From assembly GCA_022605405.1 (NCBI GenBank), contig JABYQQ010000007.1, forward strand, positions 434,001 to 498,000: 64,000 nt of DNA. Reading direction: 5' to 3'. This document shows, one piece after another, positions 1-64,000 of this stretch; positions within the stretch are counted from its first letter, which is position 1; every line of letters starts with the position of its first letter. The DNA is from Earliella scabrosa. Lineage: Eukaryota > Basidiomycota > Agaricomycetes > Polyporales > Polyporaceae. Made by a program: the position numbers and the translations under genes. The notes under the pieces are model-generated. The model saw only the letters and a program-made list of their open reading frames with translations, searched no databases and had not been told where the DNA came from.

Positions 1-1521
1 CAAAGCCACACACCGCGCGGATTGCGAAGATGTAGAACCCAGGCGGGAACAGAATGGTGAAGACGAACGCCGCACCCGTACTAGCCCGACCGAACACAAG
101 AGCGAAGATGGCGAACACGATGGCGAGGAACGTGGATGCGACGGCAGCGAGTTGCGGGCTCTTTCCGAAAGGCGTCGCGACGAAGAACGACCAACTCGCC
201 AAGGTGAAGCCGAGCAGCAGGTGGATGACGATGACGATTCCGACATTGGTTGCTGTGAATATGCGGAAGTGCCAGATGATGGCGACTATGATCCACGCAG
301 GAAGATAAGCCAAGGATATACTGACATGCCAAGAGCTACGGGATGTGAGCCTACTGATGCCGCGAGAGGAAGGAAAATAGATGCATACATTATGCGGGCG
401 GAGTCAAGAAGACCCATGACTTTCAAGTGGGCAGTCAAGAGGTTCGCCCTCTCGCCCCCAAAGGAGCCCGGCAGTTGATAGGATATTCCAACATAGCAGA
501 TGAATCTATGGGCACAACGTCAGTACATCTTCCGCCCAGGGATGAGAGTTGTACGTGCAAAGCGAGGACGAGGAGAGTGCGAAGTCCCCTGATGTAGCCT
601 GCGGGGAATATCAGGCTTGATCGTGGTACACGGCCCGCCGAGGTCACTCACTTAGTCGAATGTCAGTGAACTGCTCCTCGTTGGTCTCTTGCGTGAACGG
701 CCATTCTAGAGGTGTTTGGGGTGCGTTGCCGGTCTGGAGTTCTATGATTGCCTATATGTGGGATGAGCCGGCATCTTGGAAGACGGATGCATGACATCAA
801 ACTCACGCTATCGATAGCCCATTGAAGCGGCAGAAGCCTCAACTCATAATCACTCGAATGCTTCGTGACGTCGATGTGGAAGAGTCCTCCGTCCGCCCTG
901 AGAGTATAGTTGAGTGGCAGGGTACCGTCGGGACCGGGCAGGGAGTTGAACGCGACGGCGGCGAAACACTCCGAAAAGAGGTTGAAGTTCTGAGGACACG
1001 CCAGGGGAATCTGTTCCGGGGAATCTAACCGTCGAACAGCACCCAACTGTTTGTCAGAGAAGTCACGGGTGATGCGGGATATGACGTCTTGTGCGGAAGG
1101 GTTTGTGCCAGTGCCATTCGTTCCATCTGCCCAAACGAACGCAATCGATCCATCGAAGACGTCGGCTAGTCGTGGGACGGGTACGAATGTTCCGAGGCCG
1201 TACTGAATTGCCGGGGTGAGATGTAGCCAAAGAATGGAAGGAACGTAGGAAGGAGTATAAGCGAGCGATGCAGAAGCAAACTTACGTTGTTTGGTTTGCT
1301 AAGGAATAGTTGGGCAACGGCGAGAAAGATGCCGTATGCAATGGGCATGAGGAAGCATCGTAATACGTTCAGCTACATATACGTTCCACGCATCCGTCAA
1401 TTCGTCTAGTCAGTCCTCGCCTGCACGCGATGGGGTCATAACGCACCCATGGATGTTTACTCATCACGATCCAGTTCTTCCAAAACAAGGCAGCAAACTG
1501 CCTGTAGAACAGCCCCGCCAT
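1..1521 (-). CDS. ABCA-type ABC transporter, 5' part (runs off the left edge)
   Basis: Only the N-terminal part of a full-size ABC transporter of subfamily A is present; the nucleotide-binding domains lie beyond the left edge. The start ATG (CAT at 1519-1521) opens MAGLFYRQFAALFWKNW, typical of fungal ABCA proteins. After short introns, conserved blocks follow: LNVLRCFLMPIAYGIFLAVAQ (first membrane segment), the extracellular stretch with LACPQNFNLFSECFAAVAF, ADGGLFHIDVTKHSSDYE, TPLEWPFTQETNEEQF, then membrane segments around SYQLPGSFGGERANLLTAHLK and SWHVSISLAYLPAWIIVAI. Family knowledge: these proteins move lipids or related molecules across internal membranes. One intron near 512-580 appears to use a GC donor. 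Family call is firm; individual splice borders are my inference. Confidence 0.85.
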
Positions 1522-2137
1522 CTTGTCCACACACCCCGTCCAAAGGTCGCCAGGAAGATGGGAGAAGAGAAGAAGATAAGTGCAGCGCCAAGTGCTCGTT
1601 CCTGGGCTGTATGTTGAGATGAATTGGCACGTTCAAAGTCGCATCGCCCTTAGTCGAATGTTCAGCACGAACGAGCGACAGGGTGGGAGAGGGTGGGACA
1701 GCAATGAAATGGCGTGGCAGCCATTCGCGGGGTATATTTGCAAGTTCGTGGCAGGGCGCAGTCGCAGCGAGAGCTCAAGCCAAGAAGCAAGCGCCAGAGC
1801 ATGCTGACCTCAGCCACTCGGGTGACTCGGCATTCCGTCATCGAAAGTATTACCGATCGAGATCCCGATCCTTTCAATTCTTCAGGCGCTTAGTGCCGAC
1901 ACACCTTCCAAGTTACCGTGGATGTGTTTCCGGGACAACTTTGAAGCAATGGGATGAAATGGGAGAACATTGACCATGTCTCTCCTACCGCAGCATCGCG
2001 CCCGAGTCCACGCAGTACGATTATGTCAGTGTTTGTGTTTATTCATTTCTTATAGTGTGTCTATGTTTATAGTAGATATGTGCCATATGTTGACGCTGCC
2101 TGCAATGTCCATGGCTTTTCGGAAACAGGACGTAGCT
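1522..2137. other. Intergenic region between two minus-strand genes
   Basis: No coding block recognised. It should hold the promoter of the ABC transporter at its left and the 3' UTR of the kinase at its right. Short open frames here have no family resemblance. Confidence 0.5.
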
Positions 2138-3421
2138 CTACGCAAAGCGCTTGTTCTGACGGTATTGCGCGATGATCAAGTTGGCCGTAGAGCCCGTCTT
2201 CCAGTCGATCTCTTCGATTTCCTTCGAACTTGTGGGTTTCCACGACGAAGTCCCCTCCGGGGAGACCAGGACGCTCTCGGTGCTGCCGTTGTCGCAGCTT
2301 TCGGACGAACCGCACGGGCTCAGCCCAGGGACGTCGCTTTCCGACGGGGTAGGCGAAATGTCGGAGGAGGAATAACGGCGGTCGTGAATGGCGAGGTTCG
2401 ACAGGCACAAGCGGTCGATGGCCGAGTCGAACGAGGCTTGCTTCATAAGAGGGGTGGACGGCTCCTCGACAGACGCCCTCGAGAAAATATCTGCGTCGCG
2501 GCGGAAGAACGACTTGGTAGAGAGGACCATGCGACGGAGTTCGGGCAATGTGATGCGCCTCAGCGGGTTCGCCGTCAAGATGGAGGTGAGGATGTCGTGC
2601 GCGCTCTCGGAAATCGGGAGCGTGTCGAGGAGGTAGTCCGGGTCGTTCAGAAAGCGCGCGAAGCTGCTGTCCTTGATCGAGGCCTTCTGCCATGGGTGCG
2701 TGCAGCTGATCATGTTGATGAGAATGATGCCGAGCGCCCAGACGTCGCTCGCGCGGGGGCAGTATTCAACAGGTCCGAAGCATTCTGTGCAAGTCAAGAT
2801 ATAATGAGCGACATGCTTGGGTGACAATGGAGCGGTTAGCTTACCAGGAGCCATGTAGATGGTGGTACCAGTGCCGAAGTCGTCCATCATGCGCTTATCG
2901 GAAGCCAGACCAAAGTCGGCGAGGTAGACCTCGGAACCATCCTTGCTAGTGAGGACGTTCTCCGGCTTGAGGTCACGATGAGCGATGCGCGCGTCATGAC
3001 AAGCCTGGACGGCGTCGATGAGCGAGACGAAGGCACTCCGGAGGAGCTCGTCGTTGTAGAGGTAGACTTCCTTCTCGGAGATCTGCTCGAAGAGGTCGCC
3101 GCCGTCGCAGTAGTCGAGGGTGATGTAGAAGTAGTTGTCGTCGTCGTAGGCATCGTGAAGGCCGACGATGTTAGGGTGGTCGGAGACGACGCTGTGGAGT
3201 GCGACTTCACGGCGGATGATGGCGAGCTCCTTGGGTCCGCGACCGGCCTTGCGGATGATTTTAATGGCGCGGTAGGGCGACTGGAGCTCAGGGTCGACCT
3301 CCAGGTCGAGCGCTTTGTAGACAACGCCGTATGTGCCAGAGCCGAGCATCTTGACGAGCTTGTAACGCCCGTCGATGGTGCAGTTGGTAAAGTCAGGGAT
3401 GGTATCGGCGGCGGTGGACAT
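2138..3421 (-). CDS. Ser/Thr protein kinase, Ran1/Pat1-like
   Basis: Protein kinase with an N-terminal catalytic domain and a Ser-rich tail. Start ATG at 3419-3421 (MSTAADTIPDF); the frame stays open further upstream but without family resemblance. Visible motifs: glycine loop LGSGTYGVVYKA, catalytic HRDLKPEN, DFGLAS, and an APE-type motif rebuilt across an intron (MAPECFGP), followed by DVWALGIILINM. The single intron, 2785-2844, is 60 nt, in frame and stop-free, so unspliced RNA would still translate with 20 extra residues inside the activation segment. The C-terminal about 130 residues are Ser/Pro-rich. Family knowledge: Ran1-type kinases couple nutrient status to mitosis, meiosis or mating. 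Kinase call is secure; the Ran1 subfamily is likely but not proven. Confidence 0.88.
   Translation of the reverse strand: MSTAADTIPDFTNCTIDGRYKLVKMLGSGTYGVVYKALDLEVDPELQSPYRAIKIIRKAGRGPKELAIIRREVALHSVVSDHPNIVGLHDAYDDDNYFYITLDYCDGGDLFEQISEKEVYLYNDELLRSAFVSLIDAVQACHDARIAHRDLKPENVLTSKDGSEVYLADFGLASDKRMMDDFGTGTTIYMAPGKLTAPLSPKHVAHYILTCTECFGPVEYCPRASDVWALGIILINMISCTHPWQKASIKDSSFARFLNDPDYLLDTLPISESAHDILTSILTANPLRRITLPELRRMVLSTKSFFRRDADIFSRASVEEPSTPLMKQASFDSAIDRLCLSNLAIHDRRYSSSDISPTPSESDVPGLSPCGSSESCDNGSTESVLVSPEGTSSWKPTSSKEIEEIDWKTGSTANLIIAQYRQNKRFA
2785..2844 (-). other. In-frame 60-nt intron in the Ran1-like kinase
   Basis: Reads GTAAGC...GCACAG on the minus strand. Removing it joins MAPG to ECFGPVEYC, restoring the kinase APE motif. 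Length divisible by three with no stop. Confidence 0.85.
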
Positions 3422-5414
3422 TTTGGTAGGTGTATTGAAACGGCGTTGAGAGTAAGAGGAATGGTACGAGGTTCTCCAGGAACGTCGAGTGAGAGGATGA
3501 GATGAAATGCAAGCGTGAGCTTGGGGATTAGACGGATATGCGACGATGGACTGTCGAAGGCCGTTGAGTCTAGCTTGGGTGTTCGCCGGGAACGAGCAGT
3601 GGACTGGGGACTTGGAGGGGGCAGGACCACTCCTTATATATGTTTCAGACCTAAGCAGTCCGACCTCTCTGTACACCTTCGGAAGGAGAGAGCAATCAGC
3701 GAAGGACTGTCGGATCGCTTACGGCGACACATCCGCAGTGACATCCGAAGGAGTAGGATTATGATCTACCCTAGTTGGATTCCGCACCAACACACCAGCA
3801 GGCTGGAATGCAATTGTCGATGTAACTCACGCGAATGCATTCGCCGCAGTGATCGCCATGGAGCGAGATCAATGCGAATCATCAACCTAGCAGACATGGC
3901 AGTCAGTAAAGTGCGCTCCTTATGCAACCTTCAGAAGCATATAATGCGTAACACGAATATAGTGACTCTCTAACGATCATCCGATCCGACAGAGGGAGCG
4001 GAAAGAGCACGTCGCCCATGGCCGGCCTCGATTGCAACGGAGGACATATTGCCGTTCCGTTACAATCGAAACCGAGTACCAAAGGTCGATACCAATATCG
4101 TAAATGACTGGGCATAGGCACATGGCGACATACCATGACAGGAGCAACCGGTGCCGACGACCATGTAGGGCCTTTTCCGGATCTATCGGAGACCAGACGA
4201 CGCGTCGGATTTCCGAGCCATCCCTCAGATGGTTACCCGAGACTGAGGCCACACATTCCGACGATGTGGTTAATTGGCGCCATCTGAGTTATGGAAAGAC
4301 GATCGGATCCGGAGCGACCACCGTGACTGCGGCAGTGCGGTTCAGAAATGTTCGCGTTACCTACTAAAGAGAGAAGTTATGGTCAGCGAGCGCAAGTCAC
4401 ACGTAGAGGCATACCAGTATAGGCGTGAACTTCAGGGGACTCATGCATGCACTCAGCATCGCATTACGGTTTGAAGTCACAACGAGTCGCGGTCTCAAGT
4501 GAGGACGGTCGGAAAGTTCTACTTCAAGCTTGATGATAGACCAGGGCGCCAAAATGTCGGGCGCGGCTGTTTCCGGAGCGCCTTGTACCAGCCTCGGAGT
4601 CACAACCACCACCTCACCCACCGCAACTATATCTCTCTTCCCCGCCAACCTCCCTTGTCGACTGTTGATCACTCGAATTTATTTTTCTACTACAACAGCA
4701 ACGCGACTGATTGCTACACCCATTACCTGACTGTGCTGTCACTATCTCTCACTGTTGAGGACGGCTGAGGATCCCAGGGGCGGAGCGACTCGAGTTTCTG
4801 GTGCATGCGCATATAGCGGCATATCACCTTTCCACTCTCTCCACGGTTGGATATGCTCAACTATACCCTGCGGCGCGAGCGTCCACACAATATGTCTATC
4901 TGGCATACCGCTTCAAGTTGTACGCGACTCTGTAAGTTCTCGAAATGTTTCTCTCTGTACGCCTTCTCTCTCAGGTACGCATCCAAGGGAATCGCTCACA
5001 ATCGGTCTGCGCACTGTCAAACTACCTCCGCTTCCATCGTGTCATCATCTTCTGCAACGCCTGCGCCCAACCTGCACCTGCGTGCAATCTGTCAATCTGC
5101 GATGCCGATGGCAGCCAGGCCCGGCGTTCTGCTGAGAGCTACGCCCGAATGTCATGGGCTCTTATCGTTAGCAATTTGATACATTGCACAATGTTTTATC
5201 ACTGCTCGTGGTGCGGTAATTGCCCGTGCAGCTTTCGAAGGTCATAAGTCCCGGATTCTATTGCGCGTGTTGATTTCCGCACCAGACGGCCCATGACTTA
5301 CGATGGCCGAGGCACGCGCATGTAAAGTAAGCCACAAACGCAGCAAGTTGTGGGGCTGGGGGTATGGTATAAGATCGGACGGCGCTGCAACTGGATGTCA
5401 TATCGGCAACCCTC
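3422..5414. other. Long intergenic region, no recognised gene
   Basis: Divergent promoters of the Ran1-like kinase (-) and the 7TM gene (+) should lie at its ends. Between them I see only short frames with no family resemblance on either strand. A Ser/Thr-rich plus-strand frame at about 4530-4730 is low complexity and I do not call it. Confidence 0.45.
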
Positions 5415-6718
5415 ATGTCGAAACCGTACTACGGGCCTGCGGAAGACGAAGACACGATCAACTTGGAGAGGTTCTTCTTGGCCGGAGACTTCATTTCCGG
5501 GATAGGATACGGTATGTTTGCGATTCCTATATCCGCCCTCACTATCTTACACCATCAGATGAGCTCACCAGTGGATACTATTAGGTGTCCAGCTCGTCCT
5601 CTGGATGTCATGTGCACGATACTTGTGGAAGCAATCCCGACAGGGGAAGCGAACTGGCTTCCTCCTGTGCTACATAACGCTCCTCCTGAGTGTGGAGACC
5701 ATCTTTGCCATTGACCAGGCGCGCACAGTAGAGATCATCTATGTCGATAACCGCAACTACCCAGGGGGCCCATGGCAGTATTTCCTCGACACTCAATCGC
5801 AAGCAATCAATGTTGTGTTCTACGCCACCTTTTTCCTCGTGACATTTCTATGCGATCTGCTTGTAGTAAGTGGGGCCACGTCTCTCCATCATAATATTGC
5901 TGAAGTTGTTTCGTAGCTCTGGCGCTGCTGGGTCATCTGGAACGCTTCCAGCGTCTGGAATGACTCAGGACGTAGAACAGCATACCTCGTGACAGTTTTT
6001 CCGGGGACGTTGCTCATCACCTCCTTCGGTGAGATACTCAAACAAGCACCTAACTGTTGGCAGTCACCACGCTGACCCTGCTGTTGTTCTAGTCTTAGGA
6101 ACACTCTGGACGCTTCAGTCCAGTCATCCTGGACTTTCGCTATACAGCGCACTGCCGATTGCGTACGGGACCGCATACTTTGCCATCTCTCTCAGCGTCA
6201 ACATCATCCTCACCATTCTCATCGTTGCACGTCTACTCATGTTCCGCCGGGCACACATGCTCCACCTTCCCCGTGCTCATTCCAAACAATATCTATCCCT
6301 TGCAACACTCGTCATAGAGTCCGCCGCGCTGTACTCGATCTTCGCGATTGTGTTCCTCGTCTCCTACGCGGTTAACAACCCCATCAACCAACTTTGGCTT
6401 GGAGTCATGCAGGCCGCTCAGGTGAGGCACCACACGCTCTCGGCATCCGCGAAGTCGATGTGCTTATGCGCGACGTGTCCATTCCAGCAAATCGCCACAT
6501 ACCTGATCATATACCGCGTCGCGGATGGTACTGCATGGACGAGGAGGACGATGATCACGATTACACTGCCAACTCTAACTCTGCACGAGGGGAACATGGC
6601 CGAAGAAGGAAACCGTAGCTCCAGTGGCATTTGTCCCGTAGTGCCGTCCATCACCGACTCCTTGCCCAAAGACACCAACGCTTTGCACCTCGATGTGGAG
6701 TCCGGGAAGGCGTCTTAG
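5415..6718 (+). CDS. Basidiomycete 7TM membrane protein (DUF6534-type)
   Basis: Multi-exon gene for an integral membrane protein of a family that is greatly expanded in Agaricomycetes and has no known function. Start ATG gives MSKPYYGPAEDEDTINLE. Four introns of about 50-75 nt split hydrophobic segments: LLCYITLLLSVETIF, INVVFYATFFLVTFLCDLLV, AYLVTVFPGTLLITSFVLG, AYFAISLSVNIILTILIVAR and SAALYSIFAIVFLVSYAV. The motif LWRCWVIWN after the third hydrophobic stretch is typical of the family. A short hydrophilic, Ser-containing cytoplasmic tail ends at TAG 6718. It may act as a receptor-like protein, but the sequence does not show this. Exon joins were chosen to keep the membrane segments in frame. 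Confidence 0.75.
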
Positions 6719-7037
6719 GAAACGTCGCTACAAACCCGCTGAATATGAGTAGCTCGCGCGAGAATATGACCTCTCCAATACTTGAATGATTTCATCCTGC
6801 GCCGAGATGTGAAGACATGCTTACACCTATTCGTATGATCACTCATGGTGGGCGATTGGGTAACACGGCGCGTTCTCCGATGAAGAGGAGTCAGCCACGT
6901 GACCGTGTTCGCTACATTGACACCTCCAGCCCGTTCGGCTCCTGCTTGTAGTTGCTCTCACCGTGGACAAACCATCACGAACTCACTTTAGGTCACTGTG
7001 CCCCGCGGCTCCTTATCGAAAATCTGATCTAGACAAC
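6719..7037. other. Short intergenic region upstream of swi5
   Basis: No gene seen; expected to carry the 3' UTR of the 7TM gene and the swi5 promoter. Confidence 0.4.
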
Positions 7038-7537
7038 ATGCACGCAAGGACGTCGGCGAAGGTACAGTGGTCGCGCAGACGCTGACTATATGCGACGGGT
7101 CCGCTCATCGCGTCGTCGACAGGCTCAACAAGCACGCATAGAGGCGTTGAAAGCGGAGATAGACTGTCTCCAGCAGACTCTAGGGTGAGTCCATCGACTC
7201 CGACTCCGCGTTCCGTCCGTGTTGGTACGACGCTCTTGAGTTGCAGGGAGAATGAGAACGCAGAGCAGATCGTGTCGCGACATATCAAGCTCCTTCATCG
7301 GTACAACGAAGCGAAGGACGCGACTCAGGTACGTCCCCACTCTCCCGATGTATGAGAACATACATGCACGCTCTTCTCTGTTTCCTAGATCCTCATAGGA
7401 AAGGTGAGCGGCGGGCATGAGGACGATAGAAGCTTGGCCTGACACGCAGGTATATGCGCATATAACAGCTTTCGGCATACCGGCAGACAACTATACGGCA
7501 ACTTCACAACGACTTTGGGCTGAAGGACGACGATTGA
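7038..7537 (+). CDS. swi5: Swi5/Sae3-like recombination mediator
   Basis: Small multi-exon gene for a Swi5-family protein, which with its Sfr1 or Mei5 partner helps load Rad51/Dmd-type recombinases onto DNA in homologous recombination. Visible blocks: RIEALKAEIDCLQQTL (coiled coil), then after an intron GENENAEQIVSRHIKLLHRY and NEAKDATQ, then ILIGK, and the C-terminal TIRQLHNDFGLKDDD before TGA 7535-7537. The order and spacing match Swi5. The start is uncertain: ATG 7038 followed by a 61-nt intron (with a CTGAC branch site) gives MHARTSAK then AQQARIEAL; ATG 7090 without that intron would also work. A few residues usually found between ILIGK and TIRQL seem to be missing, so one small exon may be mis-joined. 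Confidence 0.72.
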
Positions 7538-7815
7538 TAGGTCTTGGTATGGAGAATAGACACGGTGTCATCGTGCTTGCTGGGCTATGGGTTCTTCTGG
7601 ACTTCGCGCGGACCAACGGCCGTCTATAGCTGCCGAAAAGAGGCTCGTACGATTCGGTTAAATGGGCATTACAATATGACAGATGGTGCTATGGATTCCA
7701 ATAAGAGAGTCGATGGCCTCATCGTCCATGGAGAATACAAAACTACAGAGGGAGGATATGAAGATGATTGGAGGAAGAGGTATGGATCATGGATACAACA
7801 TACTTTTGCGAGATT

Positions 7816-8642
7816 TCAAGCTACCAGGGAGCCGCGGTAGCCATCACCGCGACGGGACGCAGAAATGCCTCGGACGAGTACAACAAGAAGCGCGAGAGTT
7901 ACGAAGAGCCTGAGGTCATAGAGTAAGCTTTGGGAGGGAAGAGAAACCGTCGAGTCGAGTGAGGACATACCAGACGACCCAAGCAAAGCCCTCCAGTGCA
8001 TTGAGCTGTCCGCAGTACGTGAAGTGCTGGCTGTGTCACAGCATGAACATCTTGGGGGATCGGGGGTACGATGAGCACAGAAATAGCGCACCTGCAGTTG
8101 AGTCCTCCCCCAAGCGCAGCAGTGATCGCAGCAGCTCCCGCCGTCCAGAATATCCAAGTCAGGATCAGGCTGTTGCATATCCCCCAGCCTCGTCAGAACG
8201 CCTCTCGTCCTCGGGAAATGCGCGCAAGTTGACTTACAAGATGGCATGGCTGAGAACACTGGTCAAGAGGCCGCTCGTGGAGTGGAGGAAGAGTGCGAAG
8301 TAGAAGAGACCGAAGAAGATCGTCCAGCAGGATGTGAAGAGCAGGAACCGCGTGCGGTCGCGCACGTCGATGGAGAGGTAGTCGTGGCGGAGATTAAACC
8401 TGCTCACGAGCCAGGCGGAATCCGCGAGCTATGGACCACCATGCGGACATGAGCGTTGTGGCGGCGAAGCTTGGGCAGATTGACGCAGAAACGTACCTCG
8501 ATTATACTAAAGAGGATGATGAAGCCGAACACCACTGTGAGCCGCCGCGGTGCAGCAGCATGTCAGCTTCATACGCTGGAGAATCCAAAACGAACGACGC
8601 ACCAGGGTGTCCACGGCGCACATGCCTGTCGAAGTCAACCAT
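7816..8642 (-). CDS. MARVEL-domain four-helix membrane protein
   Basis: Minus-strand gene with at least four introns. Start ATG at 8640-8642 gives MVDFDRHVRRGHP. Spliced blocks: VVFGFIILFSIIELADSAWL (TM1), NLRHDYLSIDVRDRTRFLLF, FTSCWTIFFGLFYFALFL (TM2), LTWIFWTAGAAAITAALGGG (TM3), CGQLNALEGFAWVVWLFVTL to ALLVVLVRGISASRRGDGYR (TM4), ending GSLVA at TGA 7816. This TM order, with the DRxRFL segment and the Ala-rich AGAAAITAALGGG helix, is the fungal MARVEL pattern. Family knowledge: MARVEL proteins sit in sterol-rich membrane zones and take part in membrane apposition or cortical patches. Converges on swi5 with a 278-nt gap. Confidence 0.78.
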
Positions 8643-10489
8643 GTCGTGCAGTAAGCGTGGAGGTCGTGAGGGTCGTGAGTTCAGAGACGAGTGTGCAGAT
8701 GCAGGATGAGGGGCGCGAAGGGCGGGCGGTGGGGCTGGGGGCGGTGAGAGAGATTATGTACAATTGAGAGCGACCTGCGGCGAGCGTGGACGACTTGTGC
8801 GGATCCGGAGCAGAACGCGGCTGACAGCGCCCACACGAGGCGCGTGACGTCATTCCATCTATGACGGCGGATCACGATCGGCCTACGGGCACTCAGGTAA
8901 CTGACGACGATGGGACCGCGGAACCGCGTCTTACGATAGTGGAGGGGGACAAACATAATGTTCATGCTGCTGAGAGAAGCCTGGTCTCAACTACAAGATT
9001 CATCGCACTCAGGAGAGACTCTTGTGGGAGCGTATGCATATCACAGTCCAAGGCGGGGTGATCAGAGCACGTAGGTCTCAATATCGAATACGAGGTACAG
9101 CACAAGGTAGAGTGCGATTTTCCCTGCCAGGTGACTGATTAAGATTTCGGGGTGAGTCTATTACACCTTCAGAAGGAGGTACCCGAGGCAAGGAGCCTGA
9201 TGAATCCCAGCAAGTTGTTCCATCATGCCTCGATATCGAAGGTAATCTGCCATGATAGCTCTACATCGTGGCAACCTGTGTTACAGTAGTCAGTTTTGTG
9301 AGTCATAAGCACATGGCATGTGGACGTACTTGGACGTACTGAACGACGGCTTGCAGTCACAGTGCCAGTGGAAGGAGTCGGCTCCTAAAAGCCTATGCTC
9401 TCTGCAGCTGTCCTCGAGTGCGCGAACAACATCACGTCGCACTCGGACACATAGCGTACTTACGTCTCCCCCACGTTATACTTACGATGGACTGCCACCG
9501 AGGAACATGAAATTTACTGCACCTCCGGTGGGGCGGGTTGGTGGCCGACCCACGAAGCTGGGAATACAATCTGCAGGTTGTGCATCTTGTAAGCGGTTCG
9601 AATGTGGATGGTCGAGACTGTGCCTCATCAGATTACCTCTGGTGGTCTCGGTATCTGAACGATCTGAACATTGGTGCAGGTGAGATGAAAGGCTGTGGTC
9701 TTCTCTCCACGACGTCGACGACATGGACACCAGCGCTGGGAGCTGCTGGGAGATGCCATCGCGGTCATCGCCTCCCTCATCAGGGGTTCAAATCCGAAGG
9801 TTCGGCTGATGAGATACAGTCAGGATACAGTGCGATATACGTTGACCGTTCGTGAGTTGGTCGACCTCGGACGAGAATACATACAATTGGACGGTGTGCC
9901 CGCATGCGCCCGCGCTCGTGCTCGTACTTCTGGATGCTCCTCGGCACAATTGGGGAGGGTTTGATGTACCCAGTGGAGAGAACGAAGACCTGCAGAGAGT
10001 CCTAGGCTGGATATGTGCAACTGAGACAAGGTGGGGGAGAAGAATGCATGTGCTCGTTGCGATATCAGACCGCAACGTTAGGGGAGAATTAGCGCCGGGG
10101 TCGCATAGACCGGCTTCTGAACTTGGACAAAACTCTGCCTCGCACGACCACCAACCCACCTTCTTGCTCTTCTTGTCTCTATCTCGCACGCATACATTCG
10201 CTCACAGCTCTAATCATCCGCACATCGTCGCCGGCGCCGTCGACGTCTCTGAAGCTACTCGCTAGAAGGCCGACTACGACGGCCGCGAGGCATCACAGCT
10301 TGCCTTCGGATCCTTTCCAACTCGTGGCCTGCACGCTTCAAGCCCACGCAACAACCTCCCCTGCGCCTAACAAGTTTCTTCTTCTGGATTTTTTCTGCCT
10401 CCCTCTTATTCCTCGCCGTCTTTCACTCGGCCCTTCACATCCTCGACGCCGCTTTTGCGCCGCTCGACTCGCTCCCCACCAAACTCTGC
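8643..10489. other. Long intergenic stretch, no recognised gene
   Basis: Both strands carry only short frames. A plus-strand frame around 9695-9964 and another at 9852-10265 look partly protein-like but have no family match I recognise. The pyrimidine-rich stretch from about 10135 to 10480 looks like the promoter and 5' UTR of the following kinase gene. Confidence 0.4.
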
Positions 10490-13400
10490 ATGCTCAGCGT
10501 TCTCCGCTCCTCGCCGCCACATCAGTCGCCGACCGAGCCGCATAGAGTCAAGTTTGCATCTGTCTTGGGTCTCGGCATCTCTCGCAAGGACCCCGTGCAG
10601 AAGCCCGAGCACATCGCAGACAACGCTGCACAACTCCAGTTCACACGACGCAGCGTCGATATAGTAACTGGCTACAGCGCCAAACGGAGACAACGTAGGG
10701 ACCGATCGACTTCGCGGGATCGTTCTTTCTTTGACCTCCGCCCTCAAGACCGCCCCGAACGTCCTAACACTGCCAACTCACCGTCAAGTATGCCCGGAAA
10801 GAATATCGTTGCATCTCAGGCCACGTCGGGACGGAGGATACGTGTGGAGGAGGGTCCGTGGACGATCAGTGCAGCGGAGACACCTCACGACCCGAGCTCG
10901 TACAGTCTCTACATTAAGAGTGAGTGCTGCGCTGTTTTGCCTATCATGCGAACCTCCCTTCTGTGGCTCTGCATGAGCGACCTCGCTCGTGTTGATGCGT
11001 CCCTCGACCTTGTGCCGTGACCACATGGTCGTTGTCGTCGTTCAGCATATACCCGTGCTGTTCGATACAATGTGCCTTCCGCCCCATTCTGTCACGTTCA
11101 CGGCGCGGAACGTTAGTACTAGTCCACGGGGCTAGTGCGCTGGGCATGGATGGGTCGCCATTGGCAGCACATCCTTCAAACACGGTTCAGTAGAGCTGCA
11201 TTCGCACCTCCGTCGATGCCGGGATCCGGTACATTTCGCATGCCCCCTAAGGTACAATCGTGGACTTCCCTGTCATTGGGGCGGCCCGGAACTTTGCTCG
11301 TGTTCGTCAGATGCCATAGCAGAGTTACACTGCCTTGCTAAAGGTTGTCCTCTTAACACTTTGCGCGAGTTCTTCACACACTTCACATTCATCCAGTCTC
11401 TCCCCGACCCCTGTGGACCTCACTCCCCGAACCCTCGCTAACGCTGTCCACTAGCTCCCACACATAATATCACGCTCACCCGAACTGCCCAAGAAATTGT
11501 CGAGCTTCATGCCAAGCTTCGTGACAGCTTCCCCGGGATGAAGTTGCCTTCGCCGCCGATTGACGCTTCCTCCCTCCCTGCGCCTCCCAAGCGGAAGTCT
11601 GCATTCCTCAACACGCTCTCTCGGCTAGCGTCTCCGTCAGGCAACAAGCTCTCAAACGCGAGGCATGCGTCCGGTCAGAAGCAGCAGCCTCCCAGCAGCC
11701 TCTCCAGCAGTTCCGCCTCCAGCGCGATCTCCTCCAGTGCCCAGACACCGATCGCGACCCCGACCAACGAGATCAACGATCCGTTCGCGGAGATTGGGGA
11801 GAACGGCGAAGACATCTCCGCCTTGGCCGCGTCGAACAACAAGGTCATCACCGGCCTGGCAGCGTACCTAACGGCGTTGGCAAACGACAGCACCTTGCGT
11901 CAGTCTCGCCCCTGGAAGCGTTTTGTCAGGGTTCGCACGGACGACCTGCAGAGTGTTCGCGTCGAGCGCGCGATCAAGCGCGTCCGCTCGGACCTCGCTG
12001 CGCATGTCAGCCCGGGCAGCTCGACAGAGATCAACCGCTCCATCAGTCAGGTCGTGTTGGATGGCGATAGCGGGGCGTCGGAGCAGGCTGCGGACGGAGG
12101 TGGCTCGGAGACGGCCAGCGGTATCACGGAGGACGCAGAGGGCGAGAAGGATGCGGAAGAGCGGACGGCGGAGGGGCCTGAGGACCGTGCACCAACCCCG
12201 ATGTCTCCCAAACCCAAGACTGCGCCCATGGACGAGTCCAAACCGGACGCTGCAAACGGAGACGCGGAAGAAGACAATGTCCCGCATACACCGGTCCAGG
12301 CCGACTCGCGTAAGCACCGTTCTCAATCTGCAGACCCCACCACGCGGAGCTCGCGGCTCTACTCGACAACCCCGTCTACTGCATCACAAACCGGCGACGA
12401 CTCGTCAATCTCGACGACGGAGCGGCGCTCAGCACGAAAGAAGCGCGCAAAGTCGAAGGACCCGAACAGCGAGAAGAAGTCGCAGCGAAAGGTGGTCATT
12501 GACGACTTCGAGATGATGCGTGTGCTCGGCAAGGGTTGCGCCGGTAAGGTGCTGCTCGTGCGCCACAAGCCGTCTCAGGACGTGTATGCGCTGAAGGCCA
12601 TCACGAAGCGCCACGTACTCGCGCACCAGGAGCTTCAGCACACTCTCACGGAGCAGGCGGTGCTCAAACGGATGGCAGCAGAGAACTCCGATCCGTTTGT
12701 GGTCAAGTTGTGGTGGAGTTTCCACGACAAGGAGAACCTGTTCCTCGTCATGGTAGGCGTTTCAGCCATCCTCTCAGAATAGCTTGAACCTGACGTGCCA
12801 TCTTCTCACAGGACTTCCACCCTGGTGGTGACCTTGCGACACAATTAGCGCGCTGGGGCCGGCTTGGTCGCGACCGTGCACGGTTCTATGCTGCCGAAAT
12901 TGTCGAGGGTGTCGAGGGCTTGCACGCCGCTGGTGTCATTTACCGCGACCTCAAGCCTGAGAACATTCTCATCGGTGCCGATGGTCACATCGTCCTCACG
13001 GACTTCGGTCTCTCTAAGGAGTTTCCACGACGAACATCCGCTATCACCGCGCCCCCTACACCATCAGGGTCTCGAGGGGGCGAGTTCTTGGAAGGTTCAT
13101 CACCACCGGCATCCCCTCACTGGATGAAGGGCGAACAGACTACCAGCGACCGGTGGACGGCGGGATCCAATGACACAACCACCACTTTCTGTGGTACAGC
13201 GGAGTACCTTGCGCCAGAGGTCATCCAAGGGCTGCCATACAGCTACGAGGTTGATTGGTGGAGCTTCGGTACCATGTTGTACGAGATGCTCACGGGTATC
13301 GTAAGTCGCATCACAATGCATGTCGCGTCAGGCGGCATGGCTCACCGTCCTCGCAGACTCCATTCTGGGCGGAGAACCATTCGGACATGTACTACAGAGT

Positions 13401-15110
13401 GCTCCAAGACGAGCTCACGTTCCCGGAAGACAGGACAATGGACCAGGACACGAAGAGTTTGATTCGTGGCGTACGTCATCCTGCGCTCCTGGGTTCATAT
13501 TGGTGGAGATCTGACACGCTTCTGCAGTTGCTTCAAAGGAATCCTGCACTCAGGATGAAGGAGCCCCGGATCAAGAAGCATCCCTACTTCTCGATGATGT
13601 ACGTCTTCTACCACCGTATCTCCGTTTCTGCCCTCACACTGGGTTCATTTTTGCACAGAGACTGGTCCCATGTGTATTTCAAACGTTACATACGTGAGTA
13701 CCCCCTCGCCATAAACCCATACACGACACTCATCACTCCTTTGCAGCCCCCTATATTCCTCCCATCGATCCATCGAATGCCTCCGATACCCAGAACTTCG
13801 ACGATACCTTCTTGGGTATGGAACCCGTAATCAATGACGAGAACGAGGAGAATGCCGACACCGACCAGGATCGTACGGATGGCGAGGACTCGACCACCAC
13901 GCCATCACAGTCACGCAGTCCTTCCGTGCATCCTGTCGAGGACGATTCCGTCGACGTGTTCGATGGGTACTCCTTCAAGGGTCGGCATTCTGTCATTCTG
14001 GACGATGAGGATGAGGATGGGGACGGTGAAGATGAGGAGGACGAGGAGGACGAGGAGTCGGTCAGCGGTCCCAGCCTTGACGACTTGTTGCCGGACGAGC
14101 TCGGTACGAGCACGAAGCCTGACGTCGAAGAGGTGTCTGTGCCCGAAGACGTCGGAGAGCCCAAGACACCAGAAGCTCGACCCAGTACCCTTCCTGCCGA
14201 GGTGGAAGCACCACCAGCCGTTGTGTCAAAACCGGAGGCTGCCACACCTCGCACGAGCCAGGAGCAGGCGCCTGCCACGACCATCTCCTCCGCAGAAGCC
14301 GCCGCCGCAGCTGCGGCCACCCGGACCGCTGAGGATGCGAATGTCAAGACGGCTCCCAAGGTTCGTCCCACGAAGCAGGGCCGCAACCGGAGGGAGAAGT
14401 CTGGCATCCCGGCCCTGGACAAGGACCTCCCAGACACGGCAACGGAGGACGAGGGTGCCACGGAGCGCGAGGAGGACGAAGACGACTGGGACTTCGTCGA
14501 GGCAGGCGGCATGCTCGTCGAGGAGCGCAATGGTGCTAAGGGGACGAGCCTGTTCGCGCGCGGCGTCGTCGACAGGTACAAGCTCGCGGTCTTCCGCAAG
14601 AGCACACCACGACGATCCACCCCGCGCTCGTTCTCCGGTCTTTCGCTCGAGTCGGACATCACTGGCTCGGAGGTCTCTGGGTCGCCCACACCCTCTGACA
14701 AGCGTCGCGGTCGGACACCAGGTTTGACCTTCCGCAAACACCCGAAGCAGTTCCTCCGTCAGAAGAGCCCGCCGCCGTCAACCCGATCTGCGAAGTCACT
14801 AGCGCACTCGACATCAGCCACGCTCTCTGCGGCATCAACGGTGTCGAGCGCCGGCCTGCTCACCCCATCCCAATCGCAGACCGCCATGTCTCCGTCGCTA
14901 AAGTCGAAGGAGTCGGCGATCTCCATGGGCACCCCGAGCGACACGTCGGATCACTCCCTCAACGGAGATCTCGGCGGGGACACGATCAAGGGGAGCATGG
15001 TGACGCCTGCAACGAATGGGGAGGAAGAGAAGCAGCAAAAGAACAAGGTGCTGAAGAAGTACAAGGAGGCCGGCGAGAAGGTGCTCTCCATTTTCCAGTC
15101 GCCGCGGTAG
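10490..15110 (+). CDS. PX-domain AGC-family Ser/Thr kinase with long acidic tail
   Basis: Seven exons (10490-10919, 11455-12752, 12812-13300, 13357-13470, 13528-13598, 13659-13693, 13747-15110) join to exactly 1,266 codons plus TAG, with every border consistent in phase. Residues about 112-310 form a PX (phosphoinositide-binding) domain with a Ser-rich insertion: YSLYIKTPTHNITLTRTAQE ... PWKRFVRVR. The kinase domain (about 493-840) shows LGKGCAGKVLLVRHK, YALKAI, YRDLKPEN, DFGLSKE, an insertion of about 50 residues, then TTTFCGTAEYLAPEV. The AGC tail contains PPYIPPIDPSNASDTQNFDD. About 430 further residues are acidic, Ala-rich and disordered, ending in a Lys-rich KVLKKYKEAGEKVLSIF segment. 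PX plus AGC resembles SGK/YPK-type kinases of membrane and stress signalling. The first intron (535 nt) is unusually long. Confidence 0.9.
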
Positions 15111-15649
15111 TCCAGGTCGGAGGCTTGGATCGGGTTCAGGATGACGATGTAATTGCTCGAGGCCCTGGTCGGTTGCGCTCTTGCCATGCTCTACTCTCAG
15201 ACGCTTCGCGTGTTATATCCGTATGCACCTCATCTATAGCTATTATTGACCGCTCGTAAGTACACACTCACTTGGACCGTTCTTTGCCTTCTCTCTATCC
15301 GAGTCCCTCTCTCTCTCCCTCGCTCGCACACTGGCTTGTCGTTTGTTGCCCTCGGTATCTAACAGTTACTCTCATTCATCGTCGTTATCTCTTGTGCACC
15401 GCTGTTTTACATAGTCAAGCAAACCGCAACTCGTCGTTTTTCCGTAGACCACTCCTTTAATGCAACTTGCGTCGCTGGGTAGGAACTCAGAGAATGTGCG
15501 AAAGGATCATGTCGTGAATTTGTTCCAAGCTACAGAAGCAGTAGATTATAGTAATACACACGTTCGACGCCGAGAACACCAAGCAGGAGAAAACGAAAGG
15601 AGAGTGTGAGTGTGAGTGTCCGAAGTCCGGTCCGTATCTACGAATAATA
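15111..15649. other. Convergent 3' region
   Basis: Lies between the stop codons of two converging genes. T/C-rich, with no coding block; expected to hold both 3' UTRs and poly(A) sites. Confidence 0.5.
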
Positions 15650-18600
15650 TTAGTCGAGCTGCTTCAGGCTCTCCCTGATGTCAGAAATGCGCTGCTCGAT
15701 GATGTCCAGCTGCGTGGTGATCATCCCGATCTCCTCCTTCACGTCTCCGCTGGTCGAGCGCGGCAGGGGCGAAAGCACGCCCGCGCCGCCCCCCGCGCCC
15801 ATCGCCTCCCTCGTCGTGAGGAGCTCGTCCCATAGTGCGGTGACGATGCCCTGGACCCACTTCTCGCGCTCCTCGATCTTGCGCATCTCCTTCCGGCGGC
15901 CGACCTCCTCGCGGTTGCCCATGAGGAAGAGCGTCCAGAGGTTGGAGATGACGAGGAAGACGATGACGAACCAGAGGATGGTCGTCGACGAGGACTGGTC
16001 CCACGCGTCGCGGATGAGCTCGAGCGCGCCCTCGGTCGACTGCTTCGCGACCTTGCACGCGCCCTCGACCGTGTCGTACGCCCACTGCAGCGAGCGCTGG
16101 TTGCGCTCGTGCTCGCGCTCCTTGCGCACCTCCTCCTCGCTCTGCATCCGCGTCGGCGTCAGCGGCGTCTCCGCGGCGGCGCCCGCGTTCTCCTCGACCT
16201 CGGCGACGTCGACGCCCTCGGGGACGAACTCGGCCTGGTGCTCGTGGATGTACTCGCGCATCGCCTTCTCGAGGTCGACGTGGTACGTCTTCTGCCCGTC
16301 GAGGCACGACTTCTCGATGATGCCTGCGTGCGCGCGGTCGGCATCGTATGCGGTGGGAAGGGGACGAGGACAAAGACGGCCACTCACCTCTGATGAAACT
16401 GCGCCCAGTCCACTCCACTTGCGTCGTCACTAGCACCTTGCTCGACACGCTGCTCGCCCAAGTGATGCACGTCCGCGTCTTGACCGAGAACACGTTCCCG
16501 CTCGGCACCTCCGGCGTCCGTGTCGTGGTGAGCATCGTCACGTAGTCGTCAAAGTCGCAAAAGATGGTCTCGTCCCGCAGCTCGCACCGCGTCTGCTTCG
16601 GGCCGATGCTCGCGTTCAGAGGCTTGATGTAGGTCATGTTGCGCGCGAGCAATTGCGGTTTGTCCGTCGGCATCCAGTCCGAGATCTGGATGTCTGCGAT
16701 GATTTGTCAATATGTAAGCCTCACACACACCCGACGGGTACACACGGCGACGCACCGAGCAGTTTCTGGTTTTCCCGCATGAAGTCCTTCATGAACCCGC
16801 TCGTGAACATCAGGTTGTAGATCTTCTCCGGTGTCCCGGGGAAAACGGCCTCCATCGCCACCTCGGGATAATGCTGGCCATTCTTGCCGCAATCGCACTG
16901 CGTGCGCTTGCTTTTCATCTGGCTTTTCTTCCCGGCCCCGTTCGGCGCCCCGTCCGCGACGCTGTCCTCGTCGTTATCGAGCGATCCTCGGGGACTGACG
17001 CGCCGAGAGCCCATCAGTGAGTCTTCGGGCCGCGCGAGGCGCCAAACGTTGTGGAGGACGTCGAAGGTGGTGTCGCGTGCAAGGAAAGAGGTGAATGTGT
17101 ACTTCGCGGTGCGGGTCGAAAGCTGGATCGCGTTGGGAATCACGAAGGCGGTCATCCGTTTCTCAAGCGAGATGACCTCGTACATGGGGATGGAGAGCTG
17201 TGCAGCCACGTCATGACGCGGAGGGCAGGTGACGCAGATGGGGGAGATAGAACAGCGTTAGCGTCAGAGCGAGCGCAAGCGCATTGCCGAGGACGTACAT
17301 CTGTGATCCAACCGAATATGTTTGCATGGAAACACACGTGATTCTCCGAGATGTATAGCCGTCCTTGGATGAGGATCTCACGTTGCAGGGCGCAGCCATA
17401 GTCTGCGGGACGACGTTGGTGGGGCACGGCGCAGCACAGAAAGGAAACTCACCTTCGATGAGATAGTCGCCCTCGGGGACACTTGGGAACAGGTCGTGGA
17501 AGTCTTGATTACGCTTGTTACTGGCAACAGCGAAGCCGGTGACAGGGATGTCTTCGGGGTCGAGGTCGAGCTCGTCGCTGTCGGAGCCCTCGCTGTCCGA
17601 GTCGTTGCCGGAATGGAACGAATCCCTGTCCGAGTAGTCGCTGCCGCCGCCGTAGGACGTGGCTCGTGACCGAGGGCCCTCGTACGACGTGCGACCCCTA
17701 GCAGACGCCGGGTTTGTCTCCGCGGGCGCAGGAGAGATGAGGGGAACAGTCATGCCAGGGTTCGCCATGGCGAGCCCGGACGCAGCGAGAGCGGAAGCAA
17801 GGCCAGTGTTCTTGCGTGACGAGCTTTTGCTGGAGGAGGGGGTGGGGCCCAACGTGGCCGAGCGGGGCACAGGAGGGACGGGCGTGCTGGGATTCGACCC
17901 GCGTCGCCAAGGCCGCCGTTTCTTGCTGGCTGTGCTCCCCACGGACTTGATGGACACAGCGTCAGAGTGATCGGGGACCGCGAGCGTCGACCCAAAGCTG
18001 GGCGTCGTCGAGCTCGTCGGGAGGGGGTGGGGGATGGGCGGAAGGTCGTGTCCGAGACCGGTGGGAGACTCGACGAGCGCCGAGCCGTCCGAGTGCGCGG
18101 GGGGCGAGGGCGGATGCGGGGCGGATATCGAGCGGTCGTGGCGGGAGGACGACTGCGAGGCGGGGGGCGTGTCTCGAGAGGGCAGCATGATACTCAGCTT
18201 GCTCCGGAGACTCTTGTTCGACGACGCATGACGGAGCTCCTTCGGGGCCTGCAGCGAGCCCTCTGCAACCGTCGCCGCCCGCGGGTGGGTGCCCCGGACC
18301 GTGCCCGGCTTGCTCCCCTGCGACTTGCTGTCTCCGCGCATCGCCTCGGACGGGAGGGTGTGGTTTTGGGTGGTGGAAGAGGAGGGAGTGGGAGGGAGGG
18401 TGGAGAAAGTGGTCGTTGCGGGAGTAGGCGTCGGCAGTCCGTCGTCTGACATCCGGGCAGAGGACGGCGGCGAGGGCGAGGCGGCGGGAAGCGATTGGAC
18501 GCGCCTACGCGCGTCTTCGCTGTGCTCGTCCGGTGCGAGCTCGCGCTGGGCCGGGGCCGGAGAGGGAGGAAGAGGGATGCTGTTCCCGCTCGTGCCGCTT

Positions 18601-18848
18601 ATGCTCGGTGAAGGGGGGATCACCGTCACATTGGGGCCAGAGTCCGAGTACTCGCTCTCCTCCGCACGCGCAGCGATCAGTATCTGCGGCGGGCGCGTCC
18701 CATTCTGACTGCCCTTGGACGAGTTCGACGAGCTGAAGCTGATCGACGGGTGCCGGCTCGACGCGGGGGATTGTGGGGAAGACGTCGCACTCGAGTTGCG
18801 CGAGTGGTTCCCCGGCTTCACGAGCTTCGACAAAAATCCTGGAGCCAT
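15650..18848 (-). CDS. GRAM-VASt sterol-transfer protein (Lam/Ysp2-like)
   Basis: Large minus-strand gene starting MAPGFLSKLVKPGNHSRN. The first about 400 residues are disordered and Ser/Pro-rich. A GRAM domain follows across introns: DYGCALQREILIQGRLYISE, NHVCFHANIFGWITD, then LSIPMYEVISLEKRMTAFVI. A VASt (StART-like sterol-binding) domain follows: YPEVAMEAVFPGTPEKIYNL, NMTYIKPLNASIGPKQTRCE, ... VTTQVEWTGRSFIRGIIEKS. The C-terminal part has a charged helix, one membrane anchor (TTILWFVIVFLVISNLWTLF) and a coiled-coil end (DIIEQRISDIRESLKQLD). This order is that of ER-anchored Lam/Ltc proteins, which move sterol between ER and plasma membrane or mitochondria at contact sites. Introns are short and only lightly checked. 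Confidence 0.88.
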
Positions 18849-19229
18849 ATCTCACCGTCGTACGCGATCGTTATACCACAACTCTGTCCTGACTCGGCCT
18901 CTCTCCTCCAACTCCTTCAAAATTCTGCAAGCTTGCGAGACGACGAAGCTGGGGAACCCGCGGCAATAGACGCGCCTTCTCTCGCGACGAAGCCGACAAC
19001 GAGATCGATCGAGGCTGAATCTGAGCGCAGTCCGCGCGGTGTGCGTGAGGCCAGCGACGGCGAGCGTGAGCGTGAAGAGGCCGTGAAGGATGGGAGCAAG
19101 GTAGGCAAATTCGTAGGCATGGCCTCAGGCCTGTGGAGCGGTAACTTATGCTCATCAAACATCATCATCTGGCCGACATCGGAGTGACCACCGCCTGCTA
19201 TGTACATAATAGTAATCGCACGAGGCCCG
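18849..19229. other. Upstream region of the sterol-transfer gene
   Basis: Expected promoter and 5' UTR of the GRAM-VASt gene; ends at the target-site copy (CCCG, 19226-19229) of the adjacent DNA element. No other gene seen. Confidence 0.45.
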
Positions 19230-19249
19230 CACTACGGGAAGTAAACACG
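19230..19249 (+). repeat. Left terminal inverted repeat of the CACTA element
   Basis: CACTACGGGAAGTAAACACG; pairs with 21310-21329 with one mismatch. Confidence 0.85.
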
Positions 19250-21309
19250 CTATAAAGCAATGCTCTATACGGTGGGTAAAGTAATGTGTACCACAATGAT
19301 TTTCAACGTGTAGTACAATGCAAGATCATCGTACGATACAATGATTTAGGACATTTTACAATACTTTTTCAATGTAACGAACAGTGAATATCAGTGTTGC
19401 AAACAGTGATTTACCAATGGTCCGAACAGTACTTTTTCAATGCTATATACAATGATTTGCCATGGCTAGGGCTCTCGTAAAACCCGCTCGTGACGCACAG
19501 ATCCCACATTCCAGGTCGCCCTCATCCAATAATCATTACGGCAAGTAGATCTACACATGACGCCGTACTCCTATCGGGATGCGAGTAACCGAGGACAAGC
19601 AAACATACCTGCACAACCTCACTTCGCACAACAACCAGGGCGTCGCGGTACTTAGAACCTACAAGGGCACAATTAATGCTAGCAGTGATACGAACACGTA
19701 CATGGTAAACGGACTCACGTACTAGCAAGTACGACCCTGGTCGGCATCGTGCGACCATCTCGAGGATGAGGCATGTCGCATGCATGAACGCTACCCGGAC
19801 GGGCCCGATGAGTCCGTAGTCATGACGTGAGACATCAACGAGACTCACCTCACAGCGCGTGAGCGCGAGCATGTGCAAGCCCTCGGAAACCCAGCAGCGA
19901 GGCAGCGAGGCCTGGTGTTCAATATACAGACCCGAGGGACACGCACTTGAGCTCGGGAGTCAGCACATGTCGGTCGGGGACAACAGCAGATTACGCACCC
20001 TCGCTCTGGACAGGTTCGCCTCACGGAGACGCGTTCGTGTTTGGACGTCACGGAGATGGAGTGTCCACCATCGACGAAGACACAAGCTGACAGGTTCGAC
20101 CGCGGGATGAGCCCGACGGACGTAGCCGTACATACCGAGAGGGGTGCGAGGACAACGGCCTCACGGAGCTTGCAATTGCATTCGCGAGCATCCAGTCCAG
20201 ATGTATGCTGCAGCGTGAGGTGAACCAATTGTCACCGTTCATCTCGAGAACAACGAATATAATGACACACTCTTCGTGAGCCCCGACTGAGACCAGGATG
20301 AGAGAGGTATAGGGGGCGAAGTAATACGGGACAGATGGGCTATGAAACGTCCCGACACGGATGATGGACGGCCCTCTGCTAGGGAAGGCCACAGTCATGC
20401 GGATACATGCAACATAATCGTCGCTGATTCAAGCGGAACCGGGAACATTCCGGCCATATCGGCCGTATGACAATCGGCATGCTCACCTCGTTGCAGAACA
20501 GAGTCGGAAACAGTCACCCCTATCCCAATTGCTCTACCCTCGAGCGCCGCCAATGTCCGAGTCGGCTCTCCATCCGCTAGCCAGTGATCGTGCGATAGCA
20601 AAGCCGTCCTAGATTGAATGTTTACATAACGAGGCGACCAGTGACAAGTCAAGCAGCAGCGATCCGGAGACATCGAGAGAGAGAGGGAGAAGATGGTGGT
20701 AGGAGGTCAAGATGGAGTGAGACGACGAAACGTCGAAGTGCTGCGGATATGACGTCATGCTCCTGTCCTGCCCAATTTGGCAGCTCTGGCGCTTAACCGG
20801 GCGACTTGAGATCTAGACTTATAGTAGTCACAAGTATGCGCTTCAGTCGACGCATATCCCTCCAGTACCGTGTGCTCCTCTACATCGACGAGAATGAGGC
20901 TATGGAGGCTGGATGAGACTACACGGGCGCAGACTGATATCGATAACCTGAGGGCTTCAAGGGTTATCACTAACTCGGAAGTTCAGTTACTTACTAGTAA
21001 GGACTTAACTACTTGAGGCTTATGGTCAATAAGTCCGATGTTTCGCTTTTCCTAAAGCTCTAGTGAAGACTATAGTATGCTCAAAACATTTCTATCGTTG
21101 ACAGTATATGTGAAACATGTCGTAAGAAGAACAGTGAAAAATCATTGTATGCAACATTGATTCGAAGCACTGTAAAGGAGTCAGTGAAAAGCAGTGTTCG
21201 TAACAGTGATTTATTGAGTGTAGTTCAATACAATGATTTATATTGGTAACTTTTTCATTGTATCTTACATTGATTTTCGAGAATCATTGTATCAGTCAAT
21301 GAATTTCAC

Positions 21310-21329
21310 CGTGTTTCCTTCCCGTAGTG
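21310..21329 (-). repeat. Right terminal inverted repeat of the CACTA element
   Basis: Reverse complement reads CACTACGGGAAGGAAACACG. Followed directly by the CCCG target-site copy. Confidence 0.85.
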
Positions 21330-22462
21330 CCCGGACGTCTCTCACTGGTCCCCAGGCCGCGCTAGCCCACCTCGTGTTGCTCAGATTGCGCGGTATTAGC
21401 AAATACGAAACCCGGGCGCGAACCTTGAATGAAGGTGGGACCAGTTTGGTCAATGGGAGTGAATGGGAGGGCGGTATGGCGAATTTGACTCAGACTATGA
21501 GTCTGACGCGCCAGCGGCCAAGGTACATACTATGTTATTCTGCCCATGAGGTCAAACAAGAGACTGAGAGGAATATCCTGGGGATATTCGCCTGATCTCT
21601 TTGCATCCGGACGTCGATCATCGCTCGGGATATATCGGCGCGAGCGTGAGGCAGAGTCTCGACTCATCAGCGACTCGGAAATGGGCGGTGCAGCGGTGCC
21701 TCAAACCCGTTGTAGGAACGGTAATGAGTCGCCGAGGCCAGCGGTTAGACCGGTCAGGACTCAGTACTCAGGAATCAGGATGCGCATCTTGCGGTACCGG
21801 TGTCAACGACGCGCTGTGAAACTACATAACGTACGGGGGCAATATTTTGATCAGCCCAATGCATGCCCAGTACTTACTGCTCACCTGAAGGGGGTTAAGC
21901 ACAATACCTTGACGTCATAGGCTGGTGTGCTTGTAGCCACGGCCAGCAAGTGGTATTCCTCCTGGCCCCTGGGTTGGGACCTAACACACGGGGTCAAACT
22001 CGGCTTGTGGGGATGTCGTTGACCGAGACGCGTAGTTATGCGTAAGGTTGCGACTCACTTCTAATGTGTGGGACCCGGTCGAATACGGTCCATCCTCTTG
22101 CTCGAGTCGCAGGAGGAGACTAGGGGACAACAGCCGACGCTCACGCGTCCAGGCGCAAATCGATTACACGAGCTCCTGGTACACACAGAGGCCTATACAA
22201 ATGAGTGGAGATGCTACGCGCCCAGCCGGGGTGTAGGTGGCATTACACAGTACAATACTTTTCCGCGAACCCACGAACAGCGTGCGGACGGAGCGGAGCG
22301 GAGTGAACGAGGACCAGACCGTCCATAACGTTAACGTTAACGAGGAGAGCGAGAGCGCAGCCACGACAGGGACGAAAGCGAAAGCGTCAAATGGCAAGCG
22401 ACAAGTGTCAGAGAACGGCGACAGCGAGAAGAAGAAAACGCGAGTCGAGTCCAAAAGGCGGC
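21330..22462. other. Intergenic region, no recognised gene
   Basis: From the right target-site copy of the CACTA element to the stop of the pseudokinase gene. Short frames only. A small repeat, AACGTTAACGTTAACG, sits near 22327-22342. Confidence 0.4.
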
Positions 22463-23465
22463 TCAATCAACGATCTTGACCGGGAGCGGCTGTCCGTCGT
22501 ACAGCTCGCGCTCCTCGATCCACTCGAGCAGGTCTTCACGGGTCAGCTCCGCGTGCATGCGCGCGAGGTCGGGGTCGGTCCCCTTGGGCGCGCGGGCCAC
22601 GAGCGCGTCGAAACTCTCGAGAGCCCATTGGATCGGCACGGGCGCGTTCAGAAACTCGACCGTGGCTGCGAGGGGCAGCCATGAAGTTAGGTCTCAGTAA
22701 CCTGGGAAGAAGTCACACACCGGGTAGCCAGACCGCCGAGACGACGCAGGCCCAGTAGATCTCCTCGCATGCCACATCCTCGTTGTGCGGTTGGGGCTCG
22801 TAGAACTGGATGTCGACGCCGAGGTGACAGTCGTGGTCCTCGGCCCCGCCGAATCCCACGATGATGGGTGCGTTGTCCTTCCGGAGCACGATGCTCTGTT
22901 CGTCGAAGTGGCCGTGGTGGACTCCAGCTTGGTGGATGGCGACGAGAGCGTTCATGACCTTTTTCCTGACGAGGCACATGCTTGTATGCGTAGTAGCGGT
23001 TGGGCAGCAACGAAGTACTCACCGGAAGTCGATCCCTGCAGTGAACAGAGACTGCTGCATACCCTCGCCCTCGTACGTCAAGACCAGACATGTTGTCTCT
23101 CCCTCTTCCGTCTCTCCTTCGAAGAGCCCGACGAATGTGGCGACGCAGCGGCCTTGTAGCGGGGCGAGCTTGCCCTGGTAGAGGTCTGCCTCCTTTCGGA
23201 GACGTTCAGCTGCGTTGCGACCGTATCCAAGCTTGCAGACGACTTCCGAATGTCGGCGGCCGTCCAGCGACAGAGTCCCCTGGCAGACCCGAGTCGACCC
23301 TTCATGAAGGTGGCGAGTGATGTCGACCCAATAGAGAGCGCCTGCCTCTAGCCGCACCTGGACCGCATCGAGGGAGTCGACGGTGGTGAGGTCGACGCGG
23401 TCGTCGTCGGGAACGGACCCCTCGACGACGGCGGGCTTGAGGAGGAGAAGGGAAGCGGAAGGCAT
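22463..23465 (-). CDS. Kinase-like protein with degenerate catalytic motifs (probable pseudokinase)
   Basis: Start ATG at 23463-23465 gives MPSASLLLLKPAVVEG; two introns are removed (near 22986-23030 and 22680-22735). The fold of a protein kinase can be followed: VVCKLGYGRNAAERLRKEAD (lysine and helix C region), LAPLQGRCVATFVGLFEG, KVMNALVAIHQAGVHHGHFD. The catalytic motifs are altered: where HRD-loop kinases have the catalytic Asp there is HHGHFDEQSIVL, and in place of DFG there is VGFGGAEDHD. The end is LEWIEERELYDGQPLPVKIV. Kinase-like proteins of this kind are common in Agaricomycetes. I infer a binding or regulatory role rather than catalysis, though unusual catalysis cannot be excluded. 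Confidence 0.72.
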
Positions 23466-24345
23466 TTGTGAGGTGGCGGATGCCACGGAGGGCGGTGAAG
23501 AGGCTAAGACAGCGCAAGTACGCGTCTAAAACGTAAATATCATTGGGCGGAAAACGGGCACGTGATCGTGTTTTAACCCGACTTGACCCGTCTCCTGCCA
23601 GAGTGCCAGATGTGAAGGTTTCCAGGCCTACAGTCGGCTCAGAACGAGCGCAGAGATGACAGAGATCAGTCCCAGAAAGTCAACTTCAGTGATGGAACGT
23701 CGCAGGGACTGACTCCATTGAGCGAATGTCATTCCGCAGGCCGAGACTTCCGCGTGCCGGCGACCGGCTGAACACACGCTCGAGTGCAGAAGGAGATAGG
23801 TGCGGTGTTCTGCTAGGTCCTAAAGTTAGATAATCAGACAGATTCTAACCACCGCAGGTGAATTCTACCGCACGTACCCCGTCGGTTCTCATCAGGATGA
23901 CATATAGACTCCGGAACCAGTGTGAACGACTTGCATCACTCCTCCATGTTCGGCTGTGTTCTCCTCTCTGGCAGTATGGTATCCAGAGGTCCTTCCGTCG
24001 GATTGCCCGCAAATGCCTCTGATATGTATCGACCAGTCGAGCTAGAATGGAGCGCCTGGGATTAAGTATCACCGTGGCCAAAACCCGACGCTCAGGCTTA
24101 TGGCTGGGCACAGTTAGCAGCAGCCAGCGCCGTCAGCGTGTTAACACGATGGATGAGTCCGCTGGTCATCTTGACTTCAAAACATTTGATTTGTTCCTAA
24201 ACGGCCGCCGGTACTAATCAGAGCGTCCCCTAGGGAAGTCCCATGCATTCAGAGCACTAAACTCAACCTTGTCGTAGGTTCCCACCAGTAGCGAAATAAA
24301 AGACACGAATAGTCAAGGAACAGCTCACTCACCCCGTTGTGCACC
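23466..24345. other. Divergent intergenic region
   Basis: Promoters of the pseudokinase (-) and of the first dienelactone hydrolase (+) are expected here. An A-rich GAAATAAAAGA stretch lies about 50 bp before the latter's ATG. No gene recognised. Confidence 0.4.
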
Positions 24346-25502
24346 ATGTCCACGACTCTCGCAGGTCCTCCCGGTGACTGTTGCAGGCGCACAGTCCAGC
24401 ATCAGGGCGAGATCCGAGGCAAAGTCGAAGTTGTCGCCGGAGTCGAGACTTATGTCGCCCGACCCGCTGACGGCAGCAACGATAGGATTATCCTCTTCTT
24501 CGGCGACATATACGGCCCGCTCTATATCAACTCTCAGCTTATCATGGACTACTGGGCAGACAATGGTGAGTAGTGTAGTTTACCTTCGAACCCAGTATCA
24601 ACAGCCCTCACGCCGGAGGGCAGGCTTCCTTGTCATCGGGCTGGACTACTTCGAAGGAGACTCCATGCAGAACTACCGCGACAAGTACTCGTTCGACTTC
24701 GAGTCCTGGCTCAAGAGGAAGAAGGAAAGAGCAGCGATTCTCATACCACCCTGGGTCGAGGCAGTCAGGAAGGACTACGGTAGGCATTGCGGAATGTGAA
24801 CATGATGTACTGACCTTACAGTCAAAGTGCACATCAGGCCACAGCAACACGAAGTACGTCTGCGCAGGTGAGCATGCGGAGAGCTGGCGGAAGCCATCAG
24901 AGCTGACAGGGCAGTGATTAGGATACTGCTTTGGCGCACCACACGTCATGGACCATTTGGCGAAGGACTGGCTACTTGCAGGTAGACTTCCTTCGCCGGC
25001 AACTTAATACTGGTTGCTGACGTCGCCATTGTTGTCCAAGGGGCATTCGGGCACCCAGCGTACCTCGACGAGGCGCACTTCCAGAAGATACAGAGTAGGT
25101 CTTCGCACCACTATTCCAATGCACTGGCAATGTAATTCACCCTGACACAGAGCCCCTCATGCTCTCTTGCTCCGGTATGCCACATGAAAATTCCGGCGTC
25201 GTGCCATGCTTGACAGGATGTCGTGGCTGCAGAAATCGACCATACGTTCCCACTCGAGGCGCGACGCCGAGCTGAGGACATTCTAGTGGAGAAGAAGGCG
25301 ACGTACTTCATCCAAGTCTTCAGTTCTGTACAACACGGCTTCGCTTTGCGCGCTGATCCAAAGATACCTGTGCAGAGTGAGTGAGCCCTGTAGTATTTTG
25401 GGATCCCCTGGCTGACCAAACACCTTGACTTGTATAGAGTGGGCAAGAGAGGAGAGCGCACGGGCCATGCTGGACTGGTTCAAACACTTCTGCGAGCAAT
25501 GA
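24346..25502 (+). CDS. Dienelactone hydrolase family protein (tandem copy 1)
   Basis: Alpha/beta-hydrolase of the dienelactone hydrolase family, which opens dienelactone rings in aromatic-compound breakdown, or hydrolyses related esters. Start MSTTLAGPPGDCCRRTVQHQ. Exon blocks in order: VETYVARPADGSNDRIILFF, GDIYGPLYINSQLIMDYWAD, FLVIGLDYFEGDS, RAAILIPPWVEAVRKDYG, the nucleophile elbow in YCFGAPHVM (Cys nucleophile), GAFGHPAYLDEAHF, the histidine motif EIDHTFPLEARRRAED, and YFIQVFSSVQHGFALRADP, ending WFKHFCEQ. Six or more short introns. All key blocks are present, so it looks functional. The same exon layout recurs in the next gene. Confidence 0.86.
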
Positions 25503-25738
25503 TGCGTGGGAGATAGCCTAAACATAGCGACATTGTACGAGTATCGGGTTGCGGGCCGATGTGTTAACACGGATACAAGGTCACGATACAGAGATAGCTT
25601 CCGTCCGCTCTCAGGAGTATAAGCTCAAGCTCGAGAAGGGGTGCAAGCTCAAACTCTACTCCGATGTCTGATATAAGCGGAGAAAATATGGGCGTACCTC
25701 GCTATATGCGCCCCACTGGTAACCCCCATCGGTAAGAG

Positions 25739-26924
25739 ATGTCGGACACGCTCGCAGGTCCTCCAGGAGAGTGCTGCAGGCAGACGGTGCAGCACGTTGG
25801 TCAGCCACGCGGCGTCGTGGAGAATGTGGCTGGTGTGGAGACGTACGTCGCGCGCCCCACAAGCGGGAGCAATTCAAAGATCATTTTGTTCTTCGGAGAC
25901 GTGTATGGACCAATGTACGTCAACTCGCAGCTGATCATGGACTATTGGGCGGAAAACGGTGAGTTGTTGGGAATGCGGCAGCCTGAGATGAGCACTCACA
26001 TGGTAGCAGGATATCTCGTCGTTGGCCTGGACTACTTTGAGGGCGACTCGATGGTTCAGCACCCAAACAGGGACGAGTTTGACTATGTCGCATGGCGCAC
26101 ACGCAAGCAGGAACGCGCAGCCATACTCATTCCTCCATGGGTCGAGGCCATAAGGAAGGATTATGGTAAGCCTTCCTGTGCATGCCTAGTACACTTCGAT
26201 CAGTAATATCGAGTCCGTAGGCGGCGAAGACACCAAGTACTTCTGCGTAGGTAGGGCACACACATACTGTTCAGCGTTACGCGGAGTTGACCGTCGTGCT
26301 AGGCTACTGCTTCGGCGCACCGTATGTCATGGAACATCTTGCGACGAACTGGATTGTTGCAGGTGAGGTGGAAGGAGACCCATGAATACTTCGGAGGCGA
26401 CGTGAACGGATTTGGGCAGGTGCTTTCGGACATCCCGCCTTTTTGAACGAGTCGCACTTTCGGAACATCAAAAGTGAGTGTTGGGACGTGGATTGGACTT
26501 GCGATGAATACTAAACCGTGAAACCAATGTTCGCTTCCGCCTCCAGAGCCTCTTCTGTTATCGTGCAGTGGTATGCACAGTCACTGAGACGCACCTTCCA
26601 AATGACCTCACTGTTTCTTCCTCCTGCAGAAATCGACCACACCTTCCCACTCGAAGCTCGGCGCCGAGCGGAAGACATCCTGATTGACATGCAAGCGACG
26701 TACTTCATCCAAGTATTCGGGTCCGTCCAGCACGGGTTTGCTCTCAGGAGCGATCCTAAGGTCCCTGTGCAAAGTGAGTCCAATATGCACACAATGACAG
26801 ACCAACGTGGTAGTAGTACTAGCCTGAGAGTACTCACGACAACATAGAGTGGGCAAGAGAAGAGAGTGCGCGAGCTATCCTGCATTGGTTCGACCACTGG
26901 AGTGCGGAGAATAAGACAATGTAG
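25739..26924 (+). CDS. Dienelactone hydrolase family protein (tandem copy 2)
   Basis: Paralogue of the upstream gene in the same orientation, 236 bp downstream, with matching exon order. Start MSDTLAGPPGECCRQTVQHV; a TATAAG box lies at 25672-25677, 67 bp before the ATG. Blocks: VETYVARPTSGSNSKIILFF, GDVYGPMYVNSQLIMDYWAE, YLVVGLDYFEGDS, RAAILIPPWVEAIRKDYG, nucleophile elbow YCFGAPYVM, AGAFGHPAFLNESHF, EIDHTFPLEARRRAED, FIQVFGSVQHGFALRSDP, end DHWSAENKTM. The copies differ throughout but keep the catalytic motifs, so the duplication is not very recent and both appear intact. Confidence 0.86.
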
Positions 26925-27568
26925 CAAGGGTAGGCCATAGGTGCTATGGTGACCAGCGGTAGTAGGACAAAGCATGTAGCAGTACGGTTTCCTGCCTTGT
27001 CCGCCGCGATCGAGATTGTGCCATCTTAGGCGCCAATAAGCTATATTTGGGAATTCCCGACGGCGGCAGGCTGTGCAGGCTGACTCCTCTCCACCAGCGA
27101 TTCGTTCAAGCGAAAATAAAGGTACTCGGGCACTTCAGACTCACGGCAGGTTCGTGTTGGTCTCTCTCGCACGCTGTGTCTTCAAGCTTCATTCCATACC
27201 TCAGGTAGACACACGCGTCGCGCGATCATGATGAACTTCGGTGCCGCCGGATTCGATAGCTACTGCAGAAGACTCCGAGTCTGCCAGCGTGCTTACGCCA
27301 ACGACGACATGTCCACGGAGAGAATCAGAAATCAATGTCGCTGCTTGTCGTTCAATGAAGGCTTCATATGGCGATACACTTGTTCCTTGCATTGCCCTGA
27401 CGCACAGCTTCGTGGCGTGTGGGAGACTCGGTACGCTTCTTAGGGCTGCGCTCGACTCAGGGACGTACGTATATGGCTCACTTGGCGTGCTGAATAGCTA
27501 TATACCTCCCCTCACCGCTCCTCTGTATCTGTGGTACCGCAAGTGCCGCCGAGTTTCCGTAGCCCCAC
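26925..27568. other. Intergenic region before the DUF6535 gene
   Basis: No firm coding block. Small 5' exons of the next gene could lie here, since its start is uncertain; a TATATTT stretch sits near 27040. Confidence 0.35.
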
Positions 27569-29995
27569 ATGCTCTCCGACGTCGACATCGGGATACCCCG
27601 GATGGGGGGCTCGGTCGCCATGCATGAAGCTGTTCCGATGACACAGGAACCCTCGTCGGATTTTGCAGTCCGTAATCCATGCTCATGCACGTTTGGTTTT
27701 GGTGCTGATTGCTCCGCAGGAGTCTACTACAGCCACAATCGCAGAGGATTCATGGAGGCTACCTAGCCACGAGGTCAGTGTGCACACTGATGACGCTGTA
27801 ACGGAAACATGGATGCTGAACAAGGCATCAGGAATTGCGGGACGAAGTATCACAGCGCTATTCCGATTCGGAAAGAACGGCGGCTTGGGCGCACTCAGCG
27901 GAGATTGTGAAGACCTACAATGACGAACTAGTCAATCGGTGGAAGGAGGAGATGGACACGCTCCTAGTATACGTGAGAAAGATCGCACTGGACCTCTCCC
28001 TCTCCCCAGCCCGACTGATTGATGATGCTTACAGGCGGGTCTCTTCTCAGCAGTTCTAACAGCATTTAACGTGCAGTCATATCAGCTGCTACAGCCAGAC
28101 CCAACGGATCCCACCCTCGAGGTTCTGAAGAAGATATCAGCGCAGCTTAACAGCTTCTCCCTCAATCCGTCCTTCCTCAACTCTACTGAGAGCCCACTGT
28201 CGGAAGCCGATCTTAGCCCACCTTTCCGAGCTCCGTTGTCCGCAGTCTGGATCAACTCCCTCTGGTTCTCCAGTTTGGTCTGTTCGCTTGCCTCGGCGTC
28301 GATCGCACTTATGGTCAAGCAATGGCTCCACGAGATCAGCATAGGCGTGTCTGGTACATCGCGCGAGTCTGCGCGAATCAGGCAGTACCGCTTGAATAGC
28401 TTGAAACGATGGCGTGTTGGCGGCATCGTCATCATCATCCCCATACTCCTCCAGCTCGCGCTTTTCCTGTTCCTCGTCGGGCTCGTCATGCTGCTCTGGA
28501 CGCTCCATGGGACGGTCGCCGCCGTGTCGACTTCGCTTGTCGGCACCCTGTTCATTTTCGTCACGATCACGACTCTCCTCCCAGTCCTGCGCGTCGATTG
28601 CTCCTATCGTTCCCCGCAAGCGCTGGGGATCTTCATGGCGATCAGGGAAGTCCGGAAGGTGACGAAGAGCACGCTAGTGCGCCTTGCCGAGGTAGCGCGG
28701 ACCATGACAAAACCCTGGAAGCGCAGCGGCGGAATCCTAGGCAAAATCGCGGAACTTGCATGGCATGTATATGTCGCCGCATGCATATCCAAGAAAGACA
28801 TCCCCACCTGGCACGGTCGCGAGCACATCGAGGTCGCGAAGGAGATGAGCATGCTCGACCGCGACCTCGCCGCGATGGCGTACACGACGACGTTTGATTC
28901 CAGCTACCTCAACGACCTACGGACGCTACTAACGGATCTTCCGTGGGCGGACGCGATGGCCTGCTACGACGCTATCTTCGATGCGAGGACGAGGCTGTGG
29001 GGCACGTCGATCGCTCGCACCCAGGACCGCTTCTCGCGACATTCGTTCGACGTGTTACACATTCTCCTTACGGTCGACACGGACGAGCGGGGAGACGAAT
29101 GGCAAGGCGCTATGACGAGGGTCATGAACAATCTGCCGCCACCACAGGACACTTCGGAGGAGAACGTACTGCGGAACCTATCCGTCCTTGCTAAAGGACA
29201 CACGCCATGCGCTGACAAGGCATTCCTCCGAGTCATCATGCACCTCAGAGATTATGAGAGTGGCGGCCTCTTCGATTCTAGCGAAGGCATACGAGCAGGT
29301 ATGTCATCGTCCCTTGAGATCTGTTGACCAAACTCAGGATCATCACGCTCATTATAGTCATGGTCATGTCCGAGTGGCGAGCTCGATTCCCCGGTGGTAC
29401 TGACATTTCCACTACACTGCGACACTACCTGCAAAGCGTGGAGGCCGTCATTCGCTGCGCCCTTCGATCAACGTCGAGAGATCTCACCAGCGAAGACCGG
29501 CAGTTCATACGGACACGCGTACAGAGCACTCTCGGGTTCTTCCGGGGGTTTCTCCGGACATCGTTGTGGAAGGAACCATCGCTCTACATTTGCCTTGGGC
29601 TCAGCAACATCGTCCCACTCCTCGTGGAGCTGGCGCAATTTGACAGGGATCTCGTGACGGACGAACTCGCGGAGACTCTGAACAACGTGTGGTCAGCGGT
29701 TTGCGAAGGCGCACAAGAAGTCGCCGATGGAGAGCGTTTGAGGCGAGTGCAGGCCTACATCGACTGGACCGGGGAAGTCCTGGAGGCATTGAAGGCGGTC
29801 ATGGAGGGGAGGCCCGTGGATGCAAGTACGTATATCGGTACCGCATATGCTTTGCGCTGACTGATATACTTCATCCTCTAAGACCAGAAGCCTCGCATGA
29901 AACGCCCAAAAGCACAATTTGACACCGTCAAGACGCCATCATCACCCCGGTTCGCAGCCTGGACGCGTCGACGGACGCGTTTGCTCTCCATTTAG
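27569..29995 (+). CDS. DUF6535-domain membrane protein
   Basis: Basidiomycete-specific family of unknown function. The hallmark is clear: NDELVNRWKEEMDTLLVY, spliced to AGLFSAVLTAFNVQSYQLLQ, then a Pro/Ser linker, AVWINSLWFSSLVCSLASAS, QWLHEISIGVSG, the double membrane segment GGIVIIIPILLQLALFLFLV ... TSLVGTLFIFVTITTLLPVL, and a long helical C-terminal region. The end is set by two further introns and TAG 29993-29995 (last residues RTRLLSI). The start is my inference: ATG 27569 joins through introns with weak donors (GTCCGT, GTCAGT) to ELRDEVSQRYSDSERTAAWA. Upstream exons may differ. A membrane-anchored helical protein; no role is shown by the sequence. Confidence 0.75.
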
Positions 29996-30905
29996 TGGAT
30001 TCTGGTTTGCATTGATGACAGGGAATATTGTAGATCTGGCATATTGCCGTACGTACATTCGTGGTATACCCCCTGCATGCGTATAGAGACTTGATACCCT
30101 GATACATGCACGACGGCCGGCGCGAGAACACGTGCGAGCGACTTGAGACCGGAGTTGAGTAGGCTGAATTGAAGTATGGCTAATTATCCGACCGCCGGAC
30201 CCTCAGGCAGCGAACCTTGAAGTGCATATGATGTTTCGTTACAACCATGCGCGAAGCCTCGCCCAAACCGCGTCGGGTGAGACAGTCCAATTGGCCGCCC
30301 ACGGCTGCGAACAGCCCCCCGCACCCGTGTCTGCTGCCTCCAAGGGAAATGAATGGACTTGAGGCCTTCCACGCGTCTTGTGGGAGCGAGATGCCCGGGA
30401 GATACTGTCCGCACAGGTCCGCACTCGCACCGCCAAGTCCGCAGGCGTCTTCGTCGGCCGTGGCGAGAATCGAAGCCATGACGCACCGCATGCGCGTTGC
30501 GTGTGGGCCGCGGATGGCGCGCGGCGACGCGTGCTGATTGTGTAGGAGCTCGACAGTCAATCAGGGACAGTGCAGGCATGATGGCGTGAGGCTTGAGTGA
30601 GCGGCCAGGGTGAGCGAGCAGAGTCGCTGCAATGGTTGTTCGCAAGAGATGCGCCAGAATAAAACGTAGGCAGGTCATGGAGGACGTCGAGGAGGATGGA
30701 GGCAAATAGCTGGAGGTGGAGACGAACTGTCGACCTCGAGGACTCGGAGGAGGCGCGACAAACAGGATCAAATACGGAATCGGGAAGGCTCTGCCACACG
30801 AGACGCCCGGAAATTGAGCTCATCCCTCCACCTCTCCTGCCGTCGCATGCAGTGGCTTCCTCGCCGCCCTCGCTGTCCAGCCCGCTCCTTTCTGACGACG
30901 TGTAG
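29996..30905. other. Intergenic region upstream of the Ser/Pro-rich gene
   Basis: Expected 3' UTR on the left and promoter on the right. GC-rich antisense frames near 30180-30770 have no family resemblance and are not called. Confidence 0.4.
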
Positions 30906-33900
30906 ATGGCATTCCTGGGCATCTTCAAGCGCGACAAGCACAAGGCTCACGATGCTTCAACAATCCGCACCTCGAGTGTCGGATCCGATGTCGATCCCAG
31001 CGAGCCCGACTATGTCCTTCCGTCGTCAAACCAAGCACACTCCATATACTCAGGACCGCCTGGAGCATCATCTTCCAAGCTGAAGCTGGGATTCAAACCC
31101 AAGAAGTCGCCCGTCACGCCCCGCACGGACAGCAACCTCCTCTCCCCGCCATCCTCGGCGTTCCTCGGTGTCAGGTCCGAGTCCGAGAACAACCTCCTCA
31201 GTCCGCCACCTCCCAGATCCGCTGTATTTGCGGGCTACAGCGTCCCCAATAGTGCGCACTCTACGAGGTCATTGCCGGCGCAACCAACCCCCCATTCGCG
31301 TTCGAACTCGAAGGAGTTCGTTGACCTCGGTTCGTCACCCCTTGCTCCTCCAAAGCAGAGCAAAGGCGGTCTCTTTTCGTGGGCCCACAGAGAACGGAAA
31401 AAGTCCAAGCCACCACCACCCCCTACCTCATCCTCTGCAGTATCGCCGATCCCTGACATATCTCTTGATCCCGAGTCATTCAACCTCCGCTCGTTTCGTC
31501 ATGTACATCCTGCCGCTTCGAACGAATCAACTCCTTCAGTCCTCCCTCCTGTTCGACCACGACCTCGAGAGGGCAGCTTCGTCTCCGACTCGTCACAACG
31601 TATATCTGTCGCCGCATTCCGGGAAGCTCAGGCCCGACGCAGTGCCGCAAATTCGCCGGTACCCTCTTTCTCGCATGACGGGCTTTCGCCAGGCTCTGCG
31701 ACTGGCTTGCGACCGCCGTCAACGTTTGCTTTGCGCAACTCCAGAAGCATTAGCGGCGACAGTGACACCGACGACTCGGATGAAGAAGATCGTTCGGAGG
31801 CCTCGTCCACGTTGAAGCCACGGCAACATCGGACAGCAAAGTCATCTCCGATGGTAAGCCCAGGGAAGAAGTCTGTGTCTGAGCTGGGCCACAAGACAAT
31901 CCGTTCTGAGTTGGACCACAAGACGATCCGGGTAACTCCCCCTGCTCCCCCACGCATGGCAACCTCAGCCTCGACGAATACATCATTCACGCCTCAGTCC
32001 AAGGATGTCGCTGTCCCCAGGGCGCGTGCGTCCGCTTCTACTTCGGCTCTGCAGCCAAACGCCGCCGCTCGTCGTGCTTCCGTATTGGCGGCACAACAAC
32101 AGCCGCGCACCCAACCACAGAAACAACCAAAGCCTGGTGCGTTGCATTGCCTTGTCACCTTCTGCAGGTATTGCTCACTCCTCTACCCTTTCCGTCAGCG
32201 CCTTCGCCCGTGAGCGCCAAGCAGCCTTCACAGAAAGTCCGATCCTTGTATACCAGATCATCGTCGTCATCATCAACTTCGAGTTCATCTTCGTCATCAG
32301 ATTCTGACGACGCACCGCTTGCGACGTTGGTGAACCCCAAACGTCCAGGGAGTGCTGCATCATCCGCTCCGTCATCGCGTCCCAGAGCTGGTTCGCGCGC
32401 ACCGTCGAGGCCTCTAATAGACCTTTCCGGCATTACTCCTCCAACTCCATCATTCGCTGACCCCGATGCACCTCCGCTACCGGTCAAAGATTCGCCTGCG
32501 GCCTCGCCCCAAGTCACAACGCCGGGACATCCCTATAAACCGAGCCTGAATGATCGCCTTCAACGGTTGGCGAAAGGTGGCGGGAGGTCCGTTGACAACG
32601 TGTCCGACCCCGATGTGTCGAGGGCAACGGAGAAGGAACGTGGGAGGGAACGCCAAGTACCCACGCGCAGCCAGACACAACCTGTGGACACTTTTGCTGC
32701 CCCATCAGCCTCTCCATCGCCGTCCCCTGCTCCATCAAGGAAGACGAATGGACGATCTATGTCCTCGCCGAATACCACGTTCGAGGAGGTCAAGCCTCTG
32801 TCAAGTGCGCCGCCCATCGTGCCTACCCCGATACGTACACGGACACCACCCCCTGCCTTCGCCGTGACGTCACGACCTTCCTCCCAGTTCTCACAGAATC
32901 AATCCGACTCCGTACCTACTTCACGGACATCTGAAGAAACCGTCCGTGTCGGTCGCGCCCGAGCATCAACTCTCATTTCGGAGGGGGACCTTATCCATGG
33001 TCGACCATTCACTGGGGGTGGGCTTCTCGCTGGGGGATCGACCCCCTCTCCATCCAGCAATAGTCCCGCTACATCCGGCCCAGGTCGACCACGACCACGC
33101 GCCGGGACAATGGCATCCTCCCCATCCCCATCTCGCTCCCCGGCAGAGTCCTCGATGGCCACTCCGGCGGATGCACGATCGCGATCGAGCGCGAGGGCCT
33201 CCCAAGCGTCTCAGGATCTGCTACCCCCTCGTTTGGTCACGCATTCCAGCAGCCCAGACACGAGCCGAAGTCCGGGCAATTCGCCGGCGTCCACATCGCG
33301 TAGCACGTTTGCGCCGAAATCGGCGATGAAGTCCTCTCCACAGACCTCGCCTGTTACGGAGAACCCCGCCAATGGAAGGTCACGGACGTCTTCCCTGTTC
33401 TCCGCATCGTTCGCCACTCCTCCTACCAAACCATTTGCTGGGACCGGGTACGGTCTCGGTGTTCGGGGGAACAGTCCTGCTAGTTCCACGGGCGACTCGA
33501 GCAGTGGCCGAACACCGATCACCCCTGTGGATAGCAGCGATGTGAGCGCTGTGTCGGCAAAGAAGCGCAACCATAGGAAGAGCTCCAGTGTGGCATTTGA
33601 CGAGTCAGACCGTGGTCGCATCTCACTGCGCGAGCGGGAGAAGGCAGAGACTTCAGACCCCGAGGAGAGCAGGAGGCGCGAACGGCGACGTAGCGAGGCT
33701 AAGGCGGCGCTCGAGGTACGTTCTCCCGCGTCGGTGTGCTTCTCGTTCCTGATTCGATGTTCCATGATAGCTCGGGAAGATCGTCAATGGGCGCGGACCG
33801 ATCGCGACGGACGATGACGACGCGCTGGAGAATATGGGTCCCAGGATGAGCATGCTGAACCCGATGATGGCTGCCAGCATGGGTCCAATGGGCGCGATTA

Positions 33901-34565
33901 ACGTCACCCCGCCCTCGCCGATGACCTGGGCGCCTCAGACACCGCAGGGCATGATGAACCCCATGTTCCCCATGACGGCCCCTGCCAGCACGGATCCCAC
34001 GTTCCTCGCAGCCCACCAGCAAGCCATGATGGCGGCCAAGCAAGCGTTCCAGATGACCATCGCGCAGCAGGCTCTTGCCGCAGCCAACGAGGAGTGGGAA
34101 CGCGGCTCGACTGCGACCAGCGCGTACGGCGGGTTTGGTGGAATGAATGGCGGGATGTTCCCTGGTGGCCAGCCCGGGTTCGGGATGAACATGGGCCTGA
34201 TGCCCTGGCCGATGCAGATGTTCCCGAGTTCGCAGTCGATGTATGCGGGCAGCGTCATCGGAGGCAGCGAGATTGGCGGACCCACGGCACGCTCGCCTGG
34301 ATGGGGCAGCCGTAGCATGTTCGGGGAGCAGGGAACGTACACCGGTACCGCGGCTGAGCGGGCTTCGATGGTGTTCAGGAACTCGCAGTTTGGTGGACCC
34401 GTTTTAACTGGGGCCAGGAGCGAGATTGGCGGACCGACGAGTCGACCTGGGGTGAGGCCGCGCGTGAAGACCAACCCCTCGGACAGCCCGTTGCCTTCGC
34501 CGCACAAGAGCCGCGGCGGGCCTCCTCCCTCAAGTTGGAACACCCGGACCAATAAGCCTGCTTGA
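30906..34565 (+). CDS. Large disordered Ser/Pro-rich protein
   Basis: Three-exon gene with two short introns (about 32137-32198 and 33716-33770), starting MAFLGIFKRDKHKAHD. Nearly the whole chain of over 1,100 residues is low complexity: Ser/Pro/Thr-rich with many SP and TP sites, a poly-Ser run (SSSSSSTSSSSSSSDSDD), a basic patch (ESRRRERRRSEAKAALE), and a Met/Gly/Pro-rich C-terminal third with GGSEIGGPTARSPG and a similar SEIGGPTSRPG repeat. A Gln/Ala helix (AAKQAFQMTIAQQALAAANE) is the only clearly structured segment. No catalytic domain is visible. Such proteins are often regulatory scaffolds and phosphorylation targets. The unbroken frame over 3.6 kb and clean introns support a real gene; the function is unknown. 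Confidence 0.8.
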
Positions 34566-35623
34566 CGCACCAGGTACGTCGTACGTACGATCGTCAGCCC
34601 ATCTTTCTGATCATATAAGCTATGCAGATATGCGACGGGCTTTTTCCTCTCCAATGCATTTCAGGCACCAGACGTTTTCAATGTCAACTGGATGCCTAGA
34701 CACTGTCTTGCACCGCATACACTCGCTTTCTACGACCTTCCTCGCTATCCTAACGCCTTCCATGTTTTCCCGCTCGCCTGCTTCCCACTTCGCATCCGTC
34801 GTTCCTTTCATGTCTATCTCTATTCCTACCGTCGTATGGCAGGGCGTACGCACAGTCGACGCAACTCGGACGGGCACGCTCGTTGTAGTTATTATCCATG
34901 GCTTACCCTTGTTTTTATTTCCTCATCTACGGTATACCCCTTCACCATCTCCTGGCACGCGCCTTTTCCCTCCGAGTCTCCGTTCCGACTGTGACGTGTC
35001 TTGCCATGCGCGCCATACTAGTATTAGTACGATCATCTGAACCACATACGTATAGCTAACCCCATTCGCATCACCATCGATCTTGTTGCATACATTTCTT
35101 TCGCACGTTATGGACGCCGTCCTGTTCCGTATATCTGCATTACTGTGAAATACCAACGTCGTCCTATAGATGAACTTTTCTGACAAAGTTTGACGGATAT
35201 TCGTCCTCGATGTTCCTGGGATACGTCATCGCGAATCCCGACGCATTGCCTTTCTTGGCGAGTTTCGGGTAGCCGCGACGCGGTCACGTGAAGTCATTAG
35301 AAGGGGTTCGGGAATCGGTGCTGACAGAAGCTGTGGTCTCGCCACGCCGAAGTGTCCATCGATTCACAGCATCAATGCATCAGCACTCAGTTCTCAGTGT
35401 CAGACGTCGCGCGCGCGCGGACAGAGTTCTCGGGCCCACCAGAGCGTCGACGATTACACAGGCGCCTAACCACAATTTGTCAGGGAAGATCACGTGTGCT
35501 ATTAGACAGATTAACGCGATCTATGGAGTCGAGGGCGATATAAGCTCAAGCTGTGGACAGCCATCCCACACCCATCCACCACCCCCTCATCACCACCCAC
35601 CTACACCCGTCTAACTCGACACC
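34566..35623. other. Intergenic region and promoter of the first thioredoxin gene
   Basis: No coding block. The right part (from about 35290) belongs to the duplicated thioredoxin unit. Confidence 0.45.
35539..35544 (+). promoter_or_regulatory. TATA box of thioredoxin copy 1
   Basis: TATAAG, 85 bp before the ATG, in a block (GATATAAGCTCAAGCTG) also found before copy 2 with few changes. Confidence 0.7.
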
Positions 35624-36162
35624 ATGCCCGTCAAGGTCGTTAGCACCCTCGACGAGTTCAAGACCATCGTGAGTGTCGATCCCGGCGCGACGGCTGCAAT
35701 GGACGTGCACTGCTGACCTCGGTCGTGTCTTTGCTTCTGTGTGGAACGTGCGATTATAGATCAACGGCGACCGTCCCGCCATTTTCGACTTCTGGGCGAC
35801 GTGGTGCGGCCCGTGCAAGCAGATCTCGCCCATCTTCGAGAAGCTCTCCGAGCAGTTCCCCAACGCGGACTACTACAAGGTCGACGTTGACGAGGCGGGG
35901 GACATTGCGCAGGAGGTCGGCGTGCGCGCTGTGAGTACATTCTGTGAGGCTGTTTGGATACGGATGACCGAACGGGGGTGCTCTGTCATAGATGCCCACC
36001 TTCATGGCGTTCAAGAACGGCGAGAAGATCAAGGAGCTTGTTGGTGCCAACCCTCCGGGTCTGCAGGTCAGTATCTTCACCCATATTTCTTCGCTTGTTG
36101 CGTTTCGACTGACCGATTCGCCATGATAGACCCTCATTGAGACTGTCCAGCTTCCCGCATGA
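35624..36162 (+). CDS. Thioredoxin (tandem copy 1)
   Basis: Small redox protein that reduces protein disulfides with electrons from thioredoxin reductase. Four exons (35624-35668, 35760-35930, 35992-36066, 36130-36162) give 107 residues, the usual size. MPVKVVSTLDEFKTI is followed by RPAIFDFWATWCGPCKQISP with the active-site WCGPC, KVDVDEAGDIAQEVGVRA, the cis-Pro segment MPTFMAFKNGEK, and VGANPPGLQTLIETVQLPA. No signal peptide, so cytosolic or nuclear. A second thioredoxin follows in tandem with identical intron positions. Confidence 0.95.
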
Positions 36163-37415
36163 ACGCCGCGTTCGTGTTGTATATCATTATCGACGCTTAG
36201 GTTGTGTATTTGTGACGTCGAAGTGCTGCAGTAGTACCCGGAATTCAATGTAACATGCACGCATATACCCACGTGTGTCGCCCCCCGGATCACGCTGCAC
36301 GATGCAATCAAGCCGCTGACTCCTGGCATGACACAACGCCGAAGGAGCGGAACGGAAATAGAAGAGGTTCTTCGTGGGCCGCCGCTTTCACCGATCCGGA
36401 CTCTCGAGCTTCGCTTGCTGGCGCTATCGACGTGCCATCATCATCGGTGAGTTTGCCAATGCAGTCTATCTGAATGAGCTTTGAAACCTCCGCCCGGTGC
36501 AGGATTCAGATGGCCCACGCGATCATTGCCGTCCTCGAACTGTGCCCGACTCGGGTTCCTCAACCGCTCTATGCTGTCATTTGATGACATCGTCAAAACC
36601 GATTAAATGATGTCTCAACATTTGCTGAAACAACCTGCCCATAACACGCAGGGAACATGCAATGCTCAAGATATCATATGTATGTTCTCTCGATGTTCTT
36701 CGTATTATTACTCAGGGCTCAGCAGGGGAATATGCCGATATCATTCAATCTGATCTTGCCATTTCATTCAAATGTCATCTTTGAAAACATGGAAGGTTGC
36801 CCTCAGTGTGTGCCAAGCTCCTGCCCGCCTCCAGCGGGACTCTTCCGATGCCAAAACTTCCATTGCGTACGTCATTCTCGTCCTACCTTCCCTGTCTCAT
36901 GGATGATCATGGGTTGGATCATCGAGACGGAGCGCACGATGGAAGGGCGGAGACGAGGTCCATTTGCACCGAGTCTGCGGCAAGAGGGCGTCTTGTCGAC
37001 GACTCGTGTGTGACTACTCGATATCTGTCGTTCACCGGAGAGAGCTGAAGAGAGCTAGAGCTAAGGCCGGCCAGCTGCGCTCCCCTCTCGACCGTTGCAG
37101 GCGAGACGTTTGCTGGCCGCTGGGTTGGTGGAAGAGAGAAAGGAGGGTGCTGGCCGAGGCTGTGGCCTCGCCACGCCGAATCTCCGTGCGTCCGTCGTTT
37201 CCGAGCTGGCATGGCATTCTTCCTGTCATGACCAGAAGTCGGCTATCATACAGACGTGTAACCTCATTGTGTCACGCGTGCCGGCTGTCAGGCAGACGAA
37301 CGGAACGCGATCTATGGAATCGAGAGCGATATAAGCCCGAGCTGCGGACAGCCATCCCACACCGATCTACCATCCTCCTCATCACCACTCACCTACCCCC
37401 ATATCACTCGTCATC
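36163..37415. other. Spacer between the thioredoxin genes; keeps the uninterrupted (empty-site) 3' flank
   Basis: The 3' flank at 36190-36920 is collinear with the flank of copy 2, part of which now lies at 57669-58390. At 36222-36241 the sequence AGTGCTGCAGTAGTACCCGG shows the unbroken form of the site at which the large element inserted next to copy 2. The right part (about 37130-37415) is the duplicated promoter. Confidence 0.75.
37330..37335 (+). promoter_or_regulatory. TATA box of thioredoxin copy 2
   Basis: TATAAG, 86 bp before the ATG, matching the spacing in copy 1. Confidence 0.7.
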
Positions 37416-37945
37416 ATGCCCGTCAAGGCCGTCAGCACCCTCGCCGAGTTCAAGACCATCGTCAGTGTCGATCCCGGCGCAATGGCTGCAATGGGTGTCC
37501 ACCGCTGACCTCAGTCGTGTCTTTGCTTCCATACGGAACGTGCGATTATAGATCAACGGCGACCGTCCCGCCATTTTCGACTTCTGGGCGACGTGGTGCG
37601 GCCCGTGCAGGGTGATCTCGCCCATCTTCGAGAAGCTCTCCGAGCAGTACCCCAACGCGGACTTCTACAAGGTCGACGTTGACGAGGCGGATGACATTAC
37701 ACAGGAGGTCGGTATACGTGCTGTGAGTACATTCCGTGCCACTGTTTGGATGCGGATGACCGAACGGGGGTTGCTCTGTCGTAGATGCCCACCTTCATGA
37801 CGTTCAAGAGCGGAAACAAGGGAGAGGAGCTTGTCGGTGCCAACCCTGCGGGTCTGCAGGTCGGTGCCTTCACCCATATCGCTTCGCTCGTCGCGTTTGA
37901 CTGACCGATCTGCCATGATAGGCCCTTATTGAGACTGTCGCATGA
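37416..37945 (+). CDS. Thioredoxin (tandem copy 2)
   Basis: Paralogue of the thioredoxin 1.8 kb upstream, with the same four-exon layout. MPVKAVSTLAEFKTI, then RPAIFDFWATWCGPCRVISP with active-site WCGPC, KVDVDEADDITQEVGIRA, MPTFMTFKSGNKGEELVG, ANPAGLQ and a shorter C-terminus ALIETVA before TGA 37943-37945. The active site and cis-Pro are intact, so it should be an active thioredoxin. The first intron starts GTCAGT where copy 1 has GTGAGT. Only 91 bp after its stop the 3' flank is interrupted by the 19.6 kb element, so its poly(A) region may have changed. Confidence 0.93.
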
Positions 37946-38028
37946 ACGTCGCGTTCAGGTTGTATCATCGACACTTGGCTTGCTTGTATCATCGACACTT
38001 GGCTTGCTTGTGTATTTGTGACGTCGAA

Positions 38029-38036
38029 GTGTTGCG
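38029..38036 (+). repeat. Left target-site duplication of the giant element
   Basis: GTGTTGCG, repeated at 57661-57668. The preceding A is also shared, so 8 or 9 bp; 8 bp is what is known for Zisupton-type elements. Confidence 0.82.
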
Positions 38037-38061
38037 AGAACAGCTGCATTCTCGTGCAATG

Positions 38062-38112
38062 TCCGCCGGATTTGGCGGATCTGGCGGATCCGGCGGATTT
38101 GGCGGATTTGGC
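38062..38112 (+). repeat. Left GGCGGAT-rich terminal repeat
   Basis: Tandem variants of TTGGCGGAT. The first 19 bases, TCCGCCGGATTTGGCGGAT (38062-38080), occur in reverse complement at 57615-57633, and the next 30 or so bases also align with few differences. Confidence 0.82.
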
Positions 38113-38288
38113 GGATGATGTACACCGAGGTATCGCCGAGGGATTCCCCGGCTATCTAGAATCTAGTATACGCGTGTGGTCTAGGACAGAGGCTTAAGAA
38201 CTTCAACGTACGTTCAAGTCCTGACGGGAGCACTTAGGCGCTTGTCGTGGCGCAACGTTCCACTCGCTTGCGCGCTGCACGGCGCTGC

Positions 38289-38316
38289 GAACCGTCATGC
38301 TGGCTCATGACGGTTC
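38289..38316. repeat. Perfect hairpin, 11-bp arms
   Basis: GAACCGTCATG, six-base loop CTGGCT, then the exact complement. Confidence 0.75.
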
Positions 38317-38374
38317 TGTTTTGTGAGATCTTTACCTTGCTCTTGCTCCGCACAACACCCCATCAGGGCAGCAC

Positions 38375-39085
38375 GCGGCACATAGAGCTGCGCTGCGGGA
38401 TCGACACCTGAGCGTCGCACCGCACAACTCTGCACCCCGACACACCCACGGCGCGGCACCGACGCCTCAACGTCGCACCGCACCTCACATAGGCAGCTGA
38501 GGGGCCGTCGCGTCCGCGGAACGCACCACTGGGCGACACACCTGCGCTGCGGGATCGACATCCCAGCGTCGCGCCGCACAACTTGGTACCGCGACACAAG
38601 AACTTGGTACCGCGACACACCTGCGGCGCGGGATCGACATCCCAGTGGTGCGCCGCACAACTTGGGACTGACACCTCAGTGTCGCACCGCACCACTCGGG
38701 AGCTCAACACACCTGCGGCGCGCGACCGACGCCTCAGTGTCGCACCGCACCACAAGGGACCTCGACACACGTGCGGCGCGGGAACGTGTGTCGAAGCGTC
38801 GCACCGCACCACACGGTACCTCGACCCACCTGCGGCGCGGGACCGACACCTCAGTGTCGCACCGCACCACTCGAGAGCTCAACACACCCGCGGCGCGGGA
38901 CCGACACCTCAGTGTCGCACCGCACCACTCGAGAGCTCAACACACCCGCGGCGCGGGACTGACGCCTCAGTGTCGCACCGCACCACACGGGACCTCGACA
39001 CACCCACGGCGCGGGAGCGACGCCTCTGTGTCGCACCGCACCACACGGTACCTCGACACACCTGCGGCGCGGGACCGGCACAGAT
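38375..39085. repeat. Left subterminal GC-rich tandem array, 58-bp unit
   Basis: GCGGCGCGGG-containing units start at 38773, 38832, 38890, 38948, 39006 (as ACGGCGCGGG) and 39064, about 58 bp apart; more diverged units extend to the left. Long open frames here on both strands are by-products of the repeat. Confidence 0.85.
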
Positions 39086-39531
39086 GAACAGAGGCTGCGG
39101 TGCGGCCCCTCAGCTCGTCATCGCACCGCACGACGCCGCATTACGATGCAAGTTGCGTCGCGGGGCCTGCGGCACCACTCGCCATGCCGCGGCGGTCAGC
39201 CACTGTTCAAAAGAGCTCACTCCTCCGACTAGCCTCCGACGGATGTTTCGCGCTCGCCCCTCCTTATACTCACTCATCTTCTGCCGCACCCCACCGTAGA
39301 GGGGCCTCTGGCCATTGGCCTTGGGGCTCTGGGCCACCGCATAATAAGTCACGCTGGTCGTCGTGCCGAGTCCGTCTCAGGGTTCCAACGCACGGCACGT
39401 CTACGTACATGCGCCTCGTGTCTTACTAGTTTGACGTGATAATCGATTAGGGAGATAACTACCTCCACGACCACTGCGACGTCGTGCGCGCGCTGTTTGA
39501 CCCTCTGCCAACGCTTGACCGTCCACCCACC

Positions 39532-41791
39532 ATGGTCCTCCTCGCTGATCTCTTCACCGTCCTTTCTGCCCGTGCAGAGCTATTCTCGTACCTAGAATTT
39601 CACAAACTCCTTGCGTTTTTGAAGGTCACGAAGCGATTCGCCCCCTTAATCAAGCTCAAGTCGCCTCGCCTCAACCAAGCAGAATCATTCCGCGCCCTCC
39701 TGCCGTCAATCCAAGCTATGACGGCGCATGTGGCGGATCTCACTCTTGGGGAGGTGGACACGCTGTGGGAGGTGTTAGGGGCGTACATTCTTGAGTGCGA
39801 TGAAGAAGAGGTCGCGCTCTCGCAGAGTACGATAGACGAGAAGATGTCCGGATTTGTCATCGGAAGTCATATCGCCGTTGGTGAGCCCAGTTGTTCCGAG
39901 CTGTTCACCGGCTGCAGTTGCTGAGATTATCGCCGGGACCATGCAGGGGTTGAGACATTGCTCCCTCCCGTCTCGATCTGCGTCAATCCTTCCTGTGCCC
40001 AAAGGGGCCGTAGCCTTGGTGGGCAGCAGTATGACCATGGTGTCTTTCTGTACACGCTGCGGCGCGGTACCCTTCCTGCGCGCGTCGTGTCGTTGTATTG
40101 CAAAGGTGCTTAGTTCATTCCGTCGATTGCTCACCAGGTCATGTTGTTAAAAGATGTCTCAAGCTTGTCATACTACTTACCGACCTAACTATTTTGTGAC
40201 GAACGGCAAATCTCCATCGGCCTTGCGCCAGTAGTACTACAGCGGCGTGCCCAACGTCATCGAGGCGACGGAAGGCTCCTATTTGGACGCTGACCTGATG
40301 CAATTTGTGCGGACACAAATGGCATTTGCGCAGTACGTTCATGTTAATCAGGTGTACTATGGCCACATGCCGTCTGACTGGGGTTGGAACCTTCGTAGTG
40401 CCTCAGGCGACACGGTTGCTCGCCTCTACAATCTCTCGGTGGCCAAGAGCGGGGAAGGGGACCGCGACCTCACCGGAGAGGTCGTTTGGCACGCGTTCTT
40501 CTTGCATGCGTTGCTTCTATCTCGTCAGCGTGACCGGCAGGCTCTCCAGGTGCAGCATGCGGGACGTCAGGCAGATCGGTACACCGCGGCGCTTGAAGCT
40601 CGAAATCTCTCGATCGTCGGAAAAGGCCAGCCAGAGTGGGCACACGCATGCAACGAATGCGAGAAACTCCTTGAGCCGGACGAGCCTGGTGGCCCTCGAA
40701 GTCAGTCCTCGTGGGTTTGTGAACTAGGTGTGTCTCCTAGGAGCTGATGCATGTTATTAGAACGGCTGTCTGCTTCTGTCATGGACGGTATCAGTGTGGG
40801 CCACACTAGATGCAATGTTGATCACTGCTGTAATCGGCTCAAGTTGCCTCGTGACCGCTTCTGCCCTGCTCACCACGCCCTCGAGTCCAAATGTGCCATC
40901 CCCGAGTGCTTGAACGCCGTGCGACCGGGCGCACGGACGTGTTCGACCTCCTCTCATCGGTCGGTCGAGGACGTTGGTCGCGCCCGCGGTCAAGCGATCT
41001 TCAGGCTCAAGAAACGCCTTCAAACGACCGCGTCGGAGGCAGGAGTCGCCTCGACGTCTTCCCCAGACGGTGATATCGATGTCATCGACGATCCTGATGT
41101 CGCGTCCGAGTTGCAAAAGGAGATCGAGGATGCAGCCTGCCAGGGGAAGTCTTCGACAAAATCAGGCTACAAGACGCGGCTCACGCGGCGCTGGACTCAC
41201 AATGAACAACTCCTCTTTCGCTGCTGTGGGGTCATCACATCTAGGGCAACATTCTTCGAAGCAGAATCCCCTTCTAATGCTTATGTGAGAGTCTACGCTG
41301 TCTTTGCACACGAACCTTTTTGACTTCCTGGGGTGCTGCATTAGCGGTTCCTGCAAGGGACCTTTCCAGAGGTTCTCAAGGGAGCTATGCCGTCTTTCAT
41401 ATTCTTCGACAACAACTGCAAGTTGTTGCGCCATCTCCGAGCCAATAACGACACACGCTTTCAAGACGTTGGGTTCCCAGTCGACGTCTTTCACGCGGTG
41501 AACAAGCACAAGGATAGCGACGCATACTGTCAACTCAACTGCAATCCGGCTGGCTTCAAGGAGCTGTTTGACAAGCTCAATCGGTGGTTATTCAATTCAT
41601 CCGCTGCAGAGCAGGGCAATGTATGGTTTGGAAAGTTCAAGACTGTCGTGCGAGAGATGGGCGAGGTCAGGTACAACTTCTTCTTGGATGAGATGATCAT
41701 GATCCACAACGAATGGCGTGTCTCTGTCCTTCGCGCGAGAGGGGCACAGCCTAGACATCTTCCAGAGGGCGAGCTTCGGAGAGCATTCTAG
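39532..41791 (+). pseudogene. KDZ transposase-type gene with CxC5/CxC6 cysteine clusters, in-frame stop
   Basis: The gene drives, or once drove, transposition. Start MVLLADLFTVLSARAELFSY. Exons 39532-39880, 39947-40105, 40164-40332 and 40399 onward keep phase. CxC5-like part: LLPPVSICVNPSCAQRGRSL, LPARVVSLYCKACHTTYRPN, YFVTNGK, EATEGSYLDADLMQFVRTQM, HASGDTVARLYNLSVAKSG. CxC6-like part: CNVDHCCNRLKLPRDRFCPA, KCAIPECLNAVRPGARTCST. The RNase H-like catalytic part follows: FIFFDNNCKLLRHLRA, FPVDVFHAVNKHKDSDAYCQ, WLFNSSAAEQGNVWFGKF, YNFFLDEMIMIHN. A TAG at 40232-40234 (codon 193) breaks the frame inside a conserved block. A 39-nt intron (40194-40232 region) could skip it but would be unusually short. 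Likely inactive unless read through or spliced out. Confidence 0.78.
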
Positions 41792-41879
41792 AGGGCTCAC
41801 AAAATGTATATTGTAGAGTTTTCGCTATAGTTATGCACTCGACATCGGAATTCCTAGATACATCGCTCGATACATGGCT

Positions 41880-43523
41880 CTATCTACGCGTCGCTGCGGC
41901 CCTCTGGAGTTCTGACCAACGTGAGAAGCGCTGTATGCCCCTCAACCACCGCTGGGTGCCGGTGATGGGATACTTGCCACCGTTGGCGAAGAACGCCTTC
42001 TGCGTCTGATGTCCGCACTCAACCCAACGGAAGAGACCGCCGGCAGAGAACTGCGTGAAAGACATGCGCGTCTCATCGTCCCCGATCACCGTATTGGAGT
42101 GGCGCAGGATGGCGGAGGGTATGAAGACGACGGAGCCCGGAGGGAACTCGATGACAACTTTGAGATCCCAAAGTACCAGATGTCCGCCGGTGTGGTAGTC
42201 GTAGTTGCCAAGCGCCATGATACCGCACCAGCCAGCCGCGTAGTTCATGTGGTCGGTGTGAACGCGCGTGACGGTCTGCGGGCCCAGATTGAAGCTGGCG
42301 GCGGCGAACACTGACTTGGGGAAGTTGTACTTGAGTCTCGGGTCATGATCTTGGAGCTCGAACTTGGTTTCTTCATAGTGCGCGTACATCTCTGGCGCGA
42401 AGAGCTTGAAGCCATCTAAGGCATGTGTGAGGTCTCAGACGGGTCGTGAGATTTCACGCGGCGACGTACTGTCCATGAAACCGGCTAGCCGCTTTATTGC
42501 GTGCTCGTTCAAGAACTTCTCCGTGCGTGCGGCATTGGGCCCTTGGCTGATGTTCGAGGGTTTCTGATCATCACAGGTAATCAATTCATCGTCGATAGGT
42601 CACGCTCGTGAGTAGCTGCCAACGCACCGTCTGTCCTCCGCCAAACGAGACTCCACAGTTCACGACCGAATAGTTGCCACGGCGATGGGCATCGGAGGAG
42701 GAGAACTTGTATTCGGTGTGGAGCTGTCGCATCAGGCGGACTGCTTCGTCTTGGTTCGCCATCCAAGCGGGCACGTCCTGTGGCATTCCAAGTAGAAGGA
42801 CGACAATGCGCCCCGCCGCATCGAGCAGCGGGCGAGGATTCCTAAGGAATCCAACGTCAGTTAGAGGGTTAGTGAAGATACAATCGAGGCGTACCTGCCG
42901 TCCCATTGGACATAAGTGAAACCGAGGTCGGCGAAGTACTGCAAGTCGTGGTTCTCCCGCTCCTCGGACGTCGAGGTCACACGGGCGCCCATGAACCCAG
43001 TGCTGGCCACAGGGAAGAGGAGGGGGTTGGCGTTCTTGCGACTCAGTTCGATCGCGAAGTCGACATCAAGCTTAATGGGCGTAGATCGTCCTATGATTCG
43101 GAAGGACGACCCCTTGAGCTTGCGACGTTCGCGCCCGGTGGTAGGAGTGCTCGTTGCAGCGTCTGTGGCCTCTTGGATGTGTCGTCTGAACGCACTGCGC
43201 GCTTTGTCACGCTGTTGCTTCTTACTGCCGCCGGCTGGGGTCTTCGTCTGCATGTAGCAGATGTCCGGTCGCACCGGGAGACTGGGGTGCGGCGGAGGGA
43301 GCAGCGACGGCACGGGCGGGAGGGCAGCGTGTTCGACCTGATATGGGCGAAAGGCCAGCAAGGAAGGAGGCGGGGGCGGGACGAGGACGTATGGCTCCAT
43401 GCGGGACGAAGGATGGGGCTGGGCAGCCGAGTACTGAGCAGCGTCGACAGGCGGGTCGTCGACCGCATCGTCTGAGGGGATGTCTTCGGGGTCGGTGTGC
43501 TCGCCGTTGGACTCCACGCGCAT
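41880..43523 (-). CDS. TET/JBP-family 2-oxoglutarate/Fe(II) dioxygenase
   Basis: Fungal TET/JBP enzymes oxidise modified DNA bases (5-methylcytosine in characterised TETs) using Fe(II), oxygen and 2-oxoglutarate. N-terminal Pro-rich, basic region, then YFADLGFTYVQWDGR, NPRPLLDAAGRIVVLLLGMP, HRRGNYSVVNCGVSFGGGQT, and the double-stranded beta-helix: NFPKSVFAAASFNLGPQTV, iron ligands HTD in TRVHTDHMNYAAGWCG (about residue 350), GGHLVLWDLKVVIEFPPGS, VVFIPSAILRHSNT (distal His), DDETRMSFTQFSAGGLFRWV (2-oxoglutarate-binding Arg). Three introns are removed; stop TAG 41880-41882. All catalytic residues are present. ATG 43523 is the first usable start; further 5' exons may reach about 45144 across a minisatellite. 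Converges with the transposase-type gene, 88 bp apart. Confidence 0.88.
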
Positions 43524-43717
43524 GGCGAGGGCGAGGATGTCACATTTCACCTGTAGCGGTGTCTGCACAGTGCGGCGTGCTTCAGGCTGCAGCGATCCTC
43601 GCGTAGCTGCTTGTGATGTCAGCACTTCTTGACGATGCAGCCAGGAGCATCCTCACCAAATATCCGCCGCCAGCTGCCCGGTTGCTTGACGGTGGGAGGC
43701 GCGGACGGGTTTCCTAG

Positions 43718-44260
43718 GGCTCAAGCGTCAGTAAAACACGCGGCTGGGTATTAACACGAGGCGGAGATAAGAGGGAGATGAGGAGGCAAGCGGTGTGCTC
43801 CGCAGCGTGTCGAGGATGGGACGAGAAGGGCGGGACAAGGTGGGCCCGCGAGCAGGGCGGCATGTGGAATGGACGCGGGTGCGAGCCGCGGGCTCCCGGA
43901 CATCTCGACGGCGGCATGTGGGACGGACGCAGCGGGGACGGGTGTGCTCCCTGTGGTCTCCAGGCTCGCGCGAGGGGGAGACGCGAGCCTCGCGTGATGT
44001 CGGACAGACATGGGTGCGACTTGGGCGGCTCCTGGACGTCTCGAGGGTGGAGGTAAGAGGAAGGGCGGGGTGCGCGGGATGTGCGAAGCACGCGGGTGCG
44101 ACTGAGGGGCTCCCGCGCGTCTCGAGGGTGGCGGGAGGAGGAAGCGCGAGGTGGTGGGACGGACACGGCTGCGACGGTTGGGCTCCCGGACGTCTCGAGT
44201 GTGGAGGGAGGAGGAAGCGCGAGGTGCGCCGGATGGGGGAAGGACGCGGGTGCGAGCGGT
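43718..44260. repeat. Degenerate GC-rich tandem repeats
   Basis: Diverged relatives of the 79-81 bp unit to their right (variants of GGCTCCCGGACGTCTCGA). Probably inside the first intron or upstream region of the TET/JBP gene. Confidence 0.65.
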
Positions 44261-44950
44261 GTGCTCCCGGACGTCGAGAGAGAGGAGGGAGGAGGACGGG
44301 CGAGGCTCGCGCGTGGTGGGACGGACGCGGGTGCGAGGTGTGCTCCCGGACGTCGAGAGAGAGGAGGGAGGAGGACGGGCGAGGCTCGCGCGTGGTGGGA
44401 CGGACGCGGGTGTGAGGTGTGCTCCCGGACGTCGAGAGAGAGGAGGGAGGAGGACGGGCGAGGTGCGCGCGTGGTGGGACGGACGCGGGTGCGAGCGGTG
44501 TGCTCCCGGACGTCGAGAGAGAGGAGGGAGGAGGACGGGCGAGGCTCGCGCGTGGTGGGACGGACGCGGGTGCGAGGTGTGCTCCCGGACGTCGAGAGAG
44601 AGGAGGGAGGAGGACGGGCGAGGCTCGCGCGTGGTGGGACGGACGCGGGTGTGAGGTGTGCTCCCGGACGTCGAGAGAGAGGAGGGAGGAGGACGGGCGA
44701 GGTGCGCGCGTGGTGGGACGGACGCGGGTGCGAGCGGTGTGCTCCCGGACGTCGAGAGAGAGGAGGGAGGAGGACGGGCGAGGCTCGCGCGTGGTGGGAC
44801 GGACGCGGGTGCGAGGTGTGCTCCCGGACGTCGAGAGAGAGGAGGGAGGAGGACGGGCGAGGTGCGCGCGTGGTGGGACGGACGCGGGTGCGAGCGGTGT
44901 GCTCCCGGACGTCGAGAGAGAGGAGGAGGACGGGCGAGGTGCGCGGAAGC
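44261..44950. repeat. Minisatellite with 79/79/81-bp higher-order unit of 239 bp
   Basis: GTGCTCCCGGACGTCGAGAG starts at 44261, 44340, 44419, 44500, 44579, 44658, 44739, 44818 and 44899. The spacing 79, 79, 81 repeats, so three subunits form a 239-bp higher-order unit that recurs almost unchanged. Confidence 0.92.
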
Positions 44951-45017
44951 AAGGGAGGGAGGTGGATGCTGCACTTGCAAGCAGCGGGGGTTTGCATGGA
45001 AGGAACGAGTGGCCGTA

Positions 45018-45144
45018 AACTCACCTGGGTCAACCACCATCCCTTCATGCTCGACCTCCCGGGTGCCACAGGCCTTGTTACCTCCAAGTTGATGCACTGG
45101 GAGAAGGCGTCGAAGACCTGCGACGCAATAGAATGTGAGTATCC
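45018..45144 (-). other. Possible 5' exon of the TET/JBP gene
   Basis: Minus-strand frame SIASQVFDAFSQCINLEVTR ... KGWWLTQ ends at a GTGAGT donor near 45027. Its partner acceptor could be CCCTAG at about 43718, giving an intron of about 1.3 kb that holds the minisatellite. Join and frame not proven. Confidence 0.3.
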
Positions 45145-45643
45145 TTTACGGCGGACTGTGAGAGACTCGCTCACCTGAGGTCACTTGAGTGAGGAGGTGG
45201 AGGCGGCGCTGCGAGGGCCGTTCAGCCACTCCTACGATTGGCGGCGTGGGTCAGTGCACAGAAGACATCCCCTAAAGCTGGACGAACGTACCGGTATGTG
45301 CAGACATTTTCGTCGAGGAGGAAAGAGGGGCAAGAGGGGCAAGAGGCGGGCGCGCACTTCGCGCTTGCGCAAGTTGCGAGGCTTTCTGGGGCGTCCGAAA
45401 ACTCGCCCATTTCGTCGCCTGAGGTCTCTTGATGATGCCAAGTAAGGCTGACCACAAGGATTGAGGTAGGTTGCGAGGGGGAGGCCTGGTGGCTAGGAGC
45501 CACACAGGGCGCTCGAACGCCGCTTGCGTCATCTATGTTACCTTATATGGAAGGTACGATGGCGCCCTTGCGACGCGCGCAAGGTTCGTCCTGCGCTGGG
45601 AGAAACCGAAATGTGTCGCCCAACGAGCCGCAATCGGCGAGTC

Positions 45644-45692
45644 TATAGCTCATTTGTCACTCAGCTACACTTGGAGTGACAAATGAGCTATA
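45644..45692. repeat. Perfect hairpin, 19-bp arms, 11-nt loop
   Basis: Arm TATAGCTCATTTGTCACTC (45644-45662) and its exact complement (45674-45692). Confidence 0.9.
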
Positions 45693-46101
45693 CGAGTGGG
45701 GCGCGCTGGCAGCCCTCGTGGTTCTGTGGCAGGTTCGTCAGGTTGAGGCTCAGTGAACATGGCGCATCCGAAAGACGTTGACGGCGGCGACGCATTCAGG
45801 CACGAACGCTCGGGTTCTGATGTACCGCTCGGGTCAAAGCAACATTGAAGCCGGGCATCCAGCGCGGTGGCTGGAATATTCCTCTTGGCACGCGAAGGCA
45901 TGCGGTCAGCCCGACCGGCCATCCTCAGCCAGCCGGCCGCGCGGTACCTAAGCCGCTGACTGCGCTCCTGCGCGACCCAGACCCTACATTATTTGTGTGA
46001 TGCATGTCGCGATTGGGCGGCTTGATAGGCCACTTTTGGCGTCGCAGCTTCATCCTGCTGAAAATGGGGTTTGGACCTGTGGGATAGACGTTCGTCAGGA
46101 C

Positions 46102-46147
46102 AATGCATAGTCGGACAGATGCCCTGGCATCTGTCCGACTATGCATT
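46102..46147. repeat. Near-perfect palindrome, 22-bp arms, 2-nt centre
   Basis: Arms 46102-46123 and 46126-46147 are exact complements, starting AATGCATAGTCGGACAG; the centre is CT. Confidence 0.92.
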
Positions 46148-46229
46148 AATCCGTCAACATGGTCGTGAGGGGGGCCTGGACAGATCTCCCAAACGCACCT
46201 GCACTTTCAGCTTTCGTGCTGCGAGCGCG

Positions 46230-46257
46230 CATAACGCGGTCATGTGACCGCGTTATG
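46230..46257. repeat. Perfect hairpin, 13-bp arms, 2-nt centre
   Basis: Arms CATAACGCGGTCA (46230-46242) and TGACCGCGTTATG (46245-46257). Confidence 0.9.
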
Positions 46258-46425
46258 ATACATCCGGCGCGCAGCGCAAGGTGAATGACACCGAGGCATT
46301 CGGGCATGGCACGTATCTGTCATCATCAGTCTCACGGCTATTGAATATTTCCACATCCTAGTCCCTAAGATGGACGGGTAACTGACGACTACAGTGCGGT
46401 CCCTGACTAGTACATATGCCGCACT

Positions 46426-47530
46426 TCAGGTTTCGCTTGGGTACGTGAATCGAATCCAACTCCCGTGCAAATAATGTCTCTCATGGGTTTGAAAAAAGCA
46501 GCGTGAGTCACTGCACGGCGCCCAATGCTCAATCCGCCGAGCTTGTGCGGACCACCGACAGCGTTGGCCTGAGATCTCGATTGGGTAGCCGTTGACCCAT
46601 GAGCGCCACGCACCGACCTCCCCGTCAGATTCGGGCTGCGGCTCCGAAGGTAGTGAGTCGGCACGGGTGTCTGGACCCAGAGAGTCCAGACCGCAGCTTT
46701 CAATGATCGCGAGTTTGGGTGCCTTGTTCGAGTCCTCGATCATGGCATCTAGAGCCGTTTCTGCGCCTGCCTGCACAATCATCGCCTTAACTCATGTCAG
46801 CGACAGATGTAAGGCTGAAACACCATGACTCACCAAGATTTGCTGAGTTCAGCCAAGATTCCCGCCCATCAGTACAGGTGTGCATCGTGTTCCAGGTCGA
46901 ACTCACCTCCTTGTCATCGTCGACGGCGACCTGCAAAGTAAACCGGCATTAGCCTTATCTCTAAGCTCTCTTGAAAGTTCTGCGTCTCTGCCACTGACCT
47001 CTCCTGTTGCCATGTTGACAGCTGCGCCTGGTCCCGCCTCTGCCTCTTGAGCCGGGGCAGAAGCGTTCCGATTGCCCGACAGTTGCAGTGAGGGACCGCC
47101 TATGCTTGATGAACTGCCGCTGCTCTCTTCCTGGGGCCCTGGTGGTCCCCCCGCAGAACCAACACCCGGTTCAGCGCTTGGGCGCTCCACTTTAATGGAT
47201 GGCGCGCTAGCTGCCTCTGTCTTGACGATATGCGTGGGCTCACGTCTGGGCTCTGTTGATGTCTCAACAACCTCCATCATTTTGACTGTACCATCACCAT
47301 GTGAGAACTTACACATGATGACATACCAAAGCTTATGAGCTGCTTACTTTGCGGCCTCGGGACATCATCATGGGGCGTTGACGTGACCGGGGCAGTATCG
47401 TCAACGCCCGACCCAGCCAACTGATGGCTATTATCCCGCCTGAATGTCGCAGTGTGCTGACGGGACCGAATCGTTCGGACGTCTTCAACTACCACACCGA
47501 AGAACGCATGGTGCGGTCGACCTTCATGCT
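46426..47530 (-). CDS. Unrecognised multi-exon cargo gene
   Basis: I do not recognise this gene. Minus-strand frames linked by plausible introns: HHAFFGVVVEDVRTIRSRQH (about 47510-47350), then DGTVKMMEVVETSTEPRREP with a Pro/Ser/Glu-rich disordered stretch (47290-46930), then ALDAMIEDSNKAPKLAIIES and a Trp-rich end with VGAWRSWVNGYPIEISGQ. The start is unknown and the frame may begin further upstream (to about 47850). The mix of one conserved-looking N-terminal block with disordered linkers is compatible with a transposon accessory protein. Evidence that it is one gene is weak. Confidence 0.35.
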
Positions 47531-48370
47531 GGATGATTAGTCAATTGCAGAGCCCATCATATGCGGCGGACTTACTTCCAGTTTCGCGAAGCGTAGCCAG
47601 GGTACTGGCTATATTTTGGGATGTAAGTTTGGCACGTCAGTTCAACGGTACAAGGGACCTGTACAAGCAACGGTCAGTGCACCCTCACCAGAGATTCGTG
47701 GTCGGACCTGGTCTTCGCGACGCCGCAGAGCCCGACGTGACATTGCGCAGACAGACACAAGAGGGAGTCAGAGGCAAGATGACAGGCGCGCATGCTCCCG
47801 TTCATGAGAATTTGGAGAAAGTATTTGCGCTGGGTTCTCGATCAGATTAAGTCATGTTCCAGCTAGCCGATTTGCTGGTCTCTCGACCTATTTCAGGCAC
47901 CATGGGACATGCACTCAAGAGCAGATTTGCGTTGTGCCCAGTGCGCGTTCAACCTGATCACGCAATAAATCAGAGTCTCTCGTCGTGATAACCTCAGTGC
48001 TTAGCCACATTTCGGAACAGGTGACGTACAACGATGCGAAAGTGTACTGTGGGTGTGAGAAGAAAGTCAAACGGGCGAGCGCCTGGCACAGTCAGCTTAC
48101 CCAAAGGAGCAAGCACCCATTTGTTTGATCAGATATATTTGATGACTCGGAACGTGCCTCAGTCTAGACTCAACTCAACTTGGAATATCATCACCCAAGA
48201 GCCAAGCGAAAGGTGCGGCATCCAATCTAACAACCCAAAGAGTGCACGCGGCTATTGTGCCGTCTCCGAGTGGGTATCCGCTATGTCTCAGATGTACGAA
48301 CAGTCCACCCTGAGAGCGTTGAGCATTCCTTCTAAGTTCTCCCCCTGGCAGCCTTCGCCGCCCCTCAGAA
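47531..48370. other. Unassigned stretch in the element
   Basis: Short plus-strand frames at 47533-47850 and 48034-48370 have no family resemblance. Could include 5' exons of the genes on either side. Confidence 0.35.
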
Positions 48371-49434
48371 ATGACTTCACAACGCCTCAGCCGTTTGCCC
48401 CTAGTCACTGCAACGGGCTGGAGTACCGCGCTAGCGCTCCAAACTATTCTCTCGCACCTCGACACTTCATCTATCCTGCTCCTCTTTGGCGGCATCCATC
48501 CTCTCCTCTCACGCATGCTCATCGCGGAGATGCAGCACCGGCTTCTAGTGTTTCTCAATGAGTGAGTGCCACATTTGGAGCACTGGTGAGGAGCTAGCCA
48601 AGGCTCATTCCAGATTGTCTTTGCAACAGTCTCATTGATTCCCCGGCTGATCTAATTGCTGTAATGGCGACGACGGAGGCTGTCTTCTCCGGGTCCGCCG
48701 CGTTCGCTTTCATCACGGGGATGCAAGTCGACCAGCCATACACGATGTGCGTCTCACATGCACACTACCGCCCTCTCGTCGCGTTCTTTAGGGTGCAGAG
48801 GGGCTTCCTGAACCTAGGAGAGAGGACGATTAGAAACCATCCAAACTACTGCATAGCCAGTCCGATGCACCCTCACCCCGGCCTCTCCCGCATGATCACC
48901 ATGATGAGCGCATGCAGCACGAAGCACCTCATCATCGAGGTGACTGGTACCGACAATCCCACGTACCCATCCTCTCCCTCCGTTCCCATCGCATTTGCGA
49001 GTTCGACTCTCTTCTTCAACTATGTTGCGGCGAACGGTTTTGTATGTGCATACCCCAACACCACCCTCCGTCATCGAGCTCTCATCCAACTTCATCACCT
49101 CCACAATCCATACCACACTCACGCCCAAGGTGACCCCTTCGTCCTCACTCGGTATGCGGAGCAAGGTGTGCGGTTCCGAACCCATCCGGGGCTCTGGGAC
49201 AGTGTGCCCGGCCCACCTCGCCAGGCCCGACCGTGCGCATCCTCGTGGCTGTCCCCCTGCGCTGTGCGGCATTTCGGAGATCGCGGATGTCTGACCGTTG
49301 CGTTCGACGGTACGACCGTCCCCGGGTTGGGGACGAAGTGGATTCGCGGAGGATCTCCCCGTTGCCCTTCAGGCCATATAGTCTCGACGCGAGTACATCC
49401 CGAAGGCTGCGCATGCATTCTGCCTGCTCCCTGA
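48371..49434 (+). CDS. Agaricomycete-specific protein of unknown function (cargo gene)
   Basis: Two exons: MTSQRLSRLPLVTATGWSTA ... AEMQHRLLVFLN, an intron of about 70 nt with GTGAGT donor and CAACAG acceptor, then DLIDSPADLIAVMATTEAVF, SGSAAFAFITGMQ. The later blocks AFASSTLFFNYVAANGFVCA, YPNTTLRHRALIQ, RYAEQGVRFRTHPGLWDSVP and CAVRHFGDRGCLTVAFDG match the spacing of a family common in Agaricomycete genomes: GSA...DLDxYVP...HSTVVMNY...AYPxLTL...RGFxxxTHxxxW. Here the usual DLDxYVP-like segment reads GMQVDQPYTMCVSHAHYR, so that motif looks altered. I know no experimental function. Ends at TGA 49432-49434. Confidence 0.6.
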
Positions 49435-49569
49435 TGATTATCTGTATGTGTGTAACCGAACCAACCGTCCCGCCCAAAATGATAGCTCTGCTGAATGTAT
49501 CACCTCACCCACTGTGCGCCGCAACATCTGACTACGACATGTACGTGGTTGTGTAGTACCGTGAAATTT

Positions 49570-52500
49570 CTAAGACGACACAGGTTCTTGTACTTCTATG
49601 ACCATGGCTCCGACGTTGCGTGTGACCCATCTCATCCGAGGTTCTGAGGGATGGCGTGAAGAAGGTATGCTCGGCCCCAACGGGGCCGAGGAGCTGTTGA
49701 TGTTAGCTTCCTCAGAGCTCGACGAAGAAAAAACCATTGGTTCAACGCGCTTCCTCGGCACAGGCATTCGAGGAGGGGAGGAGTCATCGTCGGTCCAGCC
49801 ATGAACTCGGGCCGTGACAGGGCCGGCAGGTGGCCGAGACCTGCTTGATTGGGGTTCTTGTGGGCCCTGAATGTGATTACGGGCCGGTGTTCCGTCGGAG
49901 CTCTCATTCCGATTGGGGCCCCGAGGGTGATCTCCACAACAGAGATACGTGAATGAGCGATTCCCAGAGAAGCCAACCAAGCAGAACTCACCCAGGCCGA
50001 CTGCGCGATTTGCTCGGCTCTTCTTGGGACGGTGTCTTGGCGACTGTTCAGAAGACGTCGAACTAGGGGAGGATGCTGCCTCCCGCCCGATATTCTGCGA
50101 GTGCTCTCGCTTCTTCATCGCCTCAACCTTGGCCCAGAAGACTGTATCACCGACGATCGTCCGCAGACGCTTGACAAGCCCTCCAGCACCTAGGTGCACG
50201 CCATCCCTGAGCAGTGTCGATGTCATGTCCCGGATGTCCTCATTGTCAGTGTCCATGAGGGCATGGCATCGGGTTGCGTCCTTGATCCAATCATGGCCGC
50301 GCCCCAAGAATTCTTCAAGAACGGCCTTGGTGACGTGTTGTCCGGCAGCGGCTGGAGGTGCATCGTTAGGCAGAGGCCCTTGAGCATACAGAGACCCCGT
50401 AGTCTCCACCCAATCCAGCAATCGGCCTGGTTCCTTTTTAGAGTTGTCACCTGGGCAACTGCGCATGTCCAAAACGACCGGATCTTCACCATGAGTGTGC
50501 ATAAGCCATTCGAGAAGCGCAGCATGCCGCTCTTCAGCGGTGTATGTCGTCGTAGGGCGCTTGCGACGACGTGCGGCCCGACCTTTGCCTTTGGTCTTAG
50601 ACGATGGCTGGGCGGCATCGCGCAAGATGGGTGCTGGGTGGGTGACTGCTTGCGTCGCTGACTCATCCTAATCAATGTGCCAATCATCAAGGTGTGGCCT
50701 GTGCTGCCTGAGGAATCGGACCCTTACCATGTCAACTCGCAATGCTACCCACTGCGTGATACCTTGCAGTGAACGAGATTGGTGGTCGTGCTGGAGGCGC
50801 ATGAGTTCGAGCTCGTAGTCAGGCCTCTCCACCCTCAGAGTCCCAGCATCGTCGGTGACGGCCACTTGCGAGTAGTGAATCCGTCCGTTCACCATGCGCC
50901 CGCAGCTGATTCGTGTATTCGCTGTTGGGGGAGATCAGAGAATGCCAACCAGCTGAACCCGTCAGTCACCTGTAGGATACGCACCTCGAATATATGGTCT
51001 CAACTCCCGACACAGTAGCGCACAGAAATGATCTGCCATCATGGCAGAGTAGCCCCACCGTGCAAAGTGTGTCGCCTGTGCTCCCAGCAGCTCGACGAGG
51101 GTGTGAGCGGCCTCAATTGGAATGCCAGGTGACCGGAGATCCAGACCCAGAGCCACGACGTCAACTTTGAGCCCTACGTCTGCGGGTGCTTCAAACCCGC
51201 TGCCATCACTGCTCTGCCGTGCGTTTGACGTCGGCTTGTCGTCCAGCTTGTCGTCCACAAACTTGCTTCCCTCGTCAGTCCACGCTTGCTGAGATGTGTC
51301 ACCCATAGGAACATCGCCGTTCAAGGTGGGTGCATGGGCCTCTGCGTCGAGCTCTTCAGCCTCTTGTCCACTCTAAAGGGTGCAGAGTCTATCAAATTGG
51401 GGTCAAGCAAACTAGTTCACAACCTGTACTCACAAAGAGACCATCCTCTACAGCTGACCATTCCAGCTCCTGGTATGAACAGCCATGATCTACTTCGTGT
51501 TCGGTAGAATGATGAGTTTCTCGACCAGCAGCCGAGCTGTGCGTGACGATGGGTTCGGTATCGCCAACCTGTGACGTGGTGATGTTGTTCGGACTGGACG
51601 GAATGAGAGTGATGAAGAATGTTTGGCGAGGGCGACGGAGTGGGTGTGCAACTATGTTCGAGGGAGACGAGGATGACGGAATACCTGGAGGAGGGAACTG
51701 CTCTGGGGCGGACATCAGCGCCGGCAGACTGGCAACCTCCTCATCATCTGTCTCGCCCTCAGCATCGGCATCCGAGCTATGTGACGAGCGGAGGGCGGAG
51801 CTGGCACGTGCACTAAATGTTGGCCGCTGACTGAGGCTCGAAGGGGCTCGGACGGAGTGCAAGGAAGAGGCAGACTGTTCCGTGGTGACTGCGCTCCTGA
51901 ATTTGGGATATGAAGGTGTCGGGGAAGAAATTGGTGAGCTCAAGGGTGAACTTGACTGTGAATTCCCCATGGCCTCGTCCCGGTTTCTATAAAGGGTGTG
52001 AGTGACCCTTATTCAGACTGGTGGGTGCATGGTACTGACCTTGAAAGCAATGTGAGACTCGCTTCGGCTGTCTCACGGGCCTCATCTTCATCGGCAAAGA
52101 TATTTGGAGACCAGTATGACTCAACAGCGTTGATGGTGGCATGCCCACCCGACGGCATGCCACTGTCAGGTGTTGCAGCACGGGAAATCACGGGATGAGG
52201 AGCTGGAGCGTCGGGGGCATTGGCAGATGAAGAGGGCGACGAATCGGACAAGTACTCAGTGAGAAGCTGGATTGCCGGATGCGGTGCGAGGCCGACCGCC
52301 ACTGGCTGTGCCTGTAGCCCTCGCGCGTCCAACTCTCCTGATCGACGTTCGAACTCTGCAACTTTGCCATGACTCTTGAAGTAGCGCACAACCTGGGATA
52401 AGTGAAAGTGCAGGGACCGGGTAGAGGACGGACTTCATACCTGTCCTACTTGCTCAGGCCATTCGCCATCGCGCATTAGACCCAACACATAGTTGTCCAG

Positions 52501-52909
52501 CTCCCAGTCTCGACGCTCCCATCCCCACCGTGTTGGACGTGGAGGCAGACTCTCACCCATGGTCATGAGGCCACGGAGATAAGGGATATTGAGGGCGACA
52601 CCGGAGAGAAGAATGCGTCGTCGAAGCTCCTGTCCCTCCAGCACATTGAGCGAGTTGCTGCCCCGCCATGGAGCTGTAGCGTTTTTTCTCAACAGTTGCT
52701 ATGTGCATCGCGCAAGATTAATGCAGAAGGGCTTGTGAAGGCTCTGGCAACATACCAGAAGAACACCTTTCTCAAGCAGCTGGCTGAGGATAGCAAGAGA
52801 CCCAGGAATGAGACTGAAAACCGTAAATGGCGGAGGAACGAAACACTGACACATCTTCGTCCGTCAGTGGCTTGCGTCCTAAACCAGTCTGGATGTTGGG
52901 CGACGTCAT
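49570..52909 (-). CDS. Large multi-exon cargo gene of unknown function
   Basis: I do not recognise this family. Minus-strand blocks that appear to belong together: MTSPNIQTGLGRKPLTDEDV (ATG 52909), LRKNATAPWRGSNSLNVLEG, IPYLRGLMTMGESLPPRPTR and WGWERRDWELDNYVLGLMRD, RYFKSHGKVAEFERRSGELD, Ser-rich linkers (NSQSSSPLSSPISSPTPSYP), AHTLVELLGAQATHFARWGY, GRIHYSQVAVTDDAGTLRVE, then the basic KTKGKGRAARRRKRPTTTYT and EERHAALLEWLMHTHGEDPV, ending with Ser/Pro-rich sequence at TAG 49570. The basic cluster looks like a nuclear localisation signal. Order and strand agree and intron-like borders lie between blocks, but exact joins are not worked out and it could be two genes. Confidence 0.45.
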
Positions 52910-53257
52910 GACAGGTGCAATAAGGACAGAACTTGAAGATGAGAGTGAACGCAAAGCCTGTTCACTCTCCGATGGGCCCAGATCAAATCGCACACATCAA
53001 GATAATCTAATCAATGCGCAAACGTCATGCCTTATGATGCGCATGTAGTATTGCCTGTCGCAGGGACCTTTTTTGAGTGTGCGAGACCCATGATATGTCA
53101 CCGACAGCCAACCATAACGTGCCAGAGAACCTAGCCCCAAGAGCACGCACACACATGTACTTCTCCGAAGCTAAACCTAACCAGTACATGAACAACTTCC
53201 CTAACCAATACACCGTCTGTGTCTCCCCATCTATCCACAGGGCTCCAACTACTCAGG
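52910..53257. other. Spacer between two minus-strand cargo genes
   Basis: No coding block seen; probably the promoter of the gene to its left and the 3' UTR of the gene to its right. Confidence 0.4.
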
Positions 53258-55416
53258 CTACCGACGCGACCGTGTCTCGTAAACCTTGCGGAATGCTTTC
53301 CATAGACCTGACGGAGTTCGACCATGAGCAACCCACCGCGCCATGGCCTGACGGTCATCGCGACCAGCCAACCAAATATTCCAGTTTTCATTCAGAGTTG
53401 CGCGTTTCGGAGTGTGCCCAGGAAACGCGGTCGAAAATGCAATGCTGGTATCCACACCTTCGTGCAGAAGTTTCTCGTACGCCATGAAGCCGGCATGCAT
53501 GTCGCAAACATACCGCCAGGGCCAACCGGATTTAGAGGATCCACGAGGCGCAGCGGATAAGTCCAATGGTCGGGACGAAGAAGATGTGTGCGAGGTGGAG
53601 GGGCCATCGGACGACTGGCGTGCTGTGTGGGCAGGGGGCGCCGCGGCATCGGATGCTAACAGAGATGGCAGGCGAGCAATCTCGGGAACGGGATCGGACA
53701 CTGTAGCGCCTTCGAAATCCCATGAGAGAGAAGGGGAGGATTGCTTCTTGCGGGAGTATGCCAGATGGCGCTCGGAGAAAGAGGAAGATCGGGAGTGGGT
53801 GGGTGAAGGAGGAACAGAAGGCGAGGGAAATGTCATGTTGCCCCAATCTGAGCCACTCGCCAAAGAGCCGGGAGTGGAACGTCCGGAATGAGGAGTCAGT
53901 GGAGGGAAACCCTCGGGGGACAATGTGCGACGGCTCTTGGGAGTTGGAAGTCGCGCGCGCGAGGTCTGTGGGGTACGAGCCATGCGTGAAGGTGTGCCTG
54001 AGGCGGAGAGGACAAGAGGCGGACTGTCAAGTCTGGTGGCAGGTGGGGAGAGGGAAGGAGGGGACGATGCAGCGCGCTTGGTACCTTCCCGCAACGACAA
54101 GGGCATACCGGGCCCATGGGTCACACCCTCAGAGCGGAACAGCAGGTCTCCAACCAGAAGTACATTGAGACGAGGACTGGAGGTTGACTGCTCAATCCAT
54201 CGATAACGACGTTTGTCGAAAAATTGGAAGAAAGCAGTGTCTGCTTTGAAACGTTGCACACAATGAGGAGAATCCTTCGGATGGAACCAAGGATGGAAGG
54301 GGGCGACGACATCGGCATAGATAGGCATCTCGTCGTTCTGAGCAGGCCCAAAATGAGCGAGCGGATGCCGAGAGATGACGGTGAACATACCTGAGTCCAC
54401 CATGTCAAGCTAACAGATTTCTTTTGCTCTGCCGCAATGCTCTCCAGCTGAAGGGCTTGCTCGGCCTTGCGCACAGACTCGAGATCAGACTGGACGAGAC
54501 GATGGTCGTAGCTCGGCGTGACAGATAACGCGTACTCCTTCTCCGCGGGACGCTGCTGATCCTGAGACTGATCTTGGTTCTGCTTACGTTTCCCTTTCGC
54601 CCGAGTGCCTTTGCTGCTACCCTCCTGCCGCCTCTGCGACCGCGACCCAGCTGCTTTGACCTTGTTGTCCACTTTCTCCCGAGATTGCGCCGTTGATTTT
54701 CGAGTCACGCGCCGTGGAGGTTCGTCCTCTGACTCCCTCTGGGGCTCTGTCATGCGAACCAGATCGTCACACGACTTGAAACGGAATCATTATCGAACCC
54801 AACATACCATCGGAAGAGATGTGTGAATGTTGATGAGAGGGAGACTGTGGCGAGCGAGGAGGTGACTGAACATCAGCGTAGGCTGAAATGCCAAATAGTT
54901 AGCATCAAGGCAGAGGGCCACTGGAAAGCGTGCGTACACTGTCCAGCAGCCTTCTGATGCTCGCCAACCGCACAGCGGCGCAAACCAGCGGTCTTGTGGT
55001 GGGTATAGCCGCAACAGGATTTACACAGGCCAAACATACAACCCATGTTGACCGCCTGACTGCGTCCGGCATTGACACACAGCCACCCCTTGCACGTTGC
55101 TCGCGGAGCCCCCTTGGGAGGCTTCCCTCGCTCCCTGTCATCCAGCCATCGGTAGTACGTGCAACGTTGCGGACGATCCTTTTGTGGGACGTTTCGTATG
55201 CACTACAGCGTCACAAGGCACATGATAAATAGCGTGACAAACGATGCATTTAACAAGTCAACTTACGTGCTCATACCATCGGTGGAGATTGTCGGGATCT
55301 CCTAGGCCATTGCAGAGGATGGGAACGGTGACGAAGCCGCTATCACAGCGAGGACAGGGAGTGAGATGTGGGAGAAGAGTAGATATGTCTGCAGGGAGTG
55401 GCGCGACAGGATCCAT
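53258..55416 (-). CDS. Cys-rich, putatively zinc-binding cargo protein with conserved C-terminal block
   Basis: Start MDPVAPLPADISTLLPHLTP (ATG 55414-55416). The N-terminus has CPRCDSGFVTVPILCNGLGD and, after introns, RCTYYRWLDDRERGKPPKGA, CKGWLCVNAGRSQAVNMGCM, FGLCKSCCGYTHHKTAGLRR: many Cys/His in CxxC-like pairs, suggesting metal binding. Further exons give ADVQSPPRSPQSPSHQHSHI, then EPQRESEDEPPRRVTRKSTA, a basic KGTRAKGKRKQNQ patch, KKSVSLTWWTQ joined to NDEMPIYADVVAPFHPWFHP, long Ser/Pro-rich sequence, and a conserved-looking end WPWRYVCDMHAGFMAYEKLL ... NENWNIWLAGRDDRQAMARW. Stop at 53258. Introns are consistent in phase through the middle exons. I know no name for this architecture; nuclear location and nucleic-acid binding are inferred from composition. 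Confidence 0.6.
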
Positions 55417-55955
55417 GTGTGAAGATGAGTAAGGGTGTCAGAGAAGTAAAAGAGGAATATATGGTGTGAACAGCACAGGATGGAAATGGGAAGAGGAGAG
55501 GAAGGGAAGGCAAGCCTGCTGGTCGCAGACTGACCTAGATAAATGGGCACCCCGCTAGTGTCCAGCGTAGGTGATCGAACACTGCGCGTGATCGAATACT
55601 GGGGACCAGATTTTCCGGAGAAAGTATCTAACACCACAACCTAGGTACCAACGGTTTCGGCGCGGCGGCACAGATTGCAACAGCCTGAGTAAGCCTGGTG
55701 ATAGAGCCGCTTTACGGTGCAACATAGTGCAGAAAGATGATCGACTGTGCAAGCTGGCACTGGCAGCACTGAACCAGTGCAGCACCTCAAAAGATTGTGG
55801 TAACTTGCATCGAAGGTATAGACATGCTACTAACAGAACAAAGACTCAAGATCCCGCCACGTCAAACTGAGGAGACTGAGGTATATGCGCTGCTGGATCA
55901 ACACGCACCACAGAATCCGCCGCGCAAACGCACAGTGCAACTGGACTCTGCAGCG
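55417..55955. other. Stretch between the last cargo gene and the right array
   Basis: No coding block recognised on either strand; should include the promoter of the Cys-rich cargo gene. Confidence 0.4.
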
Positions 55956-57330
55956 GTCCCGCCGCGCGCCCGGCATGAGGTAACATGTGCCACTGCGGCA
56001 TGAATGGGGAAGCTGAGTGGAACAGCGGAAACGTAAGGAAGCTGGGGCGGCCCTGGACAGTCGAGCAGTCCCGCACCGTGAAAGGCTGACCAGGGTGGTG
56101 CGGGACGGGACAGGTGAGGCGTGCCGCATCGCATGTCGTCTGAAGTAGCGCAAGGCCCATGGGGCACGGCCGAGCGCGGTGCGCGACGGACCAGGCGAGC
56201 AGTCCCGCGCCGCGCAGGACTGATGAGGGTAGTGCGGGACGGGACAGTTGAACCGTGCCGCACCGCATGATGTCTGAGGTAGTACAAGGGGGATGCGGTA
56301 CGGACAAGGACCGTGCAGGACGGAACAGCCAAGCAGTCCCACCCCGTGAAAGGCTACGAGCGCGGTGCGGCACGGGACAGTCCAGAAGTCCCGCACCGCT
56401 TGTCGACTGCTCAACTGTGCCATGCGGTACGGGTGAGGGCGGTGCGCGACGGACCAGTCGAGCAGTCCTGCCCCGCATGTCGTCTGAGGTAGTACAAGGG
56501 CCATGCGGTGCGCACCGAGCGCGGTGCGGGACGGAACAGTCCCGCAGTCCCGCGGCGCGCAGGCCTGAGGAGGGTGGTGCGGCACGGGACAGTCCAGAAG
56601 TCCCGCACCGCTTGTCGACTGCTCAACTGTGCCATGCGGTACGGGTGAGGGCGGTGCGCGACGGACCAGTCGAGCAGTCCCGCCCCGCATGTCGTATGAG
56701 GTAGTACAAGGGCCATGCGGTGCGCACCGAGCGCGGTGCGGGACGGAACAGTCCCGCAGTCCCGCGGCGCGCAGGCCTGAGGAGGGTGGTGCGGCACGGG
56801 ACAGTCCAGAAGTCCCGCACCGCTTGTCGACTGCTCAACTGTGCCATGCGGTACGGATGAGGGCGGTGCGCGACGGACCAGTCGAGCAGTCCCGCCCCGC
56901 ATGTCGTCTGAGGTAGTACAAGGGCCATGCGGTACGCACGAGCGCGGTGCGCGACGTAACAGTCAAGCAGTCGTCGAGCAGCCACTCACCGCATGTCGTT
57001 TGAGGTAGTATCAGGGCCATGCAGGAGGGACGAGGGCGGTGCGGGACGTGACAGTGCAGGAACCCCGCACCGCACAGCGTGTGAGGGTGATGCAGTACTA
57101 GGGACAAGCGGCGCTGCACGGGGTTGTACCAGTAGTGGAGGTCGTGATGGTCGGACAGCGGTGCGACAGTCAATGGTCTATAGGTCCCACCTCAGGCTGG
57201 CAAGTCTCGCACTGCATGTCGTTGAAGGTAGTACCAGAGCAATGCAATACTGACGAGTGCGGTGCGTGACGTGACAGTACAAGACCCCCGCGCCGCACGT
57301 CGGGTGAGGTGGTCGCAGTACTAGGAATGA
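55956..57330. repeat. Right subterminal GC-rich tandem array with a 212-bp unit
   Basis: GGTGCGCGACGGACCAGTCG starts at 56441, 56653 and 56865: two exact steps of 212 bp in nearly identical sequence. Around this core are shorter, diverged relatives built on GCGGTGCGGGACGG and CAGTCCCGCACCGC. Minus-strand frames up to 286 residues here are repeat by-products. Confidence 0.88.
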
Positions 57331-57582
57331 GCGGCGCTGCATAGGAGGGTGCGTATTGGGGAATAGTTAGAAGGGTAATAAGTTGTTACTGGACTGGAAG
57401 GCCTACGACGCGTGGATAGATTACGGCATATGAATGGAAATGGCATAGAGTAAGTAGGTGGGGAGAGATGTTGACTACAAAACGATTACAGAGGTCAACA
57501 GAAGGTGCCGTTGACTGTTTATTATGCAGGGTGCAATGGGTGACGGCGATTGATGGGGAGATGGGATCAACAGTGTCTCGGG
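57331..57582. other. Unique sequence between the right array and the right terminal repeat
   Basis: AT-richer than the array; no gene seen. Confidence 0.4.
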
Positions 57583-57633
57583 GAAATCCGCCAAATCCGC
57601 CGGATCCGCCGGACATCCGCCAAATCCGGCGGA
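57583..57633 (-). repeat. Right GGCGGAT-rich terminal repeat
   Basis: Reverse-complement partner of 38062-38112; the exact 19-bp match is 57615-57633. Confidence 0.82.
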
Positions 57634-57660
57634 TGATGCCCGGAAACGCAGATAAATTGA

Positions 57661-57668
57661 GTGTTGCG
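57661..57668 (+). repeat. Right target-site duplication of the giant element
   Basis: GTGTTGCG, directly followed by GTAGTACTCGGAATTCAATG, the continuation of the thioredoxin 3' flank (compare 36231 onward). Confidence 0.82.
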
Positions 57669-58390
57669 GTAGTACTCGGAATTCAATGTAACATGCACGC
57701 ATATTACCCATGTGCATGGCCTCCCGAATCACGCTGTGTCCAGAGGTAGGATGCAATATTAATGTTGAACGTTGAAGGACAGTCTATCCCCTCAGTAGGT
57801 CCCATCGTCTGCCTAGGGAAGACAATTAGGATGCAATGAAGTCGCTGACTGACATGGCCCGACACCGAGCGGAACGGAAATAGAAGAGGTTCTTCGCGGG
57901 CCGCTGCTTCCGCCGATCCGGACAGCTTCGCTTGCTCGCGGCGCCGGGCGCTATTGGCACCTTGCGATGTACCATCGGCCATGGGTGTATCAGGACCCCA
58001 GACTTTGTGTACAAACCATAATTTTTCGCACAGAGACTCAGAATGCTACATGGGACGAAGGGAACTACACGTTGCTGTCATGGTTGTACATACATGAGTA
58101 GGTACACTGTCAGCTGACAGAGAACGCCCTCGCTAACATCTGTAGCTGCAGCTCTGAATGACGTCGACGGTCAATGTAGTCGATTTGAGCAAGCTGTGAA
58201 TCTCGCAAACAGGCGCAGTTCATACGACCCATGTGATCATCACCGTCCTCGAACTGTGCCCGACCCGGGTTTCTCAACCGACGCTCTTTGCTGTGCGAAG
58301 CTCCTGCCCGCCTTTTCGATGCCAAAGTTTCCATTGCGTACGTCATTCTCGTTCTTCCTTCCCTGCCTCATGGACGATCACGGGTTGGCT
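57669..58390 (+). repeat. Displaced 3' flank of thioredoxin copy 2
   Basis: Collinear with 36231-36925 beyond thioredoxin copy 1. Shared landmarks: CGGAATTCAATGTAACATGC, CGGAACGGAAATAGAAGAGG, CGTCCTCGAACTGTGCCCGA, CCATTGCGTACGTCATTCTC. No gene. The right edge runs into the mannosidase promoter. Confidence 0.85.
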
Positions 58391-58476
58391 GATCTCCAGT
58401 CATTGCCAGAATCCAACTAGATCCAACCATCATGACCACAAACGGTCCACCGAGGTTCCGCACACCTGTCGACCCT

Positions 58477-58482
58477 TATAAA
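58477..58482 (+). promoter_or_regulatory. TATA box of the beta-mannosidase gene
   Basis: TATAAA, 76 bp before ATG 58553. Confidence 0.65.
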
Positions 58483-58552
58483 CGTGGATGGGGGCGCGTG
58501 TGTTCGGTCCCAAGGCGTCCTCGTGAGCACGCGCAGGAATCGACTCTCGAAG

Positions 58553-61500
58553 ATGTGTATCCGAGGTCCATTCCTGCTCTCCGTGGTCCTTCTATGGCCG
58601 CTGGTTGTTTTTGCTGATGTGATTAGCCTCGCAAACCTCAACTGGCATCTGAGGAATCAGAACGGATCCATCGCGATCCCTGCCAAGGTCCCTTCACAAG
58701 CTCATCTCGATCTCCTGACCGCAGGGATTATCACTGAACCTCTTCTAGGAATCAATGGTGCGTGATCTTACTATCTCCCGTTGGATGTGCTAATGAGACC
58801 ATATAGACTTCACTCAACGTTGGGTCGTCGACGACAATTGGACTTACACCGCCGATCTCGCGCCTGCTGTGCAAGATCTGGATCCAAAAACTACGACCCT
58901 CCTCGTTTTCTATGGGATCGATACCATCGCGAACATAGTGGGTCCTTCTCGTGACATCTCCACTAACATGTCTCATGGTTTTTGTGCCTAGAGTATCGCT
59001 GGACATCCAGTCGATTGGGTCAACAACCAATTCCAACAATACGTCTTCGATATCACGGATATTCTCGCCGCTCCAACGAACAATGACACCAATGTCACAG
59101 TAGCGTTCGAGTCGGCGTGGCATTACGGACTCAACGTCACTGCTCGTCCTGATGTGGAGTTCATTTCTGGAGACAACGTAAGTAGACCGCACACCATCGC
59201 TAGTTCCGGTGTAGACTACGTCGCTCACTTGACACTGCAGTTTGAATATCCAGGTGTCCGGCAGTTCGTCCGGAAGACGCAGTCGGACTTTGGATGGGAT
59301 TGGGTGAGGTCGTCTACGCTGTAGCAGCGTGTTCAGGGGTCTCACTGAGAGATATCGGAGCAGGGCCCAGCGTTCGTGCCCAGTGGTATCTTCAAGCCCG
59401 CATACCTCGTCACGCTCACGCCCGGGGCGACCATGATGAAGGGAACCACTCCTGCTCCACATCCACTCCTCGCGTCTACTGGCAGTATCTTCATTGAGGA
59501 GACATCGTTGGAGATCTCCAAGCTAGGCCAGACGTCCACCGCCCCTGCCAACCAGACGGCGGACTGGCTCGTCAATGTGACGCTCGCAGTGCGCTCTGTG
59601 GTCGCGGCAGATTCGCCTACGCTCACGATCTCCATCCCGGAACTCAATGTCACTTCTGGTCCACTGGCCGTTTCGGCGATCCCGACCGGGACGAAATCAT
59701 CGACGTTCGTCACTGCGAACTTCACCGTCCCGGATGGCGTGCCCGAACGTTGGTTCCCGCACAACCTCGGAACTCCCCGACTCTACAACTTCACCGTCAC
59801 ATTGGCGCTCTCCAACTGTTCATACGATGGCGTGGAGCCTGCTTCGGCGAGTTTCTCGATCCGCAGTGGATTCCGCACGATCGAACTCGTACAGAGTCCG
59901 TACTCTCAAGAGGACATCGACCAGCGCGGGATCACGCCGGGCGACCAATGGCACTTCGAAGTGAACGGGAAGGCGTTCTATGCGCTCGGAACGAACATCA
60001 TTCCTTTCGATCCGTTCTACGCGCGCATGACGTCCGCACAAGTGCGATGGGTGCTCGAGAGCGCGGTGCGAAGTGGGCAGAACATGGTGGGTTGCTTCCA
60101 CGTCTTCACACGGTTGATGATTTATACTCTGCTTTCCAATGTGGCAGCTCCGCATCTGGGGAGGAGGCATCTATCAGCCGTCAGACGAGCTCACAGGCGG
60201 CTACGACTTCTACTCTGCGTGCGACGAGCTCGGCATCCTCGCGTGGTCAGAGTTGATCTTTTCAGATACGCCGTACCCGCTGAACGACTTCCTGTTGGAG
60301 ACAATCGAGCCGGAAGTGCGCCAGAATATCCGCAGGATCAATCGGCACCCGAGCAATGCACAATGGGCCGGTGGCAATGAGATCGAGGGGATTGTCCTCA
60401 ACCAGAACCGCTCCATGGCGAATGGGTCGCATTACCTGGACGAGGTGTGAAGTGGTTTCTGCTCATCTCGATGGCATCGCTCACGCTGGATTTGTGTAGT
60501 TCCAGACCCTGTTCGGAGAGTTCTTGCACGATATTGTCTTGGAAGAAGAGAGCTCAGTGAGTATCGTCGGATGGTCTGCCGCCGTATGCTCATTGACGGT
60601 TTGAAGGTTGCATATACCGACTGCTCGACCACAAGCGGCGTCCTGAGCCTCGATCCATACGAACTAAGGTACAACAACAAGACCCCCGGATTCATCTACG
60701 GCAACTCTGGTATGTTTGAACTTCTCTGTCCAGGTGTGAAGAGCTCACAAATTGCCTGTACGGTAGAACGATATAACTACGATGCCTCTGTTGCCTTCAA
60801 CTATAGCACGTACCCTGTTTCCCGGTTTGTTAACGAGTTTGGGTGAGCAACCTTCGTGGAGTTCTATCGATGCACCGAGCTCACCGATCTGGAACCCAGT
60901 TTCCACTCTATGCCTTCCTTCTACAGCTGGGAAGAAGTCCTCCTCGAACCTGACGACTTCGCGTTCAACTCTACAGTCGTCGCCTCGCGAGATCACCACC
61001 CTCCTGCAGGCAGCCTCGCCTTCCCGAACCCCAACGCAAACCAGGGACAAGCGCAAATGACGACCGCAGTCGAGCTCTTCCTTCCCACACCCAACACCGC
61101 CGACGCGAACCAGACGTTCGCACAGTGGTGCTGGAGCACGCAGATCTTCCAGTCGATGAACATGATCTCCGAAATCGCGTGGTACCGCCGCGGCGCGGGC
61201 CTCGGCGAGAACAACCTCGGCGCGCTCGTCTGGCAGCTGAACGATATCTGGCAGGGCGTGTCGTGGTCGTCGATCGAGTACTCCGGAAGATGGAAGGTCT
61301 TGCAGTACGGCATGACGAGCATTTACTCGCCCGTTGCGATCTATCCGTTCTGGTTCGCGGGGAACGAGACGTTCGATGTGCTCGTGATGTCGGACCGGTG
61401 GGAGAGCGTGCGGGGGACGGCGCAACTGACGTGGTACGACTGGAGCGGGAGCGCGTTGAACACGTCCGTGGTCTGTTTTGAGGTCCCGAGCTTGAACAAC

Positions 61501-62051
61501 TCGCTTGTGTTCGGGGCGACGGGACTGGAGAACATCCTGCCAGCTGGGAAAACCGCGTCGGACGTATTCCTCCTCCTGAACGTCACTGCGAAGGTCGACG
61601 GTCGCACCGTCACCCAGGAGCAATACGTGAGTCTTCCACCCTATTCCGTCACCGTGGTACTCCAACTCACCCTCTCACGTAGTTTACCCCGACGACGCTT
61701 GCGCAAGCGAACCTCGTCGACCCAGCCATTGTAGTGACCCCGGGCAATAACCTGACGTTCACGCTCTCGGCGCAAGGCGGGGTCGCTGCGTACGCGTGGC
61801 TCGACCACCCCGCAGGCACTGTTGGCTATTTCCAGGACAATGCTACAGGCATACCTTCCAATGGAGTTTTCCTCATTCCAGGCATTGATCGTACACGTGA
61901 GTCTCTGTTGACTTTCAAGCATGGATCGACAAAGACGCTGATGTTCGATTTTGTAGTCCAATTCGTGCTTAACCCTGCGTTGTCCAAGGTCGCCTGTCCG
62001 AGCCCGCACGAGTTCGTCATCAGGTCGTTGTGGAACAACACGCACACCTGA
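58553..62051 (+). CDS. Secreted GH2 beta-mannosidase
   Basis: Removes beta-linked mannose from the non-reducing end of manno-oligosaccharides, in plant mannan breakdown. Start MCIRGPFLLSVVLLWPLVVF is a signal peptide, with cleavage expected after FA. Ten or more introns. Visible blocks: LANLNWHLRNQNGSIAIPAK, RWVVDDNWTYTADL, GHPVDWVNNQFQQYVFDITD, FVRKTQSDFGWDW, GDQWHFEVNGKAFYALGTNI, LRIWGGGIYQPSDEL, the acid/base Glu in WAGGNEIEG, and the nucleophile Glu in SRFVNEFGM, joined across an intron. Then SEIAWYRRGAGLGENNLGAL, VWQLNDIWQGVSWSSIEYSG and a C-terminal beta domain. Many NxT/NxS sites fit secretion. Length is that of fungal GH2 mannosidases; catalytic residues intact. Confidence 0.92.
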
Positions 62052-62105
62052 ACGGTTCCCTTTCAAAAGACCACCGGACCAATCCCTCAACTATGGAGAG
62101 TAATC

Positions 62106-63351
62106 CTACAACTTTGCACCCAAGTTCCGGAACTGCGGTTTCGCTTTCTTCTGTGCTGCCTTGATTGCATCGGCCAAGTCCTGTTCTCGCGCTCAGCTCA
62201 GTGTAAAATATATACTCTGTGCGATTCTACATGCCTGTGTTTGGAGCATCGCTGAGTTCCAGACGGCGGTGTACTCAAGGTTCTCTCTGACTCTGAAGGA
62301 CAAGGGCTCAGCTACTATGCAAGAATCGGATGGGGCTGACGCACGGATGATCCCTCGCATGCAGCAGCAGGTGTTTAGTGCCGAGTACGGCGACGGGCGA
62401 CTTCTCGGCCACAAGCTTCGCCAACTCGAGTGCGGCAGCGACAACCTCATCGCGCCCGCCCTGCACGATGCGCGACACGAGGCCCATCTTCTCCGCCTCT
62501 GCTGCAGAGAAGTTGCGTCCTGTAAATGCGAGCTCGTTCACGAGGCTCTGGTTCCCTGCGAGTTTCGGGAGGCGGGCGAGTGTCCCAATGTCGGCTGCGA
62601 GGCCGACGTCGACTTCCTGTTCAAAGGGTCGCGGAGCGCGTGCGAGGTGGAACGTGCGTTCAGCATGAGCGCGGTTACGTGAGACAAAGAGGCGAGGGAG
62701 CAAGCTTGCCTTGATCGAGAATGTTGCGTTGGACGCAGTGAAGCGGACATCGCATGCGGCTATGATGTCGATTGTGAGGCCGTAGCTGACGCCATGGGTG
62801 GATACGATGACTGGGTACGGGCAGCGCTCTATGGAAGAGATGGAGGCCTGGAAGGAGTGGATGACCTTCTGGATCTCCAGGGCCGACCTAGCGGCGTCGC
62901 CGCCCTGAGGAAGGCTAAGCGCAGTAACTGAAGCACAGCGATTTAGCCTTTAGACATGGTGGAACTGCGCACGTGCGTCGATAGGCAGGGAACGACTCAC
63001 AGTCTATGCCAGCGGAGAAGAGCTTTGGAAGAGCGGAGGCGAGGACGACTGCGCGTATGGAGCCGTCTTCTGAGATTGCGTCGAAAGTCCGACCGAGCTC
63101 TGTCCACATGCTGCGGGAGCATAGGATGTTTCAAATTTACTCGAGAATTCACATTACTTGCTGAACTCACGGTTTATGGAACGCGTTTACTGGGTTACTG
63201 CCACATAGGTTGAGCCTATGCACGAGATAGATCTGCTACAAGGCTACGTAGGGACTTACCGCGCAAATTCGACAAATGCAACATGGGGTGCTGGTGCCGA
63301 TACTTTGATGAATGTGCCTGAGAGGTGGCCGTATGGATTTGAGCTGGTCAT
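62106..63351 (-). CDS. Enoyl-CoA hydratase/isomerase family, likely dienoyl-CoA isomerase
   Basis: Crotonase-fold enzyme of fatty-acid beta-oxidation. Start MTSSNPYGHLSGTFIKVSAP (ATG 63349-63351). Exons spliced in order: PHVAFVEFARNPVNAFHKP, MWTELGRTFDAISEDGSIRA, VVLASALPKLFSAGID (oxyanion-hole region), LEIQKVIHSFQASISSIERC, PYPVIVSTHGVSYGLTIDII, AACDVRFTASNATFSIKEVD, VGLAADIGTLARLPKLAGNQ, NELAFTGRNFSAAEAEKMGL, ending AAQKKAKPQFRNLGAKL (TAG 62106-62108). The acidic pair in EVDVGLAADIG is the pattern of delta3,5-delta2,4-dienoyl-CoA isomerases, which handle odd-position double bonds. No SKL-type ending, although the C-terminal AKL is close to a peroxisomal targeting signal (PTS1). Confidence 0.88.
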
Positions 63352-64000
63352 CTTGAGCGACGTTGTCGTCTCTGTCCAATGTTCAACTCAGTGAGGTCGT
63401 CGCGGGTATGTCATTCACGTGTCACACCAACTGCGGCTGTGCCGGTATACTTCCCCGGTCTTGGCGCTTACTAGTGATGGCAGGCGGTTAACCAACCTGA
63501 GCCTCTGCTGCTTTGCTTAGACCTGCAGTAGAAGGTAGTAGTCTCAAGGAAATATTGCCGCATGATGCGTCAAATCATACAGAGCTCTGAGTGAACTGCT
63601 ATGAGTAGCCATGGATTACTTGCTTCCACGGAAGTACTAGTAGTGGAACAGTTTCCTCCCCATTTCAAGCTCAGCGGTCCTTGTCGTGAACTGGCAATGT
63701 CTGGCATAGGGCATGTAGACAAACGAGCTGTATACGTGAGAATTGATGTACTGTCGGAATGTACAGCCGATGTATAGTTGTAGAACGTAGAACGTTCAAC
63801 CAACTCTACAATCTTCATACCACTCCGTAGTTGACTCGAGCGAGAACTAGGCATTCCATGGTGGTTGTAGACCTAACATCTAATTACCAGCTTGCGATAT
63901 CATCACCAATCTATAGGGTTAGTGTGCATGTTGTGGAGCGGCTGCCGGTACCTGCCGGCTCATGTTTCCGAATTCTTGTCATAACTTGGCGATGACACTC
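63352..64000. other. Upstream region of the isomerase gene to window end
   Basis: Promoter of the minus-strand isomerase gene expected at its left. No further gene recognised. Confidence 0.45.

Follow-up and report, generated by a model that had tools for sequence, protein, structure and literature searches.

TET-carrying DNA transposons of the Kyakuja and Zisupton types are described from mushrooms, namely Agaricomycetes including Polyporales, in the text of Kojima (2025; PMC12730594). The CxC5 and CxC6 clusters are listed in Pfam as KDZ-associated. The mobility of CxC5/CxC6 genes was discussed in one study that we found, which points to Copia retrotransposons: the poMSH4 "insert" of a sporeless Pleurotus ostreatus is a multi-copy fragment of 6,792 bp that disrupts the gene and holds a CxC5/CxC6 ORF of 739 aa, and its authors linked it to that group (PMC7641404). 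The terms "target site" and "inverted repeat" are absent from the main text of that paper, and no description of the ends of CxC5/CxC6 transposons was found in the open-licence literature searched.

Here we analysed a window of 64,000 bp (contig C7, 434001-498000) in the 51.7-Mb, 48-contig genome of Earliella scabrosa (Polyporales). The block at 38036-57659 of this window is a genuine insertion beside a thioredoxin gene, and it very probably represents a CxC5/CxC6 lineage of large DNA transposons. The two thioredoxin genes are both matched by Pfam Thioredoxin. The initial annotation had proposed that the flank of copy 1 preserves the empty site of a single insertion of transposition type, later than the thioredoxin duplication. 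The alignments bear this out. The flank of copy 1 is uninterrupted, and its alignment with copy 2 plus the displaced flank crosses the junction over 803 columns, 687 of them identical (86%). Beyond it, four more collinear pieces of 22 to 79 columns (83 to 95% identity) carry the correspondence with the right flank to about 58388, separated by DNA private to thioredoxin copy 2. The right flank also holds a sequence of about 60 bp (57765-57825) that recurs at 80 to 94% identity in at least 32 places of the genome and is probably a small repeat.

The size and cargo of the element could be defined, as had been claimed, while the border first proposed was one base off. Taken alone, the window leaves an ambiguous 9-base shared string, AGTGTTGCG, at the border. 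A second copy on contig C4 (C4:948612-968746, 20,135 bp) has the same first and last bases and is flanked by TGTGGCTC twice, which fixes the duplication of the window element as AGTGTTGC. With tandem repeats counted, the two copies agree at 90% of 19,320 aligned columns; in long unique pieces they are 93 to 96% identical. The features of the window element are collected in Table 1.

Table 1. Features of the element and its borders (positions in the window).
Feature	Position	Strand	Basis or remark
Left target-site duplication AGTGTTGC	38028..38035	.	Comparison with C4 copy and offset test
Complete element, 19,624 bp, GAGAACAG...AAATTG, without terminal inverted repeat	38036..57659	+	C4 copy with same ends; 8-bp duplications in both
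Left subterminal CpG-rich array, 9-bp unit	38062..38116	+	Repeat analysis
CxC5/CxC6 transposase gene, six exons found	39451..41791	+	Pfam, introns, substitution pattern
Transposase exons	39451-39880, 39947-40105, 40164-40332, 40399-40700, 40761-41284, 41345-41791	+	
Candidate first catalytic Asp (VMDG)	40784..40786	+	Column at least 90% conserved; putative role
Candidate second catalytic Asp (FFDNNC)	41408..41410	+	Invariant column D379; putative role
Candidate catalytic Glu (SSAAEQ)	41609..41611	+	Invariant column E449; putative role
Block common to window and C14 relative, holding the TET-like gene, a minisatellite and gene C	41870..48145	-	Nucleotides 73-78% identical in the main aligned pieces
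TET/JBP-like dioxygenase gene, four exons, 490 aa, no internal stop	41883..43523	-	43523-42895, 42841-42628, 42563-42470, 42415-41883
Minisatellite, period 79 bp, 9.8 copies	44151..44930	.	
Exon of gene C, encoding a small protein in which a possible Cys/His cluster was seen by eye	46429..46791	-	Orientation opposite to TET-less relatives
Gene D, open 278 codons	48598..49431	+	19 synonymous, 5 nonsynonymous codons; matched in all five
Gene E, main exon 49573-50667	49573..51372	-	Upstream open segments to 51372 probably same gene
Gene F, probable multi-exon	52438..55437	-	Substitution pattern and homologues
Minisatellite, period 212 bp, 3.5 copies	56224..56972	.	
Right subterminal array, same 9-bp motif inverted	57584..57633	-	Minus-strand match to left array of C4 copy, 94% over 50 columns
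Right target-site duplication AGTGTTGC	57660..57667	.	Comparison with C4 copy and offset test

Querying the genome with the CxC6 exon yielded 32 matches, merged by hand into 21 loci, and element ends were read at a minority of these. Three further complete elements, C4:267645-285606 (C4b), C1:624695-641293 (C1a) and C9:1264776-1281407, bring the number to five, 16.6 to 20.1 kb long. The claim that such a definition is rare was thus too strong, the same genome holding four further complete relatives. The 8-bp target duplication that had been proposed is perfect in all five: the called borders match at 8 of 8 bases, and 120 other offsets on the right-hand side reach 5 or 6 of 8 at most. The C1a duplication is not independent of the search, since its right end was sought with its left 8-mer, though the neighbouring sequence does match other right ends. 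All five elements begin with GAGAACA; AAATTG ends the window and C4 copies and ...ATCAG the other three. Among the copies examined none of the same element ended elsewhere, and the closest copy has identical ends. Each 150-bp end contains 13 to 15 CpGs in the five complete elements. A sixth left end lies at C2:2610006, and a 58-bp remnant (C31:250080-250137) has both ends joined, as expected of a product of internal deletion; it shows three mismatches within the right-hand 43 bp, its last base differs, and its duplication matches at 7/8. Four loci with different flanks, C8:883014, C16:439414, C20:555525 and C4:2182478, share a related right end, CGGCAACGCTAATGTTCAG, with TGATG in one of them, and probably represent another element family.

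That the block is a segmental rearrangement and not a product of transposition would find some precedent on contig C16, where more distant segments are truncated and a related one forms a tandem array of 19.6-kb units, so large duplications do occur in this genome. Against five sites with related ends and perfect 8-bp duplications, and a paralogous thioredoxin flank without interruption, we consider this explanation refuted for practical purposes. The array itself (C16:461606-520284) consists of three head-to-tail units of 19.56 kb, 99.8% identical, each with an N-terminally truncated CxC5/CxC6 gene and homologues of E and F; no clear duplication was seen by eye at its edges.

Coding segments were called from third-position-biased change between the window and C4 copies. 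In the transposase gene, this gave 22 synonymous and 11 nonsynonymous codons for ORF 40748-41320 and 7 and 1, respectively, for ORF 41345-41788. Six exons were recognised, but neither a start codon nor an earlier exon. Pfam matched CxC5 (E=2.4e-8) and CxC6 (E=5.6e-22) in the window copy, and homologue searches returned 19 proteins from several mushroom genera, annotated as hypothetical. In the part found, five short GT..AG introns interrupt the gene, and the C4 copy stays open for 675 codons up to its stop. The window gene has an in-frame TAG at 40232-40234, so this copy is probably not autonomous; a copy such as that on C4 could supply transposase in trans.

The predicted fold of the transposase resembles that of DDE transposases. 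Foldseek gave no match to the model at E<=0.001 (the best, to SPT6, had 0.09), and the DDE assignment therefore rests on VIA-align rescoring of the Foldseek candidates and on conserved residues. Starship giant elements carry a tyrosine recombinase captain near the 5' end; no recombinase family was detected in the 20 ORF segments of our element that were scanned, and the first gene found was the CxC5/CxC6 gene. The Plavaka transposase (PF18759) was likewise not found in C7:472036-491659 among the 126 genome matches listed. The CxC5/CxC6 gene might instead be a passenger, with another gene, such as E or F, or a KDZ transposase acting in trans mobilising the element. The genome is rich in KDZ genes, and E and F are regularly linked to CxC5/CxC6 loci as well, but the CxC5/CxC6 protein has a DDE-transposase-like predicted fold, and we regard a passenger role as improbable. 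As the sole gene product with a usable model, it offers no comparison with the other genes.

The transposase family appears to be a poorly described one, other than that first suggested. The initial annotation had labelled the element KDZ-class, which in the strict sense found no support: the KDZ model PF18758 is missing from the element and from the homologues, and the transposase is a CxC5/CxC6 protein. None of the 20 ORF segments matched PF18758 at E<=1, and none of 18 homologues (18 of the 19 found were scanned) did so at E<=10, while CxC5 was present in 17 and CxC6 in all 18. Elsewhere in the genome, PF18758 has at least 129 matches, collapsed by hand to 83 loci; among the 129 matches listed, none lies inside the window element and none comes closer than 10 kb to any of the 21 CxC5/CxC6 loci, the nearest, on contig C26, being about 10.0 kb away edge to edge. 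The strict KDZ label is thus upheld by neither Pfam nor linkage, with C26 as a possible exception.

It could still be argued that the element is a KDZ transposon, Kyakuja or Zisupton, whose KDZ domain has diverged too far for Pfam. The missing match is compatible with this, and a distant kinship of the transposase to KDZ is possible. Pfam ties CxC5/CxC6 to KDZ transposases, and Iyer et al. 2014 are reportedly the source of this association and of that of TET genes with KDZ transposons. The transposase layout D...D...H..H..C...E, which we take to resemble that of KDZ, would count on the same side, as would contig C26, where a CxC5/CxC6 locus (483606) on one side and an F homologue (455679) on the other enclose a TET match (468456) and a KDZ match (472550). 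An 8-bp duplication is likewise given for Zisupton, and an association with TET for Kyakuja (PMC12730594). Weighing against it are the absence of PF18758 from all 18 homologues, the lack of listed KDZ matches close to the 21 loci, ends without terminal inverted repeats that are not CA..TG with 7 bp, and the Pleurotus account, where the intact KDZ genes described go with CxC2 and never with CxC5/CxC6 (PMC7641404). On balance, we think a KDZ identity unlikely, though with an appreciable chance of being right. The KDZ-TET pair on C26 (C26:455679-483869) may be a transposon nested inside another.

Matches to the transposase and to C, D, E and F follow one order throughout the five complete elements, gene C being inverted in two (the window and C4 copies). 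These four are best explained as inherited core genes of the CxC5/CxC6 lineage and not as random cargo. The genes show a pattern of selection, with synonymous and nonsynonymous codons between the window and C4 copies numbering 22 and 7 in gene C, 30 and 17 in gene E, and 19 and 16 in gene F. Gene D is only about 22% identical to its counterparts in the other elements. Pfam gave no significant match for C, D, E or F. The annotated C4 version of F (P0020) has 640 aa with N-terminal Cys clusters which, in our own reading, may resemble GRF-type zinc fingers, although no Pfam model matched; the structure prediction for F was unusable (pLDDT 37.7). Homologue searches returned three proteins for F and two for D, four of these five from E. 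scabrosa, and searches of PDB sequences with TET, D and F gave no relevant match. Gene D had 80 matches in the genome in all. Relatives of D at C1:2414496, 2429687 and 2444874, spaced by about 15.19 kb, suggest another large tandem element with a D-like gene.

The TET/JBP-like gene is convergent with the transposase gene, about 90 bp from its stop. With E=1.2e-5 and 25 bits, its match to Tet_JBP falls short of the curated cut-off, 34.9, and its translation has HTD and a later H, the HxD...H iron site having been sought. Between the window and C4 copies, the last segment (ORF 41883-42434) had 23 synonymous and 6 nonsynonymous codons, and the first 24 and 21. The gene is present in two of the five complete elements, with no TET match in the other three. 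Among 21 TET-like matches in the genome, four have a CxC5/CxC6 match no farther than 4.1 kb away (start to start); with respect to the KDZ matches listed, none has both kinds of neighbour within 5 kb and nine have neither, one of these with a KDZ match at 9.9 kb. Eight of the 21 are 3.7 to 4.2 kb from a listed KDZ match (start to start) and possibly belong to Kyakuja-type TET elements.

The element is mosaic around this gene. A relative on contig C14 shares with it a block of about 6.3 kb. With respect to the transposase, the window, C4 and C14 elements have an inverted gene C, unlike the TET-less elements examined and the TET-bearing C1:98-111 kb. The proteins of the window and C14 blocks are 91% (last TET exon), 73% (first TET exon) and 86% (gene C) identical, whereas the C14 transposase, at 54% and 61% in two exons, is no closer than those of TET-less elements (49 to 66%) and aligns at the nucleotide level over just 151 and 252 bp at about 71%. 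Because the TET block is closer to C14 than the transposase is, the comparison suggests that a cassette of TET-like gene, minisatellite and gene C was exchanged between element lineages. A recent TET transfer, which the protein identity of around 90% might indicate, was rejected since the nucleotides are merely about 78% identical to C14.

Without any exchange, the same contrast could arise if TET and gene C were simply more strongly constrained than the transposase. The high conservation of the last TET exon at the protein level would fit, as would the modest nucleotide contrast (73 to 78% in the main pieces of the block against about 71% in the transposase fragments). At fourfold sites, of which there are 31 to 86 per exon, the block however differs less (TET 0.44 and 0.61; gene C 0.48) than the transposase does (0.77 and 0.71), and the minisatellite and intergenic DNA align throughout the block, against some 0.4 of the 2.3 kb of the transposase gene. 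We therefore find constraint alone a rather unlikely explanation and prefer cassette exchange.

CpG decay was compared in pairs of copies. Over 12,043 columns the TET-less pair C9/C2 showed 83 differences, 60 of them CpG transitions, and a CpG to non-CpG transition ratio of 9.4, which fits methylation of such TET-less copies, as far as substitutions can indicate it. Most of the changes that separate C2:2595001-2610006 from C9 are of the CpG to TpG/CpA kind, 47 of them decayed in C2 and 13 in C9, a sign of decay driven by methylation. The ratio was 2.3 for the TET-bearing pair of window and C4 (2.8 in non-coding non-repeat DNA), 0.9 and 0.6 for the older TET-less pairs C4b/C9 and C4b/C1a (345 columns), and 1.7 for the thioredoxin flanks; the three C16 units, with 4 to 7 differences, offered too few for this comparison. 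Because age and selection confound the pairs, their ratios do not decide whether TET protects against CpG decay.

In the mechanism that we propose, the core of the transposase is most likely an RNase H-like DDE fold, interrupted after its first strand by the CxC6 zinc cluster, and its binding sites are most likely the CpG-rich arrays of 9-bp units that lie just within each end. The enzyme would cut at GAGAACA.../...AAATTG by cut-and-paste chemistry and join the element to target strands at positions staggered by 8 bases, which host repair would turn into the 8-bp duplication. The TET/JBP-like gene would be an optional module travelling with the minisatellite and the gene C variant, its product probably oxidising methylcytosine of the element, perhaps at the subterminal arrays, and such oxidation would let the transposase bind or the genes be expressed. 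We tentatively suggest, at somewhat less than even probability, that CxC5/CxC6 elements form a separate lineage distinct from KDZ, with GAGAACA starts, CpG-rich arrays, 8-bp duplications and a five-gene core, whose members swap the cassette of TET, minisatellite and gene C against host DNA methylation. With ends, duplications and core genes from five elements of one genome, the CxC5/CxC6 proteins become an assayable transposon system, and the presence of TET-bearing and TET-less elements together in one genome makes the benefit of a possible methylcytosine oxidase testable.

The family shares with the elements of Kojima (PMC12730594), as far as these are described in the text, its nature as DNA transposons, its occurrence in Agaricomycetes and the TET/JBP gene, and differs by a CxC5/CxC6 transposase without PF18758, the five-gene core and the presence of TET in only some members. 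Overlap with the Polyporales families of that paper is possible. Duplications of 8 bp are also given there for Zisupton (8/8 bases in 5/5 elements here), but terminal inverted repeats of the Zisupton type are absent from our element, whose ends read GAGAACAGCTGC and, in reverse, CAATTTATCTGC; inversion is confined to the subterminal arrays. Kyakuja, in the Laccaria families described, has 7-bp duplications and CA..TG termini (PMC12730594); the present family has neither, with 8-bp duplications and the ends GAGAACA...AAATTG or ...TTAATCAG and a near variant. Compared with DDE enzymes of the IS256 type (ISCth4), IstA and retroviral integrases, the transposase is 8 to 16% identical in the compared rows and is distinguished by a zinc-cluster insertion and an intron-bearing eukaryotic gene. 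Set beside the poMSH4 insert as reported (PMC7641404), the Earliella elements have exact ends and a predicted DDE-like fold.
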